Part shown: positions 1 to 64,000 of the stretch, one piece after another
How the letters are laid out: every line of letters begins with the position of its first letter
Numbering within the stretch: the stretch's first letter is position 1
Source of the DNA: Microbacteriaceae bacterium VKM Ac-2854
GTDB lineage: Bacteria > Actinomycetota > Actinomycetes > Actinomycetales > Microbacteriaceae
Length of the DNA stretch: 64,000 nt
Assembly: GCA_013205085.1 (NCBI GenBank)
Contig: JABMLH010000003.1
Location: 1-64,000, forward strand
Reading direction: 5' to 3'
Position numbers and translations under genes: made by a program
Notes under the pieces: model-generated
The model's input: only the letters and a program-made list of their open reading frames with translations
The model's database searches: none
What the model was told of the DNA's origin: nothing

Positions 1-82
1 CCACAGACCCCACACCGGCATCGGCGGATCCACCCCAGCCAGCCGCGTCAGCGACAACAACGTCCCAGGGAACTACACCTAG
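1..82 (+). CDS. IS481-like transposase, C-terminal fragment (runs off window start)
   Basis: Reading from base 2, an open frame runs to a TAG at 80-82 and gives 26 residues, beginning HRPHTGIGGSTPASR and ending NVPGNYT. This matches my recollection of the extreme C-terminus of actinobacterial IS481-type DDE transposases (HRPHTALGG...GHYT). The rest of the gene lies before the window, so it cannot be judged intact. It suggests a mobile element lies immediately upstream of the metal-resistance pair. Confidence 0.55.
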   Translation, partial: HRPHTGIGGSTPASRVSDNNVPGNYT

Positions 83-150
83 GTCGCTACTCCCAGCCGC
101 TGGGCGTCCCTGAGTCGAGGCCGACTCCTCGCCGGGAGGGGTTCCGATAC

Positions 151-184
151 GTCAGCCAACGCTGTAAGGTCAGCGTATGCTGAC
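151..184 (+). promoter_or_regulatory. cmtR promoter with two overlapping CmtR-type operators
   Basis: A perfect inverted repeat GTCAGC-GTAT-GCTGAC lies at 169-184 and spans the start codon. A weaker copy, GTCAGC-CAAC-GCTGTA, lies 18 bp upstream at 151-166. A TAnnnT -10 box (TAAGGT) sits at 165-170, only six bases before the ATG at 177, so the message is probably leaderless. Repressor bound at both sites would cover the -10 and the start. That these are the CmtR operators is inferred from position. Confidence 0.55.
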
Positions 185-530
185 GATTGCCTCCCGAGTC
201 GATGTGATGAACCGGCTGGGCCGCGCGATGGCCGACCCGACGCGGTCGCGCATCCTGCTGACCCTGCTCGACGGCCCCGGGTACCCCGGAGCGCTGGCGC
301 GAGAACTCGAGCTGACCCGCTCGAACGTATCGAATCACCTGGCCTGCCTTCGCGGCTGCGGCATCGTCGCGGCCGTTCCGGAGGGCAGGTCGACCCGCTA
401 CGAGATCGCGGACCCGCATGTGAGCCGCGCGCTCGCGAGCCTGGTCGACGTGGTGCTGGCCGTCGACGACGGCCTCGACTGCGCGGATGACACGTGCGAT
501 GTTCCCCTGTGCTGCGGGAGTGGCGCATGA
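177..530 (+). CDS. cmtR: CmtR-type ArsR/SmtB metal-sensing repressor (Cd/Pb)
   Basis: A 117-aa winged-helix repressor of the ArsR/SmtB family. The closest relative I recognise is Mycobacterium tuberculosis CmtR, which releases its operator on binding Cd(II) or Pb(II). The recognition-helix region LTRSNVSNHLACLRGCG (residues 46-62) is nearly identical to CmtR. The known CmtR thiolate ligands are all present at the same numbers: Cys57, Cys61 and Cys102, with extra cysteines in the tail (DTCDVPLCC). The stop codon overlaps the start of the efflux gene by ATGA, so the pair is translationally coupled. Start: the ATG six bases after a -10 box, which suggests a leaderless transcript. Loss of repression by Cd or Pb is expected to induce both genes. 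Confidence 0.88.
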   Translation: MLTIASRVDVMNRLGRAMADPTRSRILLTLLDGPGYPGALARELELTRSNVSNHLACLRGCGIVAAVPEGRSTRYEIADPHVSRALASLVDVVLAVDDGLDCADDTCDVPLCCGSGA

Positions 531-1216
531 GCGCGACCGCGCCGACGCGCATCGTCCGGGTCCTCGGCCCGCAACGCAAACGCGTCCTGCGCCGTCGGAT
601 CCGCTGGATCGTCTTCGCAACGATCGGGTACAACCTCATCGAGGCGGTGATCGCCCTCGCGGCCGGAACCGTCGCATCCTCATCGGCGCTGATCGGCTTC
701 GGGTTGGACTCGATCGTCGAAGTGCTCTCCGCGGCCGCGGTCGCCTGGCAGTTCGCCGCCCCCGATCCGGAGAGGCGGGAGCGGCTCGCTCTGCGCGTGA
801 TCGCCTGGTCGTTCTTCGGGCTGGCCGCGTTCGTCACCATCGACGCCGCCCTCTCGCTGGCCGGGTTGCGCGAGCCGGATCACAGCCTGGTGGGCATCGC
901 GCTGGCAGCGGTGAGCCTGGCGGTGATGCCCGTGTTGAGCTGGGCCGAACGCCGCGCTGGGCGCGAACTCGGTTCGGCATCGGCTGTCGCCGACTCGAAG
1001 CAGACCCTGATCTGCTCCTATCTGTCCGCCGCGGTGCTCGCCGGGCTCCTGCTGAACAGCCTGCTCGGCTGGGGGTGGGCGGATTCGATCGCGGCCCTCG
1101 TCATCGCCGGATTCGCCGTGCGCGAGGGTGTCGAGGCCTGGCGCGGCGACGCCTGTGCGATGCCGGTGTCGGCGTTGACGGGGGAGCGGACGCTGCAGCA
1201 CGACGGCTGCTGCTGA
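527..1216 (+). CDS. cation diffusion facilitator-like heavy-metal efflux protein
   Basis: A 229-aa inner-membrane protein of the CDF superfamily. Metal-site motifs characteristic of the family are visible: FGLDSIVE in TM2 and ADSKQT with GWADSIAALV in TM5/TM6. About six membrane helices can be read. The protein ends soon after TM6 (EAWRGDACAMPV) and lacks the cytoplasmic C-terminal domain of classical CDFs, as in the short transporters often found next to CmtR-type regulators. The ATG at 527 overlaps the cmtR stop. A GTG 33 bases further upstream would add residues encoded inside cmtR and is less likely. The likely role is export of Cd, Pb or Zn under CmtR control. The substrate is inferred from context. 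Confidence 0.82.
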   Translation: MSATAPTRIVRVLGPQRKRVLRRRIRWIVFATIGYNLIEAVIALAAGTVASSSALIGFGLDSIVEVLSAAAVAWQFAAPDPERRERLALRVIAWSFFGLAAFVTIDAALSLAGLREPDHSLVGIALAAVSLAVMPVLSWAERRAGRELGSASAVADSKQTLICSYLSAAVLAGLLLNSLLGWGWADSIAALVIAGFAVREGVEAWRGDACAMPVSALTGERTLQHDGCC

Positions 1217-1217
1217 C

Positions 1218-1243
1218 CGCGGGCGGGGGTGTGCCCGCCCGCG
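1218..1243. terminator. bidirectional hairpin terminator
   Basis: A 10-bp GC stem (CGCGGGCGGG with CCCGCCCGCG, six-base loop) lies between two convergent genes ending at 1216 and 1261. It has no clear U-tract, which is common in high-GC actinobacteria. Confidence 0.55.
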
Positions 1244-1260
1244 TCGCGGCGGTGGCGGGA

Positions 1261-1995
1261 TCAGGCCGAGACGCCCCCCTTAGCCAGGGCGGAGACGGCA
1301 TCGGTGATGAACGCCGCGACCTCGGCCGGATGGGTCTGCATCACCAGGTGCGGTGCATCGATCTCGAGCACGGTGCGCATACCGGCGCGCTGGTAGCCGA
1401 AGCGCTCCACATCCGGGTTGATGGTGTGGTCGGCGCTGGAGACGATGCCGAAGGACGGCTTCGACTTCCAGGCGGCGACCGGCGCGTTCTCCCCGAAAGC
1501 CACGGCCGACAGCGGACGCTGCGAAACGGCGAGGACCCGGGCCTCTTCGTCGGGCACCCCGGCCGCGAACACGGCCGGGAACGCGTCGATCTTCACCGAT
1601 ACATCAGTTCCCGGCTCTGCGCCCTCGATCGGGTACGGCGCGTAGACGAGGTTCGCGGCGAGATCGGAGTCGGGGAAGCCGCCCTGCAGGGCGCCCAGGC
1701 TCTCGCCGACCTCCAGCGCGTAGGCCGAGACGTAGACGAGGCCGATCACGTTCGCCGCGACTCCGGCGACGGTGATCACCGCGCCGCCGTACGAATGACC
1801 GGCGAGGATGACCGGGCCGTTGATCTGCTCGACGAACGACCGGATGTACGCGGAGTCGCCGATCAGGCTGCGATTGAAAACGGGCGGCACGAGCACCTCG
1901 TAACCCTGATCGAGCAGGCGCAGGGTCACCGGTGCCCAGCTTGCGGCGTCGGCGAAGGCGCCGTGGACGAGAACGATGGTGGGCTTTTCGGTCAT
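1261..1995 (-). CDS. alpha/beta hydrolase (EstC / plant-methylesterase-like)
   Basis: A 244-aa soluble hydrolase. The N-terminus MTEKPTIVLVHGAFADAASW holds the HG oxyanion motif, and the nucleophile elbow is GHSYGG with Ser68. Asp189 and His216 are plausible partners, giving an apparently complete Ser-Asp-His triad. The overall look is that of the EstC/pyrethroid-hydrolase group, related to plant salicylate methylesterases. The substrate cannot be read from sequence. The ATG at 1995 starts exactly at the family motif; the open frame continues upstream without family resemblance. It is a single gene, convergent with the metal-efflux operon, and no regulator is obvious. Confidence 0.8.
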   Translation of the reverse strand: MTEKPTIVLVHGAFADAASWAPVTLRLLDQGYEVLVPPVFNRSLIGDSAYIRSFVEQINGPVILAGHSYGGAVITVAGVAANVIGLVYVSAYALEVGESLGALQGGFPDSDLAANLVYAPYPIEGAEPGTDVSVKIDAFPAVFAAGVPDEEARVLAVSQRPLSAVAFGENAPVAAWKSKPSFGIVSSADHTINPDVERFGYQRAGMRTVLEIDAPHLVMQTHPAEVAAFITDAVSALAKGGVSA

Positions 1996-2196
1996 GGCGG
2001 GGTCCTCACGATTCGGCGACCGCGTGCTGCGGATCGGCTCGGAAGCGACGATACGGATCCCGGACTCGGGCGGGCAGGCCCATCCGTCGACACCTTCTAC
2101 GACATCCGTCGAGGCGCGGGGGAGCGGTTCTCCCTCCGGCGTGGCGTCAGCGAATTGCGGGTGGAGTAATCGTCGGAACCGTGTCAGCCTGATCGG

Positions 2197-2742
2197 GTGC
2201 GACCACTGCGATATTCGATCAACGTCTCCCTCGACGGCTGCGTCGACCACCTCGCGGGACGCCCGGATGAGGAGTCGCACCGACACGCAGCGGAGACCGT
2301 CGCCCAGGCCGACGCGATCATCCTGGGCCGCACGACCTACGAGTTGATGGAGTTCTGGCGCACCGCGACGGACCTGCCGGCGTGGATGCGACCGTTTCAG
2401 GAAGCGATCACCGCAGCGAAGAAGTACCTGGTTTCGAGCACCCGAGAGCCCGACGGCTGGAACACCGAGGCGCTCACCGGCGACCCCGTCGAAGCAGTCA
2501 GGAAGCTGAAGGAGCAGCCGGGCGAGGGGCTGTACGTCGGCGGCGTCACGCTGCCTCGCGCCTTGGCCGAGGCCGGCCTCATCGACGAGTACGAGTTCGT
2601 TGTGTATCCGACGCTGGTGGGCCACGGACCTCGACTGTTCGAGGGCCTCACAGGTCCGCTCGAGCTCACCCACGTCGGCACGATCGAGTTCGCGTCGGGG
2701 GTTCGGGCCGAACGCTACGTGCCGGTGGCGAGAGCGGCCTGA
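2197..2742 (+). CDS. dihydrofolate reductase-family protein (RibD C-terminal domain)
   Basis: A 181-aa protein with the RibD_C/DHFR-like fold. It begins RPLRYSINVSLDGCVDH, then has ADAIILGRTTYELM (residues 42-55), a typical NADPH-site segment, and ends with EYEFVVYPTLVGHGPRLFEGL. Family members are NAD(P)H-dependent reductases of unknown substrate, often called dihydrofolate reductase family proteins. They are not necessarily true DHFR or riboflavin enzymes. The start is a GTG at 2197. The last 28 bases overlap the 3' end of the convergent flavodoxin gene. Confidence 0.8.
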   Translation: MRPLRYSINVSLDGCVDHLAGRPDEESHRHAAETVAQADAIILGRTTYELMEFWRTATDLPAWMRPFQEAITAAKKYLVSSTREPDGWNTEALTGDPVEAVRKLKEQPGEGLYVGGVTLPRALAEAGLIDEYEFVVYPTLVGHGPRLFEGLTGPLELTHVGTIEFASGVRAERYVPVARAA

Positions 2743-3248
2743 GCGACGAGTCCGCCCCAGGCGCGGGCGCGGGCGAGTTCGCCGACTTCGAGGTGGTTGT
2801 CGGTGTCGACGAGGAAGCTCATCGGGGCGGCGATGGAGCGCAGCCCGTGGCGACGCAGCTCGTGGTCGATGCGAGCGGACGCTGTGCCGCTGAGGATGCG
2901 GGGGATGTCGGTGCGGGTGTCGAACGCAGCCGCCATCGTGTTGCCGTGGGAAAGCGCGGCGAGCCACTCGCGAACGCCGGCATCGCCGGCGTGCTCGTCC
3001 AGGCGCAGATCGTGCTCCGGGTCGGCCGCCCACTTCGGCGCTTCGGCGCGGCTGCGCTGCAGCGACATCCCGTGAACGTGGGTGGGCCCACCGAGCAGCA
3101 GGAGGTCGAGGTCGTCGAGACTGTTCGCCGCTGCATCCGTGACGTTGCGGAGGGTGACGGCGAGGGTGTCCGCGAGACCGTCCCGGATGGCTTCGGCGAC
3201 GTGTCGGGTGTTGCCGAACATGGATTCGTAGACGACGAGAGCACGCAA
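2715..3248 (-). CDS. flavodoxin-domain protein
   Basis: A 177-aa flavodoxin-like protein. The N-terminal FMN phosphate-binding loop YESMFGNTRHVAEAI (residues 7-21) matches the T/S-x-T/N-G-x-T pattern of flavodoxins, and LLLLGGPTHVHGMSLQ lies in the flavin-contact region. It is likely a cytosolic FMN-binding electron carrier or a flavodoxin-fold oxidoreductase; the partner is unknown. Its 5' flank carries a four-copy 13-bp tandem repeat starting 20 bases before the start codon, so copy number could affect expression. The 3' end overlaps the convergent reductase gene by 28 bases. Confidence 0.83.
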   Translation of the reverse strand: MRALVVYESMFGNTRHVAEAIRDGLADTLAVTLRNVTDAAANSLDDLDLLLLGGPTHVHGMSLQRSRAEAPKWAADPEHDLRLDEHAGDAGVREWLAALSHGNTMAAAFDTRTDIPRILSGTASARIDHELRRHGLRSIAAPMSFLVDTDNHLEVGELARARAWGGLVAQAALATGT

Positions 3249-3267
3249 GGCGGGCCTTCCGGATCGA

Positions 3268-3319
3268 AGGGTGGCGGATCAGGGTGGCGGATCAGGGTGG
3301 CAGATCAGGGTGGCGGACG
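3268..3319. repeat. 13-bp tandem repeat, four copies
   Basis: The unit AGGGTGGCGGATC is at 3268-3280 and 3281-3293. The third copy (3294-3306) has one change and the fourth (3307-3319) is partial at its end. It lies between the flavodoxin gene (minus strand, start 3248) and the DUF1003 gene, in the presumed promoter/leader region of the former. Confidence 0.9.
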
Positions 3320-3423
3320 CCATCGCTTCGATCATGGGTCGACGCAGAGCCTCCGGGTAGGGCCGTTGGTCCCTCGCCTGGTATCGGGCGGTATCGGCGG
3401 TCGGCGGTCGTACGCTATGGCGC

Positions 3424-3870
3424 ATGACGAGTGGACACCTGCCTTCCTCCCGATTGACGTGGCACGAGAAGCACACGCGTTCTCTGACGTTCGGGGAGCG
3501 GTCGGCGGATGTGATGCGCAATTCGATGGGGAGCTGGCGGTTCGTGTTCGGCTTCGTCGCGTTCATGCTCGTCTGGGCGATGGTCAACTCGTTCTCGGCC
3601 GGGTGGGACGCGTACCCGTTCATCCTGCTGAACCTGTTCTTGAGCATGCTGGCCGGGCTGCAGGGCGCCATCCTGTTGATCGCGGCGAAGCGTCAGGACG
3701 GCATCGCGGCCGCGCTTGCGCAGCATGATTTCGACACGAATGTCACGGCGAAGGTCGACATCGAGGCGCTGCTGGAGATCAACCGGAACCAGGCCGTGCT
3801 GCTGGATGAGATGTGCGAGATGCTGCGGCGGATCGACGCTCGCCCCGGAGCAGTCGTGACGGTGCCGTGA
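3424..3870 (+). CDS. DUF1003 membrane protein
   Basis: A 148-aa protein with the DUF1003 pattern: a basic N-terminus, two membrane helices (about residues 40-58 and 64-86) linked by a short loop containing NSFSAGWDAYPFILLNLFLS, then LIAAKRQD and a cytoplasmic helix ending NQAVLLDEMCEMLRRID. The function of the family is unknown. A TAnnnT box (TACGCT, 3410-3415) is eight bases before the ATG, so a leaderless or near-leaderless transcript is plausible. The 3' end overlaps the convergent membrane-protein gene by 92 bases, which is unusually long. Confidence 0.82.
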   Translation: MTSGHLPSSRLTWHEKHTRSLTFGERSADVMRNSMGSWRFVFGFVAFMLVWAMVNSFSAGWDAYPFILLNLFLSMLAGLQGAILLIAAKRQDGIAAALAQHDFDTNVTAKVDIEALLEINRNQAVLLDEMCEMLRRIDARPGAVVTVP

Positions 3871-4306
3871 CCGGCCAGCCGCCAAGAATGCCGAAGAGGA
3901 GAACGAGCTGGAGGATGCCGCTGCCGAGGTAGAAGGCGTGCAGGATCGAGTAGCCCGGGAGCAGCGCCACTTCCACGTGGATCCAGATGACCATTCCCAG
4001 CGCGGCGACGACGCTGGCGGCGGGGAACCAACGGTTCCGGCGCAGTTGCAGGATTGCGGCGGTCAGTTGCGTGCCTCCGACGACGACGGCGAGGATCACC
4101 CCCGGAACGACGAAGTCCGAGAACGGTGAGCCGGCGAGCAGCGTCCGTGGCAGGCCGAGACCGTCGGCGAAGACGAGCCCGACACCGCCCCCGATAGCGG
4201 AGGCGGCGCTGAAAATCTGCACCGTCAGCAGCAGGATCTCGGAGCCGCGCCGCCGGCGAGAACCTGCCACGGTCGGCCACTCGTCTCGGAGACGTCCGGG
4301 GCTCAT
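3779..4306 (-). CDS. four-helix integral membrane protein, unknown function
   Basis: A 175-aa protein with an N-terminal basic stretch (SRRRR) followed by four hydrophobic helices at about residues 25-47, 62-84, 95-116 and 121-145. The C-terminal tail is Arg/Ser/Ala-rich and is encoded in the overlap with the DUF1003 gene. I do not recognise a named family. The gene is divergent from the universal-stress-protein operon. One of two inverted DevR-box-like sites (4465-4479) lies about 160 bases upstream of its start, so it could be a co-regulated member of the same stress response. Confidence 0.65.
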   Translation of the reverse strand: MSPGRLRDEWPTVAGSRRRRGSEILLLTVQIFSAASAIGGGVGLVFADGLGLPRTLLAGSPFSDFVVPGVILAVVVGGTQLTAAILQLRRNRWFPAASVVAALGMVIWIHVEVALLPGYSILHAFYLGSGILQLVLLFGILGGWPVTAPSRLLRGERRSAAASRTSHPAARPGSG

Positions 4307-4464
4307 ACGGCCGCGGCAATGTCGGTGGTGATCCAGCGCGTCGGGAGCGGATCGGGGGCGGTCGGCAACATCAGGGCTCTCTCATCGGCTCTCCTCGGCG
4401 TCGACTGCGGCTGCAGCTCATTCCGGGGATACCCGAAGGATGAGCGCGCAGCCTGCGCCGACCT

Positions 4465-4479
4465 AGGGCCGAACGTCCC
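4465..4479 (-). promoter_or_regulatory. DevR/DosR-box-like site, distal copy
   Basis: AGGGCCGAACGTCCC is the exact reverse complement of the site at 4533-4547. Read as GGGACGTTCGGCCC, it matches 11 of 14 positions of the mycobacterial DosR core GGGACTWWAGTCCC (consensus quoted from memory). It lies between two divergent genes beside a DevRS-like system. Binding is inferred. Confidence 0.5.
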
Positions 4480-4532
4480 GATCGATGACGCGCCGACCGT
4501 CGGCCCCGTGCGCCCGGGCTCGCGGGTGAAGC

Positions 4533-4547
4533 GGGACGTTCGGCCCT
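4533..4547 (+). promoter_or_regulatory. DevR/DosR-box-like site, proximal copy
   Basis: GGGACGTTCGGCCCT lies 68 bp downstream of its exact inverted copy and 69 bases before the start of the universal-stress-protein gene, a typical distance for an activator site. The rest of the 4307-4615 gap shows no other clear element. Confidence 0.55.
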
Positions 4548-4615
4548 GGCCCGGCTCACGGTCCGCAGTCCACGCTGGCGGTAGCCGGATCCGGCTGGGG
4601 TGAAAGGACTCTTCC

Positions 4616-6469
4616 ATGAATGCACAGCTCGTCGTCGGATGGGACGGTTCCGCTTCGGCGCGACGCGCGCTCGAATGGGCTCTCCGACAGGACGCCGACG
4701 CGATCCTGTTGGTCGAGGTGGTCGACGGCCTGGACCCGCTGGGTGGCTGGGACGTGGGGGATGACCCGCGCGCCGACGGCGCCGTTTCGTTGGAACTCGC
4801 AGCCGCGGACGCGATCCGAAGCCACCCCGGCGCGGTCGTGACCACCCGCGTCGTCACGGGCGACCCGTTGTCGGAACTCGCCCGTCTCGCGGGCCCGGAT
4901 TCGCTGCTCGTCGTCGGGGATCGTCAGCGCACGATGCTGCGCTTCCGAGCCGGATGGAGCCTGGGCGCCCGACTGACCGCGATCGCGGCCGGCCCGGTCG
5001 CGATCATCGCGCCGGACCCTGCGCCGGATGCGTCCGGGGTCGTGGTCGGGATCGATGATTCCGACGACGCCCGCTCCGCGCTCGTGTTCGCCGCCGCGTG
5101 GGCCGCCCACTTCGGCGAGACGTTGCACGTCGTGCACGCCTGGCATGTCCCGTTCCTCTGGCACGACCGCGGGATGCCGCCGGCGGAGTTCCTCGCCGAG
5201 CTGCAGGCGCAGCACGCGCAGGTCCTCGCCGACGCCGTCGCCGAGGCGCGCCGTGTGCATCCGGAGCTGGACGTCGTCGGCGCGAACGTCGACGGCACGG
5301 CCGCCCGCGCCCTGCTGAACGCCTCCGTCGGCCGGTCCCTGCTGGTGGTGGGCGACGGCGGCACGACGGCAATCGACCGGATGCTGCTGGCGTCCGTCAG
5401 CCACGACATCCTGCTCAATCTGTCCATCCCGACCGTCATCGTCGGCCTACACGCGACCAGCGTTCCCGCCGTTCCGGTGCAGTCTCCGGACGGGGCTCTC
5501 GGCGTCACGGTGGCGGACTCCGTCCCGGATCCCGCTGTGGTGCCCCCCGCCCACACCATCGTCGGATGGGATGGCAGCCTGCCGTCGCGTTCGGCGCTGG
5601 AGTGGGCGGTCGCCCGCGAACGCTCCCGCCGCGGCCTGGTCGAGGTCGTGATGATCGCCGATGAGTCGGTCGCGGTACCGGACTCGGCCGCGGCCGCATC
5701 GGCCGTCGGCTTCGATGAGCGGGCCGTCGAGCGGCTGCTGGATCAGGTGCGCCGCACTGCTCCCGATGTCGCCGTCCGCGGTCGCGTCGTGCGCGGCTTC
5801 GTTCTGCAGACCCTCGCGGAACTCACCCGCCCCGGCTGTCTGCTCGTGCTGGGCACAGAGGACCGCGAAGGTCCGCGGCTGCGTTTCGACCTCTCCGTTG
5901 GCGCCCATCTGGCGGCACTGGCCCATGGACCGATCGCGATCATTCCGCGCACCGTCGATGCGACCCTCGTCGGCGTCGCGGTCGGTGTGGATGCCTCAGA
6001 GCTCGCGAACGCGGCGATCCTGGTCGCCGCGGCGGAAGCCGAGCGGCGCAGTGAAACGCTGCACCTCGTGCACGCCTGGGTGGAACCGACTCTCTACGAG
6101 AGCACCTACCTGCTCGACGTCGAGTTCCTCGCCGCGCTCGAGGCCGAACACCACCGCATCCTCGTCGCCGCCGAGCTCTTCGCGCGGACCAGCTATCCGA
6201 CGCTGCTGATCGAGACGCACCTCGTGTTCGGCGACCCGGCGCGCGCGCTCACCGAGCTGACGCCGCGTCCCGCGATGATCGTCGTCGGCACCCGCGGACT
6301 CACCGGCTGGCGCCGCGTGCTGCTGGGCTCGGTCAGCCATCAGCTGGTGCTGAACCTGACGGTACCGCTCATCATCGTCGGGGCTTCGTCGGCCCCCCAT
6401 CCTGACATTCCCGAAGAGCCCGAGTCACGAGCAGAAGCGACCGGTATGAAGGAAGAGGCGTTCGTATGA
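4616..6469 (+). CDS. four-domain universal stress protein
   Basis: A 617-aa protein made of four UspA-like domains, about residues 1-138, 140-280, 312-447 and 448-600. Domains 2 and 4 keep recognisable ATP-binding ends: [20 protein letters not shown], and [20 protein letters not shown] with G-x2-G-x9-G-S. Domains 1 and 3 have the fold pattern, but the glycine loop is lost ([30 protein letters not shown]). The order degenerate-canonical-degenerate-canonical suggests duplication of a two-domain Usp. Known USPs bind ATP and act in dormancy or stress survival. An AAAGGA ribosome site precedes the ATG. The stop overlaps the phosphoketolase start by ATGA, so the two are coupled, and two DevR-box-like sites lie upstream. 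Confidence 0.85.
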
Positions 6470-8997
6470 CGATCCTCGGACATCCCGTCAGCACCCGCAC
6501 CCCGCCCGCCGCCTGGCCGGCGCGGCCGGTCGAGCTTCTCGCACGTCGGACGGTGGATGAGCTGGACGCATGGTGGCGGGCGGCGAACTACCTCTCGATC
6601 GGACAGATCTACCTCCTCGACAACCCGCTGCTGCGTGAGCCGCTCACGGCCGCGCACATCAAACCGCGGCTGCTGGGCCACTGGGGCACGACGCCGGGGC
6701 TGAACTTCATCTACGCACACCTGAACCGGGTGATCCGCGACCGCGATCTGAACGCGATATTCATCACCGGTCCCGGGCACGGCGGGCCGGGTATGGTCGC
6801 GAACACCTACCTCGACGGTACCTACAGCGAGGTCTATGGAGACATCGACCGATCGACCGATGGCGTGCGAAAGCTGTTCCGGCAGTTCTCCTTCCCCGGA
6901 GGCATCCCCAGCCACGTCGCCCCCGAAACTCCCGGTTCCATCCACGAAGGCGGCGAGCTGGGCTACTCCCTCTCGCATGCCTACGGCGCCGTCTTCGACA
7001 ATCCTGCTCTCCTGGTCGCCGCCGTCGTCGGTGACGGTGAGGCGGAGACCGGCCCGTTGGCGACGAGTTGGCACTCGAATAAGTTCATCGACCCGCTGCA
7101 CGACGGCGTCGTGCTGCCGATCCTGCACCTCAACGGCTACAAGATCGCCAACCCCACCGTCCTTGCCCGCATCCCCGAGAAGGAGCTGGAGCAGCTGATG
7201 CGCGGCTACGGGCACACCCCGTACCTCGTCTCGGGCGGCTTCGCCGGCGAAGACCCCCGCGACGTGCACCGCCGCCTCGCAACCGCGATGGATCAGGCGT
7301 TGAATCAGATCGCGCAGATCAAGGCCGACGCCGCCACCGGGCGACTCGACGGCCGCCCGGCGTGGCCGATGATCATCCTGCGCACCCCCAAGGGCTGGAC
7401 CTGCCCGGCATTCATCGACGGCCTACCGGCCGAGAACAGCTGGCGCTCCCACCAGGTCCCGCTCGCGAACGTCCGCGACACTCCCGCGCACATCGCGGTC
7501 CTCGAGGAGTGGCTGCGCTCGTACCGTCCCGAGGAACTCTTCGACGACGAGGGCGCCATGGTCCCGCTGGTGACCGCCCTCGCCCCCAACGGTGCGCGAC
7601 GGATGAGCGCGAACCCCGTCGCGAACGGCGGGCTGCTGCGTCGGCCCCTGCACCTCCCGGATTTCCGCGACTACGCGGTCGATGTGCCGACCCCGGGCGC
7701 GACGACGAGTTCCGCGACGGGCGTGCTGGGCACGTGGCTGCGGGATGTCATCGTCGCGAACCCGCACGACTTCCGCATCTTCGGACCCGACGAGACCGCC
7801 TCCAACCGGCTGCAGGCCGTGTTCCAGGTGACCGACAAGCAGTGGGATGCGCAGGTGCGCGACGTCGACATGGACAACCACCTCGCCCGCTCCGGCCGCG
7901 TGGTGGAGATGCTCTCCGAGCATCAGTGCGAGGGCTGGCTGGAGGGGTACCTGCTCACCGGTCGGCACGGGCTGATCAATTCGTACGAGGCGTTCATCCA
8001 CATCGTCGATTCGATGTTCAACCAGCACGCCAAGTGGCTCAAATCCTCCCGCGCCATCCCGTGGCGGGCGCCGATCGCGTCGCTGAACTACCTGCTCAGC
8101 TCCCACGTCTGGCGGCAGGACCACAACGGCGCCTCGCACCAAGACCCCGGCTTCATCGACCACGTCGTGAACAAAAAAGCCGACATCGTCCGGGTCTACC
8201 TCCCGTTCGACGCGAACACGCTGCTCTCCACCTACGACCACTGCCTGCGGTCGGTCGACTACATCAACGTCGTCGTCGCCGGGAAGCAGCAGGAAGCGAA
8301 CTGGCTCTCCATGCCGGACGCGATCGAGCACTGCACCCGCGGCCTGGGCATCTTCAACTGGGCCGGATCCGAACGGCCTGGTCAGGAACCGGATGTGGTC
8401 CTCGCCTGCGCCGGCGACGTGCCCACCCTCGAGGTGCTCGCCGCGGCGATGCTGCTGCGCGCAGAGATCCCGACGCTGAGGGTGCGGGTCGTGAACGTCG
8501 TGGACCTGATGCGACTCCAGAGCGAGGGCCAGCATCCGCACGGCCTCCCGGACGCGGAATACGACGCGATCTTCACCTCCGACAAGCCGGTGATCTTCGC
8601 GTACCACGGTTATCCGTGGCTGATCCACCGGCTCACCTACCGCCGCAGCGGGCACGCGAACCTGCACGTGCGCGGCTTCATCGAAGAAGGCACCACCACG
8701 ACTCCGTTCGACATGGTGATGCTGAACGAGCTGGACCGGTACCGGCTGGTCATCGACGTCCTCGACCGCGTCCCGGGCCTCGCCGCTCGCGAGGCGCTGC
8801 TGCGGCAGCGGATGCAGGACGCGCGGGTTGAAGCGCGCGCATACACCCGCGCGTACGGCACCGACATCCCCGTCGTCGCCGACTGGAGCTGGACCGGCAG
8901 CGGCCCGCAGGGAGCGAGCTACCACCTCATCGACGTCCGAGACGATGAGCACCCCCACGATCGGGGCGCCGTTGAGCGCGCCGCCACGCTTCAGTGA
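6466..8997 (+). CDS. xfp: xylulose-5-phosphate/fructose-6-phosphate phosphoketolase
   Basis: An 843-aa thiamine-diphosphate enzyme that cleaves xylulose-5-P and/or fructose-6-P with phosphate to acetyl-P plus a C3 or C4 sugar phosphate. Family signatures are plain: TGPGHGGPG near residue 104, [19 protein letters not shown] at about 189-207 (ThDP/Mg site), and [13 protein letters not shown] at about 550-562. The N-terminal sequence [15 protein letters not shown] and [11 protein letters not shown] are also typical. The length is slightly above the usual 790-830 aa. It sits second in an operon with the stress protein. Acetyl-P could yield ATP through acetate kinase without respiration, which fits a low-oxygen role. 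Whether it uses F6P as well as X5P cannot be decided here. Confidence 0.95.
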
Positions 8998-9128
8998 CGC
9001 CTCCGGTGACGTCTCTGGGCTGTGCGGCTGCGGGTCCGCGGTGAAGTGCCGAACGAGGTGTCGCCGGGCGGGGAACTCGGCGATGATGGGAGGGCTGAGG
9101 TCAGCCGACTGTGGCGGAGCGGAGTCTC

Positions 9129-10823
9129 ATGCCACAACTGGATCCTCTCCCCATCGGCCGCGATGGGGATTCGCAGGCGGATGGCATCTCCGGGCGGCTT
9201 CGAGCGTTGTTGCGCGCGAACCAAGCCGTCGTGGAAGACATCGACCTGCCCGCCGTGCTCCGCCGCATCGTCGATGCCGCCATTGAACTCGTCGACGCCG
9301 AATATGGCGCGATCGGCGTCCTCGGCGCCGGCGGATCCCTGGTTGAGTTCATCCACGTCGGCATGGACCCCGACCAGGTCGATGCCATCGAGCACCTGCC
9401 AGAAGGTCACGGGCTGTTGGGGACTTTGATCACCGACCCGCAGCCGATCCGTGTGGATCACCTTGCCGCCGACCCCCGGGCCCATGGCCTCCCCGCAGCG
9501 CACCCACCGATGCGGTCTTTCCTGGGCGTTCCGATCCGCGTGCGCGATCAGATCTTCGGGAACCTGTATCTGACGAATGCCCGCGCCGGCACCTTCTCCT
9601 CCAACGACGAGCACCTCATCGTCGCGCTCGCGGCGAACGCAGGCGTCGCCATCGACAACGCCCGCCTGTACACCGAGACGCGGTTGCGTCAGCGCTGGGC
9701 CCAGGCGGCGGCCGAGATGACCGCCGCGATCCTCGCCAGCGACGGCGAGGACGTCATCGGTCTCGTCGCTACCCGCATCCTCGACATCGCCGACGCGGAC
9801 ATCGTCGGGATCGTCTTCCCGACCGACGACCCGGAGGTGCTGCGCATCGGCGTCGCCCGCGGCACCGGTTCAGACGAGTTCGAGGGACGGCTGATCCCCG
9901 CCCGGCACTCCATCTCCGGCAGCGTCCTCACCGGAGGACGACCTCGCCGACTCGATCGGATCCCGACCTCTACGAGCGGCGGAACGCCCACCTCGGGCGG
10001 CCCCGTCCTCGCCGTGCCCCTCGTCGCGGCGTCGCGCACGCTCGGTGTGCTCGTGGTCACTCGTCGGGAGGGGCGCCCGATGTTCACCGCCGCGGACGTG
10101 GACATGGTCTCCGACTTCGCCGCCTACGTCAGCGTTGCGATGGAACTCTCCGCCGCCCGTGCCGATCAGCAACGCATGCTGCTGCTCGAGGATCGCGGAC
10201 GCATCGCCCGCGACCTGCACGACCACGTCATCCAGGAACTCTTCGCCACGGGCCTGGACCTGCACCAGGTCGCCGGCGTCCTGCCGCCGGGCACCGCCGC
10301 GGCGCGGATCGGCCGCGCCGTGGACAGCCTGGATGTCAGCATCTCCCACATCCGCACCGTGATCTTCGCGCTGAACGCGAACACGGGCGACACGGTCACC
10401 GTCCGGCACCGGATCCTCGACCTCGCGAACGAGCTCGCCGTCATCCTGACCCGCACTCCGAACATCAGCTTCGCCGGTACCGTCGACCTCCTGGTCGTCG
10501 ACGAGCTCGCCGATGACGTTCTCGCTGTCGCGCGGGAGGCGCTGACCAACATCGCGCGCCACGCGGAAGCCAACATCGTCACGCTGCAGCTCACCGCCGC
10601 CGACGGCATGATCGTCCTCGAGATCTCCGACGACGGGCACGGCTTCACGGGTGCTGGCCGGCGCAGCGGACTCGCGAACCTGCGGCAGCGCGCCGAAGAC
10701 CGCGGCGGCACCTTCAGGATCTCCAGCACTCTCGGAGACACCCGGGTGCGCTGGAGCGTCCCCTTCCCACAGCAACACTTCCCGCCGCAACTTTTCGCGC
10801 CGCAACATCGAGAAGGGACATGA
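9129..10823 (+). CDS. devS: DevS/DosS-like double-GAF sensor histidine kinase
   Basis: A 564-aa soluble kinase with GAF (about 38-187), GAF (about 200-345), HisKA_3 dimerisation/phosphoacceptor and HATPase domains. It closely resembles mycobacterial DevS/DosS. The segment HPPMRSFLGVPIRVRDQIFG (125-144) matches the DevS region containing the haem-ligand His149, so His125 is a candidate haem ligand. The phosphoacceptor is the first His of DLHDHVIQE, at residue 364. The ATP lid includes DDGHGF and GLANLRQRAEDRGG. No membrane segment is present, so it should sense an internal signal such as O2, NO, CO or redox state. The ATG at 9129 has GGAG upstream; a GTG at 9111 is possible. The stop overlaps the response-regulator start. 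Confidence 0.88.
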   Translation: MPQLDPLPIGRDGDSQADGISGRLRALLRANQAVVEDIDLPAVLRRIVDAAIELVDAEYGAIGVLGAGGSLVEFIHVGMDPDQVDAIEHLPEGHGLLGTLITDPQPIRVDHLAADPRAHGLPAAHPPMRSFLGVPIRVRDQIFGNLYLTNARAGTFSSNDEHLIVALAANAGVAIDNARLYTETRLRQRWAQAAAEMTAAILASDGEDVIGLVATRILDIADADIVGIVFPTDDPEVLRIGVARGTGSDEFEGRLIPARHSISGSVLTGGRPRRLDRIPTSTSGGTPTSGGPVLAVPLVAASRTLGVLVVTRREGRPMFTAADVDMVSDFAAYVSVAMELSAARADQQRMLLLEDRGRIARDLHDHVIQELFATGLDLHQVAGVLPPGTAAARIGRAVDSLDVSISHIRTVIFALNANTGDTVTVRHRILDLANELAVILTRTPNISFAGTVDLLVVDELADDVLAVAREALTNIARHAEANIVTLQLTAADGMIVLEISDDGHGFTGAGRRSGLANLRQRAEDRGGTFRISSTLGDTRVRWSVPFPQQHFPPQLFAPQHREGT

Positions 10824-11467
10824 TGGCCGCCATCCGCGTCTTCCTGCTCGATGACCACGAGATCGTCCGTCGCGGCCTCGCCGAACTCCTCGCTGCCGAG
10901 GACGACATCGAGATCGTCGGCCAAGCCGGCACCGCCGCCGCCGGCACTCCGCAGATCCTCGCACTGCGACCGGACGCCGCCGTCTTGGACGTGCGGCTGC
11001 CCGACGGCAGCGGTATCGACGTGTGCCGGGACGTCCGCTCCCGCGACCCGCTGGTCCGCTGCCTCATCCTCACGGCGTACGACGATGACAAAGCCCTCTA
11101 CGCCGCCGTCATCGCGGGCGCGTCCGGCTACGTCTTGAAAGACATCCGCGGCAAAGGTCTGCTCGACGCGATCCGCCGCACAGCCGCCGGTGAGGTTTTG
11201 ATCGAACCCGCGATCATCGCCGCGGTCATCGCGCGTCTGCGCGGCGAGCATCAGGTGGATCCGCGTCTCGCCGGGCTCAGCGACCGCGAACGGCAGATCC
11301 TCGCGCTGATCGCCGACGGTCTGACCAACCGCCAGATCGGCGTGGAGCTCTCCCTCGCCGAGAAGACGATCAAGAACTACGTCTCCAGCGTCCTGAGCAA
11401 ACTCGGTCTTGAGCGGCGCACCCAAGCCGCGGTCCTGCACGCAGAACTGCGCCCGCCCACCCCGTGA
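10820..11467 (+). CDS. devR: DevR/DosR-like NarL-family response regulator
   Basis: A 215-aa receiver plus LuxR-type HTH protein. Receiver residues are Asp11/Asp12 (LLDDHE), phospho-acceptor Asp57 (VLDVRLPDG), Thr of LILTAYD and Lys of GYVLKDI. The DNA-binding end SLAEKTIKNYVSSVLSKLGLERRTQAAV closely parallels DevR, including the KTxKNYV recognition helix that contacts DNA in DevR/DosR. ATG at 10820 overlaps the kinase stop (ATGA), with AGAAGGG upstream; a second ATG follows at 10823. It is predicted to be phosphorylated by the upstream kinase and to bind the GGGAC-type boxes at 4465, 4533 and 12042. The binding is inferred. Confidence 0.88.
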   Translation: MMAAIRVFLLDDHEIVRRGLAELLAAEDDIEIVGQAGTAAAGTPQILALRPDAAVLDVRLPDGSGIDVCRDVRSRDPLVRCLILTAYDDDKALYAAVIAGASGYVLKDIRGKGLLDAIRRTAAGEVLIEPAIIAAVIARLRGEHQVDPRLAGLSDRERQILALIADGLTNRQIGVELSLAEKTIKNYVSSVLSKLGLERRTQAAVLHAELRPPTP

Positions 11468-11505
11468 CAACGGGCGGGGCGGACGCAGGTACGGGGTGTG
11501 CCGGA

Positions 11506-11928
11506 CTAGACGGTGGTCTCGGTGTCGGTCTTCTCGACGGAGGGCAGGACGATGTCGTTGATGCGGACGTTGACCGCGGTGACCTCGAGGCCGACGATGG
11601 TTTCGACGGCGAGGATGATTGCGGCGCGGACGTCGGAGGCGACCTGCTGCAGGCTCATCGGGTACTCGGCCGAGAAGGTGACGTCGATACTGACCGTGTT
11701 CTCCGTGACGGTGACGGAGACGCCCTGGCTGTGGTTGACGGCGTTCAGCGCACCGCGGACGGCGCCGATGACGCGCGTCGCGGCGCCGCCGAGCTCGTGC
11801 ACGCCGGTGACGTCCTGCGCGGCGAGACCGGCGACGGTGGCGACGACGTCGTGGTCGATGGTCGTGGTTCCCAACTCGGTGTCGGCGGGAGTGGTCGAGA
11901 TGGTCGGGGTGGTGGTTGCGGTACCCAT
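11506..11928 (-). CDS. Asp23/Gls24-family envelope stress protein
   Basis: A 140-aa protein of the Asp23 (alkaline shock) family. It has TTIDHDVVATVAGLAAQDVTGVHEL, a central GVSVTVTENTVSIDVTFSAEY strand pair, and VRAAIILAVETIVGLEVTAVNVRINDIVLP. Family members cluster at the membrane and respond to cell-envelope stress. The start is the ATG at 11928, chosen because AAGGAG lies five bases upstream; an in-frame ATG at 11952 lacks this. A DevR-box-like site lies about 114 bases upstream of the start, linking it to the two-component system that ends 38 bases away on the other strand. Confidence 0.85.
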   Translation of the reverse strand: MGTATTTPTISTTPADTELGTTTIDHDVVATVAGLAAQDVTGVHELGGAATRVIGAVRGALNAVNHSQGVSVTVTENTVSIDVTFSAEYPMSLQQVASDVRAAIILAVETIVGLEVTAVNVRINDIVLPSVEKTDTETTV

Positions 11929-12041
11929 AACGGCTCCTTGTCCGCCCGTCACCGGGCATCGCGGAGACGGCTCATGATCGCGCGTATGCGTTTATGCCGC
12001 CACTCCTATTTCAACGGTAGAGACCAGAGTCGGGCGGCTGT

Positions 12042-12056
12042 AGTGCCGAAAGTCCC
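12042..12056 (-). promoter_or_regulatory. DevR/DosR-box-like site upstream of the Asp23 gene
   Basis: AGTGCCGAAAGTCCC, read on the minus strand as GGGACTTTCGGCACT, is identical at 13 of 15 positions to the two boxes at 4465 and 4533. It lies upstream of the Asp23 gene in the right orientation and range for activation. Confidence 0.5.
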
Positions 12057-12074
12057 GGGTCGGCCCGGGCGAGT

Positions 12075-12290
12075 TCAGGCGACGGGGCAGTCGTCGGTCC
12101 GGGGCTGCACGACGATCTTCACCGCGGTCTCCTTTGTGGTCGATGAGGGTGGTGAAGCCGCCGGAGATCAGCCGATCCAGCGGGATCCGTGCGGTGATGA
12201 AGTGTTCGAGGTCGATCTTCCCGGCCTGCACGAGGGCGATGGTCGCGGGGTGGCGACGAGTTCTGTCCCGAGCCAGTCGGGTCCTTGCCC
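12075..12290 (-). pseudogene. 3' remnant of a zinc-type alcohol dehydrogenase, frameshifted
   Basis: Reading leftward, one frame gives ATIALVQAGKIDLEHF and then ITARIPLDRLISGGFTTLIDHK, typical of the C-terminus of zinc-dependent alcohol dehydrogenases. A one-base shift at about 12131-12136 then continues as ETAVKIVVQPRTDDCPVA to a TGA at 12075-12077. Joined, the two pieces make a normal ADH ending. The 5' part of the gene, with the catalytic and Rossmann domains, is absent. The 5' limit of the homology is uncertain. Confidence 0.6.
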
Positions 12291-12355
12291 GTCGGTCGCT
12301 GCGCTCAAGCCCGGCTCTCCGACTTCATGGGCTCTTGTCGGCGTAAGGTGCGCTT

Positions 12356-12649
12356 ATGAGCGCATTCAGCAGAACCGCGCCGACCCTCGCCGGCGCATCA
12401 CTCCTCACCCTCGCGACCACCGCCCCGCACACGGCGCGCCAGCACCCATCCGCTTCCAGCATCACGGTCGAACGGGAGGCGGACCGTTACCACCGGTTCT
12501 GGACGTCCTACGATGCAAATCCCGACTCCGCGACCGCCTGGACCGACGCCGTCACCACCGCTTGGCACAAACCACAGCGCACCAGCACGACCATCGAATC
12601 CGTCAGCGTCGATCGGTGGAACAACGAAGGCGGATCCGACCCGGACTGA
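12356..12649 (+). CDS. small hypothetical protein
   Basis: A 97-aa open frame with coding-like third-position GC. The N-terminus is mildly hydrophobic (TLAGASLLTLATTAP), and the C-terminal half contains YHRFWTSYDANPDSATAW and ends NNEGGSDPD. I do not recognise it. No clear ribosome site precedes the ATG; a TAAGGT box at 12344-12349 could give a leaderless message. It sits among degraded genes, so it may itself be a remnant. Confidence 0.4.
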   Translation: MSAFSRTAPTLAGASLLTLATTAPHTARQHPSASSITVEREADRYHRFWTSYDANPDSATAWTDAVTTAWHKPQRTSTTIESVSVDRWNNEGGSDPD

Positions 12650-12815
12650 CTCAGATGGGCACCTTCGACATCAGCTGTAGATGTCGACCGGCGCGCATCA
12701 TTTTCGATCTGACGGTATTCCGGTCGTTTCCTGCGGGTGAAATCTCTCAGATCGCGGGGCCGATGCGAGGTATTCCGAGATTCGACTGCATCTGTCCTTC
12801 AGGGACGCGAGGGGG

Positions 12816-13310
12816 AATGGTGACGACGTCGCTATCAAAGGTGCGGGTCCTGATCAGGTCTCGACTCACGTCACTGCGGGAATTCTTCGGCCGGACTCCG
12901 CGCGAGCTGCCGAAGGATCCGTTCGGTGAGCCGGCGCGTGAGCCGGAGTTCGGGTCGATAGGTGGTTCACCGTCGCTGGTCCCTGGTGGCGGCGACACTG
13001 GATCGATCCGTCGTGGGGAGTGGACTGGACGGTCCACTACGATTCCGACTTCGACGAGCGCCATCCGCGGGTTGGGCCCTCGTTTGAGGACGGTGTCGAG
13101 ATCGGCGATGAGTCGGTTTTCGACGAGCTTCTTGCCGGGTCCGTCAACATTCGAGGTCGGCAATTTCCTTTGCGGTGGATCGACCGCTCGGCTCAGCCCG
13201 AGTTGTGGCTTGCCAACGACGGGTTTGTTCCCGAACCGCGTCCTGACCTGACACGATGCCGGCGTAGTGTGCGAAGGTGTCGCCGGCTTCGGCGGCGTGG
13301 TTCGTAGTGA
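12816..13310 (+). pseudogene. decayed protein-coding region, unknown family
   Basis: Two overlapping frames look coding-like in succession. The first runs MVTTSLSKVRVLIRS then LTSLREFFGRTPRELPKD. From about 12942 the next frame reads RWFTVAGPWWRRHWIDPSWG and continues past VDWTVHYDSDFDERHP to PELWLANDGFVPEPRPDL. The second frame has no start codon until a GTG at 13020. A frameshift near 12940-12960 would join them. GC is lower than in the flanking genes. I do not recognise the product. Confidence 0.3.
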
Positions 13311-13455
13311 CTTGGCAGCTGTACTTGAAGAGGTCGGCGACGACGGGTGTGGGCATGGCGGTGATGAGGTCGTCGAGTGCGCGGTCGCGGGTGGCGAGCG
13401 GGTTCAGCCGTGCATCCGATGCAGTCGGACTCCTGTTACTTGACATAATGTGCAT
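13144..13455 (-). pseudogene. tyrosine recombinase/integrase C-terminal remnant
   Basis: The 103-aa frame contains RALDDLITAMPTPVVADLFK followed by YSCQVTTNHAAEAGDTFAHYAGI. This resembles the C-terminal end of actinobacterial phage/transposon-type tyrosine recombinases (ALRxLVxEMPAPVLADLLGYS...HAxAAGxxxxxYA). The catalytic Arg/His core of a full integrase is not present in this short piece, so it is judged a fragment. Its 5' end touches one of two 15-bp direct repeats. Confidence 0.45.
13436..13450. repeat. 15-bp direct repeat, copy 1 (att-like)
   Basis: TTACTTGACATAATG, identical to the copy at 13687-13701. Here it runs into a small palindrome, ATAATG-TG-CATTAT (13445-13458). It is AT-rich against a GC-rich background and abuts the recombinase remnant. 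Confidence 0.7.
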
Positions 13456-13686
13456 TATCGGAGGTGTTGCGGGTCGCGCTCAGGCGGGTGCCTGCCGCGA
13501 AGTCCCAGCGTGTGGCGTGTCGGTTGGCGTCGCTGTTCCCGTCCGTCAAGTGGCGTCGAGGCCGCTCCTGATCCGTGCCCGATACGCGCAGCGACGACTG
13601 GGGGCACCCTTCTTGAGGGCCGCGCGTCATCGGTCGCAGCGTGCGTGTGCCGCTCTGCGATTGACCGCGAGCGAGCCCGATGCGAT

Positions 13687-13701
13687 TTACTTGACATAAT
13701 G
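13687..13701. repeat. 15-bp direct repeat, copy 2 (att-like)
   Basis: TTACTTGACATAATG again, 251 bp from copy 1. The 236 bp between the copies hold no convincing gene. The repeat lies 100 bp before the HNH gene. It may be a recombination scar; a TTGACA-type -35 element is the plain alternative. Confidence 0.7.
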
Positions 13702-13800
13702 AACGCGGACTCGTCCTCCACAGGGTGGGTTTCGGGTCGAGTTTTCGGGGCTGGCCTCTGCGTCGCGTTCAGTGTCGGTGGTACGTGCTGGAATACTCGT

Positions 13801-15150
13801 ATGGATCAGAGCAGGCGACAGCAAGCACCGCACGCGGTGCGCGAGACGGTGCGGGAGTACGGCGACGAGGCCGCGTTCCTGGGCCGCTCGATGTCGCCGA
13901 TCGCGCTCAAGCGGGCGCAGGCGCTGTACGCCGGGTATCGGGTCGGGATCGCCCGGCCGGAGCTGTTCGCGGTGGGCCGTTCGGTGCATGCGGAGCAGGT
14001 CAACGATCTCGCGGAACGCTCCATCCGGGCCGAGTTCGCTCTCGTGATGGGCGTGTCGGAGAACGCGGCCGCCCGGGAGCTGGATTACGCGCAGCTGCTG
14101 GTCGAGGAGCTGCCGCAGACGCGGGCGCTGCTCGCGGACGCGGCGATTCTGTGGGAGTGCGGGCAGTTGATCTGCGCCGCCGCCCGCCGCGTTCCCCTGG
14201 CCGCGCGGGATGTGTACGACTGGCGGGCCGCGCAGCTGGCGCCCGGGCTGCGCCCGCACCAGCTGAAGAAGGCGCTCGCGCGACTAGTCGAGGAGTTGCA
14301 GGATCAGCCGCTCGCCGAACGGCACGAACTCGCCAAGGAGCGCCGCACCGTGTGGCTCACCCCGGAAGAGGACGGGATGTGCGTCATCTCCGCATTGCTG
14401 CCCGCCCCGGTCGCGTTGGGCGCGTACGACCGACTCGACAGCATCGCGAAGATCATCCGCAAAGAAGACGAAGACGACACCGAGACCCGCTCCCTCGCCC
14501 AACTGCGCGCGGACGCGTTCGGCGACATCCTCCTCGACGGCGACATCAACGGCACCACCCCCGACTCGGACGACCGGGCCCGGACGTTCCTGCCCGGCGT
14601 GCGCGCGAAGGTCCGCATCATGGTCCCGGTGCTCACGGCGGCGGGTGAGGATGAGGCGAACGCGGAACTCGACGGCTACGGCCCCATCCCCGCGAACATG
14701 GCGCGAGAGCTCGTCGGCACGGGCTCCGACTTCTACCGGGTTCTCACCGACCCGAGCACCTGCGCGCCGATCTCGGTGGAGCGGTTGAAGCGGTTCCCGC
14801 CGGCGGAGATGCGGGTGTTCGTGCAGCTGCGCGACCTGACCTGCCGCTTCCCGGGCTGCGTCCGCCCGGCCGCGAAGGCGGAGATCGACCATGCCACCGA
14901 GTGGGTTAAGGGTGGCCACACCGCGATCCGGAATCTGTTGACCCTGTGCACGAGCCACCACCACGTCCGCCACGGCGAACAGTGGACCTACCAGCTCCAC
15001 CCCGACAGCACAGCGGAATGGACCAGCCCCACCGGGAGACGCGTCACCACCCATCCACCCGAGGTACCGGGGGCGACACCGGGGCCGAGATTCCGGGACA
15101 AGCTCTTCAGTGAAGATCCACCCCCGACCGCCGAACAAGCCGGATTCTGA
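13801..15150 (+). CDS. HNH endonuclease signature protein with DUF222 (13E12 repeat family)
   Basis: A 449-aa protein. The N-terminal two-thirds is the helical DUF222/13E12 region (EFALVMGVSENAAARELDYA, then LARLVEELQDQPLAERHELA). The C-terminus has a full HNH motif: LTCRFPGCVRPAAKAEIDHA, then EWVKGGHTAIRNLLTLCTSH and HHHVRHG, with paired cysteines and Asp-His. The family is very common and multicopy in actinobacteria. Its biological role is not established; nicking or mobile-element functions are proposed. ATG at 13801 is the first good start. The flanking debris and repeats suggest it lies in an insertion hotspot. Confidence 0.88.
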   Translation: MDQSRRQQAPHAVRETVREYGDEAAFLGRSMSPIALKRAQALYAGYRVGIARPELFAVGRSVHAEQVNDLAERSIRAEFALVMGVSENAAARELDYAQLLVEELPQTRALLADAAILWECGQLICAAARRVPLAARDVYDWRAAQLAPGLRPHQLKKALARLVEELQDQPLAERHELAKERRTVWLTPEEDGMCVISALLPAPVALGAYDRLDSIAKIIRKEDEDDTETRSLAQLRADAFGDILLDGDINGTTPDSDDRARTFLPGVRAKVRIMVPVLTAAGEDEANAELDGYGPIPANMARELVGTGSDFYRVLTDPSTCAPISVERLKRFPPAEMRVFVQLRDLTCRFPGCVRPAAKAEIDHATEWVKGGHTAIRNLLTLCTSHHHVRHGEQWTYQLHPDSTAEWTSPTGRRVTTHPPEVPGATPGPRFRDKLFSEDPPPTAEQAGF

Positions 15151-15232
15151 ACCCTGCTCCCGCTGACGACCCGCCCGCTGATCGAGCCGGCTTCGGAGGT
15201 TCGCCACGCTCAAGCAACGGTTCTCGGAACAC

Positions 15233-16687
15233 TTACCGTCCCGCGGCCACCCGCTCCGCGCGGCGGGAGCGCGCGATCCCCCATCCCACAAGCAACGCCG
15301 AGACGACGGTGAGGGCCAATCCGGCGACGACGACCGTGCCGTCGAACTCCGCACGCTGCTGAGCGCCCCAGTCCCCCGCGGCGATACTGCCCGTGAACAG
15401 CGCCGCCAACACCGTGCCGGTCACGGCGATGCCGACGGCTGAGGCGACCTCGCTCGACGTGTCCACCAACGCTGCTCCGATCGTGGTCCGATTCGACGGC
15501 AGCCCGCGCATCACGTTCGTGCCGGCCGCCACACCGACCACGCGCATCCCCGCCGACACCAGCACCAGAGACAGCGCCACCCACACATACCCGAATCCAC
15601 TCAGGAGCGCGTAGACCGCGAGCCCGACCACCACCAGCACCGAACTGATCCACGCCGCACGCTCCAAGCCGACGCGCGCGATGAACGGCGAGACGATCGC
15701 GCCTCCCGCGACCAACACCACGACCTGCGGCAGCATGCCGAGTGCAGCGAGGGCCGGCGGCCATCCCCAGGCGAGCTGCAGCTGCAGAGTCACGAGGTAC
15801 CCGAGCCCCGCCGTCGCCAGCCCGGTGGCCGCTTTGAACGCGAGCCCACTCGACACGAGCGGACGCGCGACCAGCGCCAGATCGAGCAATGGATACGGCG
15901 CCGAGCGCTCGCGGAGCACGAACGCCGCGCCAGCCAGAACGGCCCCCGCGACGGCAACCCAGGCGCCCCAGAACCCGGCGCCTTCATCGACGAACAGCGT
16001 CGGCGCGACGAGGCCCAGCACGATCGCCGCGGTCGCGAAGACGGCGCCCGCGATGTCCACCGGATCCCGGTGCAACTCCCCCGGTGCATCTGCGGGAACT
16101 CCGAACCGGATACCCGCGAATGCCAGCGCCGCGATGGGGGCGTTCACCAGCAGCAGCACCTGCCAGGGTGCGATCGCCAGCACGAGGCCTCCCGCAGTCG
16201 GCCCGACCGCGAGACCGACGAGACCGACGGTCGAGATCAGCGTCATGGCGCGCACCCGCAAGCCCTCTTCGGCGAAGAGCCGGAAGGCCAGCGCCATCGA
16301 ACCAGGCGTGGTCATCGCCGCCGCCACGCCCATCGCGACGCGCACCGCGATCAACTCCTCCGCTGTCGTCACGAAGGCCGTCGCGATACTCGAGACCCCG
16401 AGCAGCACCAGACCGAGCAGCATGATCCGTCGACGCCCGACGCGATCGGCCAGAGCCCCGAGTGCCAGCATCAGCCCGCCGAAGACGACCGCGTAGGCGC
16501 CCGTCACCCACTGCATCCCCGTCGTCGAGGCATGCAGTTCCCGACCGATCGTGGGCAGGGCGACGTTGAGGATCGAGTTGTCGAGCATCTCGAAGAGGAA
16601 GACGGCGGACAAGCCGGCCAGCGCGACCCACGCTTCGCGCAGCGACCGCGGCGACGGCGCGGTTGGGATGATGGTTGTTGAAGACAC
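15233..16687 (-). CDS. MFS drug exporter, DHA2 (EmrB/QacA) family
   Basis: A 484-aa transporter with about 14 membrane helices. The start LFEMLDNSILNVALPTIGRE corresponds to DHA2 motif (LDxTIVNVALP) in TM1, with GALADRVGRRRIMLLGL (motif A) after TM2 and GPTAGGLV in TM5. Proton-driven export of hydrophobic or cationic drugs is the family role; the substrate is unknown. It is divergent from a TetR gene with a palindrome in the 51-bp space between, so it is probably repressed by that regulator and induced by its own substrate. Confidence 0.9.
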   Translation of the reverse strand: MSSTTIIPTAPSPRSLREAWVALAGLSAVFLFEMLDNSILNVALPTIGRELHASTTGMQWVTGAYAVVFGGLMLALGALADRVGRRRIMLLGLVLLGVSSIATAFVTTAEELIAVRVAMGVAAAMTTPGSMALAFRLFAEEGLRVRAMTLISTVGLVGLAVGPTAGGLVLAIAPWQVLLLVNAPIAALAFAGIRFGVPADAPGELHRDPVDIAGAVFATAAIVLGLVAPTLFVDEGAGFWGAWVAVAGAVLAGAAFVLRERSAPYPLLDLALVARPLVSSGLAFKAATGLATAGLGYLVTLQLQLAWGWPPALAALGMLPQVVVLVAGGAIVSPFIARVGLERAAWISSVLVVVGLAVYALLSGFGYVWVALSLVLVSAGMRVVGVAAGTNVMRGLPSNRTTIGAALVDTSSEVASAVGIAVTGTVLAALFTGSIAAGDWGAQQRAEFDGTVVVAGLALTVVSALLVGWGIARSRRAERVAAGR

Positions 16688-16700
16688 GCGAGTAGCTTAA

Positions 16701-16718
16701 GTCACTACAGTTAGTCAC
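16701..16718. promoter_or_regulatory. TetR operator candidate
   Basis: GTCACTA-CAGT-TAGTCAC is an 18-bp near-palindrome (6 of 7 arm positions) in the middle of the divergent promoter region between the MFS and TetR genes. It is the only palindrome there. Confidence 0.6.
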
Positions 16719-16738
16719 ACAAGAGAGTTGGTCGGAGA

Positions 16739-17368
16739 ATGGCGAGAACGGATGCGCGTGGCGGACCCCAGACGCGCGCGCGGATCGCGGAGATCGCCGC
16801 CGGGCTGTTCGCCGAGCGCGGCTACGACGCCGTCACCGTCGCCGACGTGGCCCGAGCGGCCGGCGTCTCGAGCCAGACGGTGTTCAACCATTTCCCGCGG
16901 AAGGAGGATCTGTTCCTCGATCGTGGCGACGAAGCGGCGACCATCCTGCGCGAGGCGATCCGTGAGCGCGAGCCCGGCACGGATGCTCTCACCGCCCTGC
17001 AGGAGATGACGAACGCACTCCTCGCCGCGCAGCATCCGCTCTCCGGCGCCGACCCACGATCGACGCCGTTCTTCCGGACGCTCGCCGGCTCCCCCGCGCT
17101 GATCGCACGGGCGCGCGAGATCGCGGCCGGTCTTCAGGCCGTTCTGGCTGACGAGCTGCGGCACGACGAGACGTTCGAGGCCGACGCGCAGCTGCTCGCC
17201 GCGTTCTTCGTCGCGGGATACGCCACGGTGCTTGCGCAGACGGCCCGCCGCCTCATCGACGGCGAGCCGGTCACCGATCACACCGAGCGCTTCGCCCGGA
17301 TGTTCGACGCCCTTCGCCAGGGCCTCGAGAGCGGCCTCGAGAGCGGCCTGGAGAACGGCGCACCCTAG
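16739..17368 (+). CDS. TetR-family repressor of the divergent MFS exporter
   Basis: A 209-aa regulator with the TetR HTH at about residues 12-57 (IAAGLFAERGYDAVTVADVA, then RAAGVSSQTVFNHFPRKEDL). The ligand domain is variable, as usual. The C-terminus carries a small in-frame tandem repeat, GLESGLESGLENG, from a repeated 12-bp unit near 17322-17360. Its divergent placement and the palindrome between the genes point to local control of the exporter. It ends four bases from the convergent UvrA-like gene. Confidence 0.88.
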   Translation: MARTDARGGPQTRARIAEIAAGLFAERGYDAVTVADVARAAGVSSQTVFNHFPRKEDLFLDRGDEAATILREAIREREPGTDALTALQEMTNALLAAQHPLSGADPRSTPFFRTLAGSPALIARAREIAAGLQAVLADELRHDETFEADAQLLAAFFVAGYATVLAQTARRLIDGEPVTDHTERFARMFDALRQGLESGLESGLENGAP

Positions 17369-17371
17369 GAA

Positions 17372-19740
<2,369 letters not shown>

Positions 19741-19744
<4 letters not shown>

Positions 19745-20166
19745 GCGGCGCGCTTCTCCTGGATCCGGATCATGTTGCCGGCCGGGTCGCGGAAGGCGCT
19801 GTCGCGGACGCCGTACGGCTGGTCCATCGGCTCCTGCACGACCTCGGCACCGCTGGCCTGGACCTTCTCGAACGTCGCGTCGAGATCCTCGGTGGCGAGC
19901 AGCAGGCTGCCGAAGGTGCCCTTCGCCATCATCTCGGCGATCGTACGCTGCTCCTCATCCGTGATACCGGGAGTCGCGGTCGGCGGGTACAGCACGATCG
20001 ACGTCTCGGGCTGGCCCTCGGGGCCGACCGTGATCCAGCGCATGCCCTCGTAGCCGACGTCCATACGGACCTCGAAGCCGAGGGCGTCGCGATAGAACGC
20101 GACCGCGGCGTCCGGATCGTTCTGCGGGAGGAAGCTGGAATGGATGCTGATGTTCATAGCGCTCAC
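19741..20166 (-). CDS. VOC (glyoxalase/bleomycin-resistance fold) protein
   Basis: A 141-aa protein with the VOC beta-alpha-beta-beta-beta repeats. The opening MNISIHSSFLPQNDPDAAVA leads into FYRDALGFEVRMD, and the C-terminal half has DLDATFEKVQASGAEVVQEP and RDSAFRDPAGNMIRIQE. Members include antibiotic-binding proteins and metal-dependent lyases; the activity is not defined here. The GTG at 20166 overlaps the AraC stop by GTGA; an ATG at 20157 is an equally possible start. Coupling to the UvrA-like gene suggests a sequestering or detoxifying role alongside it. Confidence 0.8.
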
Positions 20167-20597
20167 GTTAGTTGCGCGGAGGCGGCGGGCGCTTCTCGAT
20201 TCCTGATCGGTCGGGTGACCTGCTTGGCGACGCAGGACGGGATGCCCTCGGTCGGTGCGCCTTGCTCCCGGTACACGCTCGGCGGCACGCCCACGAGCTC
20301 GGTGAAGCGGGTGCTGAAGGTGCCCAGGGACGAGCTGCCGACGGCGAAGCAGACCTCGGTGACGCTGAGGTCGCCGCGACGCAGCAGCGTCATCGCGCGC
20401 TCGATCCGCCGGGTCATCAGGTAGCTGTACGGCGACTCGCCGAACGCCGCCTTGAACTCTCGGCTCAGGTGCCCGGCCGAGATGTGCTCGCCGCGCGCCA
20501 GCGCCTCGACGTCGAGCGGCTGCGCGTACTCGCGGTCGATCCGGTCGCGGACGCGGCGCAGGCGCGTCAACTCCCGCAGTCTGGTCTCCGCATCCAC
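20163..20597 (-). CDS. AraC-family transcriptional regulator
   Basis: A 144-aa regulator consisting of the AraC DNA-binding domain almost alone. The first HTH is LDVEALARGEHISAGHLSRE. The second is LSVTEVCFAVGSSSLGTFST followed by RFTELVGVPPSVYR. There is no N-terminal cupin domain, so any effector sensing must involve the short ends or a partner. It heads the operon with the VOC and UvrA-like genes. Confidence 0.87.
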   Translation of the reverse strand: MDAETRLRELTRLRRVRDRIDREYAQPLDVEALARGEHISAGHLSREFKAAFGESPYSYLMTRRIERAMTLLRRGDLSVTEVCFAVGSSSLGTFSTRFTELVGVPPSVYREQGAPTEGIPSCVAKQVTRPIRNREAPAASAQLT

Positions 20598-20611
20598 GCC
20601 GCCATGTTACC

Positions 20612-20684
20612 TGCGAGGGACCCCGTCAGCGCGCGAGGGCGCCCACGCCCGCGGCGCCCTCGCGCGCTGCGCGGGTCCCTCGCA
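20612..20684. terminator. very long hairpin between mvaS and the AraC gene
   Basis: TGCGAGGGACCC (20612-20623) pairs with GGGTCCCTCGCA (20673-20684), and the 17-bp arm at 20627-20643 pairs perfectly with 20653-20669. The loop is nine bases and there is one 3x3 internal mismatch. In total 29 base pairs form. It lies just past the mevalonate operon and may insulate it from the divergent-side AraC promoter. Confidence 0.7.
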
Positions 20685-20695
20685 AGGACGTCAGT

Positions 20696-21916
20696 TCAGG
20701 GGCGGGGCTCGTAGAGGCGGCGGTCGCCTGCGACGCCGGCGAAGCGGAACGGGCCCGGGGTCTCGGCGGCGCGCGACGAGTCGCTGACGTCGGCCGACGC
20801 CTCGGCGCGGAGGAGTTCGAGGTACCGTGCGTCCGCCAGCGTGGTGCGCGCATCCAGCCGCGCGTGGTTCGCCTCCGAGCGCAACGCCGCCTGGTAGCCC
20901 GGGCGGATGATGCCGGTGAAGCACTCGGCGACGGCGCCGGAACCGTAGCTCAGGAAGCCGACGCGCTCCCCGGTCAGGTCGATCCCGCTGTCGAGCAGGG
21001 CGAGGAAGCCGAGGTACACCGATGCCGTGTAGCTGTTGCCGATGCGGCGGTTGTAGGTGGTGGTCGGCTCGATCTGCGCCGCCTGCTCCCCCGCGTCGAG
21101 CGCGCTACCGACCGCCTTTGCGAGGTGCTTGTGCGCCTTGACGGCCATCCGCGTGAACGGCTGGTGGTAGCAGAAGTGGCCGATGCTGTCGAAGTCGGCG
21201 CCGCCCTGCGCCGTGAAGTCGGCCCAGGCGCTTTCGACGGCGTTCTGGTAGGCGCTGATCGAGAGCTTGCCGTCCACGATCGCCGTGCGGCGGTGGTTCG
21301 GGCGCCAGAAGTCCATCACGTCGCGGGTCGAGATGCCGGTCTCCGGCTCGATCTCCAGGATCGCCGGATCGGCGCTGATCAGCATCGCGACGGCTCCCGC
21401 ACCCTGGGTCGGCTCGGCCGGGCCGTCGAGTTCGTAGCGGGCGATGTCGCTCGCGATCACCAGCACCTTGTCGGCGGGCTTGCGGGCGACGAGGGCGACG
21501 GCGAACTGCAGCGCGGCGGTCGCCGAGTAGCAGGCCTGCTTCAGCTCCACCACGCGGATGTTCTCCGGTAGCTCCAGCAGCCGGTGCACGTAGACGCCGG
21601 CCGCCTTGGACTGGTCGATGCCCGACTCGGTGGCGAACAGCAGCGTGCGGATGCCCTGCGAACCGTGCCGATCGATGATCTGCTTCGCCGCCTCCGCCGC
21701 CATGGTGACGATGTCCTCGTCCGCCGCCGGCACGCTCATCTCGTCCTGGCCGAGGCCCACGTGGTACTTGGCGACGTCCACGCCGAAGCGCGCGGCGAGC
21801 TCGGCGAGGTCGACGACGTTGCTGCCGGTCGCGAAGGCGATGTCGTGAATGCCGATGGGCAGGGTGGCGATCACTTCTGTCTCAGTCACTTCTGTCTCAG
21901 TCACTTCTGTGGCCAT
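20696..21916 (-). CDS. mvaS: hydroxymethylglutaryl-CoA synthase
   Basis: A 406-aa enzyme condensing acetyl-CoA and acetoacetyl-CoA to HMG-CoA. The body starts at IGIHDIAFATGSNVVDL. Catalytic residues are visible: Glu in FATESGIDQSKAAG, Cys in ELKQACYSATAAL and His in FCYHQPFTRMAVKAH. It is the last gene of the mevalonate operon. ATG at 21916 shares one base with the mvaA stop (TGATG). An unusual N-terminal extension, ATEVTETEVTETEVIATL, is encoded by a 15-bp tandem repeat. Typical bacterial MvaS starts almost directly at the IGIHD motif. Confidence 0.93.
   Translation of the reverse strand: MATEVTETEVTETEVIATLPIGIHDIAFATGSNVVDLAELAARFGVDVAKYHVGLGQDEMSVPAADEDIVTMAAEAAKQIIDRHGSQGIRTLLFATESGIDQSKAAGVYVHRLLELPENIRVVELKQACYSATAALQFAVALVARKPADKVLVIASDIARYELDGPAEPTQGAGAVAMLISADPAILEIEPETGISTRDVMDFWRPNHRRTAIVDGKLSISAYQNAVESAWADFTAQGGADFDSIGHFCYHQPFTRMAVKAHKHLAKAVGSALDAGEQAAQIEPTTTYNRRIGNSYTASVYLGFLALLDSGIDLTGERVGFLSYGSGAVAECFTGIIRPGYQAALRSEANHARLDARTTLADARYLELLRAEASADVSDSSRAAETPGPFRFAGVAGDRRLYEPRP
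21869..21913. repeat. 15-bp tandem repeat coding the mvaS N-terminal tail
   Basis: ACTTCTGTCTCAGTC is repeated in frame, with a partial third copy, and codes for TEVTE-type units at residues 3-14 of MvaS. It has lower GC than the gene. Copy changes would stay in frame. Confidence 0.8.
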
Positions 21917-22974
21917 CAATTCTGGGCGGTCCGTTCGATCGAGACGTGGGCGGCCATCAGCTCGCCCGGATTGGTCTGCGCGGCGAGCAACGAGAGTTCG
22001 CCGCAGAACACGGAGGCGGCGCAGAGCACCGCGAGGCGGCGCGCGTTCGCGCCCGGCTCCCGGTCGTCGCGGCAGCCCAGCCGGGCGAGGTTGTCCTCCG
22101 CGAAGCCGAGGCCCTTGCCGTTGCCGACGGAGCCGACGATCAGGTTGGGCAGGGTGCAGGAGAAGTACAGGTCGCCGTTGTGCACCTCGGCGTGGGTGAC
22201 GCCCTGCGAACCCTCGACGATGTTCGCCGCATCCTGCCCCGTCGCGAGGTAGAACGCCAGCAGCATGTTGGCGTAGTGCGCGTTCGCACTGCGCAGGCCG
22301 CCGGCGACGATCGTGCCGATCAGGTTCTTGCGCACATTCAGTTCGACGATCTTATCGGGCGTCGTGTGCAGGAAGCGCTCCACGATGGCGCGCGGGATGG
22401 TCATCTCGGTGATCACGTTCTTGCCGCGGCCGAGGATTCCGTTGACGGCCGTCGCCTTCTTGTCCGAGCAGAAATTGCCCGAGATCGAGCCGTAACGCAG
22501 CTGCGGCCAACGCTGCATCAGGTAAGGCATCAGTGCGTCCGACGCGAGGGTGACCATGTTGTGGCCGGCCGCGTCGCCCGTGCGGAACTCCAGGCGCAGG
22601 AAGAACAGGTTGCCCACGATCTGCGAGTGCACCTCGATCAGCTGAGCGAACCGGCTCGTCTCGCGAACGACGTCCTGAAGGTCGGGCAGGGCGGCCTCGA
22701 TCTCGCGCAGGGCGCGCAGGGCCTCCCCTGCGTTGTCGACCTCGAACAGCACCGAGCGCGTCATTCGCTCGTCGACCAGAGTCGCCCGGATCCCGCCGGG
22801 AACGAGCGTCGAGATGCGAGCGCCGCGGCGCACGGAGGGCCAGAGCGGCGTCTCGTAGGTGGCCAGCGGGATCTCCGACTCGCCCTCCATCACGTTGCCG
22901 CTCAGGCGCACCGGGCCGACCCATTTCATCGGTACCGGCGCGAAGCTGTCCGGCTCGGTGTTGCGGCTGCTCAT
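21916..22974 (-). CDS. mvaA: hydroxymethylglutaryl-CoA reductase
   Basis: A 352-aa reductase making mevalonate from HMG-CoA. Class I-like signatures are FRTGDAAGHNMVTLASDALM, SGNFCSDKKATAVNGILGRG (catalytic Lys of the DKK motif) and GSVGNGKGL. A His near the end (AAHVSIER) is the expected proton donor. There are no membrane helices. DAAGHN replaces the usual DAMGMN. The ATG at 22974 overlaps the kinase stop (ATGA); upstream open frame without homology was discarded. Confidence 0.92.
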   Translation of the reverse strand: MSSRNTEPDSFAPVPMKWVGPVRLSGNVMEGESEIPLATYETPLWPSVRRGARISTLVPGGIRATLVDERMTRSVLFEVDNAGEALRALREIEAALPDLQDVVRETSRFAQLIEVHSQIVGNLFFLRLEFRTGDAAGHNMVTLASDALMPYLMQRWPQLRYGSISGNFCSDKKATAVNGILGRGKNVITEMTIPRAIVERFLHTTPDKIVELNVRKNLIGTIVAGGLRSANAHYANMLLAFYLATGQDAANIVEGSQGVTHAEVHNGDLYFSCTLPNLIVGSVGNGKGLGFAEDNLARLGCRDDREPGANARRLAVLCAASVFCGELSLLAAQTNPGELMAAHVSIERTAQN

Positions 22975-24158
22975 CTGTTCTCCTTGTCGGCGGCGCGCCG
23001 GTCGGCCGGGCTGCGGCGCTCGGCCGGCGCATCGTTCGGTTCGCGGCGCAACGATCCGTTGCGGCCGCTGTAGCTCGGGTCGATCATCCCCGTCGGGCGG
23101 TGCACGGTGAGCGGCAACCGCTCGATGCCGGCCTCGGCCCAGCGGTTCTCGATCTCCGGCACGGCGGTCGATCGGTCGATCATCGCGATGCCGCAGTCGC
23201 CGCCACCGGCGCCGGAGGACTTCGCGGCACCACCGACGCCGTCCACAACATCGCAGAGCGCGCGCAGCGCATCCGTCTCGATGTCCATCCCGGCATCCGT
23301 GCCGAGCGCGACGAGCGTGCGTCGGGCGGCGTGGATCGCAGCGAGGACCTGCTGGGGCTCGTCGTCGTCGAGGCTGCGGCTGAGGGCGTCGACGGCGACG
23401 CGGGACTCGGCGAGGAAGTCGGTGTAGTGCGCGGTCTCGGCCCACTTGCGCGACTGCAGCTCGTCCACCAGCCGGGCGGTCGACGCGGGCTTCCCGGTCC
23501 AGCCCACCAGCAGACGCAGCGAACTCGGCGGCGAGAGGCGATCGAGTTCCAGGCCCTCCCACGGGTCCCGCAGCGCGGCGAGCACCCCGGCCCGTCGGCG
23601 CACATCGCGCACGTGCAGCCGATCGGGCGAGGAGTACCGCAGCCAGCCGCCGAACACGCTCGCGGCCACATCGCCACCGGAGGCGGAGGGATTCACGTCC
23701 ACCGTCGAGAGGATCGCGAGCTTCAAGATCTGGGTGCGCGAGAGATCCAGCCGGTAGAACTCATCCAGTGCACGGATGGTCGCGACGGTCACCGCGGCGC
23801 TGGAGCCGAGACCGAATTTGCGGCCGTCCGCGTCGTCCAGCTCGCTGGTGATCGTCAGCGTCGAGAACCGCGGAGCGATGCCGACCTCGGCCACGAGCGA
23901 TTCGACGACCCGGATGGCCGACAGCACGTGATCCAGCGGGCGATCCTCCGCGCCGATGACCACGCCACGGTGGTCGCGTCGCCAGATCACGGGGGCCCGG
24001 CCGTACTGCTCGGAGAAGACCCGACCCTCGTGCTCCGACGGCTCCAGCTTCACGGTCACGCAGCGGTCGACGGCGATCAGCACCGCGGGGTGCCCGGGTT
24101 CGACCACGGCGTACTCCCCCGCGATGAACAGCTTTCCGGGTGAACGGACCTCGATCAC
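22971..24158 (-). CDS. phosphomevalonate kinase
   Basis: A 395-aa GHMP-superfamily kinase converting phosphomevalonate to the diphosphate. The N-terminal motif is SPGKLFIAGEYAVVEPGHPA, the ATP loop is GLGSSAAVTVATIRAL and the third GHMP motif is KSSGAGGGDCGIAM. The GTG at 24158 overlaps the mvaD stop (GTGA) and places the start at VIEVRSPGKL. The tail after residue 360 (SYSGRNGSLRREPNDAP...) is charged and probably disordered. It is third in the operon. Confidence 0.9.
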   Translation of the reverse strand: MIEVRSPGKLFIAGEYAVVEPGHPAVLIAVDRCVTVKLEPSEHEGRVFSEQYGRAPVIWRRDHRGVVIGAEDRPLDHVLSAIRVVESLVAEVGIAPRFSTLTITSELDDADGRKFGLGSSAAVTVATIRALDEFYRLDLSRTQILKLAILSTVDVNPSASGGDVAASVFGGWLRYSSPDRLHVRDVRRRAGVLAALRDPWEGLELDRLSPPSSLRLLVGWTGKPASTARLVDELQSRKWAETAHYTDFLAESRVAVDALSRSLDDDEPQQVLAAIHAARRTLVALGTDAGMDIETDALRALCDVVDGVGGAAKSSGAGGGDCGIAMIDRSTAVPEIENRWAEAGIERLPLTVHRPTGMIDPSYSGRNGSLRREPNDAPAERRSPADRRAADKENR

Positions 24159-25144
24159 AGCACGGCTCCATCCGTCGTCAGGCGGGCGCCCTCGCCGGAA
24201 CGCGCGCGCACGACCGAGGTGCCGGGTCGCGCCAGCAGCACGGCCTCGGCGACGCGGTCGACGTCGGCGGCCCGGCCGAGGATCTTCACGTTGGGCCCGG
24301 CATCCATCGTGGCGTAACACTCGAGCCCCTCGGCGCGTAGCGTGCGCACCAGCTCCAGCAGCACGAGCGTGTCGGGCGCCCAGTAGACCACCGGCGGCAC
24401 CGCGCCGAGCATGGTCGCGTGCATCCGCAGCGCGTTGCGCTCGGCGAGCTCGCCGATCGCCGTGACGTCGGCCGCGGCGATCGCCGACCGCATCGCGACC
24501 AGCTCCTGCGGCACATCCGTCAGCCAGGCGGGGTAGAACGGCGAGGTGTCGACCGTGCGCCGCATCGCCTCGCGGCTGGAGACCGCCTTCGGCCCGCCGA
24601 CGAGCACCACGAGCACCATGCCGAGATCCAGCCCCGGTGCGTCCAGCGGCTCGGCGTACGACTCCTCGTCGCTGCCGGGATACCACTCGACGAGCCCGCC
24701 GAAGATCGATCGCGAAGCCGACCCGGAGCCGCGGCGCGCCAGCCGGGACAGTTCCCGCGGCGAGAGCTCGAGACCGAATGCGGTGGCTGCCGCGAGTGCG
24801 AGCGCGGCGAAGCCCGATGCCGAGGAGGCGAGACCCGCGCCGGTCGGGATCAGGTTCACGGAGTCGACCAGCACCCGCTCGTCGCTTCCGGCCATCCCGC
24901 GCACGAGGTCGAGGAACCGTGTCACGCGCTCGCGCGCCGTGCCCGTCGGCTCCGCACCGTTCAGACGCACCACATCGGCCTCGTCGCCGGTCAGCGTCAC
25001 CGAGGTGGTGGTCGGTGCGGCGTCGAGGGTCAGCGAGAGCGAACCGGTCATCGGCAGGATCAGGGCGTCATCGCGCTTGCCCCAGTACTTGATCAAGGCG
25101 ATGTTGGGGTTCGCCATCGCGGTCGCGGTGGTCGCGGTCGTCAT
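24155..25144 (-). CDS. mvaD: diphosphomevalonate decarboxylase
   Basis: A 329-aa GHMP enzyme forming isopentenyl diphosphate from mevalonate diphosphate with ATP. Signature segments are ANPNIALIKYWGKRD near the N-terminus, GAGLASSASGFAALALAAAT and MDAGPNVKIL. The catalytic Asp is expected in the C-terminal half and was not assigned. ATG at 25144 overlaps the mevalonate-kinase stop (ATGA). Confidence 0.93.
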   Translation of the reverse strand: MTTATTATAMANPNIALIKYWGKRDDALILPMTGSLSLTLDAAPTTTSVTLTGDEADVVRLNGAEPTGTARERVTRFLDLVRGMAGSDERVLVDSVNLIPTGAGLASSASGFAALALAAATAFGLELSPRELSRLARRGSGSASRSIFGGLVEWYPGSDEESYAEPLDAPGLDLGMVLVVLVGGPKAVSSREAMRRTVDTSPFYPAWLTDVPQELVAMRSAIAAADVTAIGELAERNALRMHATMLGAVPPVVYWAPDTLVLLELVRTLRAEGLECYATMDAGPNVKILGRAADVDRVAEAVLLARPGTSVVRARSGEGARLTTDGAVL

Positions 25145-26145
25145 CGCTGCGCTCCTTCTGACGTGGTGGCTCCCGCTCCCACGATCCACGTGGCCACGGC
25201 GCCGGCGGCGCGCATCGACGCGGCGATCCGATCCGAATCCGCCGGGGTCGGAGCGAGCGCGATGGCACAGCCACCCTGCCCGCTTCCGGTCAACTTGGCG
25301 CCGAGCGCGCCGGCATCCCGCGCCGCGCCGACGGTCGCGTCCAGGGCCGGGTGCCCGACGCCGAGAGCGGTGAGGATGCGGTGGGCTTCGTTCATCGCGT
25401 CGCCCAGCATCGCGCGACGGTCGTCGGCGAGAGCGGTGATCGCGGTCTCGGTCAGCCCGGCCAGACTCTCCAGCATCGCCCGGGCGGCAGGGTCGGCCGT
25501 CACCGCCGCGCGGACGTCCGCCACGGCACGCCGGGTCTCGCCCCGCACTCCAGTGTCCGCGACCACGAACTCCGTGCCGAAGCGCACGGGCAGTCGCTGC
25601 GCCGAACCCGCCTCGAAACGCAGCGGGAGCAGCGCGCGCGTCGTGCGGGCATCGAGTCCGCTCGGCGTGCCGTGCGCGACGCGCTCGGCGGCCTGAACCA
25701 GCTCGAAACGCTCCTCCTCCGCGGGCGACTCGTCGTACAGCGAGCAGATCGCGTCGACGATGGCGTTCGCCGCCGCCGCGCTGGAGCCGAGGCCCCGGCC
25801 GATCGGGAAATCGCTGCGCAGGCGCACGCGGACCGCCGCACCGGTGCGTCGCACCCGGGCGAGCGTCTCGATCACCGCGGTCACCAACGGCGCGACGCTC
25901 GCCGGTGCCCGGTCGATCGGGCCGACGAAGCCCTCGGTGTCGAGAACGGACTCGCCGCGGATCGCCACGGCCTCGGCGCGCACGGCGAGCCGGAGGATCG
26001 GCAACGCCACAGCGGGGAATCCGTAGACGACGGAATGCTCGCCGAGCAGGATCACCTTCGCATGAGCGGTGCCGTGGCCGACGAGTCGCGATATCTGGTG
26101 CTCGCCGGACCCGTGCGGATCGGGCGAGATGACTGCCGAACTCAT
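25141..26145 (-). CDS. mvk: mevalonate kinase
   Basis: A 334-aa GHMP kinase, first gene of the operon. Motifs are GHGTAHAKVILLGEHSVVYG (about 23-42), the ATP loop GRGLGSSAAAANAIVDAI and LTGSGQGGCAIALAP. The ATG at 26145 is immediately preceded by a perfect 14-bp palindrome that overlaps the expected ribosome-site region, and no good Shine-Dalgarno is present. Control by a repressor at this palindrome, or a leaderless start, is possible. Confidence 0.92.
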   Translation of the reverse strand: MSSAVISPDPHGSGEHQISRLVGHGTAHAKVILLGEHSVVYGFPAVALPILRLAVRAEAVAIRGESVLDTEGFVGPIDRAPASVAPLVTAVIETLARVRRTGAAVRVRLRSDFPIGRGLGSSAAAANAIVDAICSLYDESPAEEERFELVQAAERVAHGTPSGLDARTTRALLPLRFEAGSAQRLPVRFGTEFVVADTGVRGETRRAVADVRAAVTADPAARAMLESLAGLTETAITALADDRRAMLGDAMNEAHRILTALGVGHPALDATVGAARDAGALGAKLTGSGQGGCAIALAPTPADSDRIAASMRAAGAVATWIVGAGATTSEGAQR

Positions 26146-26159
26146 TTAGGCCAGCCTAA
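26146..26159. promoter_or_regulatory. palindrome upstream of mvk, DtxR/IdeR-box-like
   Basis: TTAGGC-CA-GCCTAA is a perfect 6+6 inverted repeat directly before the mvk ATG. It matches 12 of 14 positions of the first part of the DtxR/IdeR box (TTAGGTTAGCCTAA, from memory). It also overlaps the last codons and stop of the upstream peptidase gene. Confidence 0.45.
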
Positions 26160-28138
26160 AGCCCCGACGGGCGTGACGGCGAAGCGACGTCGCCCCGAAC
26201 GGGGAGGTGGCGCCGCCACCATTCGAGGATCGCGTCGAAGCGCTGCTCGCGGTGGCGCGGTCGACCGGAGCGGCTGAGCTCGTGATCCTCCCCCGGGAAG
26301 ACGAGCAGTTCCGACTCGACGCCGGCGCGGCGCAGGGCTGTGAAGTAGCGCTCCGCCTGCCCCAGCGGGCAGCGCAGATCGCGCTCCGAGTGGATCACCA
26401 GTGTCGGCGTCCGGACGGAGGTCACCACGGCCTGGGGACTCTGGCGCGCGTAATCGGAGGAGGTCACACCCACGTATTCGTCACTGAAGAACATTCCGAT
26501 GTCACTGGTTCCGACGAAGGCCTCCGGGTCGAGGTAGCCGCGCTCGACGATCGCCGCCGCGAACCGGTGCTCGTGCGCGATCGTCCACGCGGTCAGATAG
26601 CCGCCGTAGGAGCCGCCGAGGATGCCGAGGCGTTGCGCGTCCAAGCGCGGGTCCGATGCGAGCGCCGCGTCCAGCAGCGCCAGGACGTCCTGCTGATCGG
26701 CCGTGCCCATCCGCTGTCGGATCGCGCGGGCGTGCTGCTCGCCGTACCCCGCCGATCCGCGCGGGTTGCCGAACACCACGCCGTAGCCGGCGGCGACGAG
26801 CACCTGCACCTCGTCGAGCAGGGCCACTGAGTATTGGGCGAACGGTCCGCCGTGGATCATCAGGAGGGTCGGGTGCGGGCCGGGGCCGTCGGGAACCGCG
26901 AGCCAGCCGTGCACGGGATAGCCATCGGGGGCCACGGCGTCGATCTCGCTCGGCCGCACGATCCCGGCCGCGCGCAACTCCGCCGAGAAGTCGCTCAGGC
27001 GCGCGCCGCCGACCACGTCCAGTTCACCGGGGCTCCCCGCATCCGCGACGACCGCGACGACCCTCGCGCCGGCGACAGCGTGCGAAAGCACCTCCACGTC
27101 TCCGCCGTGCAGTACCTCGGCGCCGCCGGAGTCGACGGCGACGAGCGCGACCCGTCCGCGTTCGCGACGGTGCACCAGGACGCGCTCGCCGAGCGCGCCG
27201 ACGGGGGTTCCCTCCGCTACGTCGAACGACGTGTCGGTGAGACGGAGGACTCGACCGTCGAGCTCGACGAGGAAGACGCCGGACGCGCGCCCGATGAAGT
27301 CGCGTCCGCTCGGTCCGAGGTCGGCCGCGACGACCGCGAGTCGCCCGCTCGGCAGCCAGCACGCGGCCGAGGCCCCGAGGTCCGGGGCGGAGGCGGTCAG
27401 CAGGATCGGCTCGGCCACGGCCGCATCGCTGACGAAGCCGTACACGCCCGCGCGGCGATCGTCGTCACGACCGGGGTGCCGTGCCGCGACGACGCTGATC
27501 AGGGATCCGTCGGGCGAGAATCGCGGCCCGGAGTGGTCGAAGGCTCCGAAGGACAGCTGGCGCAGCTGCGGAGGCACGTCGTCGGAGCCACCGGTGGCGA
27601 CGACGGGGGCGGCGTCGAGATCGGGCGCTCGCAGCATGTGCAGCTGGGCCGGGCGATCGAGTACGTAGCCGACGCCGTTGCTCGACCAGCGCAGCCGATC
27701 GATCCGGCGCGGCGGCTCCGCCTCCGGCTTCACGTCGGGCGTCGTGCCGTACCGTCCCGGCTCGGGCACGCGGGCGATGACGGCGAGGCGTGCGGAATCG
27801 GGCGACCAGGCGAACTCGGAGACGCCCAACGGTGCGTCGGTGATCCGCATGGGCTCGCCGCCACGGGCGTCCAGCACGTGCAGTTGGGCTCGGCCGGCGC
27901 CGTCCTCACGCAGGAAGGCGATCGCGCGGCCGTCCGGCGCGTAGGCCGGGGCGGAATCGCGCAGGCCACGCGTCAGCCGCCGCGGCGCGGCCCCGTCCAG
28001 ATCGAACGCCCACAGCTGCCCGGTGTACCGATTGCCCTCGAGGCTCGGCCGACTCGTGGCGACGACCGCCGTCCGGCCGTCCGGCGAGAGGGTCGGCCGC
28101 GAGAGGGTGATCAGCGTCGCAAGTTCGGTGATGCGCAT
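26156..28138 (-). CDS. S9-family prolyl oligopeptidase-like peptidase
   Basis: A 660-aa peptidase with an N-terminal beta-propeller built of WD/PD40-like blades (LSPDGRTAVVATSRP, APDGRAIAFLRED, SPDSARLAVIARV, SPDGSLISVVAAR) and a C-terminal alpha/beta-hydrolase domain. The oxyanion motif is LMIHGGPFAQY, the nucleophile is in GGSYGG, and the acid and base are in VIHSERDLRCP and GEDHELSRSGRP. It resembles acylaminoacyl peptidases, which act on short peptides in the cytosol. It lies directly upstream of mvk with an 11-base gap, so it may share the operon. Start ATG 28138; a GTG one codon earlier is also possible. Confidence 0.88.
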   Translation of the reverse strand: MRITELATLITLSRPTLSPDGRTAVVATSRPSLEGNRYTGQLWAFDLDGAAPRRLTRGLRDSAPAYAPDGRAIAFLREDGAGRAQLHVLDARGGEPMRITDAPLGVSEFAWSPDSARLAVIARVPEPGRYGTTPDVKPEAEPPRRIDRLRWSSNGVGYVLDRPAQLHMLRAPDLDAAPVVATGGSDDVPPQLRQLSFGAFDHSGPRFSPDGSLISVVAARHPGRDDDRRAGVYGFVSDAAVAEPILLTASAPDLGASAACWLPSGRLAVVAADLGPSGRDFIGRASGVFLVELDGRVLRLTDTSFDVAEGTPVGALGERVLVHRRERGRVALVAVDSGGAEVLHGGDVEVLSHAVAGARVVAVVADAGSPGELDVVGGARLSDFSAELRAAGIVRPSEIDAVAPDGYPVHGWLAVPDGPGPHPTLLMIHGGPFAQYSVALLDEVQVLVAAGYGVVFGNPRGSAGYGEQHARAIRQRMGTADQQDVLALLDAALASDPRLDAQRLGILGGSYGGYLTAWTIAHEHRFAAAIVERGYLDPEAFVGTSDIGMFFSDEYVGVTSSDYARQSPQAVVTSVRTPTLVIHSERDLRCPLGQAERYFTALRRAGVESELLVFPGEDHELSRSGRPRHREQRFDAILEWWRRHLPVRGDVASPSRPSGL

Positions 28139-28177
28139 CACGACAGACTAATGAGGTGGCGACCGTGCCGCCGTCAA

Positions 28178-28241
28178 GGCCCGGGTGGTCGCGTGCCGAC
28201 CGTTTCGGGCATCCGCATGTCGCGTCGTGACCACCCGGGCC
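28178..28241. terminator. long inverted repeat between the Nudix and peptidase genes
   Basis: GGCCCGGGTGGTC (28178-28190) pairs perfectly with GACCACCCGGGCC (28229-28241), extending to 16 pairs with one wobble. The 32-38 base centre may fold further. It probably ends the SDR-Nudix transcript. Confidence 0.6.
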
Positions 28242-28251
28242 ACAGGACCTC

Positions 28252-28704
28252 CTAGCGGGCGAGTGCCGCCACGACGATCTCCGCGAGTCCGGCCGGCGCC
28301 ACATCGGCATCCGTGGCCCGCAACTCCGGCAGGGTCCACCAGCGCACCTCGTGGATGTCGACGAACTCGTCCGCCATCCAGTGGTCGTTCACCGGCTCGA
28401 ACGACGTCGTGCGCACCAGGTAGAACTCGCTATGACTGTGCAACGTCGTGCCGTCGGCCAATTCCTCGGTCTTGTCGCTGCTCCACACCGGTTCGCCCGG
28501 CTCATCGATCCGCAGCCCGGTCTCCTCCCAGAGTTCGCGGATCGCGCCGTCGCGATGGCTCTCGCCCTCGTCGACACCGCCGCCGGGGGTGATCCAGCGC
28601 GTCGTCGGTTCCCGCAGCCGCGGGAAATCCGTCAACATCAGCAGGATGCGGTCCTGCTCATCGAGGAGCAGGATCCGCGACACCCGACGGTGGCGCTCGA
28701 CCAC
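28252..28704 (-). CDS. Nudix hydrolase
   Basis: A 150-aa pyrophosphohydrolase. The complete Nudix box spans residues 42-64 (G42, E48, R56-E57, E60-E61, G63), reading GGVDEGESHRDGAIRELWEE then TGL. The substrate (nucleotide or other diphosphate-linked compound) is not predictable. Its start lies four bases after the stop of the SDR gene, so the two are likely cotranscribed. Confidence 0.9.
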   Translation of the reverse strand: MVERHRRVSRILLLDEQDRILLMLTDFPRLREPTTRWITPGGGVDEGESHRDGAIRELWEETGLRIDEPGEPVWSSDKTEELADGTTLHSHSEFYLVRTTSFEPVNDHWMADEFVDIHEVRWWTLPELRATDADVAPAGLAEIVVAALAR

Positions 28705-28708
28705 GCCG

Positions 28709-29473
28709 CTACTCGGCGGCGAAGTCGGAGGTGTCGCCGACGAGCCGCGTGTTGCCGGCGGGCACCGGCTCCACGGCGGCGAGAGCCACCTCGGCAGCGA
28801 ACTCGCTCACGTTGTATAGCTTTCCGGCCGACTCGCGGCGCGAAGAGATGGCGCCCGGGTTCGAACGCTCCAGGAGCGTCGCCGTGATCGTGCCCTCGAT
28901 CATGTCGCCGGAGACGACGACGAACTCGATGCCCTTCTCCGTCAGTTCCGGGATGCGGGCGAGCAGCGCGTCCTCGCCCGCCCGCTTGCTCAGCGCCACC
29001 GGCTCGTACTCGGGCATGGTCGGGGTGGTCCGGATGAAGTGGGCCTGGTGGCTGGTCACGAAGACGATCCGCGAACCCGGCGCCAGCAGCGGCAGCGCGG
29101 CGTCGAGGGTCGCCAGCTGCGCGTCGCGATTGAGCACCATGGCATAGTCGGCCGCCATGCCGCCCTCCATGCCGCCGGATGCGTTCAGAACGAGCACGTC
29201 CAGGCCGCCCAGTTCGTCCTGCACCTGCGCGAACATCGCGGCGAGCGACTCGGCATCGGTCAGGTCCGCGGCGACGGCGAAGGCGGATCCGCCCGCCTCG
29301 GTGATCGCGGCGACGAGTTTGTTCGCCCGCGGCGCCTTCGAGCGGTAGTTGATCACGACGCTGCCACCGGCCTGGGCGAAGTAGCTCGCCGTGTCGGCGC
29401 CGATGCCGCGCGAGGATCCGGTGACGAGGATGCGCTTGCCGTCGAGACTGCCGGCGGCGAGGGGGTTGGACAC
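28709..29473 (-). CDS. short-chain dehydrogenase/reductase
   Basis: A 254-aa SDR. The nucleotide-binding motif is LVTGSSRGIGADTASYF (T-G-x3-G-x-G), and LVLNASGG stands for the NNAG motif. At the catalytic site, Ser is in VFVTSHQAHF and the expected Tyr of YxxxK is in EYEPVALSKRAG. That Tyr-to-Lys spacing is six residues rather than four, so activity should be checked. The GTG at 29473 has GGAGG eight bases upstream, so a long upstream extension was rejected. Confidence 0.85.
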   Translation of the reverse strand: MSNPLAAGSLDGKRILVTGSSRGIGADTASYFAQAGGSVVINYRSKAPRANKLVAAITEAGGSAFAVAADLTDAESLAAMFAQVQDELGGLDVLVLNASGGMEGGMAADYAMVLNRDAQLATLDAALPLLAPGSRIVFVTSHQAHFIRTTPTMPEYEPVALSKRAGEDALLARIPELTEKGIEFVVVSGDMIEGTITATLLERSNPGAISSRRESAGKLYNVSEFAAEVALAAVEPVPAGNTRLVGDTSDFAAE

Positions 29474-29595
29474 GAGTAGAACCTCCAGGAAGCCCGGCCG
29501 ACGACCGGGAGATCGAGCGTCGGACGCGATCCGCGCCCGGCTCCCGAGACTAGCAACTCCCGCCCATTCCCCAGCCCCGCCGTCGACGCCGCTGA

Positions 29596-29601
29596 TAGCC
29601 T
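29596..29601 (+). promoter_or_regulatory. -10 element for the nfeD-SPFH operon
   Basis: TAGCCT (TAnnnT) lies 31 bases before the start of the NfeD gene. A strong AGGGGAGGGAG ribosome site lies between them. No clear -35 was seen. Confidence 0.4.
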
Positions 29602-29632
29602 GTGAGTAACTCATTGAGGGGAGGGAGCGGCA

Positions 29633-30103
29633 ATGGATGCTGTGGCCCCGTACACCTGGATCATCTGGCTGAGCCTCATCCTGATCTTCGTGATCGTCGA
29701 GATGTTGACCCTCGAGTTCACGTTCTTGATGATCGCGATCGGCAGCGCCGGCGGCCTTCTCGCCGGCGCTCTCGGCGCCCCGGTCTGGCTGCAGGTCATC
29801 GTCGCCGCCGTGCTGGCGGTGCTGCTGCTGTTCACGGTGCGCCCGCCACTGCTGCGGGCGCTGAAACGCGGAGCGGATCCCGCCCGCAGCAACGTCGACG
29901 CCTTGCTCGGACTCGCCGGTGACGTCGTCGTCGGCGCCCGTTCCGGCCCCGGTCAGGTCAAGCTCGCCAACGGCGAGACCTGGACGGCGCGGCTCTCCCC
30001 CCTCGTGTCCGCGCACGATCTCACCGTCGGCGAACGCGTCGTCGTCACCGCCATCGAGGGCGCCACCGCGGTGGTCGTCCCCGCCGAAAGGAGCGTCTCG
30101 TGA
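29633..30103 (+). CDS. NfeD-like membrane protein
   Basis: A 156-aa NfeD1b-type protein. Hydrophobic helices fill residues 8-72, with a typical IVEMLTLEFTFLMIAIGSAG segment. A soluble C-terminal OB-fold ends in GERVVVTAIEGATAVVVPAE. NfeD proteins work with SPFH/stomatin partners in membrane microdomains. The next gene is such a partner and overlaps it by GTGA, supporting that pairing. Confidence 0.9.
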   Translation: MDAVAPYTWIIWLSLILIFVIVEMLTLEFTFLMIAIGSAGGLLAGALGAPVWLQVIVAAVLAVLLLFTVRPPLLRALKRGADPARSNVDALLGLAGDVVVGARSGPGQVKLANGETWTARLSPLVSAHDLTVGERVVVTAIEGATAVVVPAERSVS

Positions 30104-31038
30104 CCGATGCCGCCGACATGATCGGTACCTTCTTCCTCTTCGCGATCATCGCGGTCGTCGTCATCTTCGTGCTGGTGGTGCTGTTCCGCTCGATCCGGAT
30201 CATCCCCCAGGCGACGGCCGGCGTCGTCGAGCGGCTGGGCAAGTACCACCGCACGCTGCTCCCGGGCCTGAACGTGGTGATCCCGTTCATCGATCGGGTG
30301 CGACCCCTGATCGACCTGCGCGAGACCGTCGTCTCCTTCCCGCCGCAGCCGGTCATCACCGAAGACAACCTCGTGGTCTCCATCGACACCGTCGTCTACT
30401 TCCAGGTGACCGATGCCCGGGCCGCGACCTACGAGATCGCCAACTATCTCGGCGCCGTCGAGCAGCTGACCACCACGACGCTGCGAAACGTCGTCGGTGG
30501 GCTGAACCTCGAGGAGGCGCTGACCTCGCGCGACGAGATCAACGGCCAGCTGCGGATCGTGCTCGACGAGGCCACCGGTAAGTGGGGCATCCGCGTGAGT
30601 CGCGTCGAGCTCAAGGCGATCGACCCGCCCCTTTCCATCCAGGACTCGATGGAGAAGCAGATGCGCGCCGAGCGCGACCGCCGAGCCGTCATCCTGACCG
30701 CCGAGGGCACCAAGCAGTCGCAGATCCTGAACGCGGAGGGTCAGCGCCAGGCCGCGATCCTCGCCGCGGAGGGTGACGCCAAGGCCGCCGTGCTGCGGGC
30801 CGAAGGTGAGGCGCAGGCGATCACCACCGTCTTCGGTGCGATCCACGCCGGCGAACCCGACAACCTGCTGCTGGCCTACCAGTACCTGCAGACTCTGCCC
30901 AAGCTGGCCGAGGGCAGCGCCAACAAGCTCTGGGTCATTCCGAGCGAGTTGACCGAGGCGCTCAAGGGCATCGGCGCAGCGTTCGGTCCGGCCGGTGCGG
31001 CGCCGAACCGACCGACGGACGCGCCGCCTTCGCCGTGA
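30100..31038 (+). CDS. SPFH/band-7 (stomatin/QmcA-like) protein
   Basis: A 312-aa protein with one N-terminal membrane helix (about 7-29). The band-7 domain contains IIPQATAGVVERLGKYHRTL and LIDLRETVVSFPPQPVITED. A helical, coiled-coil-prone region is rich in Ala/Glu (AILAAEGDAKAAVLRAEGEA). It is expected to oligomerise at the inner membrane with the upstream NfeD protein. Start GTG at 30100 overlaps nfeD. Its own stop overlaps the GDPD start. Confidence 0.92.
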   Translation: MTDAADMIGTFFLFAIIAVVVIFVLVVLFRSIRIIPQATAGVVERLGKYHRTLLPGLNVVIPFIDRVRPLIDLRETVVSFPPQPVITEDNLVVSIDTVVYFQVTDARAATYEIANYLGAVEQLTTTTLRNVVGGLNLEEALTSRDEINGQLRIVLDEATGKWGIRVSRVELKAIDPPLSIQDSMEKQMRAERDRRAVILTAEGTKQSQILNAEGQRQAAILAAEGDAKAAVLRAEGEAQAITTVFGAIHAGEPDNLLLAYQYLQTLPKLAEGSANKLWVIPSELTEALKGIGAAFGPAGAAPNRPTDAPPSP

Positions 31039-31817
31039 CCGTGCGGCGCCCGGCGAGCGGGCCCTACTTCTCGGGCCCGCTCCCCCGCATCCTTGCGCAC
31101 CGCGGTTACACTGGATCGGATCCGGGCGATCTCGTGCCCGAGAACACGCTCGCCGCGTTCCGCCGGGCGTTGCACGCCGGCGCGACCCATCTGGAGAGTG
31201 ATGTGCACGCCACCCGCGACGGGGTGGCCGTTCTCGTTCACGACGCGGAGATCGCCGACGCGGATGGGCTGCGCTACGCGGTCGCCGACGTCGACTGGTC
31301 GCTCCTCGAAGCGGTCGATCTCGGCGGCGGGAACGGCGTGCCGTCGCTGGTTCAGGCGCTCGGCGAGTTGCCGAACGCCCGCTTCAACCTCGATGTGAAG
31401 GCCGCGCGGGCCGCGGCTCCCATCGTCGCCGCCATCCGCTCCGCGGGTGCGGTCGATCGAGTGCTGATCACGTCCTTCTCCGAACGTCGTCGACGGGCCG
31501 TGGTGCGACAGCTCCACGGAGTCGCGACGTCGGCCTCGGCCGTGCCGTTCCTCCTCGCCCTGGTGGGGGCGAAACTCGGCGCGTCGTGGCTCGTGCGTCT
31601 CGCGCTGCGGGGCGTGGATGCGCTGCAGATTCCCGAGCGAGCGGCGGGCATCAGCACCACCGGACCGCGGACGTTGCGCGGCCTGCGCGCCTTCGGCGGC
31701 GAGATCCATGTGTGGACGATCAACGATCGTGCGGCGATGCTCCGACTCCGTGCGGCGGGCGTCGATGGCCTCGTCACCGACCGGACGGACCTCGCGGTGG
31801 CGGCGTTCGCGGGGTAG
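31035..31817 (+). CDS. glycerophosphodiester phosphodiesterase
   Basis: A 260-aa GDPD-family TIM-barrel enzyme, hydrolysing glycerophosphodiesters to glycerol-3-P and an alcohol. Visible catalytic motifs are ILAHRGYTGSDPGDLVPENT and ESDVHATRDGVAVLVHDAEI, which carry the His/Glu/Asp metal and acid-base residues. The C-terminal strand EIHVWTINDRAAM is typical. There is no signal peptide, so it is cytosolic. GTG at 31035 overlaps the SPFH stop (GTGA), making a three-gene operon linked to membrane lipids. Confidence 0.9.
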   Translation: MTVRRPASGPYFSGPLPRILAHRGYTGSDPGDLVPENTLAAFRRALHAGATHLESDVHATRDGVAVLVHDAEIADADGLRYAVADVDWSLLEAVDLGGGNGVPSLVQALGELPNARFNLDVKAARAAAPIVAAIRSAGAVDRVLITSFSERRRRAVVRQLHGVATSASAVPFLLALVGAKLGASWLVRLALRGVDALQIPERAAGISTTGPRTLRGLRAFGGEIHVWTINDRAAMLRLRAAGVDGLVTDRTDLAVAAFAG

Positions 31818-31846
31818 CTGAGCATCCTCTGGCAAAGCCGAGCGCG

Positions 31847-31872
31847 GGAAGGTAGCGCCAAGGTTGCGGGTT
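31847..31872 (+). promoter_or_regulatory. SigR/SigH-like promoter of rbpA
   Basis: GGAAG, an 18-base spacer and GTT match the redox-sigma consensus GGAAT-N18-GTT except at one base. It ends 35 bases before the rbpA start. In Streptomyces rbpA belongs to the SigR disulfide-stress regulon (established). Here this is inference. Confidence 0.45.
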
Positions 31873-31907
31873 AACACTTGTCGAAGCTAGCGAGAGGAGA
31901 CCACACA

Positions 31908-32273
31908 ATGGCAGATCGAAGCTTGCGCGGAATGAGGCTCGGATCCCAGAGCCTGCAGAGCGAAGAAGGCGTCGTCTTCTCCCCCCGTGCCACGTACACG
32001 TACCACTGCTCGAATTGCGGACACGACACCGACATGGTGTTCGCCGCCGACGCCGACGCCCCGGAACTCTGGGAGTGCCGGGCGTGTGGACACGAGGCAA
32101 CGCTTCTCGTCGATTCGAAGCCCGTCGTGATCGAGCGCGCCGAGCAGAAGGCACCCCGAACGCACTGGGACATGCTGCTCGAACGCCGCACCCGCGCCGA
32201 GTTGGAGGAGCTGCTCGAAGAGCGGCTCACCTATCTTCGCGCCCGTCGCGGCGAACACAAGATCGGCGCCTGA
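31908..32273 (+). CDS. rbpA: RNA polymerase-binding protein RbpA
   Basis: A 121-aa actinobacterial transcription factor that binds RNA polymerase and sigma and stabilises the open complex. The conserved start MADRSLRGMRLGSQSLQSEE and the zinc-type CSNCGH/CRACGH pairs are present. The basic linker and C-terminal sigma-interaction domain end in KAPRTHWDMLLERRTRAELE. ATG at 31908 is set by the family N-terminus and an AGGAG site. It is a single gene followed by a strong terminator. Confidence 0.96.
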   Translation: MADRSLRGMRLGSQSLQSEEGVVFSPRATYTYHCSNCGHDTDMVFAADADAPELWECRACGHEATLLVDSKPVVIERAEQKAPRTHWDMLLERRTRAELEELLEERLTYLRARRGEHKIGA

Positions 32274-32293
32274 TCGCGTCTTCTCGTGACCGG

Positions 32294-32323
32294 AAGGCCC
32301 GACAGCATCTGCTGTCGGGCCTT
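32294..32323 (+). terminator. rbpA terminator
   Basis: Perfect 14-bp stem AAGGCCCGACAGCA / TGCTGTCGGGCCTT with a minimal loop, followed by CTTTGTG, 20 bases after the rbpA stop. Confidence 0.85.
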
Positions 32324-32345
32324 CTTTGTGCGCCTGCCCTCCGCT

Positions 32346-32473
32346 GGTTGAGCCTGCCGAAACCACGCTCGGTCACCCCGGCCAACGCCCACCTCGGTGG
32401 TTGAGCCTGCCGAAACCACTCTCGGTCACCCCGGCCAACGCCCACCTCGGTGGTTGAGCCTGCCGAAACCACT
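32346..32473. repeat. 53-bp tandem repeat containing the GGTTGAGCCTGCCGAAACC core
   Basis: The core GGTTGAGCCTGCCGAAACC starts at 32346, 32399 and 32452, an exact 53-bp period, with the linker CTCGGTCACCCCGGCCAACG conserved between. It is part of an intergenic repeat family also seen at 32850-33140 and 45834-46153. Confidence 0.9.
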
Positions 32474-32546
32474 CCTCGACCAGGCCGCGGTGGCACCCTG
32501 TGGATAACTTCTGCGGCCTCTGCGTCAATCGATGCACGATTGCAGC

Positions 32547-33020
32547 ATGGCTTGGATCTACATGCTCCGCTGCGCGGATGGCAGTTACTACGTCGGCTCC
32601 ACCAAGAACCTCGACACCCGGCTCTGGCAGCACCGCAAAGGCAAGGGCGCCGAGTACACGAAACGGCGTCTGCCGGTGGAACTCGTCTGGTGCGGCGAAA
32701 CGGAGACGGTTGCGGAGGCGTTCTACTGGGAAAAGAGGATCCAGGGATGGAGCCGCGCGAAACGAGAGGCGCTCATCCGAGGTGATCGCGAGGCACTGCG
32801 TCCGCTCAGCCGGAATCGCGAGAATCGCGAATCGGGCGGCACCCCCGCTGGTTGGGCTTGCCGAAACCACCACTCGATGAGGCGGGTGATTTCGGCAGGC
32901 TCAATCAGCGATGGGGCTCAGCCCGGTGATTTCGGCAGGCTGATTCAGCGGCAGCGGACTCCTCCGGTGGCAGCAGGCGGCACCCCGCTGGTTGAGCTTG
33001 CCGAAACCACCACTCGATGA
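32547..33020 (+). CDS. GIY-YIG nuclease-domain protein with repeat-derived C-terminal tail
   Basis: A 157-aa frame. The first ~93 residues are a UPF0213/YhbQ-like GIY-YIG domain: WIYMLRCADGSYYVGSTKNL carries the paired tyrosines, followed by the conserved Arg in DTRLWQHRKGKGAEYTKR and the Glu of EAFYWEKRIQGWSRAKREAL. Typical homologues end near ALIRGDREALRPLSRNR. From about residue 98 the frame reads through the intergenic repeat family (ISAGSISDGAQPGDFGRL, PLVELAETTTR) to a stop at 33018-33020. The original stop was probably lost or overwritten by repeat insertion. An alternative ATG lies at 32532. Confidence 0.82.
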   Translation: MAWIYMLRCADGSYYVGSTKNLDTRLWQHRKGKGAEYTKRRLPVELVWCGETETVAEAFYWEKRIQGWSRAKREALIRGDREALRPLSRNRENRESGGTPAGWACRNHHSMRRVISAGSISDGAQPGDFGRLIQRQRTPPVAAGGTPLVELAETTTR

Positions 33021-33140
33021 GGCGGGTGATTTCGGCAGGCTCAACCAGCGATGGGGCTCAGCCCGGTGATTTCGGCAGGCTCAATCAGCGATGGGGCTCA
33101 GGCGGGTGATTCCGGCAGGCTCAATCAGCGATGGGGCTCA
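32850..33140. repeat. cluster of about 40-bp repeats, inverted relative to the 32346 array
   Basis: Units such as GATTTCGGCAGGCTCAATCA followed by GCGATGGGGCTCA recur at least five times, mixed with forward copies of GGTTGAGCTTGCCGAAACC. The first two-thirds lie inside the 3' end of the GIY-YIG frame and the rest precede lnt's 3' end. Nothing else is seen in the gap after 33020. Confidence 0.85.
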
Positions 33141-33176
33141 AGCACGTGCGATCGGCGGGGTTCAGCAGCAACGCGC

Positions 33177-34712
33177 TCAAGCGGCAGCGCGGCGGGTGCG
33201 GATGACGATGCGAGTGAGGCCCAGCAGGCCGGCGAAGGCGAGGAACCAGCCGAGCCAGCGGAACAGGGCCGTCGCCGGGGTGACCGTCGAGCTGAGCGGC
33301 ACGTCGTCGACCATGGCGCCGGGCTCGAAGTCGGTCAGGGAGTCGATCGTGGAGCCGTCCGGCGCGATGATCGCGCTCGCACTCACCGTCGAGATGTTCA
33401 CGATGCTGCGACCGGTCTCGATCGCCCGCAACCGGGTGGCCGCGAGCTGCTGCTGACTCTCATCCGTGCGCCCGAAGTCGGCGTTGTTCGTCTGCGCCAG
33501 GATGATCTGCGCGCCGCCGTCGATCATCTCGTTCGCGAGCGAATCGTCGGTGATGTCGAAGCAGATCGAGATGCCGGCGAGCACGCCGTCGATGTCGAAC
33601 ACGTTCGGACGCTGGCCGATGGAGTAGTCGCGGCTGACCAGATCGACCAGATCGGGCGCCAGCATCCGGAAGAACGCCCGGTTGGGCATGTACTCCGCGA
33701 ACGGCACCGGATGCACCTTGTCGTAGACCGCGGTCGCGCCCTCGCCCGAGCGCCAGAGCAGCGAACTGTTGTAGAACACCCCCTCGCTCGGTTGCGTGAT
33801 GGTACCGACGACGAACGGCGCATCCATCGCCGAGCTGAGGTAGTCGAGCACCTTCGCGGACTGCGCGGACCTCGTCGGATCCACGTCGCTCGCATTCTCG
33901 GGCCAGACCACCATGTCGACGTCCTCGTCGACGATCGGCAGCGTCGCTGACACGTGGTCGTTCAGGATGTCGCCGGAGTTGTACTGCGCGAACAGCCCCG
34001 CGTCGGCGTCCCCCTGCACCGCCGCGACCCGTGTGGTGCCCTCGGTCGGCGCCGGCCACGCCGGCATCACGATCGCAGCGAGGGCGAAGCCCGCGACCAC
34101 ACTGATCCGCGTCGGAGCGGGGATCGACACCTCGCGGAAGGCCTGTGCGAGCACCGCGGCGAGGAACGCCACGATGAAGGTGAGCCCGGCGAAGCCCACC
34201 CATGCCGCGAGATCCGCGAGCGGACTCATCGACTGCGAGACCGCGAGTCGTCCCCAGGAGAAGCCGCCGTACGGCCACACGTTCGTGACGCTCTCGCGCC
34301 CGGTCCAGAGGGCGGCGACAACCGCGGGAACCGCGACCATCCGCCCGAACCGGCCGGGCCAGGCCCGGGTGCCGCGGGTGAGCACCACGGCCAGGGCACC
34401 GGCGGCGAACGCCATAAAGACCGCCTGCAGCAGCGCGAGGGCGAGCCACGGAACGGGGCCGAGATACAGCGTCAGCCAGTGGATGTTCGTCAGCCAGAAC
34501 GTCGCCGCTCCCACGAGCCCGACCAAAACGCCGCTCCAGTAGCCGCGACCGGCGAGGGCCAGCAGCATCGCGGCGGTGCCGATGATCGCCATCGGCCAGA
34601 GGTTCTGATCCGGGAAGCCGGTGTCGAGTGCGGCGCCACCGAGCGCGGAGAGCGGGAGCGCGAGCCAGAGCGGGGCGACCCGCTGCGGGGTCGCGACGAG
34701 CGGATACGTCAT
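33177..34712 (-). CDS. lnt: apolipoprotein N-acyltransferase
   Basis: A 511-aa inner-membrane enzyme that N-acylates the lipoprotein cysteine. About six N-terminal helices (residues 12-200) precede the nitrilase domain. The triad is readable: Glu in VVWPENASD, Lys in YDKVHPVPFAEYMP and Cys in GISICFD, with a last membrane helix near the end (LFRWLGWFLAFAGLLGLTRI). ATG at 34712 overlaps the helicase stop (ATGA). It fits with the lipoproteins of the same genome, such as the FKBP at 40.9 kb. Confidence 0.92.
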   Translation of the reverse strand: MTYPLVATPQRVAPLWLALPLSALGGAALDTGFPDQNLWPMAIIGTAAMLLALAGRGYWSGVLVGLVGAATFWLTNIHWLTLYLGPVPWLALALLQAVFMAFAAGALAVVLTRGTRAWPGRFGRMVAVPAVVAALWTGRESVTNVWPYGGFSWGRLAVSQSMSPLADLAAWVGFAGLTFIVAFLAAVLAQAFREVSIPAPTRISVVAGFALAAIVMPAWPAPTEGTTRVAAVQGDADAGLFAQYNSGDILNDHVSATLPIVDEDVDMVVWPENASDVDPTRSAQSAKVLDYLSSAMDAPFVVGTITQPSEGVFYNSSLLWRSGEGATAVYDKVHPVPFAEYMPNRAFFRMLAPDLVDLVSRDYSIGQRPNVFDIDGVLAGISICFDITDDSLANEMIDGGAQIILAQTNNADFGRTDESQQQLAATRLRAIETGRSIVNISTVSASAIIAPDGSTIDSLTDFEPGAMVDDVPLSSTVTPATALFRWLGWFLAFAGLLGLTRIVIRTRRAAA

Positions 34713-37153
34713 GCGACCGTCGAGTAAGCGACGATCCCCCGGCGGACCGACTCCAGCGCCGTTCGCGCAGCACGGCCGACCTTGCCATCCGCCACGACCG
34801 AGAGCTGATCGAGCAGGTCGATCGTCTGCTTCGACCAACGCACGAAGTCGCCGGCGGCCATATCGGCCTCGCGCAGCACGTCGTCCAACGGCGAGCCCTT
34901 CGCCCACTTGTACATGGCCAGAGCCAACCCGGTCGCGACCGGGTTGCTGCCCGGCAGTCGGTGATCGCGCTCGACATCGTCCAAGCGCGCCCAGATCAGT
35001 TGGGTCTTCTCCAACGCCTCGCGGAAGGCACCGCGCGGCAGGTACCGATCCGAGAGCGTGCCCTCCTCGCGGCGGGGCTCGTAGATCAGGCAGCACGCCA
35101 TCGCCGCCAGGCTCGGCGGATCCAGTTCGGTCCAGACCAGCTTGCGCAGGCTCTCGGCGACGAGCAGGTCGCGTTCGCCGTAGATCCGGCGCAGGGTGCG
35201 GCCGTTCGGCGTGAGCACGAGGTCGTCGTCCTCGCCCGTCCGGAAGTACCCCAGTTCCAGCAGCACATCGGTGATCCGGTCGAAGATCCGCGCGACCGCG
35301 CCGGTGCGCGAGCGGATCTGACGCTCGATCTCATCGGTCTCCCGGCGCAGCTTCCACCAACGCTCGGCCCAGCGGGCGTGGTTCTCCCGGTCGGAACAGG
35401 CGTGGCACGGGTGCGACTTCATCCGCTTGCGCAGGTGATTCAGCTCGGACTGACGCTTCTCGCGCTCGGCGTGCGAGCCGCTCTCGCCGCGCACGGCGCC
35501 GCGGCGTTCGAGCTCGCCGATCTGCCGACGGATGGCGGCGTACGCCTCGAAGTCGCCGAGATGGCACTGCATCGCGGTGATGTAGCCCGCCAGAGACTCC
35601 TCCTGCTGGCGCACCCGCCGCGCGAGGTCCACGACCGAGCGGTCGGCCTGGAACTGCGCGAACGACGACTCCAGGATCTCGCGGGTGCGCACGCGGCCGA
35701 ACTGCTCGATCAGGTTCGCGGCCATGTTGTAGCTCGGGCGGAAGCTCGAGTTCAGCGGATAGGTGCGCCGCGAGGCGAGCGAAGCCACGGCCTGCGGATT
35801 CATGCCGCCGCGCCACTGGATCACCGAGTGGCCCTCGACGTCGATGCCGCGCCGGCCGGCGCGACCGGTGAGCTGCGTATACTCCCCCGGCGTGATCGGC
35901 ACGCGGGCCTCGCCGTTGAACTTCTCCAGCTTCTCCAGTACAACGGTGCGCGCCGGCATGTTGATACCCAGGGCCAGCGTCTCGGTGGCGAAGACCACCT
36001 TGACCAGCTTGCGCAGGAACAGCTCCTCGACCACCTCCTTGAAGGCGGGCAGCATGCCGGCGTGGTGCGCCGCGACGCCGCGCTGCAGGCCGTCGAGCCA
36101 CTCCCAGTAGCCGAGCACCGCGAGGTCCTCGTCGCGGATGGTTCGGCAACGCTCCTCCACGATCTCGCGGATCTCGTCGCGCTCGTGCCGCTCGGTGAGC
36201 CGCACGCCGGAGCGCAGCACGCGGCGAACCGCCTGGTCGCAGCCGGCGCGGCTGAAGATGAAGAAGATCGCGGGCAGCAGGTTCTTGCCGCGCAGCAGTT
36301 CGACGACCTCGCTCTGCGGGATCAGGTCGTCGGAGCCGTTCTGGTCGCGCCCGTTCCGCGCCGCACCGCGAGTGTTCCGCGGGCCGCCACGGCCGCGCTC
36401 GACTCGCGATCCGGCCGTCGCCATCCGAGCCAACTCGGGATTGACCCGATTCGTCGCGGCTCGCCCCGACGAGTCGAATAGATCGAGCAGCTTGCCGCGC
36501 ACCAGCACGTGCTGATCCAGCGGAACGGGGCGCTGCTCCGAGACGATCACCTCGGTCTCGCCGCGCACGGTCTGCAGCCAGTCGCCGAACTCCTCGGCGT
36601 TGGACACCGTGGCGCTGAGCGAGATCAGCCGCACATCCTGCGGGAGGTGGATGATCACCTCCTCCCAGACCGCGCCGCGGAAGCGGTCGGCCAGGTAGTG
36701 CACCTCATCCATCACCACGTAGCGCAGACCGCGGAGCAGGTCGGAACCCGCGTAGAGCATGTTGCGCAGCACCTCGGTCGTCATCACGACGATCCGCGCT
36801 CGCGCGTTCACGTTCGAATCGCCCGTGAGCAGCCCGACCTCCGAAGCGCCGTACTCGCGCACGAACTCCTGGAACTTCTGATTGCTCAGCGCCTTCATCG
36901 GCGTGGTGTAGAAGATCTTGTCCGCGACGTCCATCATCGCGAGGTGGATCGCGAACTCGGCGACGGCGGTCTTGCCCGCGCCGGTCGGCGCAGCGACCAG
37001 GACACTGCGGCCGTCGTCGAGCGCCATGCACGCCTCGCGCTGGAACGGGTCCAGGTCGAACATCAGCGTGTTGCGGAAGGCCTCGACGCGCGGATGACTC
37101 TGACGCGTGCGAAAGGCCGCGAACCTCTCGGAGGGCGACGGTTCGATGCTCAT
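34709..37153 (-). CDS. helY: HelY/Ski2-like DEVH-box RNA helicase
   Basis: An 814-aa superfamily 2 helicase. Walker A is APTGAGKT (55-62), and motif II is DEVH (149-152). TTPMKALSNQKFQEF, FATETLALGINMPARTVVLE and QLTGRAGRRGIDVEG are motifs Ia, V and VI. The C-terminal DSHCT region has RSRTGAVARIFDRITDVLLE. It is related to exosome-associated Ski2/Mtr4 helicases, with a likely role in RNA turnover. It is translationally coupled to lnt. Confidence 0.9.
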   Translation of the reverse strand: MSIEPSPSERFAAFRTRQSHPRVEAFRNTLMFDLDPFQREACMALDDGRSVLVAAPTGAGKTAVAEFAIHLAMMDVADKIFYTTPMKALSNQKFQEFVREYGASEVGLLTGDSNVNARARIVVMTTEVLRNMLYAGSDLLRGLRYVVMDEVHYLADRFRGAVWEEVIIHLPQDVRLISLSATVSNAEEFGDWLQTVRGETEVIVSEQRPVPLDQHVLVRGKLLDLFDSSGRAATNRVNPELARMATAGSRVERGRGGPRNTRGAARNGRDQNGSDDLIPQSEVVELLRGKNLLPAIFFIFSRAGCDQAVRRVLRSGVRLTERHERDEIREIVEERCRTIRDEDLAVLGYWEWLDGLQRGVAAHHAGMLPAFKEVVEELFLRKLVKVVFATETLALGINMPARTVVLEKLEKFNGEARVPITPGEYTQLTGRAGRRGIDVEGHSVIQWRGGMNPQAVASLASRRTYPLNSSFRPSYNMAANLIEQFGRVRTREILESSFAQFQADRSVVDLARRVRQQEESLAGYITAMQCHLGDFEAYAAIRRQIGELERRGAVRGESGSHAEREKRQSELNHLRKRMKSHPCHACSDRENHARWAERWWKLRRETDEIERQIRSRTGAVARIFDRITDVLLELGYFRTGEDDDLVLTPNGRTLRRIYGERDLLVAESLRKLVWTELDPPSLAAMACCLIYEPRREEGTLSDRYLPRGAFREALEKTQLIWARLDDVERDHRLPGSNPVATGLALAMYKWAKGSPLDDVLREADMAAGDFVRWSKQTIDLLDQLSVVADGKVGRAARTALESVRRGIVAYSTVA

Positions 37154-37217
37154 AGCGTTCGGTATCGCCTAACTTCTCGGGAGGTTCGCGGCCTCTGCTG
37201 CGGTGTCGTTGCTCCGC

Positions 37218-38048
37218 TCAGGCCGGGAGTTCGGACGCCGCGAGGTCGTCGTAGTCGACTTGCCGTTTCGCCTTACGGCGGTCGTTCCAGATCGAGACAC
37301 CCGTCGCGGCGAAGAACAGAACGACCATCGGGATCGCGAGCAGGAACATCGTGATCACATCAGCGGCAGGGGTCGCGATCGCGCAGAACAGCACGATGAT
37401 CATGATCGCGATCCGCCAGGACTTCAGGATCGTCATACCCGGCAGGATCCCGACGAAGTTCAGGAGCACCAGGAACACCGGGAGCACGAAGGCCACTCCG
37501 ACGACGAGCACCAGCTTGAGGACGAAGTCGTAGTACGTCTTCGCGGACAAGATGCTCGTCGATCCCTGGTCGGCGAAGCCGGTCATCAACTCGACGATGT
37601 GGGGGAAGACGAACCACCCGGCAGCGCAGCCCGCAAGGAAGAGCGGGATGGCGGTCAGGATGAAGCCGAGGCCGTAGCGAACCTCTTTGCGCGTGAGCCC
37701 TGGCACCAGGAACGCCCAGATCTGGAACAACCAGACCGGGCTGGCCACCACCACACCGATGGTCAACGAGATCTGGAGCTTCAGATCGAACGCACCGGTG
37801 ATGGTGTCGAAGTTGAACTCCGCGGTCTTGCCCTGATCGACGGCGATCGCGCGGATCGGCTCCTTCAGAGCCTCCGTGACCCAGTCCGACAAGAACCAGC
37901 CGGCGATGCACGCGATCACGATCGCGATCCCCGCGATGAACAAACGGTTACGAAGCTCGATCAAGTGCTCGCCGAGCGACATCCGCCCTTCGGCGTTCTT
38001 CGGCGACTTCGACTTCTTCGTCCGTGGCTTCTTCTCTGCCACAGTCAC
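37218..38048 (-). CDS. tatC: Tat translocase subunit TatC
   Basis: A 276-aa protein with six membrane helices. The signature region is MSLGEHLIELRNRLFIAGIA, with LFQIWAFLVPGLTRKEVRYG and FVFPHIVELMTGF further on. The N-terminus is lysine-rich (EKKPRTKKSKSPK). It receives twin-arginine signal peptides. GTG at 38048 begins two bases after the tatA stop. Together with tatA it forms a minimal TatAC operon; no tatB is nearby. Confidence 0.95.
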   Translation of the reverse strand: MTVAEKKPRTKKSKSPKNAEGRMSLGEHLIELRNRLFIAGIAIVIACIAGWFLSDWVTEALKEPIRAIAVDQGKTAEFNFDTITGAFDLKLQISLTIGVVVASPVWLFQIWAFLVPGLTRKEVRYGLGFILTAIPLFLAGCAAGWFVFPHIVELMTGFADQGSTSILSAKTYYDFVLKLVLVVGVAFVLPVFLVLLNFVGILPGMTILKSWRIAIMIIVLFCAIATPAADVITMFLLAIPMVVLFFAATGVSIWNDRRKAKRQVDYDDLAASELPA

Positions 38049-38050
38049 GA

Positions 38051-38278
38051 TTACTTCGTGGTGTCGGGCGGGGTGGTGCCGGTGGTGGAGTCCTTGACCG
38101 TGGCGTCCTTGACGTCCGTCTCGGAGCCCTCCTCCTTCATCGTCTTGACCTCGCTCTTGAAGATGCGCATCGACTGACCGAGGCTACGAGCCATCTGGGG
38201 CAGCTTGGGGGCGCCGAAGAGCAGGACGATGACGGCGAGGATGATGAGCAGGTGCCATCCCTGGAGTCCAGCGAACAT
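38051..38278 (-). CDS. tatA: Tat translocase subunit TatA
   Basis: A 75-aa protein with one membrane helix ([20 protein letters not shown]), the conserved hinge/amphipathic helix [15 protein letters not shown] and an acidic Thr/Asp-rich tail. It forms the Tat pore. Confidence 0.95.
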
Positions 38279-38285
38279 AACGATC

Positions 38286-38615
38286 TCACTTCACGATTGG
38301 GTTGCGATGTACGAGCAGCTTACCGCGTCGGACGCGCGCAGCTCGTCGGTCAAGGATTCGCTCCTCGCGGAGCTCGCGCCGTTCTTCACGGCGCCGGTAG
38401 ACCTGCTCGTACGGGACGAGTATGGCGGAAGGGTTGCGGCGCACCGATTCGGCCTCGGCGTAGTCGGTGAGCCGGGCCATCTTCGCTGTCAATTCCTCGG
38501 TTTGCCTGAGAAGGGCCATGCCTTTCCGAAACAGCCGAAGCCCGAAGAAGGCGAGCACTCCCAAGAGCAGGAGCGCGAGACCGAGCCAGATCAGGATCCA
38601 GGACCACCAGCTCAT
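38286..38615 (-). CDS. single-pass membrane protein of unknown function
   Basis: A 109-aa protein. One N-terminal helix ([20 protein letters not shown]) is followed by a basic, Arg/Glu-rich cytoplasmic helix ([19 protein letters not shown]). The gene lies between pafC and tatA with a four-base overlap with pafC, a place where small conserved membrane proteins occur in Micrococcales. I do not recognise a function. Confidence 0.72.
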
Positions 38616-39649
38616 GAGGGTTCCTTCCCGTTGCCGTCCACCTCAGGGGAGGGTTCTCCCGGCCAGGACGGGTCGTTGTACGCGGCCAGTGCGGCGTGCG
38701 CCCAGGCCGCGACCGCGCTGCGAGCGCTCGCGGGCGCCAGGACGGTGACGAGCCCGGGGTAGCCGGCGACCAAGCGGGTCAGCCCGTGTTCATGCGCGAC
38801 GCGCACGTCCACGCGGACCCGGTCGGCGGCGGGATCGTCCGCGATCTCCGCGTCGGTGAGGTAGTCGCCCAAGAGGGGCAGCGCGGTTCGCGCCACCGAG
38901 AGTTCGACCATCAGGTCCTCGGCCGACGCCTCGAACAGCCGCTCGGACAACACCACGTCGCCCCGACGGTGCACGGTCGGGCGATCGGTGCGCACCACCC
39001 GCGTCATCCGGTCCACCCGGAACGTCCGCACACCCTCGCGGAGGTGACACCAGCCGCGCAGGTACCAGTCGTCGTCGAGGGATTCGAGCAGGAACGGATC
39101 GACGGATCGGCTCTCCGCGCCGCCGCGCGAGTTGCGGTAGTCGAAGCTCAGCTGCACATCGTCTTCGATCGCCGAACGGATCGCGGCGAGGGCGCTGTCG
39201 GTGCCGGTGCGTCTGCCGACCGCGACGGCGCTCGGCTGCGCGGACGCGCCGCGGGAGAGCTTGCCCATCAGCAGGGCGATGCGATCGCTGCCCTCGTTCT
39301 CCGGCAACGCCGCGAGGTACTGCATCCCGGCGATCAGGGCCGCGGCCTCCCGGCCGGAGAAGCGCGGTGAATCATCGATGGCGACCTGGTGGGTCAGGAC
39401 GATGTGGTCGTTCTCCTCCAGGTCGTCCCAGTTGATATCGAACAGGTCGTTCGGCTGGTACTGCGTCGTCTCCCCCGGCACCCCGGACACCGCGATCATC
39501 CGCACGGCGCGGCGGATCTCGTCCGGCGCGAGCTCGAAGTGCTCGGCGGCCTCGGCAACGCTGACACGACCGCGGTCGAGCAGATACGGCACCAGGGAGA
39601 GCAGCACGGCGAGACGATCGCGGGCGTGCAGGGCACGGGACTTACGCAT
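38612..39649 (-). CDS. pafC: WYL-domain transcription factor PafC
   Basis: A 345-aa regulator with an N-terminal HTH-like region (VSVAEAAEHFELAPDEIRRA), then a WYL domain containing DDWYLRGWCHLREGVRTFRV (residues about 201-220), and a C-terminal WCX extension. In Mycobacterium PafB and PafC act together as the activator of the LexA-independent DNA-damage response (established). The partner is the next gene upstream, overlapping by eight bases. Confidence 0.92.
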   Translation of the reverse strand: MRKSRALHARDRLAVLLSLVPYLLDRGRVSVAEAAEHFELAPDEIRRAVRMIAVSGVPGETTQYQPNDLFDINWDDLEENDHIVLTHQVAIDDSPRFSGREAAALIAGMQYLAALPENEGSDRIALLMGKLSRGASAQPSAVAVGRRTGTDSALAAIRSAIEDDVQLSFDYRNSRGGAESRSVDPFLLESLDDDWYLRGWCHLREGVRTFRVDRMTRVVRTDRPTVHRRGDVVLSERLFEASAEDLMVELSVARTALPLLGDYLTDAEIADDPAADRVRVDVRVAHEHGLTRLVAGYPGLVTVLAPASARSAVAAWAHAALAAYNDPSWPGEPSPEVDGNGKEPS

Positions 39650-40673
39650 CGGCTCCCCCGCTCTCGAGTGCCGGTGCGACGTGGTCGGCGAGGATGCGGC
39701 GCAGCCGGGCCCGCACCCGATCCGCCAGGGCGCTCGGGGCGATCACGAGCACCTCCGGGCCGTAGCCGGCGAGTTCGTCGGCGAGGATCTCGGGGTCGGT
39801 GTAGTGCAGCTCGATCAGGCCTTCCGCGGCGGCGACGGCGCCGGCACGACGCGCGAGACGCAACGCCGCATCCGACTCCGGACGCACCCGGAGCAAGGCG
39901 ACGGTTCGCGCGAGGATCTCGTCCAGCTCGGCCAAGGCGATCGCGGAGTGGTCGCGGCCGTCGGGTGTGAAGGTGAGGGCGGTGATGACGACCGGCCCGA
40001 CGATGCGGGCGAGGAGGAACGTGCGCGTGGCCGCGGCGTCTCGGTCCCAGCCGTGCAGGTGCCAGCGGCCCTGGTGGTGCACCAGAGCGCGGGGCTCGAT
40101 GGTGCGGATCCGCGGGGCGGCGTCGCCCGGCTTCAGGTAGGGGAAGCGCACGACGTTCGAGCGGTCAAGCGCGTCGCCGAGCGGCTCGAAGGCGGCGTCG
40201 CGCACGCGGATGCGTGGGGCGAGACCGATCACCGGATCCTGCGACTCCACTCCGATCGAACGCAGCTTGATCAACGCGCGCCGGGACTGCGCCGAGAGGG
40301 TGCCTTCGCGCCAGACGGCCCCGGCCAGGCGGAGCAGTTGCACCTCGTCGGAGCTGAAGGAGATGTCGGCCGGGAGGTCGTAGTCGCCCTTGGCGATGCG
40401 GTATCGGGCGGTCTGCGTGTTGCCCGGATCGCCGGGCGCATCGACGGTCTCGACGGGGATGCCCAGCTCGCGCAGGTCGTCCTTGTCGCGCTCGAACTGA
40501 CGCTCGGTCGCGGTCCGGGCGGCTCCCGTGTCGCCGCGCTGGCGATAGCCCTGCACGGTCGCCAGGATCTCGGTCTTGGTCAGGCCGTTCTCGGCCGCGA
40601 TCAGCGCGAGCACCAGGCTGAACAGACGTTCCTCAGCCGGGATGCGGCTCGAGGGGATCACGTCGGAGGGCAC
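39642..40673 (-). CDS. pafB: WYL-domain transcription factor PafB
   Basis: A 343-aa regulator paralogous to PafC. The N-terminus RIPAEERLFSLVLALIAAEN is the hallmark of PafB, followed by an HTH (LTKTEILATVQGYRQ) and a WYL domain (HHQGRWHLHGWDRDAAATRT). The start is a GTG at 40673. PafBC with tatAC downstream is the usual actinobacterial order; no proteasome/Pup genes are in view here. Confidence 0.92.
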   Translation of the reverse strand: MPSDVIPSSRIPAEERLFSLVLALIAAENGLTKTEILATVQGYRQRGDTGAARTATERQFERDKDDLRELGIPVETVDAPGDPGNTQTARYRIAKGDYDLPADISFSSDEVQLLRLAGAVWREGTLSAQSRRALIKLRSIGVESQDPVIGLAPRIRVRDAAFEPLGDALDRSNVVRFPYLKPGDAAPRIRTIEPRALVHHQGRWHLHGWDRDAAATRTFLLARIVGPVVITALTFTPDGRDHSAIALAELDEILARTVALLRVRPESDAALRLARRAGAVAAAEGLIELHYTDPEILADELAGYGPEVLVIAPSALADRVRARLRRILADHVAPALESGGADA

Positions 40674-40802
40674 CCGCCGATTCTAGGCCGTCCGCCCCGC
40701 GCTGATTGCTCGGCTTCGGTGCTGTGCCCGCGACGACGTCGCCGATCGTCGGCGACGTAGGACGCCGGTACACGCTGAGCCGAGCGCCTCGGCCGGCACG
40801 AT

Positions 40803-40861
40803 GTGGAAAAGGGTTGTCACTTCGTCGGCAGGTGACCGACGAAGTGACAACCCTTTTCCAC
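40803..40861. terminator. perfect 26-bp inverted repeat, probable terminator
   Basis: The arm at 40803-40828 (GTGGAAAAGGGTTGTCACTT plus CGTCGG) is exactly complementary to 40836-40861, with a seven-base loop CAGGTGA. It sits 39 bases past the FKBP stop and 130 bases before pafB. The right arm ends CCCTTTTCC. A perfect 26-bp stem is longer than most terminators, so a mobile hairpin element is possible. Confidence 0.6.
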
Positions 40862-40899
40862 GCGTCGCTGCGAGCACGGAGCGAACGGGCAGACGTACG

Positions 40900-41832
40900 C
40901 TAGTTGATACCGAGGATGTCGACGACGAAGATCAGCGTCGAGCCCGCGGGGATCGAGCCCTGGGCGGTGTCGCCGTAGCCCTGGTCCGGCGGGATGACGA
41001 CCTCGACCTGGGAGCCGACGGTCGCGCCGACGAGGGCGTCCTTGAAACCGGGGATGACGTTGTTCGGCGAGAAGCTCGCGGGGGTTTCCTTCTGCCAGCT
41101 GGAGTCGAAGATCTCACCGCTGCTCCAGACCCAGCCGGTGTAGTTGACGGTCACCGTGTCGTCCGCGGTGACGGTCGCGCCGTCGCCCTTCTTCAAGGTC
41201 GCCTTCTGCAGCGTCGTCGGCGCGTCGCCGTTCTGCTTGACGATGCCGGGCACGCCGTCCTCATCGAGGGTCACGGTGGGCACGTTGTTCTGCGGAGCCT
41301 GCTGCGCGCCGTTCGCGCGGGGGAGGCTGGCGCTGACGATGTCGAACACGGCGATCACGGTGGGGGTGTCCGCGGACGCGCTCGAGCCCTCGGCGACGGC
41401 ATCGTCGGGAGAGATGGCGACGGCGATCCGCGAGTCGACCTGAGCGCACAGCAACGAATCCGAGATGCCCGGGGCGAGCGAAGCGCTGCCGGCGACGATG
41501 GACGCGGCATCGGTGCCGTCGTAGCCCGTGGACTGCACGACCTCGCCGGTGCTGCCGTCGACGAGTGTCGCCTCGACCGTCACGAGCGAGCCCTTTTCGA
41601 TCGGGTGGCCCGAGCCAGGAATCAGAGTGCTGACCTGGGTGCTGCTCGCATTGAAGGGAGTCGGGACCGTGACGTCGGGCTTGCTGCCGAAGTCTCCGGT
41701 GACCATGATCCCCTCGGAGGCCGTGCCGGAGGAGTAGCCACCGGTGCAATCGGCCTGCGACGACGGGGCGCTGCACGCGGTGAGCGCGGCGAGCAGGCCG
41801 ACGGTGGCGATGAGCGCGGCTGTTCTGCGCAC
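40900..41832 (-). CDS. FKBP-type peptidyl-prolyl isomerase lipoprotein
   Basis: A 310-aa exported protein. The signal peptide ends in a lipobox, LTAC, with Cys20 as the lipidation site. A long N-terminal part (30-205) with weak FKBP-like features (KGSLVTVEATLVDGSTGEVV, ...VDSRIAVAISPDDAV) precedes a clear FKBP domain. That domain includes VTVNYTGWVWSSGEIFDSSW, VIPGFKDALVGATVGSQVEV and the end PAGSTLIFVVDILGI. It probably folds secreted proteins at the membrane. The two halves may be diverged duplicates. Confidence 0.9.
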   Translation of the reverse strand: MRRTAALIATVGLLAALTACSAPSSQADCTGGYSSGTASEGIMVTGDFGSKPDVTVPTPFNASSTQVSTLIPGSGHPIEKGSLVTVEATLVDGSTGEVVQSTGYDGTDAASIVAGSASLAPGISDSLLCAQVDSRIAVAISPDDAVAEGSSASADTPTVIAVFDIVSASLPRANGAQQAPQNNVPTVTLDEDGVPGIVKQNGDAPTTLQKATLKKGDGATVTADDTVTVNYTGWVWSSGEIFDSSWQKETPASFSPNNVIPGFKDALVGATVGSQVEVVIPPDQGYGDTAQGSIPAGSTLIFVVDILGIN

Positions 41833-41906
41833 GGATCCTCTTTCGATGTGGTGGGTTCGGCCCCGATCGGCGACCGACAGGAGGGTCGCCCGAAGGCGGA
41901 CCCAGC

Positions 41907-42941
41907 TTAGACGATGGGCTCGTCCGGGCCCGGGGCGGTGCTCTCCCCGTCGCCGAAGCCGCGCGCCCGCGAGAGCTCGGCACTCGTCGCCGCGGCCCGC
42001 ACCCGCTTGCGCAGGCTCTTCGGGCTGGTCTCGCGCTCACCGAGCGCACCGGGCGTCCACGCCTCCACGTCCTCATCCGCGAAGTCGGTCTTCGAGGGGC
42101 GACGCTTGAGTTCGGGCAGCACGGTGTCGGGCGCGAGTCGTCGGGCGGTGATCAGGAAGCCGGTGTGGCCGATCATCCGGTGGTCGGGTCGCACCGCCAA
42201 GCCCTCGACGTGCCAGCCGCGGATCATCGTCTCACTCGAGATCGGGTTGGTGAACTTCTCGGAGGCGCGGATGCCCTCGGCGACCCGGGAGAGCTGCGTC
42301 ACCGTGGCGACGTAGCAGAGCAGCACGCCGCCCGGCGTCAGCGCAGTGGCCACCTCCTCGATGCATTCCCACGGCGCGAGCATGTCGAGCACCACGCGGT
42401 CGGCCTCGCCGGGCCGCACCGTCTCGGGCAGCGCCTCGACCAGATCGCCGACGGTGACCGACCAGTTGTCGGGCGTGTAGCCCAGGAAGGTCTCGATGTT
42501 GCCGCGGGCGACGTCGGCGAACTCCTCTCGGCGCTCGAAGGAGTGCAGCCGACCCTCGGCGCCGATCGCGCGCAGCAACCAGAGCGAGAGCGCGCCGGAG
42601 CCGACACCGGCTTCCACGACGCGGGCACCGGGGAAGATGTCGGCCTGACCGAGGATCTGCGCGGCGTCCTTCGGGTAGATGATCGCCGCTCCGCGCGGCA
42701 TCGACATCACGAAGTCGGTCAGCAGCGGGCGCAGCGCGAGGTGTTCGACGCCGACGGTGTTCTTGACGACCGAGGCGTCGGGCAGCCCGATCACGGCATC
42801 GTGTTCGATGCCGCCGCGGTGGGTGTGGAACACCTTGCCTGGTACGAGCGTGATGGTGTTCAGCTTGCCCTTCGGGCCGGTGAGCTGGACGCGATCACCG
42901 GCTCGGAACGGGCCGCTGTGCTGGAGTGCCTCGCCGGTCAT
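41907..42941 (-). CDS. trmI: tRNA (adenine-N1-)-methyltransferase TrmI
   Basis: A 344-aa SAM-dependent enzyme making m1A58 in the tRNA T-loop. The N-terminal beta domain FRAGDRVQLTGPKGKLNTIT is family-specific. The SAM motif is VVEAGVGSGALSLWLL, with VLDMLAPWECIEEV further on. The C-terminal extension is acidic and probably unstructured. The ATG at 42941 overlaps the HAD-gene stop (ATGA). Confidence 0.92.
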   Translation of the reverse strand: MTGEALQHSGPFRAGDRVQLTGPKGKLNTITLVPGKVFHTHRGGIEHDAVIGLPDASVVKNTVGVEHLALRPLLTDFVMSMPRGAAIIYPKDAAQILGQADIFPGARVVEAGVGSGALSLWLLRAIGAEGRLHSFERREEFADVARGNIETFLGYTPDNWSVTVGDLVEALPETVRPGEADRVVLDMLAPWECIEEVATALTPGGVLLCYVATVTQLSRVAEGIRASEKFTNPISSETMIRGWHVEGLAVRPDHRMIGHTGFLITARRLAPDTVLPELKRRPSKTDFADEDVEAWTPGALGERETSPKSLRKRVRAAATSAELSRARGFGDGESTAPGPDEPIV

Positions 42942-43651
42942 CGGGTGGATCCGTTCGTTCGTTCGGTCTTCGTCTTCTCGGTGAACAGCGCGCTGATGTC
43001 GCTCGCCGTGCGGTCCTGCAGCGTGGGCCAGAGGGCGTACGGCGCCCCGTCGTCGAGTTCGAGCTGGTGCGGCACACCGATCGAGACGGCGCCCGAGGAC
43101 ACCGCGGCGGCGAGCCCCGCGTGCGAGTCCTCGATCGCGACGCAGGCGGTGATGTCGACGCCGAGCGTGTCCGCCGCCAGCAGGTACGCCTCGGGGTGCG
43201 GCTTGCTGTTGGCGACCATGTCGCCGGTGACGACGGCGTCGAACGCGGTGAACGGCATCCGATCGACCACGGCGGCCGCCATCCTGGCGATCGACATCGT
43301 CACCAGGGCGAGCGGGATGCCGGCGTCACGCAGCCCGGTCAGCAGCTCCAGCGCGCCGGGGCGCCACGGGATGTCGACGGCGAGTCGGTCGATGACCTCG
43401 TCGGTCATCCGGTCGATGATCTGCTGCTCGGACAGCGCCACACCTTTTCCCTGCAGGATCCGTGCCGAATTGGGCAGGCCGGAACCGACCAGGCTCATCG
43501 CGTCTTCGTGAGTCCAGACGCCGCCGAACGAGTGCACCAGCGCGGTCTCGCTCGCCATCCAGTACGGCTCCGTGTCGACGAGGGTGCCGTCCATATCCCA
43601 GAGCACCGCGGCGGGTCGGCGGGGAGCGCGGGGCGTCGTCTCGGCAGTCAC
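42938..43651 (-). CDS. HAD-superfamily phosphatase/mutase
   Basis: A 237-aa HAD hydrolase of the beta-phosphoglucomutase-like group. Nucleophile and acid are Asp19 and Asp21 (LWDMDGTLVDTEP). A helical cap follows, then LALVTMS, NSKPHPEAY and CVAIEDSHAGLAAAVSSGAV, the remaining HAD motifs. The substrate is unknown. It is upstream of trmI and coupled to it. Confidence 0.9.
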   Translation of the reverse strand: MTAETTPRAPRRPAAVLWDMDGTLVDTEPYWMASETALVHSFGGVWTHEDAMSLVGSGLPNSARILQGKGVALSEQQIIDRMTDEVIDRLAVDIPWRPGALELLTGLRDAGIPLALVTMSIARMAAAVVDRMPFTAFDAVVTGDMVANSKPHPEAYLLAADTLGVDITACVAIEDSHAGLAAAVSSGAVSIGVPHQLELDDGAPYALWPTLQDRTASDISALFTEKTKTERTNGSTR

Positions 43652-43788
43652 GAGGGTCCATCGTAGCTGGACGCCGTACGCGGAGAGCGGACAAGTCGCC
43701 GCGCGCGCTGGCCGGGCGGAAGGGTGGCCATAGGCTGAAGTCAGGGTCGGCCGGGCCTGTCAGCGAGTCGAACGCGGAGAACGTGCGC

Positions 43789-44661
43789 ATGAACGTCGTC
43801 AAGGGGAATGTCCTGGTCGTCGCCTTCGAAGGTTGGAACGACGCGGGAGACGCCGCCAGCGGGGCCGTTCGGCTGCTGAAGGAGAACGCGGAGTACCGCG
43901 CGCTGATGGGCGTGGATCCCGAGCTGTACTACGACTTCCAGTACACCCGTCCGATGCTGCGGATCGAGGAGGACGGCAAGCGCACCATCTCGTGGCCGGG
44001 CGCTCAGCTGTTCGGTCCGGCCGAGCAGGATGCGGCGAGCGACACCCACCTGTACCTCCTACTCGGCACGGAGCCCTCGCGCAGTTGGAAGAGCTTCGGC
44101 GCCGAGATCGTGGATGCGATGCTCGCGGCCGACATCTCCACCGTCGTCTTCCTCGGCGCCATGCTCGCCGATGTGCCGCACACCCGCCCGATCTCGATCT
44201 TCTCCTCCAGCGAGGATGCGGATCTGCGCAGCGCGTTCGACCTCGAGCGCAGCACCTACGAGGGGCCGATCGGCATCCTGTCGGTGATCGGCGTCGCAGC
44301 GCAGGAGGCCGGCATCCCGTCGATCTCGATCTGGGCGTCCGTGCCGCACTATGTGCACAACGCGCCGTCGCCCAAGGCGATGCTCGCGCTGATGGACAAG
44401 CTGGAGGAGGTCATTGGTGTGACCGTGCCCCGCGGCGAACTCGCCGACGAAGCGAAGGAGTGGGAGCGCGGCATCGACGCGCTCGCCGCCGACGACGAGG
44501 ACATGGCCGCGTACATCGGCCAGCTGGAGCAGGCTCGAGACACCGTCGACTCGCCGGAGGCCAGTGGCGAGGCCATCGCCCAGGAGTTCGAGCGTTACCT
44601 GCGCCGCCGCGGCGATAAGCCCGGCGAAGGCCGAACGGGCGAGGAGCCCTGGCGGCCCTAG
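43789..44661 (+). CDS. PAC2-family protein
   Basis: A 290-aa protein of the PAC2 family (proteasome-assembly-chaperone-like fold). It begins VLVVAFEGWNDAGDAASGAV and carries ELYYDFQYTRPMLRI, ISIFSSSEDADLRSAF and SIWASVPHYVHNAPSPKAML. The family is widespread in actinobacteria and its role is unknown. ATG 43789 matches the family start; a longer upstream frame was rejected. Confidence 0.88.
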   Translation: MNVVKGNVLVVAFEGWNDAGDAASGAVRLLKENAEYRALMGVDPELYYDFQYTRPMLRIEEDGKRTISWPGAQLFGPAEQDAASDTHLYLLLGTEPSRSWKSFGAEIVDAMLAADISTVVFLGAMLADVPHTRPISIFSSSEDADLRSAFDLERSTYEGPIGILSVIGVAAQEAGIPSISIWASVPHYVHNAPSPKAMLALMDKLEEVIGVTVPRGELADEAKEWERGIDALAADDEDMAAYIGQLEQARDTVDSPEASGEAIAQEFERYLRRRGDKPGEGRTGEEPWRP

Positions 44662-44778
44662 TACTCCGCGCGAGCGTTGTGCGCCGCTCGCCCCTGAACA
44701 CCCGCACGCCGGGACACCGTCGTCCTCTCTGCTTTGTTGTCACCCCAACAGATCACCCACGACCAGAGAGACCTTCGG

Positions 44779-45801
44779 ATGACCGACTCGAGTTCCCGCA
44801 CCGCCGTCGCGACCGCACCACTCACCCTCGGCGACGGGCTCGTCGTCACCGGCCAGGGCTACGGCGCGATGTCGCTGTCCGACGTCTACGGCCCGATCGA
44901 TGACGCGCAGGCGCTCGCGACGCTGACGCACGCGGTGGACAGCGGTATCCGCTTCATCGACACCGCGAACGTCTACGGCAACGGCCGCAGCGAGAGCACC
45001 ATCTCGAAGCTGCTCGCGACCCGACGCGACGAAGTGATCCTCGCCACCAAGTTCGGCATCGAGAACGGCGGCGGCATCGGCAAGCGCACGATCCGCGGCG
45101 ACCGGGCGTACGTGCACCAGAAGGTCGACGAGAGTCTCGCCCGCCTCGGCACCGACCACATCGACCTCTACTACCAGCACCGTCCGGACCCGAAGGTGCC
45201 GATCGAGGAGACCGTCGGCGCGATGGCCGAACTCGTCGCGGCCGGCAAGGTGCGCCACCTCGGGCTCTCGGAGGCGACCGGCGCGGAGATCCGTCGGGCT
45301 CACGCCGTGCATCCGATCGCCGCGGTGCAGTCGGAGTGGAGCATCGTGACGCGCGACGTCGAGAACCACGTGATCCCGGCACTGGTCGAGCTCGGCATCG
45401 GCTTCGTGCCCTACTCGCCGCTCAGCCGCGCCCTGCTCAGCGACCAGTTCTCGCCCGCGGACATCGGCGCCAGCGACGGCCGGCCGAACTTCCCGCGCTT
45501 CTCGCCCGAGAACCTGCCGGCGAACCTCGAGTTGGTCGCCGAGCTGCGCACCCTGGCCGCATCACTCGAGATCAGCACGGCTCAGCTCGCCCTCGCGTGG
45601 GTGCACCGGATGGCGGAACGCTTGGGGCTCGCCTCCTCGCCCATCCCGGGCACGCGCTTCGCCGAACGCGTCACCGAGAACGCAGCGGCGGCCGACATCG
45701 AGCTGGACGAGGCCACGCTCGCGACCCTCGACGGCTACGCCGCCCGCGTGCACGGCCCCCGCAGCTTCGACCTGAACTGGGTCTCCGCCGGCCGCGAATG
45801 A
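44779..45801 (+). CDS. aldo/keto reductase
   Basis: A 340-aa NADPH-dependent reductase. The full catalytic tetrad is Asp61 and Tyr66 (FIDTANVYGNGRSES), Lys91 (LATKFG) and His134 (YYQHRPD). The sequence QSEWSIVTRDVENHVIPALV and YSPLSRALLS fit the AKR12/13-like group. ATG 44779 follows a GAGAG-type site; a TTG 45 bases earlier was rejected. It ends just before a hairpin-repeat array shared with mshC's 3' end. Confidence 0.9.
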   Translation: MTDSSSRTAVATAPLTLGDGLVVTGQGYGAMSLSDVYGPIDDAQALATLTHAVDSGIRFIDTANVYGNGRSESTISKLLATRRDEVILATKFGIENGGGIGKRTIRGDRAYVHQKVDESLARLGTDHIDLYYQHRPDPKVPIEETVGAMAELVAAGKVRHLGLSEATGAEIRRAHAVHPIAAVQSEWSIVTRDVENHVIPALVELGIGFVPYSPLSRALLSDQFSPADIGASDGRPNFPRFSPENLPANLELVAELRTLAASLEISTAQLALAWVHRMAERLGLASSPIPGTRFAERVTENAAAADIELDEATLATLDGYAARVHGPRSFDLNWVSAGRE

Positions 45802-45833
45802 AGCCACGCTGGTCGAGCCGGCTTTCCGGCTGA

Positions 45834-45913
45834 CGCTGATCGAGCTTGCCGACCGCTGATCGAGCTCGCCGACCGCTGATTGAGCTTGCCGACCGCTGAT
45901 TGAGCTTGCCGAA
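45834..45913. repeat. 20-bp tandem repeat, four copies
   Basis: The unit CGCTGATTGAGCTTGCCGAC (with small changes) starts at 45834, 45854, 45874 and 45894. It is a shortened version of the GGTTGAGCTTGCCGAAACC core and abuts the longer array. Confidence 0.88.
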
Positions 45914-45932
45914 ATCACACCCCTGTAGTGGC

Positions 45933-46153
45933 GGTGGTTTCGACAAGTTCAACCACCGGGGGCGGTGGTTTCGGCAGGCTCAACCACCGGGGGCGGTGGT
46001 TTCGGCAAGCTCAACCACCGGGGGCGGTGGTTTCGGCAAGCTCAACCACCGGGGGCGGTGGTTTCGGCAAGCTCAACCACCGGGAGGCGGTGGTTTCGGC
46101 AAGCTCAACCACCGGGAGGCGGTGGTTTCGGCAAGCTCAACCACCGGGAGGCG
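45933..46153. repeat. seven-copy hairpin array, 31-32 bp period
   Basis: GGTGGTT starts at 45933, 45964, 45995, 46026, 46057, 46089 and 46121. Each copy can fold as GGTGGTT-N11-AACCACC, with TCGGCAAGCTC as the usual loop, and the units are joined by GGGGGC or GGGAGGC. It lies between two convergent genes (aldo/keto reductase and mshC) and could end both transcripts. Confidence 0.93.
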
Positions 46154-46164
46154 GCTAGGCCCTG

Positions 46165-47409
46165 CTATAGCGCGACGCCGAGCAGAGCGTCCACGGCCGT
46201 GATCAGCAGCGCCGGGTCGTCGACGCCCGTTGCGAAGGCCTCGTCGATGATCGCGAGGGCCTCCGGGGTGTCCACGTCCGCGCTCAGCGCGGAGCGCATC
46301 CGCTCGACGATGTCGGCCGCTGAGGCGAGGCCCGACGTCGCTGCGCCCTGAATCCACGCGGCGAGGCGTTCCTCCGCACGCGGCAGGTCGCTCGGCAGCC
46401 ACTCCCAATCGGAGCGGTAGTGGTGCGCGAGCAGCGCGAGGCGGATGGCCCGCGGATCCGCACCGGCCGCACGCAGCTTCGACACGAGCACCAGGTTGCC
46501 CAGCGACTTGCTCATCTTCTCGCCCTCGTAGGCGACCATCCCGGAGTGCGCGTACGCGCGAGCGAGCGGCAGCCCGGAGAGGGTTGCGGCGTGCGAGGCG
46601 CTGAACTCGTGGTGCGGGAAGATCAGGTCGGAGCCGCCACCCTGCAGCGTGAATTCTGCGCCGAGCGTCTCGATCGCGATCACCGAGCACTCGATGTGCC
46701 AACCGGGTCGACCGCGACCGACCTCCGCATCCCACGCCGGCTCTCCTGCCCGCTCGGCGCGCCAGAGCAGCGGATCGAGCGGCGAACGCTTGCCGGGTCG
46801 ATCCGGGTCTCCCCCGCGCTCGGCGAAGAAGCGCTGCATCGTCGCGAGGTCGTAGCCGCTCTCGGCGCCGAGGTACCACGCCGCGTTCTCCGCCGTTGCG
46901 TTGTCGGAGTAGAGGTCCGTCGCCCCGGGCGCGAGCGCGTCGTAAGCGGGTACCCGGTAGGCGACGCCGTCGCGCTCGAGCCGCGCCACCGCGTCCGCGA
47001 TGTCGTCGACGACCTCGGTGACGCCGATGTAGTGCTGCGGCGGCAGGATGCGCAGCGCGGTCATGTCGCCGCGGAACAGCTCGATCTGCGAGGCGGCCAG
47101 CTCACGCCAATCCACGCCGTCGCGGTTCGCGCGCTCCAGCAGCGGATCGTCCACGTCCGTGATGTTCTGCGCGTAGACCACCTGGTAGCCGGCATCCAGC
47201 CAGAGCCGGTTCACCGTGTCGAACGCGAGGTAGGTCGAGGCGTGGCCGAGGTGGGTCGCGTCGTAGGGCGTGATGCCGCAGACGTACAGCCGCGCGACTC
47301 CGTCCACCGGCGCGAGTTCGACGAGCCGTTGCGTCGGCGTGTCGTGGATGCGCGGAATGGGACCGCGGGTGGGGAGGGCGGGGACGGCGGGGCGGGGCCA
47401 GGATTCCAA
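46165..47409 (-). CDS. mshC: mycothiol biosynthesis ligase MshC
   Basis: A 414-aa cysteinyl-tRNA-synthetase-like ligase joining Cys to GlcN-Ins in mycothiol synthesis. HIGH-type motif: YVCGITPYDATHLGHA, with the zinc Cys. KMSKS-type motif: GEKMSKSLGN. The family N-terminus WPRPAVPALP is present. The intervening WHIECSVIAIETLGAEFTLQ and FPHHEFSASHAA are typical. Only three bases separate it from uppP upstream, so they are probably cotranscribed. Confidence 0.95.
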   Translation of the reverse strand: MESWPRPAVPALPTRGPIPRIHDTPTQRLVELAPVDGVARLYVCGITPYDATHLGHASTYLAFDTVNRLWLDAGYQVVYAQNITDVDDPLLERANRDGVDWRELAASQIELFRGDMTALRILPPQHYIGVTEVVDDIADAVARLERDGVAYRVPAYDALAPGATDLYSDNATAENAAWYLGAESGYDLATMQRFFAERGGDPDRPGKRSPLDPLLWRAERAGEPAWDAEVGRGRPGWHIECSVIAIETLGAEFTLQGGGSDLIFPHHEFSASHAATLSGLPLARAYAHSGMVAYEGEKMSKSLGNLVLVSKLRAAGADPRAIRLALLAHHYRSDWEWLPSDLPRAEERLAAWIQGAATSGLASAADIVERMRSALSADVDTPEALAIIDEAFATGVDDPALLITAVDALLGVAL

Positions 47410-47412
47410 GGT

Positions 47413-48261
47413 CTACGCGGCGATCCAGCCGAGGCTCAGCGCGATCATCAGCACCACACCGAGCACGATGCGGTAGATCACGAAGGGCAGGAAGCTGCGG
47501 CGCGAGATGTAGCCCATGAAGAAGGCGATCACCACGAAGCCGACTACGAAGGCCACGATCGTCGCGACGAGGGTCTCGAGGCCACCGACCTGGATCTGGT
47601 TCGCGGCGACCACCGGGTCGGCGATCGACTTGTACAGCTGGTAGAGACCGCTGCCGAACACGGCGGGGATCGCGAGCAGGAAGCTGTACCGGGCGGCGGC
47701 CTTGCGCTCGTAGCCCATGAACAGGCCGGCCGTGATGGTTCCACCCGAGCGCGAGACGCCGGGGATCAGCGCGAGAGCCTGCGCGCCACCGTAGATGAGG
47801 CCGTCGCGCACGTTGAGCTCACGGAGCCGACGCTTCTTCGCGCCGACGTGGTCGGCGATGCCGAGCAGGATGCCGAAGAGGATGAGCGTGGTCGCGACGA
47901 CCCAGAGCGAGCGCAGCGTCGTCTCGATCGCGTCCTGGAAGACGAGGCCGATCACGATGATCGGGAGGCTGCCGATGATGATCAGCCAGCCCATCCGCGC
48001 GTTCGAATCGGTGCGCGGCACCTTGCCGACGAGGGACTTGGCCCAGCTACCGACGATCTTCACGATGTCGCGCCAGAAGTAGATGATCACCGCGGTCTCG
48101 GTGCCCAGCTGCGTGATCGCGGTGAACGCGGCGCCGGTGTCCTTGCCGCCGAGGGAGGGGAGCAACTCGCTCACGATGCGCAGGTGCGCCGAGGAGGAGA
48201 TGGGGAGGAATTCAGTCAGTCCCTGGACGAGTCCGAGGATGAGCGCTTCGAACAGGCCCAT
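47413..48261 (-). CDS. uppP: undecaprenyl-diphosphatase
   Basis: A 282-aa integral membrane phosphatase recycling the cell-wall lipid carrier. Signature motifs are [16 protein letters not shown] (residues about 15-30) and [17 protein letters not shown], with eight predicted helices. It is often found beside mshC in actinobacteria. Confidence 0.95.
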
Positions 48262-48316
48262 GCGTCACTTTCGATAGAGGGCTGGGAACGTCATCGGCCA
48301 GCGAACGGTCGGAAAT

Positions 48317-49627
48317 TCAGTAGGTCAGGAGCAGATCGGTCAGAACCTTCCGCCCAAAGACTAGTGCGTCGAGCGGGACCCGCTCATCGACCCCGTGGAA
48401 CAGCGCCGGGAAGTCGAGCGAGCCGGGCAGCTGCAGCGGCGCGAATCCGTAGCCCGTGATGCCGAGTTTCGACAGCGCCTTGTTGTCGGTTCCCCCGGAG
48501 AGCAGGTACGGCAGCACCTCGGCCTCGGGGTCGAAGCGGCGCAGGGACGTCGCCATCTGCTCGACCAGCGGGCCGGCGAACGGCACTTCGAGCCCGATGT
48601 CGCGGTGCTGCATGTGCACCTCGACGTGCTCACCAGCCAGCTCGCGGATGCGCGCCAGCACAGCGTCCTCCTCACCCGGCAGCACGCGCACGTCGATCAC
48701 GGCCTCCGCGACGTCGGGGATCACGTTGGCCTTGTAGCCGGCGTTGAGCATCGACGGGTTCGCGGTGGTGCGCAGGGTGGCGGCGATGAAGCGCGACGCC
48801 GTGCCGGTCGCGATCGCCAGCTCCTCCGGGGTGGTCTTCTGCGGGTCGTGGCCGAGGATGCGGGCGACCTCGCCCAACAGCTCACGCGTGGTGTCGGTGA
48901 GCCGGGTCGGCCACTCCTCGCTGCCGATTCGCGCGACCGCCTCCGCGAGTCGGGTGACCGCGTTGCTGCGGTTGATCTGCGAGCCGTGCCCCGCGACTCC
49001 GCGGGCGCGCAAGGTGATCCACATCAGCGCCTTCTCCCCGGTCTGCACGAGGTAGGCGCGCTTGCCGCCGAGGTCGATCGAGTAGCCGCCGACCTCGCTG
49101 ATCGCCTCGGTCGCGCCGGCGAAGAGTTCGGGCCGCGTGTCGACGACGTGGTGCGAGCCGCGCACTCCCCCGGCCTCCTCATCGGCGAAGAAGCCGATCA
49201 CCAGGTCGCGCTTGGGCGTGCGCCCCGAGCCGAGGATGTCGCCGAGCGAGGCGAGCATCATCGCGTCCATGTTCTTCATGTCGACCGCGCCGCGGCCCCA
49301 GAGCATGCCGTCCTTGATCTCGCCGCCGAACGGATCCACGCTCCAGGCGTCCGCGATGGCGGGCACGACGTCGAGGTGGCCGTGCACGACCAGCGCGTTC
49401 TCGTGGCTCTGGCCCTCGACGCGGGCGATCACGCTCGTGCGGCCGGGATCGGAGTCGATCAGCACCGGCTCGAGCCCGAGGTCGCGGAGCCGGCCGGCGA
49501 CGTAGTCCGCCGCCTCCCGCTCCGGATTCGCCTTGCCCTCGCCGTAGTTGCTGGTGTCGAAGCGGATCAGGTCGCGCGCGATCAGCGCGGTCTCGTCGAG
49601 GTCGGCGTCGTTCGGCTGCGCGGTCAT
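48317..49627 (-). CDS. M20-family metallopeptidase/dipeptidase
   Basis: A 436-aa zinc peptidase. Metal ligands: His84 and Asp86 in VHGHLDVVPA, Asp in WGRGAVDMKN, the acidic pair in FADEEAGG and a late His in FPALFHGVDERVP. RFDTSNYGEG near the N-terminus is typical of the acetylornithine deacetylase/dipeptidase branch. It is probably cytosolic, acting on small peptides or N-acyl amino acids. ATG 49627 begins 18 residues inside the longer open frame. Confidence 0.88.
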   Translation of the reverse strand: MTAQPNDADLDETALIARDLIRFDTSNYGEGKANPEREAADYVAGRLRDLGLEPVLIDSDPGRTSVIARVEGQSHENALVVHGHLDVVPAIADAWSVDPFGGEIKDGMLWGRGAVDMKNMDAMMLASLGDILGSGRTPKRDLVIGFFADEEAGGVRGSHHVVDTRPELFAGATEAISEVGGYSIDLGGKRAYLVQTGEKALMWITLRARGVAGHGSQINRSNAVTRLAEAVARIGSEEWPTRLTDTTRELLGEVARILGHDPQKTTPEELAIATGTASRFIAATLRTTANPSMLNAGYKANVIPDVAEAVIDVRVLPGEEDAVLARIRELAGEHVEVHMQHRDIGLEVPFAGPLVEQMATSLRRFDPEAEVLPYLLSGGTDNKALSKLGITGYGFAPLQLPGSLDFPALFHGVDERVPLDALVFGRKVLTDLLLTY

Positions 49628-49700
49628 GCCCTCAACGCTACCGGGCAGCTGTCGGCCGAGGCCTCCCGTTACGTGGTGCAAGGCGCCTCCGGAACCGTGC

Positions 49701-49706
49701 TAGAGT
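49701..49706 (+). promoter_or_regulatory. -10 element of the tRNA-Leu gene
   Basis: TAGAGT (TAnnnT) lies 50 bases before the tRNA 5' end in the gap divergent from the M20 gene. The -35 is not clear. Confidence 0.4.
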
Positions 49707-49756
49707 CTTCTTCGGCCGGTGAAGCGGTCGGAAACAAAACAGTAAGAAACACACTC

Positions 49757-49841
49757 GTCCGGGTGGCGGAAATGGCAGACGCGCTAGCTTGAGGTGCTAG
49801 TGCCCGTATAGGGCGTGGGGGTTCAAGTCCCCCCTCGGACA
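49757..49841 (+). tRNA. tRNA-Leu (anticodon GAG)
   Basis: An 85-base class II tRNA. The acceptor GTCCGGG pairs with CTCGGAC (one G-U pair). The anticodon stem is CTAGC/GCTAG with loop TTGAGGT, so the anticodon is GAG. There is a long variable arm, and the T-loop is GTTCAAGTC. CCA is not encoded. The discriminator is A, as expected for leucine. Confidence 0.97.
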
Positions 49842-49848
49842 CAACATC

Positions 49849-49883
49849 AGAACCCCTCGATCTCGAAGAGATCGGGGGGTTCT
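49849..49883 (+). terminator. tRNA-Leu terminator
   Basis: AGAACCCCTCGATCTC pairs with GAGATCGGGGGGTTCT across a GAA loop (16 pairs, one wobble), eight bases after the tRNA. Confidence 0.85.
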
Positions 49884-49893
49884 TCTCGTCTCC

Positions 49894-49924
49894 GACCCCT
49901 CGATCTCGAAGAGATCGAGGGGTT
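49894..49924 (-). terminator. second hairpin, near copy of the tRNA terminator
   Basis: GACCCCTCGATCTC-GAA-GAGATCGAGGGGTT repeats the first hairpin almost exactly and probably terminates the convergent epoxide-hydrolase gene. Confidence 0.75.
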
Positions 49925-49948
49925 CTTGCGTGGCCGATCCGGTTCGTT

Positions 49949-51112
49949 TCAGGAGCGCAGGCTGCGCAGTCCCGTCCGCAGTTCGTCGACGAGGAACTCG
50001 GGCTGCTCGAGCGCGGCGAAGTGACCGCCATGTTCGGCCTCGGCGTAGTGGATCAGATCGGAGTACGCGTCCTCGATCCAGCTGCGCGGCAGCAGGGGGA
50101 TGTCGCGCGGGAACACCGTCACGGCGACCGGGAGCGTCAGCTTCGGTCCGGCCATCGTGGCGGTCCGGTTCTCCCAATAGATGCGGGCGGAGGATGCGGC
50201 GGTATTGGTGAACCAGTACAACGAGATCGTGTCGAGGATGTCGTCGACATCGATGGCGTCCTCGGCGAGCCCGCGATTGTCGGTCTTCGATTGGAACTTC
50301 TCGTAGATCCACGCAGCCTGGCCCGCCGGAGAGTCCGCCAGCGCGAAACCGGGCGTCTGCGGCTTCGTGGCCTGCAGGTGGTTCGAACCGCCGAGCGGCC
50401 CGCCGTAGAACGCGAGCGAGTCCACCGCACGCTGTTCCTGCGGCGAGAGGTCCGCGGGGATCACGGCGGGGAAGGCGTAGGGGGTACTCAGATGGATGCC
50501 CATGAGTCCGCCCGGCTGCTGCTGCCCGAGCGCGGTCGTCACCGCGGCACCCCAGTCACCGCCGTGCGCGGCCCATCGCGTGTAGCCGAGGCGTCGCATC
50601 AGCTCCGCCCACGCCGCGGCGATCCGATCGATGCTCCATCCGGTCCCGGACGGCTTGCCGGAGAAGCCGAATCCCGGCAGCGAGGGGATCACGACGTCGA
50701 AGGCGTCCTCGGCGGATCCGCCGTGCGCGACCGGGTCGGTGAGCGGACCGATCAGCTTCAGGAAGTCGACGATCGAGCTCGGCCATCCGTGGGTCAGGAT
50801 GAGCGGCATCGCGTCCGGGTGCGGCGACCGGACATGGAGGAAGTGGATGTCGAGCCCGTCGATCTCGGTCACGTACTGCGGATGACCGTTCAACGCGGTT
50901 TCGAATCGGCGCCAGTCGTAGTCGTGCGTCCAGTGCCGGATGAGCGTTTGGAGGTTCTGCGAACGGACGCCCTGCGACCAGTCGGCAACGGTCTCCACGT
51001 CGGGCCACCGCGTTCTGGAGAGCCGAGCCGTGAGGTCGTCGATGTCAGCGTCGGAGATCCGCGCGACGAAGGGGCGGATCTCCGCCGGCGCGGAAGGAGT
51101 CGGTTCGGTCAT
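49949..51112 (-). CDS. epoxide hydrolase (EHN-type alpha/beta hydrolase)
   Basis: A 387-aa enzyme with the epoxide-hydrolase N-terminal domain (IRPFVARISDADIDDLTARL), then LILTHGWPSSIVDFLKLIG (oxyanion) and the nucleophile Asp in AAHGGDWGAAVTTAL. The late His is in HYAEAEHGGHFAALEQPE, completing the triad. ATG 51112 was chosen over longer frames without homology. It is divergent from a TetR gene with two palindromic operators between, so it is probably repressed until an epoxide or related compound appears. Confidence 0.9.
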   Translation of the reverse strand: MTEPTPSAPAEIRPFVARISDADIDDLTARLSRTRWPDVETVADWSQGVRSQNLQTLIRHWTHDYDWRRFETALNGHPQYVTEIDGLDIHFLHVRSPHPDAMPLILTHGWPSSIVDFLKLIGPLTDPVAHGGSAEDAFDVVIPSLPGFGFSGKPSGTGWSIDRIAAAWAELMRRLGYTRWAAHGGDWGAAVTTALGQQQPGGLMGIHLSTPYAFPAVIPADLSPQEQRAVDSLAFYGGPLGGSNHLQATKPQTPGFALADSPAGQAAWIYEKFQSKTDNRGLAEDAIDVDDILDTISLYWFTNTAASSARIYWENRTATMAGPKLTLPVAVTVFPRDIPLLPRSWIEDAYSDLIHYAEAEHGGHFAALEQPEFLVDELRTGLRSLRS

Positions 51113-51150
51113 GGTGGTCTGCTCACAGACGGATGTGCGGGCGTCGCACT

Positions 51151-51172
51151 CATTGCACAAGTGTGTGCAATG
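51151..51172. promoter_or_regulatory. TetR operator 1
   Basis: Perfect palindrome CATTGCACA-AGTG-TGTGCAATG, 39 bases before the epoxide-hydrolase start. Confidence 0.8.
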
Positions 51173-51194
51173 AGTCGGTAGGAGCACCGTACTC

Positions 51195-51216
51195 CATTGC
51201 ACAAGCATGTGCAATG
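51195..51216. promoter_or_regulatory. TetR operator 2
   Basis: Perfect palindrome CATTGCACA-AGCA-TGTGCAATG with arms identical to operator 1, 44 bp away centre to centre. It covers the possible upstream start codon at 51214 of the regulator. Confidence 0.8.
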
Positions 51217-51225
51217 ATGGCCGGT

Positions 51226-51828
51226 ATGGCGACGGAGACAGCCCGAGCGCGGGCCATGGATGAGACTCGGAACCGCATCCTCGATGTCGCCCGCGAGGTG
51301 CTGGGCCAGAACCCGGATGCGGGCATGGGCGACATCGCGGTCGCCGCGGGCGTGGTGCGCCGCACGGTGTACGGGCATTTCCCCGCACGGAGCGACCTGG
51401 TGCGCACACTCGCCCAGCAGGCGGTGCAGGAGATCGCGGCCGTACTGCGTGAGGTCGACCGCGACGACTCCTCAGCTGACGAAGTCTGGGCGGGCTTCGT
51501 CGAGCGACTGTGGCCGCTGGCCCATCGGTATCGCGTGCTGCTGGCGCTGCGTCGCGGTGAGCAGGGCGACGAGATCCACGCCCTCCTGGGCTCCGTCGAC
51601 GACATCCTCGCGAGGCTGATCCGGCGCGGTCAGGAGAGCGGCGCTTTCGGCCGACATCTCCCCGCGGGGGCTCTGGGGCAGATCGCTTACGCCGCGGTGT
51701 TCGCGATCGCCGACGACCATCGAGGCGATCCGGCTCTCGACGTGCGCGCCGCAACGGTCACGAGCCTGCTCGTCCTCGGCGTGACGCAAACGCGCGCCGC
51801 CGTCCTGGCCGACCCGTCAGGGCGCTGA
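51226..51828 (+). CDS. TetR-family regulator of the epoxide hydrolase
   Basis: A 200-aa regulator. TetR HTH: NRILDVAREVLGQNPDAGMG and DIAVAAGVVRRTVYGHFPAR (about 12-51). The C-terminal ligand domain contains WAGFVERLWPLAHRYRVLLA. In-frame ATGs at 51214 and 51217 are possible, but they overlap or abut operator 2, so 51226 is preferred. It is predicted to control itself and the divergent hydrolase. Confidence 0.85.
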   Translation: MATETARARAMDETRNRILDVAREVLGQNPDAGMGDIAVAAGVVRRTVYGHFPARSDLVRTLAQQAVQEIAAVLREVDRDDSSADEVWAGFVERLWPLAHRYRVLLALRRGEQGDEIHALLGSVDDILARLIRRGQESGAFGRHLPAGALGQIAYAAVFAIADDHRGDPALDVRAATVTSLLVLGVTQTRAAVLADPSGR

Positions 51829-51902
51829 CGCCGCGGGGAGTCGACCGACGACCTCCCTCGCCCCAGCCCCCGGCTCGTTCGAGCTCGGTCCGCGACCCGG
51901 AA

Positions 51903-52397
51903 TCACTTCGCTCGGCGGCCGCTCGCCGAGCGGGGCGGCGCGGCTCGCAGATTCTCGCTGACGCGCCCGAGGATGCGTGCGAGATCGGAGGCATCGCGAT
52001 CCGTGATCGCGGCGAACAGGAGTGTGTGCACCGTGGCGATGTGGCCGGGGAACACGGTGGCGAGGACGTCGCGGCCGGCGGCGGTGATCGCGGCGACCGT
52101 GCTGCGTTCGTCGTCCGGTGACGGTGATCGGGTGATCAGCCCGCGCTGCTCGAGGAGCTGCGCCTGGTAGGTGATGCCGCTTCGGCTGTACACCACGCCG
52201 TCGGCGAGGTCTGTCATGCGCTCGTGCCCGCCCGGTCGATCCCCCAGCCGCGCGAGGAGCTGGAACTGCACATAGCTCAGCTCACCGACCTCGCGGAGCT
52301 GCTTCTCGACGGCCGGCCGCACGAGCGCGCCGATCTCTGTGAACGCGAGGTAGGCGGCGAGTTGGGTCGGGCTGAGCGATGCGGGCGCCTCTGTCAT
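51903..52397 (-). CDS. MarR-family regulator
   Basis: A 164-aa regulator with the winged helix at about residues 43-105 (SYVQFQLLARLGDRPGGHER, LADGVVYSRSGITYQAQLLE, QRGLITRSPSPDDERSTVAA), the last being the wing with its DDxR motif. ATG 52397 or 52406. It is divergent from a quinone-oxidoreductase gene, with two identical palindromes between them. Confidence 0.88.
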   Translation of the reverse strand: MTEAPASLSPTQLAAYLAFTEIGALVRPAVEKQLREVGELSYVQFQLLARLGDRPGGHERMTDLADGVVYSRSGITYQAQLLEQRGLITRSPSPDDERSTVAAITAAGRDVLATVFPGHIATVHTLLFAAITDRDASDLARILGRVSENLRAAPPRSASGRRAK

Positions 52398-52415
52398 GGC
52401 CACCATCCTATCGGT

Positions 52416-52433
52416 TGCTTCGAGTTCGAAGCA
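52416..52433. promoter_or_regulatory. MarR operator 1
   Basis: TGCTTCGA-GT-TCGAAGCA, a perfect 8+8 palindrome next to the marR start. Confidence 0.8.
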
Positions 52434-52452
52434 GTGCTACCGTCGGGTTTGT

Positions 52453-52470
52453 TGCTTCGAGTTCGAAGCA
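52453..52470. promoter_or_regulatory. MarR operator 2
   Basis: Exact second copy of TGCTTCGA-GT-TCGAAGCA, 37 bp from the first and 18 bases before the oxidoreductase start. Confidence 0.8.
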
Positions 52471-52488
52471 GATCGATGATCGGAGAAC

Positions 52489-53421
52489 ATGATGAAGGCA
52501 GTGCAGTTCCACGAAGTGGGCGGACCCGAGGTCCTCCAGTACCGCGAGATCGAACAGCCGGTTCCGGAGCCGGGCCAGGTGCGGCTGCGCGTCGCGGCCT
52601 CCGCCTACAGCGCGGCCGACAACGGTATGCGGGCCGGGTTCCTGCCCATCCCGATCCAGCTGCCGCACGTCCCGGGCTACGACGTGTCCGGAACGGTCGA
52701 TGCGCTCGGCGACGGCGTCACCGGGCTGCGCGTCGGCGACGCGGTGATCGCGTTCCTCCCGATGGAGCGCGACGGTGGTGCGGCGGAGTTCGTCTCCGCC
52801 CCCGCGGATGCCGTGGTAGCGGCACCGACGAGCATCCCTCTGGCTGACGCCGCCGCATTGCCGTCGGTGGCGTTGACCGCCTGGCAGGCCCTGTTCGACG
52901 ACGGGAACCTGGAGCCGGGGCAGACGGTGCTGATCGTCGGTGCCGGCGGGGTCGTCGGCAAGTACGCCATCCAGCTCGCCAAGCGGCGCGGAATCCATGT
53001 GATCGCGACGGCCAGCCCGCGCAGCCTCGAGGCCGTCCGCGCCGCCGGCGCCGACCAGATCATCGACCACACGACGGCGGATCTGCTGGACGCGATCGAC
53101 GGCCAGGTCGACGTGCTGCTGAACCTCGCGCCGATCGACCCCGAGCAGTTCGCCGCCGACGTCGCGGCGGTCCGCGACGGCGGCACCGTGGTCAGCACCA
53201 CGGCCTTTATGGCCACCCCGGGTGACGATCGGCGCGGCGTGCGCGCCGTGACCGTGTTCGTGCGCCCGAATCGCGACCGCCTCGCGGAGCTGGTCGCCCT
53301 CGTCGACGACGGCGCCCTCACCGTGGAAGTCACTCGCCGGATCCCCCTGTCCGAGTTGCCCGCCCTGCACGCGGAAGGTGCCGCCGGCCGGATCTCCGGC
53401 AAGGTCATCGTCCTGCCCTGA
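52489..53421 (+). CDS. NADP-dependent quinone oxidoreductase (MDR family)
   Basis: A 310-aa medium-chain reductase without zinc ligands. Start MMKAVQFHEVGGPEVLQYRE; substrate-side HVPGYDVSGTVDALGDGV; nucleotide motif VLIVGAGGVVGKYAIQLAKR; end GRISGKVIVLP. It reduces quinones or enones with NADPH. It is controlled by the divergent MarR gene, probably as an electrophile or quinone detoxification unit like other MarR/oxidoreductase pairs. Confidence 0.9.
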   Translation: MMKAVQFHEVGGPEVLQYREIEQPVPEPGQVRLRVAASAYSAADNGMRAGFLPIPIQLPHVPGYDVSGTVDALGDGVTGLRVGDAVIAFLPMERDGGAAEFVSAPADAVVAAPTSIPLADAAALPSVALTAWQALFDDGNLEPGQTVLIVGAGGVVGKYAIQLAKRRGIHVIATASPRSLEAVRAAGADQIIDHTTADLLDAIDGQVDVLLNLAPIDPEQFAADVAAVRDGGTVVSTTAFMATPGDDRRGVRAVTVFVRPNRDRLAELVALVDDGALTVEVTRRIPLSELPALHAEGAAGRISGKVIVLP

Positions 53422-53465
53422 TCGTGACGCGCTCAGCGCGACGGATCTGCCCGTAGATTGATCGC

Positions 53466-53900
53466 ATGCCCCTCATCGGAGAATACGAACCCAGCGCGTC
53501 GAAGTGGGCGCGAGACCAGGCCGAGAAGTTCGAGGCCAGCGGTGGCACCGAGGCGAACACGCTGCAGGGCAAGCCGATCATCGTGCTGACGTCGGTCGGC
53601 GCGAGCACGGGCCGGTTGCGCAAGACCGCGCTCATGCGAGTGGAGAACGGCGGCGAGTACGTCGTCGTCGCTTCGAAGGGCGGCGCTCCCGAGCATCCGC
53701 AGTGGTTCCACAATCTCGTCAAGCATCCCCACGTCGAGCTGCAGGACGGCGCGACCAAAAAGGACTACGACGCCCGCATCATCTCCGGCGCGCAGCGCGC
53801 CGAGTGGTGGCTCCGAGCCGTCGAGGCGTGGCCCGCGTACGCCGATTACCAGACGAAGACCGAACGCGAGATCCCGCTGTTCCTCCTGACTCCGCGCTGA
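53466..53900 (+). CDS. F420-dependent nitroreductase-fold protein (Ddn/DUF385)
   Basis: A 144-aa protein of the deazaflavin-dependent nitroreductase family. [20 protein letters not shown] (about 37-56) is the phosphate-binding signature. [20 protein letters not shown] and [13 protein letters not shown] are also characteristic. It is likely an F420H2-using reductase, such as a quinone reductase, which suggests the host makes F420. It follows the quinone-oxidoreductase gene by 44 bases and may share its promoter. Confidence 0.9.
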
Positions 53901-53950
53901 TCGGCGCAGTGATCGGCGCAACTGGCCGACGCTGAAGGAAGAACCGGCCC

Positions 53951-53983
53951 GATCAGGATGAAAGGGGCCTGTTCGTCCTGATC
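53951..53983 (+). terminator. hairpin after the F420-type gene
   Basis: GATCAGGATGAA pairs with TTCGTCCTGATC (one wobble) around a nine-base loop. Confidence 0.6.
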
Positions 53984-54011
53984 GAGTCCATTCATCCTCG
54001 CCCCATGACGA

Positions 54012-54045
54012 ACGAAGCCCCGCACCGACCGGTGCGGGGCTTCGT
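54012..54045. terminator. bidirectional terminator
   Basis: ACGAAGCCCCGCACC / GGTGCGGGGCTTCGT, a perfect 15-bp stem with a four-base loop between convergent genes. Confidence 0.85.
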
Positions 54046-54064
54046 CGTAGCCGGGAGCCGAGGG

Positions 54065-55195
54065 TTACAGCGTGGCGGCGAAGGGGTCGAAGTCGACCGG
54101 TACGGTCGGCACGGGGGCCGAGACCGAGCTGGCGACCTTGAGGAACTCGCCGGACTCGGCGGACTCCTGAGCCGACAGCATCACGTCGAGCACGTGGTAG
54201 CCGAGCTCGCCGGTGGCGACGTGCGGGCGGCCCTCCGCGATCGCGCGGACCATGTCGAGCAGGCCGAGGCCGCGGCCGACGACCACACCCTCCTGCTCGA
54301 TCTCGATCCATTCCTGCTCGCCCCAGTCGCCGTCGGCGAGTGCGGTGCGGGCGGTGACGTAGGCGTTGCGGCCCTCGAACTGGTTCGGGTCGGGGATCAC
54401 GAGCGAGCCCTCGGTGCCGTGCACCTCGAAGACGCCGTGACGCTCGAGCGCCGAGTCGAAGCTCAGGAGGCTCGACGCCTGCTGGCCCGCCTCGAACGCG
54501 GTGAGCACCTGCAGCGAGGTGGGCACCTCGACCGGGAAGGTGGTGCCCGCATCCGGACCGGAGAGGATGGTGCGGGTCTCGAGCTTCTTGCGCCCGACGG
54601 CCGCCACACGATCGACCGAGCCGAAGAGGCTGACGAGTCCGGTGAAGTAGTACGGACCCATGTCCAGCAGCGGGCCGGCGCCCTGCGCGAAGAGGAACGC
54701 GGGGCTCGGGTGCCACAGGTCGGGGCCGATGGTCTGGAACGTGGTCGAGGCGAACATCGGTTCGCCGATGACGCCCGACTGGATCGCACGCTTGGCGGTC
54801 TGGAAGCCGGGGCCGAGCACGGTGTCCGGCGCCGAACCGACGCGCAGACCCTTGGCAGCGGCGTCGCGCAGCAGCTGCGCGGTGCCCTCGCGGTCCAGGC
54901 CCAGGGGCTTCTCGGTCCAGACGTGCTTGCCGGCGGCGATCGCGGCCGACGAGACGGCGACGTGCGCCGCGGGGATGGTCAGGTTCACCACGACCTGGAC
55001 GTCGGGGTGCGCGAGGACGTCCTCGGCCGAGCCCCACGCGGGCACGCCGTGCTTCTCGGCCTGGCTCTTCGCCCGGTCGGCCAGCAGGTCGCCGACGATG
55101 AGGACGTTGACGTCCGGGAACGAGTTGAGGTTCTCGAGGTAGGTGTCGCTGATGACACCGACGCCGATGATGCCTACTCCGACGGGACCGCTCAT
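54065..55195 (-). CDS. Gfo/Idh/MocA-family oxidoreductase
   Basis: A 376-aa NAD(P)-dependent sugar/inositol-type dehydrogenase. Rossmann start: GVGIIGVGVISDTYLENLNS; family motif EKPLGLD; C-terminal domain with DMGPYYFTGLVSLFGSVDRV. The ATG at 55195 overlaps the stop of the sugar-isomerase gene (ATGA). The pair probably acts in one sugar-catabolic route. No transporter is linked. Confidence 0.9.
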   Translation of the reverse strand: MSGPVGVGIIGVGVISDTYLENLNSFPDVNVLIVGDLLADRAKSQAEKHGVPAWGSAEDVLAHPDVQVVVNLTIPAAHVAVSSAAIAAGKHVWTEKPLGLDREGTAQLLRDAAAKGLRVGSAPDTVLGPGFQTAKRAIQSGVIGEPMFASTTFQTIGPDLWHPSPAFLFAQGAGPLLDMGPYYFTGLVSLFGSVDRVAAVGRKKLETRTILSGPDAGTTFPVEVPTSLQVLTAFEAGQQASSLLSFDSALERHGVFEVHGTEGSLVIPDPNQFEGRNAYVTARTALADGDWGEQEWIEIEQEGVVVGRGLGLLDMVRAIAEGRPHVATGELGYHVLDVMLSAQESAESGEFLKVASSVSAPVPTVPVDFDPFAATL

Positions 55196-56019
55196 GCGAC
55201 GAAACCGCCCTTGGTGAGGAACTCGTAGCTCGCCGCGATGTCGGCGAAGACGTCGCCGGGGGCGTTGTCGTACTCGATGACGGCGTACTTGATGTTGCCC
55301 TCGCCGGCCTTGAGCGCGGCGACGAGCGGGACGTCGCCCTCGCCCGGGTGGCGCTGGTCCAGCGTGTCGGAACCGAACGCCGCAGCGCCCGGGGCGAAGG
55401 GGTTCTCGGCCGGCGCGATGCCGTCCTTCACGTGCACGGCGACCAGGCGCGAGCCCAGACGCGAGACGAGGGCGGCGCCGTCCTGCGCGCCGGTGAGCGC
55501 CCAGAACAGGTCCAGCTCGATCTCGACGCGCTCGTCCGTGGTCGCGACGAAGCGCTCGAACGCGGTCTGGCCGTCGAACGAGGCGACGAACTCCTGCGAG
55601 TGGTTGTGGTAGCCGACCTTCAGGCCGAAGGTGGCGGCGACGTCGGCGGCCTTGTTCAGGCGGTCGGCGATGTCGGCGACCCCCTCCTCGGTCAGCCAGC
55701 GGTCGGGAGCGACGAACGGGTCGATGACGGTGGTCATCCCGATCTCGGCGGCGGCGGCGAAGACGACCTCGGGCGCGGGCGTCGGGATGGAGCCGTCCGG
55801 CGTCCACAGCTCGTCGGAGAGCAGCGGCGCGTGACCGGTGGGCGACGCGAGGCCGGAGGCGTCGAGGGCGGCGCGGATCTCGGCGGGGCGGCGCACGAAG
55901 TCGAAGGCCTCGACGTTCTTCAGGCCGATCGCGGCGAGCTTGTCCAACGAACCACTCGGGTCCGCGGTGAATTCTTTCGCCAGCGTGTAGAGCTGGACGG
56001 AGGCGGCAGGTAGTGCCAT
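55192..56019 (-). CDS. sugar phosphate isomerase/epimerase (xylose-isomerase-like TIM barrel)
   Basis: A 275-aa AP-endonuclease-2/IolE-like protein. Metal-site segments: GLKVGYHNHSQEF, VEIELDLFWALTGAQD and LVAVHVKDGIAP, with a final Glu in YAVIEYDN. It is translationally coupled to the downstream dehydrogenase. A TAnnnT box (TAAAGT, minus strand, 56073-56078) could be its -10. Confidence 0.88.
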   Translation of the reverse strand: MALPAASVQLYTLAKEFTADPSGSLDKLAAIGLKNVEAFDFVRRPAEIRAALDASGLASPTGHAPLLSDELWTPDGSIPTPAPEVVFAAAAEIGMTTVIDPFVAPDRWLTEEGVADIADRLNKAADVAATFGLKVGYHNHSQEFVASFDGQTAFERFVATTDERVEIELDLFWALTGAQDGAALVSRLGSRLVAVHVKDGIAPAENPFAPGAAAFGSDTLDQRHPGEGDVPLVAALKAGEGNIKYAVIEYDNAPGDVFADIAASYEFLTKGGFVA

Positions 56020-56072
56020 GTGAGAACTGCTTTCGTGCGTCGTTGACAGGAGAAGCCCCAGCGGGTGATCAA

Positions 56073-56078
56073 ACTTTA
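56073..56078 (-). promoter_or_regulatory. -10 element of the isomerase/dehydrogenase operon
   Basis: TAAAGT on the minus strand lies 54 bases before the isomerase start, within an AT-rich patch (AAAACTAACCAGTGTAAAG) unlike its surroundings. The patch could also be an operator. Confidence 0.4.
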
Positions 56079-56187
56079 CACTGGTTAGTTTTGCGGCGCG
56101 AGTCCTTTCTGCAGCGATCTGCGGCGGATCCGAGAGGACCCCGTCGGGACCCCGCGGACCACGTCGACGCGCCTCGACGCCGGGCGG

Positions 56188-58812
56188 CTACGAGCGGGCG
56201 GCGCGGCCCAGGCGGATGCGGTGCCAGGCGGCTTTGAACGGACCGCCGAGCAACTGGATCTGCTCCTGCGTGAGCGTCCGACGTTGCTCCTCGGTCACTG
56301 TCGAGCCGGGGTCGCCGAGCAGCCACTCGTAGCAACGCAGCGCGGCCTCGACGTCTCCGCGTTCGGATTCGGCGCGAGCGAGCGCCATCCGCGCCTTGGT
56401 GCGCTGCTCGGCGGCGGCGTCGCCCTCGGCGCCGAGCAAGGCGGCGATCGCCCGCTCCGCCACGATCGCAGCGTCGTCGCTCCGGCTCCGTTTGCGCAGG
56501 AAGATGGCCAGATTGACGGCCGACTTGCACGCCTCGACCCGGGTGGCCGTCTCCTCCGCCGCGAGATACCGCATCCCGCGACGATACGAACGTTCCGCAT
56601 CCGCCGAGCGGCCGAGAGACGCCTCGGTGAAGCCCTTGATCCAGGCCGCCCGGGCGCACCGTCCGATCAGCTCCGGGATGGGCGAATCGGACCATCGGGC
56701 CAGGATCTGCTCGTACGCGTCGATCTCCTCCTCGTGCCGATCGAGATGGTCGAACGCGTTCGCGAGATTCGAGAGCGCGAGGGCGATGTCCTTCTCGATC
56801 GTGGTGTCGATGTCGGTACCGAACTGCGCCAGCATCGTGTGATGGTGCGCGACGGATTCCGACCATCGCTTCAGCCGACCGAGGCTGTAACCCGTGCGGA
56901 CCATCGCGTCGCAGACGCGTTGGCGCAGTTCGCGATCCTCCGGCATCGGATGAGCGTCGATGATGCTGTTGAACTCCGCGATCGCCGCGATGTGGTCGCC
57001 AGCGTCGGAGGCCGCACGGCCCCGCGCGATGGCGTCACGGATGCGCTCCCGCTCCGTCGCGCCGATCGGATCGGGCCGAGCGCCGCCGGATCCACCCGTC
57101 CCCTCGGCATCGAGGTGCCCGCCGGCCCGATCGTAGAGATCCGTCAGCGCCGCTGCCCGAGAAGACTGCAACCGTCCGAGCAGACCGCGGGTGGCGTTCG
57201 ATCGCGGCTCCCCGATCCGCGCGATGGCCACGTCGTAGACGGCCACGGCATCAGCGGGTCGTGCGAGCAGGCTCAGCAGCAGGAAGCCGAGATTGAGTTC
57301 GCTCGGACCGAGCACGTCGTCGCGCAGGTCCGACGACGCATCGTCTCCGAAGAGGCGGATCAGCTCCCGGTAGGAGGCCACCGCTTGGTCGAAGTGACCG
57401 CGGAGCCGTTGGTGACTCGCCAGATTCTGCAACGACTTCGCGGCGAGGTTGCGCAGGCCGGGGTCGTCATCCCGAGCGAATCGCGCGGCGAGCTCGCCGG
57501 CCGCCGTGGCGTAGGCGGCCTCGTCGACGGTCAGCGCGGTGGACTCGCGTGCCGGGGCGGTCGAATCGACGGAGTGTCCGTTGACGCTCAGCGTCTCGAT
57601 CTCGCCGACGTCGACCCGGTTCGCCAGGACCGCGATCTTCGTGCTCAGGGCGTCGGCGAGCGAGCGGCGGATCGAGAGCGGGGTCGCACGATCGGGCTGT
57701 TCGTTCAGCGATGCATCGAGCCATGCGGCGAGGGCGTCCGCCGCACGGATCGCCGCGTCGCCGTGGTCGGTATCGGACAGGAGCGTCACCAGGCGCTGCG
57801 ACGCCGAAGCGACCACAACGCGTACATCGGGATCGTCGGTATCGCGCGAATCCGACACGACCCGGCTCAGCTGATCGTGCGCCTCCTGTGCGCGCCCGAG
57901 GTCGGCCAACGCGCTCGCGCGCCGCAGCGCGGCCTCGGCGAAGAACACCGCCGGTCGACCGGCCCAGGCGGTGTGCAGATCGAGATCCCGCTCGGCGATC
58001 TGCAGGGCGAGGTTCGGATCGGACCACCAGGCGAGCTCCGGCAGTCCCGTCTCACTGTCGACGATCAGCGCACGGATCTCGGGCGACGTCGTGAGCGCGA
58101 AACGGGCGAAGAACTCCGCGCCGGCGCGCAGTCCCTCGCGATCGGCCGGGGACGCGTCCCCGTCGGTCTCGCTCGTCGCGGCGATCGCGCGCCACGCCGA
58201 CACCGTGAAGAACATCGCTCGCGCCGCGAACAGTTCCAGCTGCTCATCGCCGCGAGTGGGCTGCGCGGCCAGGGCCTGCGCGCGTCGCAGCACGAGCATC
58301 CAGTGAGTCTCGTCCTCGGCCTCCGGGGTCGACTCGGCCGCGCTGACGGCCCACTCGAGAAGCTCGAGGCGCCCGCGGGCGACGGTGCGGGACACGGGTT
58401 CCTCTTCCGAGCCCGCGAACGCGTCGATCAGCCTGATGACGTCGGCCTCGGCCGCATCGGAGTCGCCTTGGGCCCGGTGCAGGAGCGCTCTGGCGAGCAG
58501 CACCTCGGCTCCGAAAGCATCCGACCCGTGCCGCGCGATGAGCGACGTCAGTTCATCGATCGCCGCCTGCGGACGCTCCAGCCCCGGCAGCAGGCGCGCG
58601 CGCAGCAGACGGAGCCGAGCCGTGCGTGCGATCGCCTGCGGCTGCGGGTCGTGACCCATCGCGAGGATGATCCGCTCGGCGCGGTCGACCACCCGCGCCC
58701 GCTCGAGCACGTCTCCGCGCGCACCGGCCCGCTCGAGGTCGGCGATCTCTCGCTCGACGCCGCCTGGCTCAGAACTTTCGGGATCAACGCCGTCTTCGGT
58801 ATTCAAGCCCAC
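56188..58812 (-). CDS. large TPR-like helical repeat protein
   Basis: An 874-aa Ala/Arg/Asp-rich protein composed almost wholly of helix-turn-helix units resembling tetratricopeptide repeats. Examples are AEVLLARALLHRAQGDSDAA, ASALADLGRAQEAHDQLSRV, FDQAVASYRELIRLFGDD and LSNLANAFDHLDRHEEEIDAYEQ (the last is written here as two joined units). There is no signal peptide, membrane helix or enzymatic domain. It probably acts as a cytosolic scaffold or regulator; partners are unknown. The opposite strand also holds a long open frame, but it shows no repeat order. It is 34 bases downstream of the APC permease gene. Confidence 0.75.
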   Translation of the reverse strand: MGLNTEDGVDPESSEPGGVEREIADLERAGARGDVLERARVVDRAERIILAMGHDPQPQAIARTARLRLLRARLLPGLERPQAAIDELTSLIARHGSDAFGAEVLLARALLHRAQGDSDAAEADVIRLIDAFAGSEEEPVSRTVARGRLELLEWAVSAAESTPEAEDETHWMLVLRRAQALAAQPTRGDEQLELFAARAMFFTVSAWRAIAATSETDGDASPADREGLRAGAEFFARFALTTSPEIRALIVDSETGLPELAWWSDPNLALQIAERDLDLHTAWAGRPAVFFAEAALRRASALADLGRAQEAHDQLSRVVSDSRDTDDPDVRVVVASASQRLVTLLSDTDHGDAAIRAADALAAWLDASLNEQPDRATPLSIRRSLADALSTKIAVLANRVDVGEIETLSVNGHSVDSTAPARESTALTVDEAAYATAAGELAARFARDDDPGLRNLAAKSLQNLASHQRLRGHFDQAVASYRELIRLFGDDASSDLRDDVLGPSELNLGFLLLSLLARPADAVAVYDVAIARIGEPRSNATRGLLGRLQSSRAAALTDLYDRAGGHLDAEGTGGSGGARPDPIGATERERIRDAIARGRAASDAGDHIAAIAEFNSIIDAHPMPEDRELRQRVCDAMVRTGYSLGRLKRWSESVAHHHTMLAQFGTDIDTTIEKDIALALSNLANAFDHLDRHEEEIDAYEQILARWSDSPIPELIGRCARAAWIKGFTEASLGRSADAERSYRRGMRYLAAEETATRVEACKSAVNLAIFLRKRSRSDDAAIVAERAIAALLGAEGDAAAEQRTKARMALARAESERGDVEAALRCYEWLLGDPGSTVTEEQRRTLTQEQIQLLGGPFKAAWHRIRLGRAARS

Positions 58813-58846
58813 CCCGTGATGCCGCGCCCGGAGCGGCTGCGCCGGG

Positions 58847-60112
58847 TCACCTCACGCTATCGGCGCGGCGCACGATCACCCGGTAGCCCACCCCGATCGC
58901 GACCGTGACGAGTCCGGCGACGATCGACGTCGGGGGAAGCGTCGCGACCAGCACGGCGCATCCGAGGACGCCCGCGGCCCCCACGATGCGCGGATACCGG
59001 CGGTGCTCGCTCGTCTGGGTCAGCGCCGCGACGTTGGCGACCGCGTAGTACAGCAGAACGCCGAACGACGAGAATCCGATCGCCGCGCGCACGTCGACGG
59101 CGAGGATGACCAGGCTCACGGCGACGGCGAGCGCCAGTTCTGCGCGCCGCGGAACCCGGTACCGCGGATGCACGGCGGCGAGGAACCGCGGCAGATCGCC
59201 GGTCCGCGCCATCGCGAGCGTCGTCCGCCCGATACCCGCGACGAGGGCGAGCAGTGCTCCGAGGGACGCGGCGGCGGCGCCGACCCCGACCACCGGAACC
59301 GCCCAGGTCCAGCCGGAGGCGCGTAGCACGTCCACCAGCGGCGCAGTGGATTCACCCAGCGCGACCGGACCCAGCGCCGAGAGCGTCACGACCGCGATCG
59401 CGAGATACACCACGAGGGCGATCGAGAGGGCGATGACGATCGCGCGCGGGATGGTGCGCGCCGGGTCGCGCACCTCCTCCCCCATCGTCGCGATCCGCGC
59501 GTAGCCGGCGAACGCGAAGAAGAGCAGTCCGGCCGACTGCAGGACGCCGTAGGCGGTGACCGTCTCCGGTGCCGCGAACGGTGCGGTGAACGGGGTGCTG
59601 CCGGACCCCGCTGCGATCGTGCCGCCGACGGCGACCAACCCGAGGACCGCGAGCACGATGACCACCAGCATGCGCGCGAGCGCGGCCGTCCGGGTCACGC
59701 CGAAGCCGTTCAGCACGGCGAGCAGCACGACGGCGGCGATCGCGAGGGGCTTGTGCCACTCGGCTGGCGCAGCGTAGCTCGCGAAGGTGAGCGCCATGGC
59801 AGCGCAGCTCGCGGACTTGCCGATCACGAAGCACCAACCGGCCAGGAAACCCGGCCACTCCCCCAGACGTTCGCGGCCGTAGACGTACGTGCCGCCCGAC
59901 TCGGGGTACTGGGCGGCCAGCTGGGCCGACGACGTCGCGTTGCAGAACGCGACGGCGGCCGCGGCCGCCAGACCGACGATCAACCACGGCCCCGCCGCGG
60001 CTGCAGCGGGCGCGAAGACCGCGAAGATTCCGGCGCCGATCATGGAGCCGAGACCGATGACGACCGCGTCGAAAGTCCCCAATCGGCGCGCGAGCCGTGC
60101 ATCCGCTGTCAT
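58847..60112 (-). CDS. APC-family amino acid permease
   Basis: A 421-aa transporter with about 12 helices. Start ARRLGTFDAVVIGLGSMIGA, with the GSMIGAGIF APC motif in TM1. Also present are AQYPESGGTYVYGRERLGEW and FFAFAGYARIATMGEEVRDP, the conserved TM6 region. Substrate unknown. ATG 60112 was chosen at the family start. Confidence 0.9.
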   Translation of the reverse strand: MTADARLARRLGTFDAVVIGLGSMIGAGIFAVFAPAAAAAGPWLIVGLAAAAAVAFCNATSSAQLAAQYPESGGTYVYGRERLGEWPGFLAGWCFVIGKSASCAAMALTFASYAAPAEWHKPLAIAAVVLLAVLNGFGVTRTAALARMLVVIVLAVLGLVAVGGTIAAGSGSTPFTAPFAAPETVTAYGVLQSAGLLFFAFAGYARIATMGEEVRDPARTIPRAIVIALSIALVVYLAIAVVTLSALGPVALGESTAPLVDVLRASGWTWAVPVVGVGAAAASLGALLALVAGIGRTTLAMARTGDLPRFLAAVHPRYRVPRRAELALAVAVSLVILAVDVRAAIGFSSFGVLLYYAVANVAALTQTSEHRRYPRIVGAAGVLGCAVLVATLPPTSIVAGLVTVAIGVGYRVIVRRADSVR

Positions 60113-60209
60113 GCCGCGCACCCTAGTCCAACGGTGTGACCGGACGGCGTCGACAGGGGGCCGGCCGACTCGATTGGCGCTGTCGCGGATCGGGTGCTTG
60201 CATAGCGCC

Positions 60210-61514
60210 ATGACGATCGGCTTCCTCGGTTCGCTGCGCATCGACGGCGCTGCCGCCCTCATCTCGGCGCTGGCCGTCACCCTTCTCCTGCTCGCTCTGG
60301 TCACGATTCGCCGACAGTCCCGACGGCGCATCGTCGCGACGATCGTCGCCGTCGTCGCTGCCGCAGCGGGCGGTTTCGCGCTGGTCTGGCTCGTCGGCGA
60401 CGTTCTGGACGTTTTCGGGCTGTCGTTCTCCTGGACGTTCCGGCTCTGCATCGCCGGGGTTCTGGTGGGCATCGCGCTCGCCGTCTTCGGGCTCGGTCGA
60501 ACCCGGCCATGGCGGCGGTTCATCGCGATCCTGGCGATCCCGGCCGTGCTGGCGACCAGTGCTCTGTTCGTGAACGCGGACTTCGGTCTGTACCGAACAG
60601 TGAACGAGGCGCTCACGCCCCACTCGGTTCCGGACACCACCCTCACCCCTGTGGCCACCACCGGTCTCGACGTCGCGTCGGCGGACTTCCTGGCGAGCTG
60701 GGTGCCGCCCGCGTCGATGCCCGCCGCCGGATCCGTCACCGAGACCGCCATCCCGGCGACGGTGTCCCGATTCAACGCCCGCCCGGCCGCGATCTACCTC
60801 CCCCCGGCCGCCCTGACGGCCACGCCCCCGCGTCTTCCCGTGATGGTGATGTTCTCCGGTCAACCGGGCGGGCCGGAGGACCTGTTCATCACCGGCCACC
60901 TCACGCAGACCCTGGACGCGTTCGCGGCGGCCCACAACGGACTCGCACCGATCGTGGTCGTGCCGGATCAGCTCGGCTCGCCCGACCAGAACCCCATGTG
61001 CGTGGATTCACCCCTCGGCAACGTCGCGACCTACATCACCCAAGACGTCACCACCTGGATCCAGGCCACTCTTCCGGTCACCACCGACCACCGCTACTGG
61101 GGGGTCGGCGGCTTCTCAGAGGGCGGCACCTGCACAACGCAGTTCGGCGCCGCCCACCCGGATCTGTATCGCACCTGGTTCGACATCGCCGGAGAGATCG
61201 CTCCCACTATCGGGGACTCCACCGTCGCCACCGCCTTCGGCGGCTCGAACGCCGCGTACGAGGCGGCGAAGCCTGTCGCCATCCTCGCCGCCAATGCCCC
61301 GTACCACGACGTCGTCGCGATCGTCGGCTACGGGGCGCTCGATGACCGCTACGGAGGAGAGACGAAGACCGTGGCCGCCGCGATGACCGCCGCGGGGGTC
61401 GCCGTGACCGAGCTGGTCTCCCCCGACTCCGGCCACGACTGGAACACCGTCGGGTACGTCTTCACCAACGGGATCCCCGTGCTGTGCGAACGGCTCGGCC
61501 TCGCGACCTCCTGA
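60210..61514 (+). CDS. membrane-anchored esterase (alpha/beta hydrolase)
   Basis: A 434-aa protein. The N-terminal third has four hydrophobic helices (about 12-33, 43-65, 72-92 and 103-122). The C-terminal part is an esterase domain of the antigen-85/esterase-D type: LPVMVMFSGQPGGPEDLFIT, nucleophile Ser in GVGGFSEGGTC, DIAGEIAPTIG and a final His in SPDSGHDWNTV. The catalytic domain probably faces outside. It may act on cell-envelope esters; the substrate is unknown. Confidence 0.82.
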   Translation: MTIGFLGSLRIDGAAALISALAVTLLLLALVTIRRQSRRRIVATIVAVVAAAAGGFALVWLVGDVLDVFGLSFSWTFRLCIAGVLVGIALAVFGLGRTRPWRRFIAILAIPAVLATSALFVNADFGLYRTVNEALTPHSVPDTTLTPVATTGLDVASADFLASWVPPASMPAAGSVTETAIPATVSRFNARPAAIYLPPAALTATPPRLPVMVMFSGQPGGPEDLFITGHLTQTLDAFAAAHNGLAPIVVVPDQLGSPDQNPMCVDSPLGNVATYITQDVTTWIQATLPVTTDHRYWGVGGFSEGGTCTTQFGAAHPDLYRTWFDIAGEIAPTIGDSTVATAFGGSNAAYEAAKPVAILAANAPYHDVVAIVGYGALDDRYGGETKTVAAAMTAAGVAVTELVSPDSGHDWNTVGYVFTNGIPVLCERLGLATS

Positions 61515-61584
61515 CCACCGGACCGGCGCGGGCCGATGCTCGGATGGATCCCGGAAGTCGCCTTACCGAAATCCACGGCGGAGT

Positions 61585-62979
61585 TCACACGCGCGGGGCG
61601 CTCCTCTGCGACCGGGCACGCTGCGCAGCCATCAGCCCATCGAACTCCTCCCGCCACGAGGCGCTGAGGGCGATGCCCTCGCTCTCGGCCTCCTCCGTCG
61701 AGAGTTCGACGGGGAAGCCGAACGTGTCGTAGAGCGTGAAGAGTTCGTGGCCCGTCACGGTGCCTCCCGCGTACCCGCGCAGCTGCTTCAGCCCCTTGCG
61801 GAGGGTGCGTCGGAACGCCTGCTCCTCCTTCGAGAGCACGCGCTGCACGTACTCCGCGTGCTCGCGCACCTCCGGGAAGTGCTGTTCGTAGATGCCGGCG
61901 ATGGTCGGCACGATGTCGGGGAAGAAGTTCTCCTCCAGGCCGAGATCGAACGCGAAGCGGACGGCGCGCCGGATGAGCCGACGCATCACGTATCCCTGCG
62001 CCTTATTGCTGGGCAGCACACCGTCGACCGCGAGGAAGGTCGCGCCGCGGAGGTGATCGGCGATCACCCGCATCGCTCGGGTCTCGTCCTCGTAACTCTT
62101 CCCGGAGAGCTCCTGCAGCCGCTCGACGATCGGCCAGAGCAGCCCGATCCGGAAGACGTCGGGGCTGTCCATCGCGGCGGCAGCGATGCGCGCCAGGCCG
62201 CCGCCGTAGTCGACGTTACGACGCGGCAGCGGCTCGAAGCCGGTCTCGGTGCGTCGGTATTGCATAAAGACGGAGTTGCCGAGTTCGATGAAGCGGCCGC
62301 AGTCGCAGTTCTGGTGGCAGAACCGCCCGTAGGCGGGATCGTGCTGCACATTCGGGAAGAGGTAGAACATCTCCGTGTCCGGCCCGCCGGGTTCACCGGT
62401 GGGCATCTGATCGGCCGAGCCGCCGCGACACCACCAGTTCTTCTTGCTGTAGAAGGCGATGCGCGCGCCTGCCGTGCCGACCGCCGCCGCGTTCTCCTCC
62501 GTGCCGACGTCGACCTGTTCGCTGCTGACCCCGGCCTCGGTGAAGAGCCGCGTCCAGATCTGCGCGGCCTCCTCATCCTTCGGGATGCCGTGCACCGGGT
62601 CGCCGCTGAAACAGGAGACGTAGATCCGCGCGGGATCCAGGCCCACCTTCTCGGTCAGGAAGGTCCAGACCTGCGGGATCTGCTCCTGCTTGAAGTAGTC
62701 GCCCAGGCTCCAGTTGCCGAGCATCTCGAAGAAGGTGGTGTGCCGGTTGTCACCGACCTCCTCGATGTCCTGCACCCGGAGGCAGGTCTGGCTGTCCGCG
62801 AGCCGAGTGCCGGCCGGATGCTCCGCGCCGAGCAGGTAGGGCAGCAGCGGCTGCATCCCGCTGCCTGTGAACAGGGTGCTCGGGTCGTCGTGGGGCACCA
62901 GTGGCGCTCGCGGGATGACGACATGGCCGTTCTCGGCCATGAAGTCGAGGAACACGCGGCGGATCTCGTCAGCAGTCAC
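61585..62979 (-). CDS. AlaRS-like catalytic-domain protein without editing domain
   Basis: A 464-aa class II synthetase-like protein matching only the N-terminal catalytic and tRNA-binding part of alanyl-tRNA synthetase: TADEIRRVFLDFMAENGH, LFTGSGMQPLLPYLLG, FEMLGNWSLGDYFKQEQI, NSVFMQY and motif 3-like DYGGGLARIAAAAM. Full AlaRS is about 880 aa; the editing and C-Ala domains are absent. It has an extra cysteine cluster (FCHQNCDCGRF) not typical of AlaRS. Start: the GTG at 62979 fits the family N-terminus; a GTG at 63048 would add 23 residues. It may be an accessory aminoacylating enzyme rather than the housekeeping AlaRS. Confidence 0.82.
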   Translation of the reverse strand: MTADEIRRVFLDFMAENGHVVIPRAPLVPHDDPSTLFTGSGMQPLLPYLLGAEHPAGTRLADSQTCLRVQDIEEVGDNRHTTFFEMLGNWSLGDYFKQEQIPQVWTFLTEKVGLDPARIYVSCFSGDPVHGIPKDEEAAQIWTRLFTEAGVSSEQVDVGTEENAAAVGTAGARIAFYSKKNWWCRGGSADQMPTGEPGGPDTEMFYLFPNVQHDPAYGRFCHQNCDCGRFIELGNSVFMQYRRTETGFEPLPRRNVDYGGGLARIAAAAMDSPDVFRIGLLWPIVERLQELSGKSYEDETRAMRVIADHLRGATFLAVDGVLPSNKAQGYVMRRLIRRAVRFAFDLGLEENFFPDIVPTIAGIYEQHFPEVREHAEYVQRVLSKEEQAFRRTLRKGLKQLRGYAGGTVTGHELFTLYDTFGFPVELSTEEAESEGIALSASWREEFDGLMAAQRARSQRSAPRV

Positions 62980-63088
62980 ATCGATCGCGGATCGTGGCTT
63001 CGGGATGAAACGCCCGATACGCGCTCCCTTCCCGACCTTGTCTAGCACCGCCGGGCGTCGTTACGATAGGCGGATTACGAGGGGGACG

Positions 63089-63115
63089 CGCACCTGAGGC
63101 GCCTCGCCAGGTGCG
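63089..63115. other. inverted repeat in the AlaRS-like leader
   Basis: CGCACCTG pairs with CAGGTGCG around an 11-base centre that itself contains GAGGCGCCTC. It lies between the AlaRS-like gene and the phosphoesterase gene, both on the minus strand. It could terminate the latter or regulate the former. No T-box specifier could be recognised. Confidence 0.4.
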
Positions 63116-63179
63116 ACTCCTGGGTCCTCCACCACTGACTCGGCGCCGCCGGGAGCGGGTGACCACCCATCCGCTTCGT

Positions 63180-64000
63180 CTACTCGGTCTGTTCCGGGGC
63201 TCCGCGCGAGCTGAACAGGCTCTCGCCGTGCTGCTTCAGCGCGTTGTACGCACCCTCGAACGTCGTGGGCACCGGGTCCTCCGCGTCGCCGTACCGAGCC
63301 AGCAACAGCCCCATCAGGGCGGTGGCCGGCGGGCTCAGCGGCTTGTCCTTGTTCGCGTGAGCGGGATGCGGCGGCACCTCCTCCGCGTTCGCGGGGAGGT
63401 ACTGCGGCGATGTCGTCGGCCAGTCGCTGCTCTGTCGCGGGACGTCGAGATTGATCACGCCGAACATGTCGTTGGCGACCTCATCGCGTTTGGTCAACGC
63501 GGCGAGGCCGTGCCGACGCGACATCGTCTTGATCACCGAGCCGTGATGCATCTCCTGGTGCAGGATCGTGCCCGCCTTGGTGTAGGCCGAGACGGCGATC
63601 GCAGGCACCCGGCAGCCGAGACGGTCGAACTCGAAGCCCATCTCGCCGGCTCCCGAGTCGTCGGGCGGTGTCGTCGCCGGTGGCGCAACGTGATCGTAGA
63701 GCCCGCCGTGCTCGTCGAAGGTGATGAACAGCATGGTGTTCATCGCGTTGGAGCCCTTCTCGCTCGCGCTCTCGCGGACGGCGCTGTAGATCTGGTGCAG
63801 CAGCAGCTCACCCGCACGGACGTCGGAGACGGCGCCGTCGAGGATCAGCGTGCCCTCGACCTCGTTCTCCCGGACGTGCCCGGTCGGCGGGTGCATGTCG
63901 TTGTGGTTGTAGACCAACCGCGGCTCGATGAAGGAGTACTCCGGCAGGTTCCCGGTTCGGACATCGTCGTAGAACTGCTCCATCGTGGCGAAGTTCGTCT
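63180..64000 (-). CDS. phosphoesterase (phospholipase C-like), 5' end beyond window
   Basis: The C-terminal 273 or so residues of a PF04185-type phosphoesterase (non-haemolytic phospholipase C/acid phosphatase group). Metal-site sequences are FIEPRLVYNHNDMHPPTGHV, MLFITFDEHGGLYDHVAPPA and the substrate-side RLGCRVPAIAVSAYT. The frame is open to the window end and continues beyond, so the first Met at 63983 is internal. Usually exported and active on phosphate esters or phospholipids; the signal peptide is out of view. Confidence 0.85.
   Translation of the reverse strand, partial: TNFATMEQFYDDVRTGNLPEYSFIEPRLVYNHNDMHPPTGHVRENEVEGTLILDGAVSDVRAGELLLHQIYSAVRESASEKGSNAMNTMLFITFDEHGGLYDHVAPPATTPPDDSGAGEMGFEFDRLGCRVPAIAVSAYTKAGTILHQEMHHGSVIKTMSRRHGLAALTKRDEVANDMFGVINLDVPRQSSDWPTTSPQYLPANAEEVPPHPAHANKDKPLSPPATALMGLLLARYGDAEDPVPTTFEGAYNALKQHGESLFSSRGAPEQTE

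Follow-up and report, generated by a model that had tools for sequence, protein, structure and literature searches.

A predicted DevRS-type regulon joining universal stress protein, phosphoketolase and Asp23 genes in a Microbacteriaceae genome

Work on DevR regulons has largely centered on the arrest of growth in mycobacteria, and the question at stake here is how ATP is supplied once respiration stops. The DevR-DevS/DosT (DosRS) system of Mycobacterium tuberculosis has in common with the locus described here a kinase of the haem-GAF type, a DevR regulator and a GGGAC-type palindromic box. The two differ in that xfp, a phosphoketolase gene that to our knowledge M. tuberculosis lacks, here lies between the universal stress protein (USP) gene and the kinase gene, that the kinase gene here precedes the regulator gene, that asp23 here has a box, and that a few genes in one place here stand against approximately 50 there. 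Passages of the OsdR paper (PMC5069765) place the USP gene Rv3134c upstream of devR in M. tuberculosis, just as a USP gene precedes the kinase-regulator pair here. The same passages give the OsdR consensus as AGGGCCGATCGGCCCT and list sites such as AGGGACCTTCGGCCCC, and the words phosphoketolase and Asp23 each occur zero times in the main text of that paper. The OsdK-OsdR system of Streptomyces coelicolor (SCO0203-0204) also has a stress island of USPs, Zn-dehydrogenase, nitroreductase and PNPOx, which has its counterpart here in congeners.

The same grouping of USPs, alcohol dehydrogenase and USP-xfp-DevR-kinase is present in Mycobacterium massiliense (MMASJCM_2507-2524), where it was given as a lineage-specific gene list in a 2014 genome paper whose authors suggested a role in hypoxic survival; the passages of that paper bearing on the locus (PMC4263727) contain no box or regulation, and they report that growth of M. 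massiliense and Mycobacterium abscessus at approximately 6% oxygen was not significantly different. The original prediction that no regulon of this composition had been described therefore stood only in part, since the grouping itself had been listed and the USP, dehydrogenase and nitroreductase component found in congeners is the DevR/OsdR set already known, while regulation of the grouping is not given in those passages. Descriptions of xfp or asp23 as DevR targets were not found in the open literature searched. In the Bifidobacterium shunt, Xfp likewise makes acetyl phosphate for acetate kinase, but phosphoketolase is the main sugar path there (passages of PMC6456759), whereas the presumed aerobe studied here would use it as a side path induced by stress.

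Within 3.3 to 12.1 kb of the window (the whole stretch of 64,000 nucleotides that was analyzed), we found a four-domain USP, xfp, a GAF-GAF kinase and a DevR-like regulator together with a divergent asp23 gene. The genes of the cluster are as follows.

3424..3870, + strand: DUF1003 membrane protein gene (PF06210), possible regulon member, related genes being present in 4 of the 6 congener stretches
3779..4306, - strand: gene for a 175-aa membrane protein, with relatives in 18 other genomes and probable divergent transcription from the box at 4466
4616..6469, + strand: USP gene with four Usp domains (PF00582, 4 stretches)
6466..8997, + strand: phosphoketolase gene xfp, 843 aa (PF09364, PF03894, PF09363)
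9111..10823, + strand: DosT/DevS-like sensor kinase gene, GAF-GAF-HisKA_3-HATPase (domain profiles; GAF-A versus DosT 2vzw)
10820..11467, + strand: DevR-like response regulator gene, REC-LuxR (domains; best solved relative DevR 3c3w)
11506..11928, - strand: Asp23-family gene (PF03780, E 3.9e-22)

The first 4 bases of xfp overlap the end of usp, and Xfp is a full-length, three-domain phosphoketolase above curated cutoffs (NF003619, 1417 bits against a cutoff of 962). For the kinase, a start at ATG 9129 appears likelier than the call at 9111. The open reading frame at 3779 to 4306 is a genuine gene encoding a small membrane protein, with a relative in 18 of 296 other genomes searched across the order; among congeners only a partial relative was present, in G007. 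The domains and relatives of these genes confirm that a DevS-like double-GAF kinase and a DevR-like regulator adjoin a stress protein/phosphoketolase operon and asp23, as had been proposed.

The first GAF domain of the kinase (GAF-A) aligned end to end with the haem domains of DosT (2vzw, E 4.6e-46) and DevS (four chains, E 7e-43 to 9e-42). The proximal His149 and distal Tyr171 of DosS/DosT correspond to H131 and Y153 of the kinase, and the haem His, the distal Tyr and the kinase His were all kept in each of the 17 kinases compared (1 from the window, 6 congeneric and 10 from other loci), which upholds the earlier assignment of a haem-type GAF and suggests that this kinase binds haem. In all 17, the Glu87 (85/87) position was Gly, the DosT type, and not the DevS-type Glu. 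The roles of the proximal His, the distal Tyr and the Gly/Glu position are those given in passages of PMC4082495, according to which some authors tie Gly at this position to stable binding of oxygen. Because this position is in the DosT state, the kinase is probably DosT-like, and direct oxygen sensing appears likelier than DevS-type redox sensing.

For the regulator, the best solved relative was DevR (3c3w, E 2e-69), with VraR as the next solved family (E 3.9e-41). Its phospho-Asp and the Lys, Lys and Asn of its recognition helix are kept, VLDVRLPDG and EKTIKNYV being aligned with DevR; we take the corresponding Lys179, Lys182 and Asn183 of DevR to contact DNA. Elsewhere in its own genome, the full-length match closest to the regulator was 42% identical (E 8.6e-42). 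No match to the box with up to one mismatch was present between 8998 and 9128, leaving the kinase-regulator pair without a box of its own, and a simple scan of the same interval found no terminator ahead of the kinase; read-through from usp-xfp may occur. Simple sigma-70 and terminator scans otherwise gave nothing useful.

The promoter regions on both flanks carry the following predicted elements, all boxes being pattern matches.

3360..3373, + strand: DevR-type box GGGCCGTTGGTCCC, one mismatch, between a hydrolase gene (- strand) and the DUF1003 gene (+ strand)
4437..4442, - strand: predicted -10 element CATCCT of the divergent promoter, spacer 23 from the box at 4466
4466..4479, - strand: exact DevR-type box GGGACGTTCGGCCC, facing the gene at 3779 to 4306
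4533..4546, + strand: exact DevR-type box GGGACGTTCGGCCC of the usp-xfp operon, kept in congeners
4571..4576, + strand: predicted -10 element CACGCT of usp-xfp, spacer 24 from the box at 4533
4583..4596, no strand: palindrome AGCCGGATCCGGCT near the predicted transcript start, AGCCGGNNCCGGCT in 7 of 7 promoters
12014..12019, - strand: predicted -10 element TACCGT of the asp23 promoter, spacer 23 from the box at 12043
12043..12056, - strand: DevR-type box GGGACTTTCGGCAC of asp23, one mismatch, exact in congeners with asp23

The exact pattern GGGACNTTNGNCCC occurred at just two sites in the whole 4.75-Mb genome, both upstream of usp-xfp, compared to one site for the reversed control. With up to one mismatch, the window held 5 matches versus 1.47 expected, a number reached in 2 of 100 shuffles. 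The genome-wide search that had been proposed as a check thus singled out this cluster by its exact sites only; one-mismatch sites showed no excess (49 versus 50 for the reversed control), and a larger regulon drawn from that count was rejected. Elsewhere in this genome, the USP loci examined had two-mismatch sites or none, never a box within one mismatch, and since a genome-wide excess is also absent, the predicted regulon is small. Box count by itself is weak evidence, and the boxes are convincing because they are conserved in congeners and stand in a fixed promoter geometry.

The flanks around the usp-xfp box have diverged, but the box itself was recognizable in all 7 promoters (this genome and six congeners, which are non-independent samples) and exact in six; G004 and G013 each had one base changed at pattern-free positions, and G008 had lost one base, leaving one mismatch. 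Boxes were present at all four asp23 promoters compared and were exact in G001, G007 and G013, the three congeners whose fetched stretch includes asp23. Across 29 distinct boxes from this and the congener genomes, again non-independent, a NANNNT -10 element stood at a spacer of exactly 23 in 26, compared to a mean of 0.83 over all spacers from 8 to 49 (spacer 23 included). A proximal DevR site stands at this position with respect to the -10 element, known DevR sites being centered near -42.5. These box matches, their conservation and the -10 spacing sustain the claim that both flanks carry the same box and that xfp lies in a boxed operon. The window's own usp-xfp box departs from the rule, with a spacer of 24 instead of 23.

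Within this genome, all 4 cluster sites had NANNNT at a spacer of 22 to 24 on one or the other side, compared to 9 of the 45 remaining one-mismatch sites. Six of those nine were inside predicted genes with no gene start near, and among the other three only C15:106483-106496 was followed in that direction by a gene start, which lies 133 bases away and is itself inside another predicted gene. The palindrome at 4583 was rejected as a specific operator, as it occurs at 6 places in the genome (5 others). The islands of the congeners add more USPs, Zn-dehydrogenase, PNPOx, BON and nitroreductase-like genes; all of these except BON have counterparts in the OsdR list predicted in passages of PMC5069765.

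We then sampled 100 xfp loci from other genera, one per genome, from at least 177 genomes with a match, excluding our own (the first 79 genomes in listing order and 21 picked further down). Exact boxes lay upstream of xfp in 5 (L228 included, G188 not), versus 0.08 expected, and 91 had no box even at up to one mismatch; on this count, only a minority of the xfp genes in the sample would be under box control. The loose consensus GGGMCNNNNGKCCC was found upstream of xfp in 10 of the 100, as it was for the best of 40 shuffled patterns, and was not used as evidence. In the 80 genomes of loci L169 to L248, a subset of the 100, a DevR-like gene lay within 10 kb of xfp, start to start, in 7 (picked by eye from the match listing) versus 0.46 expected. 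Mere presence of a DevR-like gene (78 of 80) was uninformative as a discriminator.

Among a further 80 named xfp loci, a USP-xfp-kinase-regulator order like that of the window was absent and a kinase match lay within 10 kb of xfp in 3 (L065, L097 and L109). Forty-five of these loci were scanned for upstream boxes, with a box of up to one mismatch within 250 bases in 11, and 33 were used in a spacer test of xfp-upstream boxes from other genera. There, 8 of 18 distinct boxes had NANNNT at a spacer of 22 to 24, compared to a mean of 1.05 and a maximum of 3 for control triplets; the test counts distinct sequences, as G188 (one of the 21) shares its promoter with L047 and L228 shares its promoter with L059. 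Mobility of a DevRS-xfp unit on plasmids was rejected, no kinase or regulator match (E 1e-5) being present in six xfp regions opened from 208 plasmid records with xfp.

We hold with good confidence that the cluster is a local regulon of the DevRS/OsdKR type that includes usp-xfp and asp23, and its stress proteins and phosphoketolase are very probably switched on together by a circuit kin to the low-oxygen dormancy switch of mycobacteria, judging from the sequence comparisons above. In this circuit, oxygen would leave the haem of the first GAF domain, or NO or CO would bind there, and the kinase would autophosphorylate and pass its phosphate to the DevR-like regulator. The regulator would then bind GGGACNTTCGGCCC boxes centered approximately 43 bases before the predicted transcript start and activate the usp-xfp operon, asp23, the divergent membrane protein gene and possibly the DUF1003 gene. 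Read-through from usp-xfp into the boxless kinase-regulator pair could provide positive autoregulation like that of Rv3134c-devRS.

The strongest competitor keeps DevRS control but takes the kinase to be a redox or general stress sensor and Xfp to help balance carbon or redox (with less NADH formed per sugar) and not to supply anaerobic ATP. Some authors regard DevS itself as a redox sensor (passages of PMC4082495), and xfp evidently has other stress uses, as the six actinobacterial plasmid regions with no kinase or regulator match have it within 7 kb of heavy-metal or copper P-type ATPases in 5 of 6 and within 7 kb of a type II GAPDH in 3 of 6. Against this competitor, the Gly shared by all 17 kinases is the DosT state, which some authors tie to stable binding of oxygen; we consider this reading unlikely but deserving of serious weight. 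It is considerably less probable that a different NarL/LuxR regulator binds the boxes and the linked pair is a bystander. NarL-type sites resemble one another and the genome holds 36 further matches to the regulator, but the pair adjoins the boxes, the boxes fit the published DevR/OsdR consensus (PMC5069765, PMC2947987), and the recognition helix AEKTIKNYV matches AEKTVKNYV of DevR. Moreover, in G008 relatives of the kinase (54% identical) and regulator (66% identical) are at another locus, beside boxed USPs. That unrelated genes and fortuitous GC-rich palindromes came together by chance is hardly credible: one-mismatch sites are no commoner genome-wide than the reversed control, but conservation in all seven promoters contradicts it, as do the spacing in 26 of 29 boxes and the enrichment upstream of xfp in other families.

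Under the preferred DevRS-type regulon with direct oxygen sensing, Xfp would split xylulose-5-phosphate or fructose-6-phosphate to give acetyl phosphate, from which acetate kinase could form ATP with no respiration needed. This metabolic output is plausible because the acetate kinase (ackA) and phosphotransacetylase (pta) genes are side by side in the genome. If DevR does induce Xfp in a range of actinomycetes, it would give them an oxygen-independent source of ATP, and the four boxes in 9 kb would offer a small model regulon outside mycobacteria in which sensor, box and metabolic output are testable together. Acetyl phosphate already phosphorylates OsdR and DosR in vitro (passages of PMC5069765 and PMC12919924), and the presence of xfp in the regulon therefore makes a metabolic feedback testable. 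A bolder and rather doubtful extension is that xfp is a recurrent DevR target across Actinomycetes in a feed-forward loop, in which phosphorylated DevR would raise Xfp, and the acetyl phosphate formed would feed both acetate kinase and further DevR phosphorylation, latching the switch while sugar phosphate lasts even with a silent kinase.

The box-N23-NANNNT grammar may be usable to predict DevR targets elsewhere. The box at 3360 to 3373, which was missing from the original prediction, could serve the hydrolase gene, on whose side CATGAT stands at spacer 23, or the DUF1003 gene, 64 bases 5' of which it lies. The same 14 bases were present in 4 of 6 congener stretches (G001, G004, G006 and G013); G006 lacks DUF1003 there, and in 3 of the 6 congeners the box is 63 bases 5' of a DUF1003 gene that is 80 to 81% identical.

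Pfam searches of the cluster identified a Usp protein with four domains, a full XFP phosphoketolase, a GAF-GAF-HisKA_3-HATPase kinase, a REC-GerE regulator and an Asp23 protein. The stop of usp overlaps the start of xfp, and the kinase gene likewise overlaps the regulator gene; the stress-protein/phosphoketolase operon and Asp23 gene of the original prediction were recovered. The relevant features, including predicted DevR-type palindromic sites (boxes), are as follows.

3360-3373, one-mismatch box before the DUF1003 gene (window scan)
3424-3870, forward strand, DUF1003 gene
3779-4306, reverse strand, membrane-protein gene, divergent from usp
4466-4479, exact box
4533-4546, exact box
4616-6469, forward strand, usp
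6466-8997, forward strand, xfp
9111-10823, forward strand, kinase gene
10820-11467, forward strand, regulator gene
11506-11928, reverse strand, asp23
12043-12056, one-mismatch box before asp23 (window scan)

Compared to solved structures, kinase GAF-A aligned over its full length with DosT (2vzw, E 4.6e-46) and DevS, GAF-B matched 2vjw, a chain labelled only GAF family protein, and the ATPase domain matched DosT and DevS (3zxq, 3zxo); no NCBIfam family scored above its cut-off for the kinase. In the alignment, H131 corresponds to DosS His149, the proximal haem ligand, and Y153 to Tyr171. Equivalents of both were kept in 17 of 17 kinases (the window's, 6 congeneric and 10 from other loci), all of which carry Gly at the site of DevS Glu87 and DosT Gly85, residue roles here following passages of a review (PMC4082495). 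Because the His and Tyr are kept and Gly occupies the Glu87 position, we expect this kinase to sense gas directly, as DosT does, and its sequence agrees with the DevS-like, haem-type double-GAF kinase originally proposed.

The regulator's top solved relative was DevR (3c3w, E 2e-69), with VraR far behind (3.9e-41). Its recognition helix, in which the two Lys and the Asn contact DNA, reads EKTIKNYV versus EKTVKNYV in DevR, and the phospho-Asp context is also conserved; the sequence upholds its designation as DevR-like. The next-best full-length match in its own genome was 42% identical (E 8.6e-42), and among the best 25 of 73 NCBIfam matches the regulator was above no family cut-off.

The exact box GGGACNTTNGNCCC occurs only twice in the whole genome (4.75 Mb in 18 contigs), the two copies pointing apart between the membrane-protein gene and usp; with the one-mismatch copy ahead of asp23, both flanks carry the same box, as had been claimed. 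The kinase and regulator genes have no box of their own. Predicted -10 elements (NANNNT) at the window's three good boxes are CATCCT, CACGCT and TACCGT, at spacers (nucleotides from box to -10 element) of 23, 24 and 23. In the genome-wide motif search called for in the original prediction, the exact pattern was confined to the cluster, but one-mismatch sites numbered 49 versus 50 for the reversed pattern, which is no excess, so the case must be carried by conservation rather than by box counts in a single genome. Among 45 one-mismatch sites outside the cluster, 9 had NANNNT at spacer 22-24 in either direction, a gene start lay within reach of one of these, and none was accepted as a regulon member. 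This sole candidate, GGGAGTTTCGGCCC (contig C15, 106483-106496), has GAACAT at spacer 24; the gene start lies 133 bases further on, and the box sits within another predicted gene.

In congeners, xfp was 87-89% identical in 6 of 14 genomes, with a nearby kinase 79-81% identical in five of these six; in the sixth, G008, the kinase was 54-55% identical and at a different locus. All seven usp-xfp promoters (own and six congeners) displayed CGGGACGTTCGGCCCTG conspicuously amid diverged flanks, with one base altered in G004 and G013 and one lost in G008. A box preceded asp23 in 4/4 genomes having this gene in the fetched stretch (own included), and lay 63-64 bases ahead of DUF1003 in four of the five genomes, own included, that carry it. 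NANNNT stood exactly 23 nt downstream in 26 of 29 distinct boxes from own and congener stretches, against a mean of 0.83 over all spacers 8 to 49 (spacer 23 included); orthologous promoters in this count do not provide independent samples, but the rule holds across several different genes. Such spacing is what one expects of a regulator whose site overlaps the -35 region. Taken together, the sequence comparisons indicate that the cluster is a real, conserved, predicted DevRS-type local regulon.

Congener islands hold more genes (extra USPs, Zn-dehydrogenase, PNPOx, BON and a nitroreductase-like gene, plus alanine dehydrogenase in G006 and G008), and the window's genome retains only the core of this richer island. 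In two congeners, paired boxes pointing apart (L154, 17326-17369; L153, 19081-19141) separate a dehydrogenase or BON operon from a USP gene, with spacer 23 in three of the four boxes and 22 in the fourth. The asp23 leaders of three congeners (L150, L153, L155) carry an inverted repeat, CACGATCGC-N6-GCGATCGTG, past the -10 element, which is degenerate in the window. The palindrome AGCCGGATCCGGCT at 4583-4596, at the predicted usp-xfp transcript start, is perhaps a 5' hairpin; AGCCGGNNCCGGCT occurs in 7/7 usp-xfp promoters (own and six congeners) and at 5 further places in the own genome. Of 296 other genomes in the order, 18 carry a relative of the small membrane protein (3779-4306; no family assigned), and 6 of these 18 loci (~3.4 kb each) contain a DevR-type box with at most one mismatch. 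A distinct xfp, 71-74% identical, was found in 12 of 15 genomes searched (own and congeners; in two pieces in G005) and accompanies the boxed xfp in six of the 12; the window's genome has the boxed xfp only.

Across the class, PF09364 was present in 177 of 296 sampled genomes, and the nearest relatives of the window's Xfp among the named genomes found were Microbacteriaceae: Leifsonia sp. 71-9 (80%) and a Microbacteriaceae MAG (78%). Of 100 xfp loci from these, one per genome with the own genome left out, 5 had an exact box in the 350 bases upstream of xfp, where the remainder of each locus predicted 0.08 (Poisson 3e-8) and 40 shuffled patterns gave a mean of 0.15 (maximum 2). Allowing one mismatch gave 9 versus 1.3 expected (Poisson 9e-6). 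In 7 of 80 of these genomes a DevR-like gene was found no more than 10 kb from xfp (0.46 expected). Other genera contributed 18 distinct boxes upstream of xfp, and 8 of these had NANNNT at spacer 22-24 (control spacer triplets: mean 1.05, maximum 3). Since 91 of the 100 loci had no box at up to one mismatch, the predicted box-xfp link is a recurrent but minority trait. Plasmid xfp genes in Mycolicibacterium, Citricoccus, Pseudarthrobacter, Corynebacterium and Rhodococcus (L293, L295-L298) have copper/heavy-metal P-type ATPases nearby, and 3 of these 5 also a type II GAPDH, an arrangement that might let glycolysis be bypassed under metal stress; in a sixth plasmid region (Georgenia, L294) acetate kinase adjoins xfp instead.

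In the mechanism we propose, low oxygen (or NO/CO) would free the kinase, and phosphorylated DevR would activate usp-xfp, asp23 and the divergent membrane-protein gene, while the kinase and regulator may be expressed by read-through from usp-xfp. Xfp would yield acetyl phosphate, from which ATP could follow because ackA and pta adjoin each other in this genome (C11, 691490-693699). A 2019 study reportedly found that acetyl phosphate activates DevR. Passages of two papers describe in vitro phosphorylation of OsdR and DosR by acetyl phosphate (PMC5069765, PMC12919924), which suggests a feed-forward loop; against this, the title of PMC4973870 terms phosphorylation dispensable for DevR activation.

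Like the congener islands, the regulon predicted for OsdR in S. coelicolor includes USPs, Zn-dehydrogenase, nitroreductase and PNPOx, according to passages of PMC5069765. The claim that no regulon of this composition had been described held in part: the open-access literature searched, mostly in passages, nowhere stated xfp or asp23 as a DevR target, and these predicted outputs would be the novelty of the regulon. However, Table 2 of the M. massiliense genome paper, the closest precedent in the passages covered, places USP-xfp-DevR-sensor kinase among lineage-specific genes, and its text proposes hypoxic survival for the locus (PMC4263727). Elsewhere in the window, at 15236-19744, successive genes resemble a drug-response set: an MFS transporter, a TetR regulator and an ABC-type ATPase that weakly matches the UvrA DNA-binding domain.
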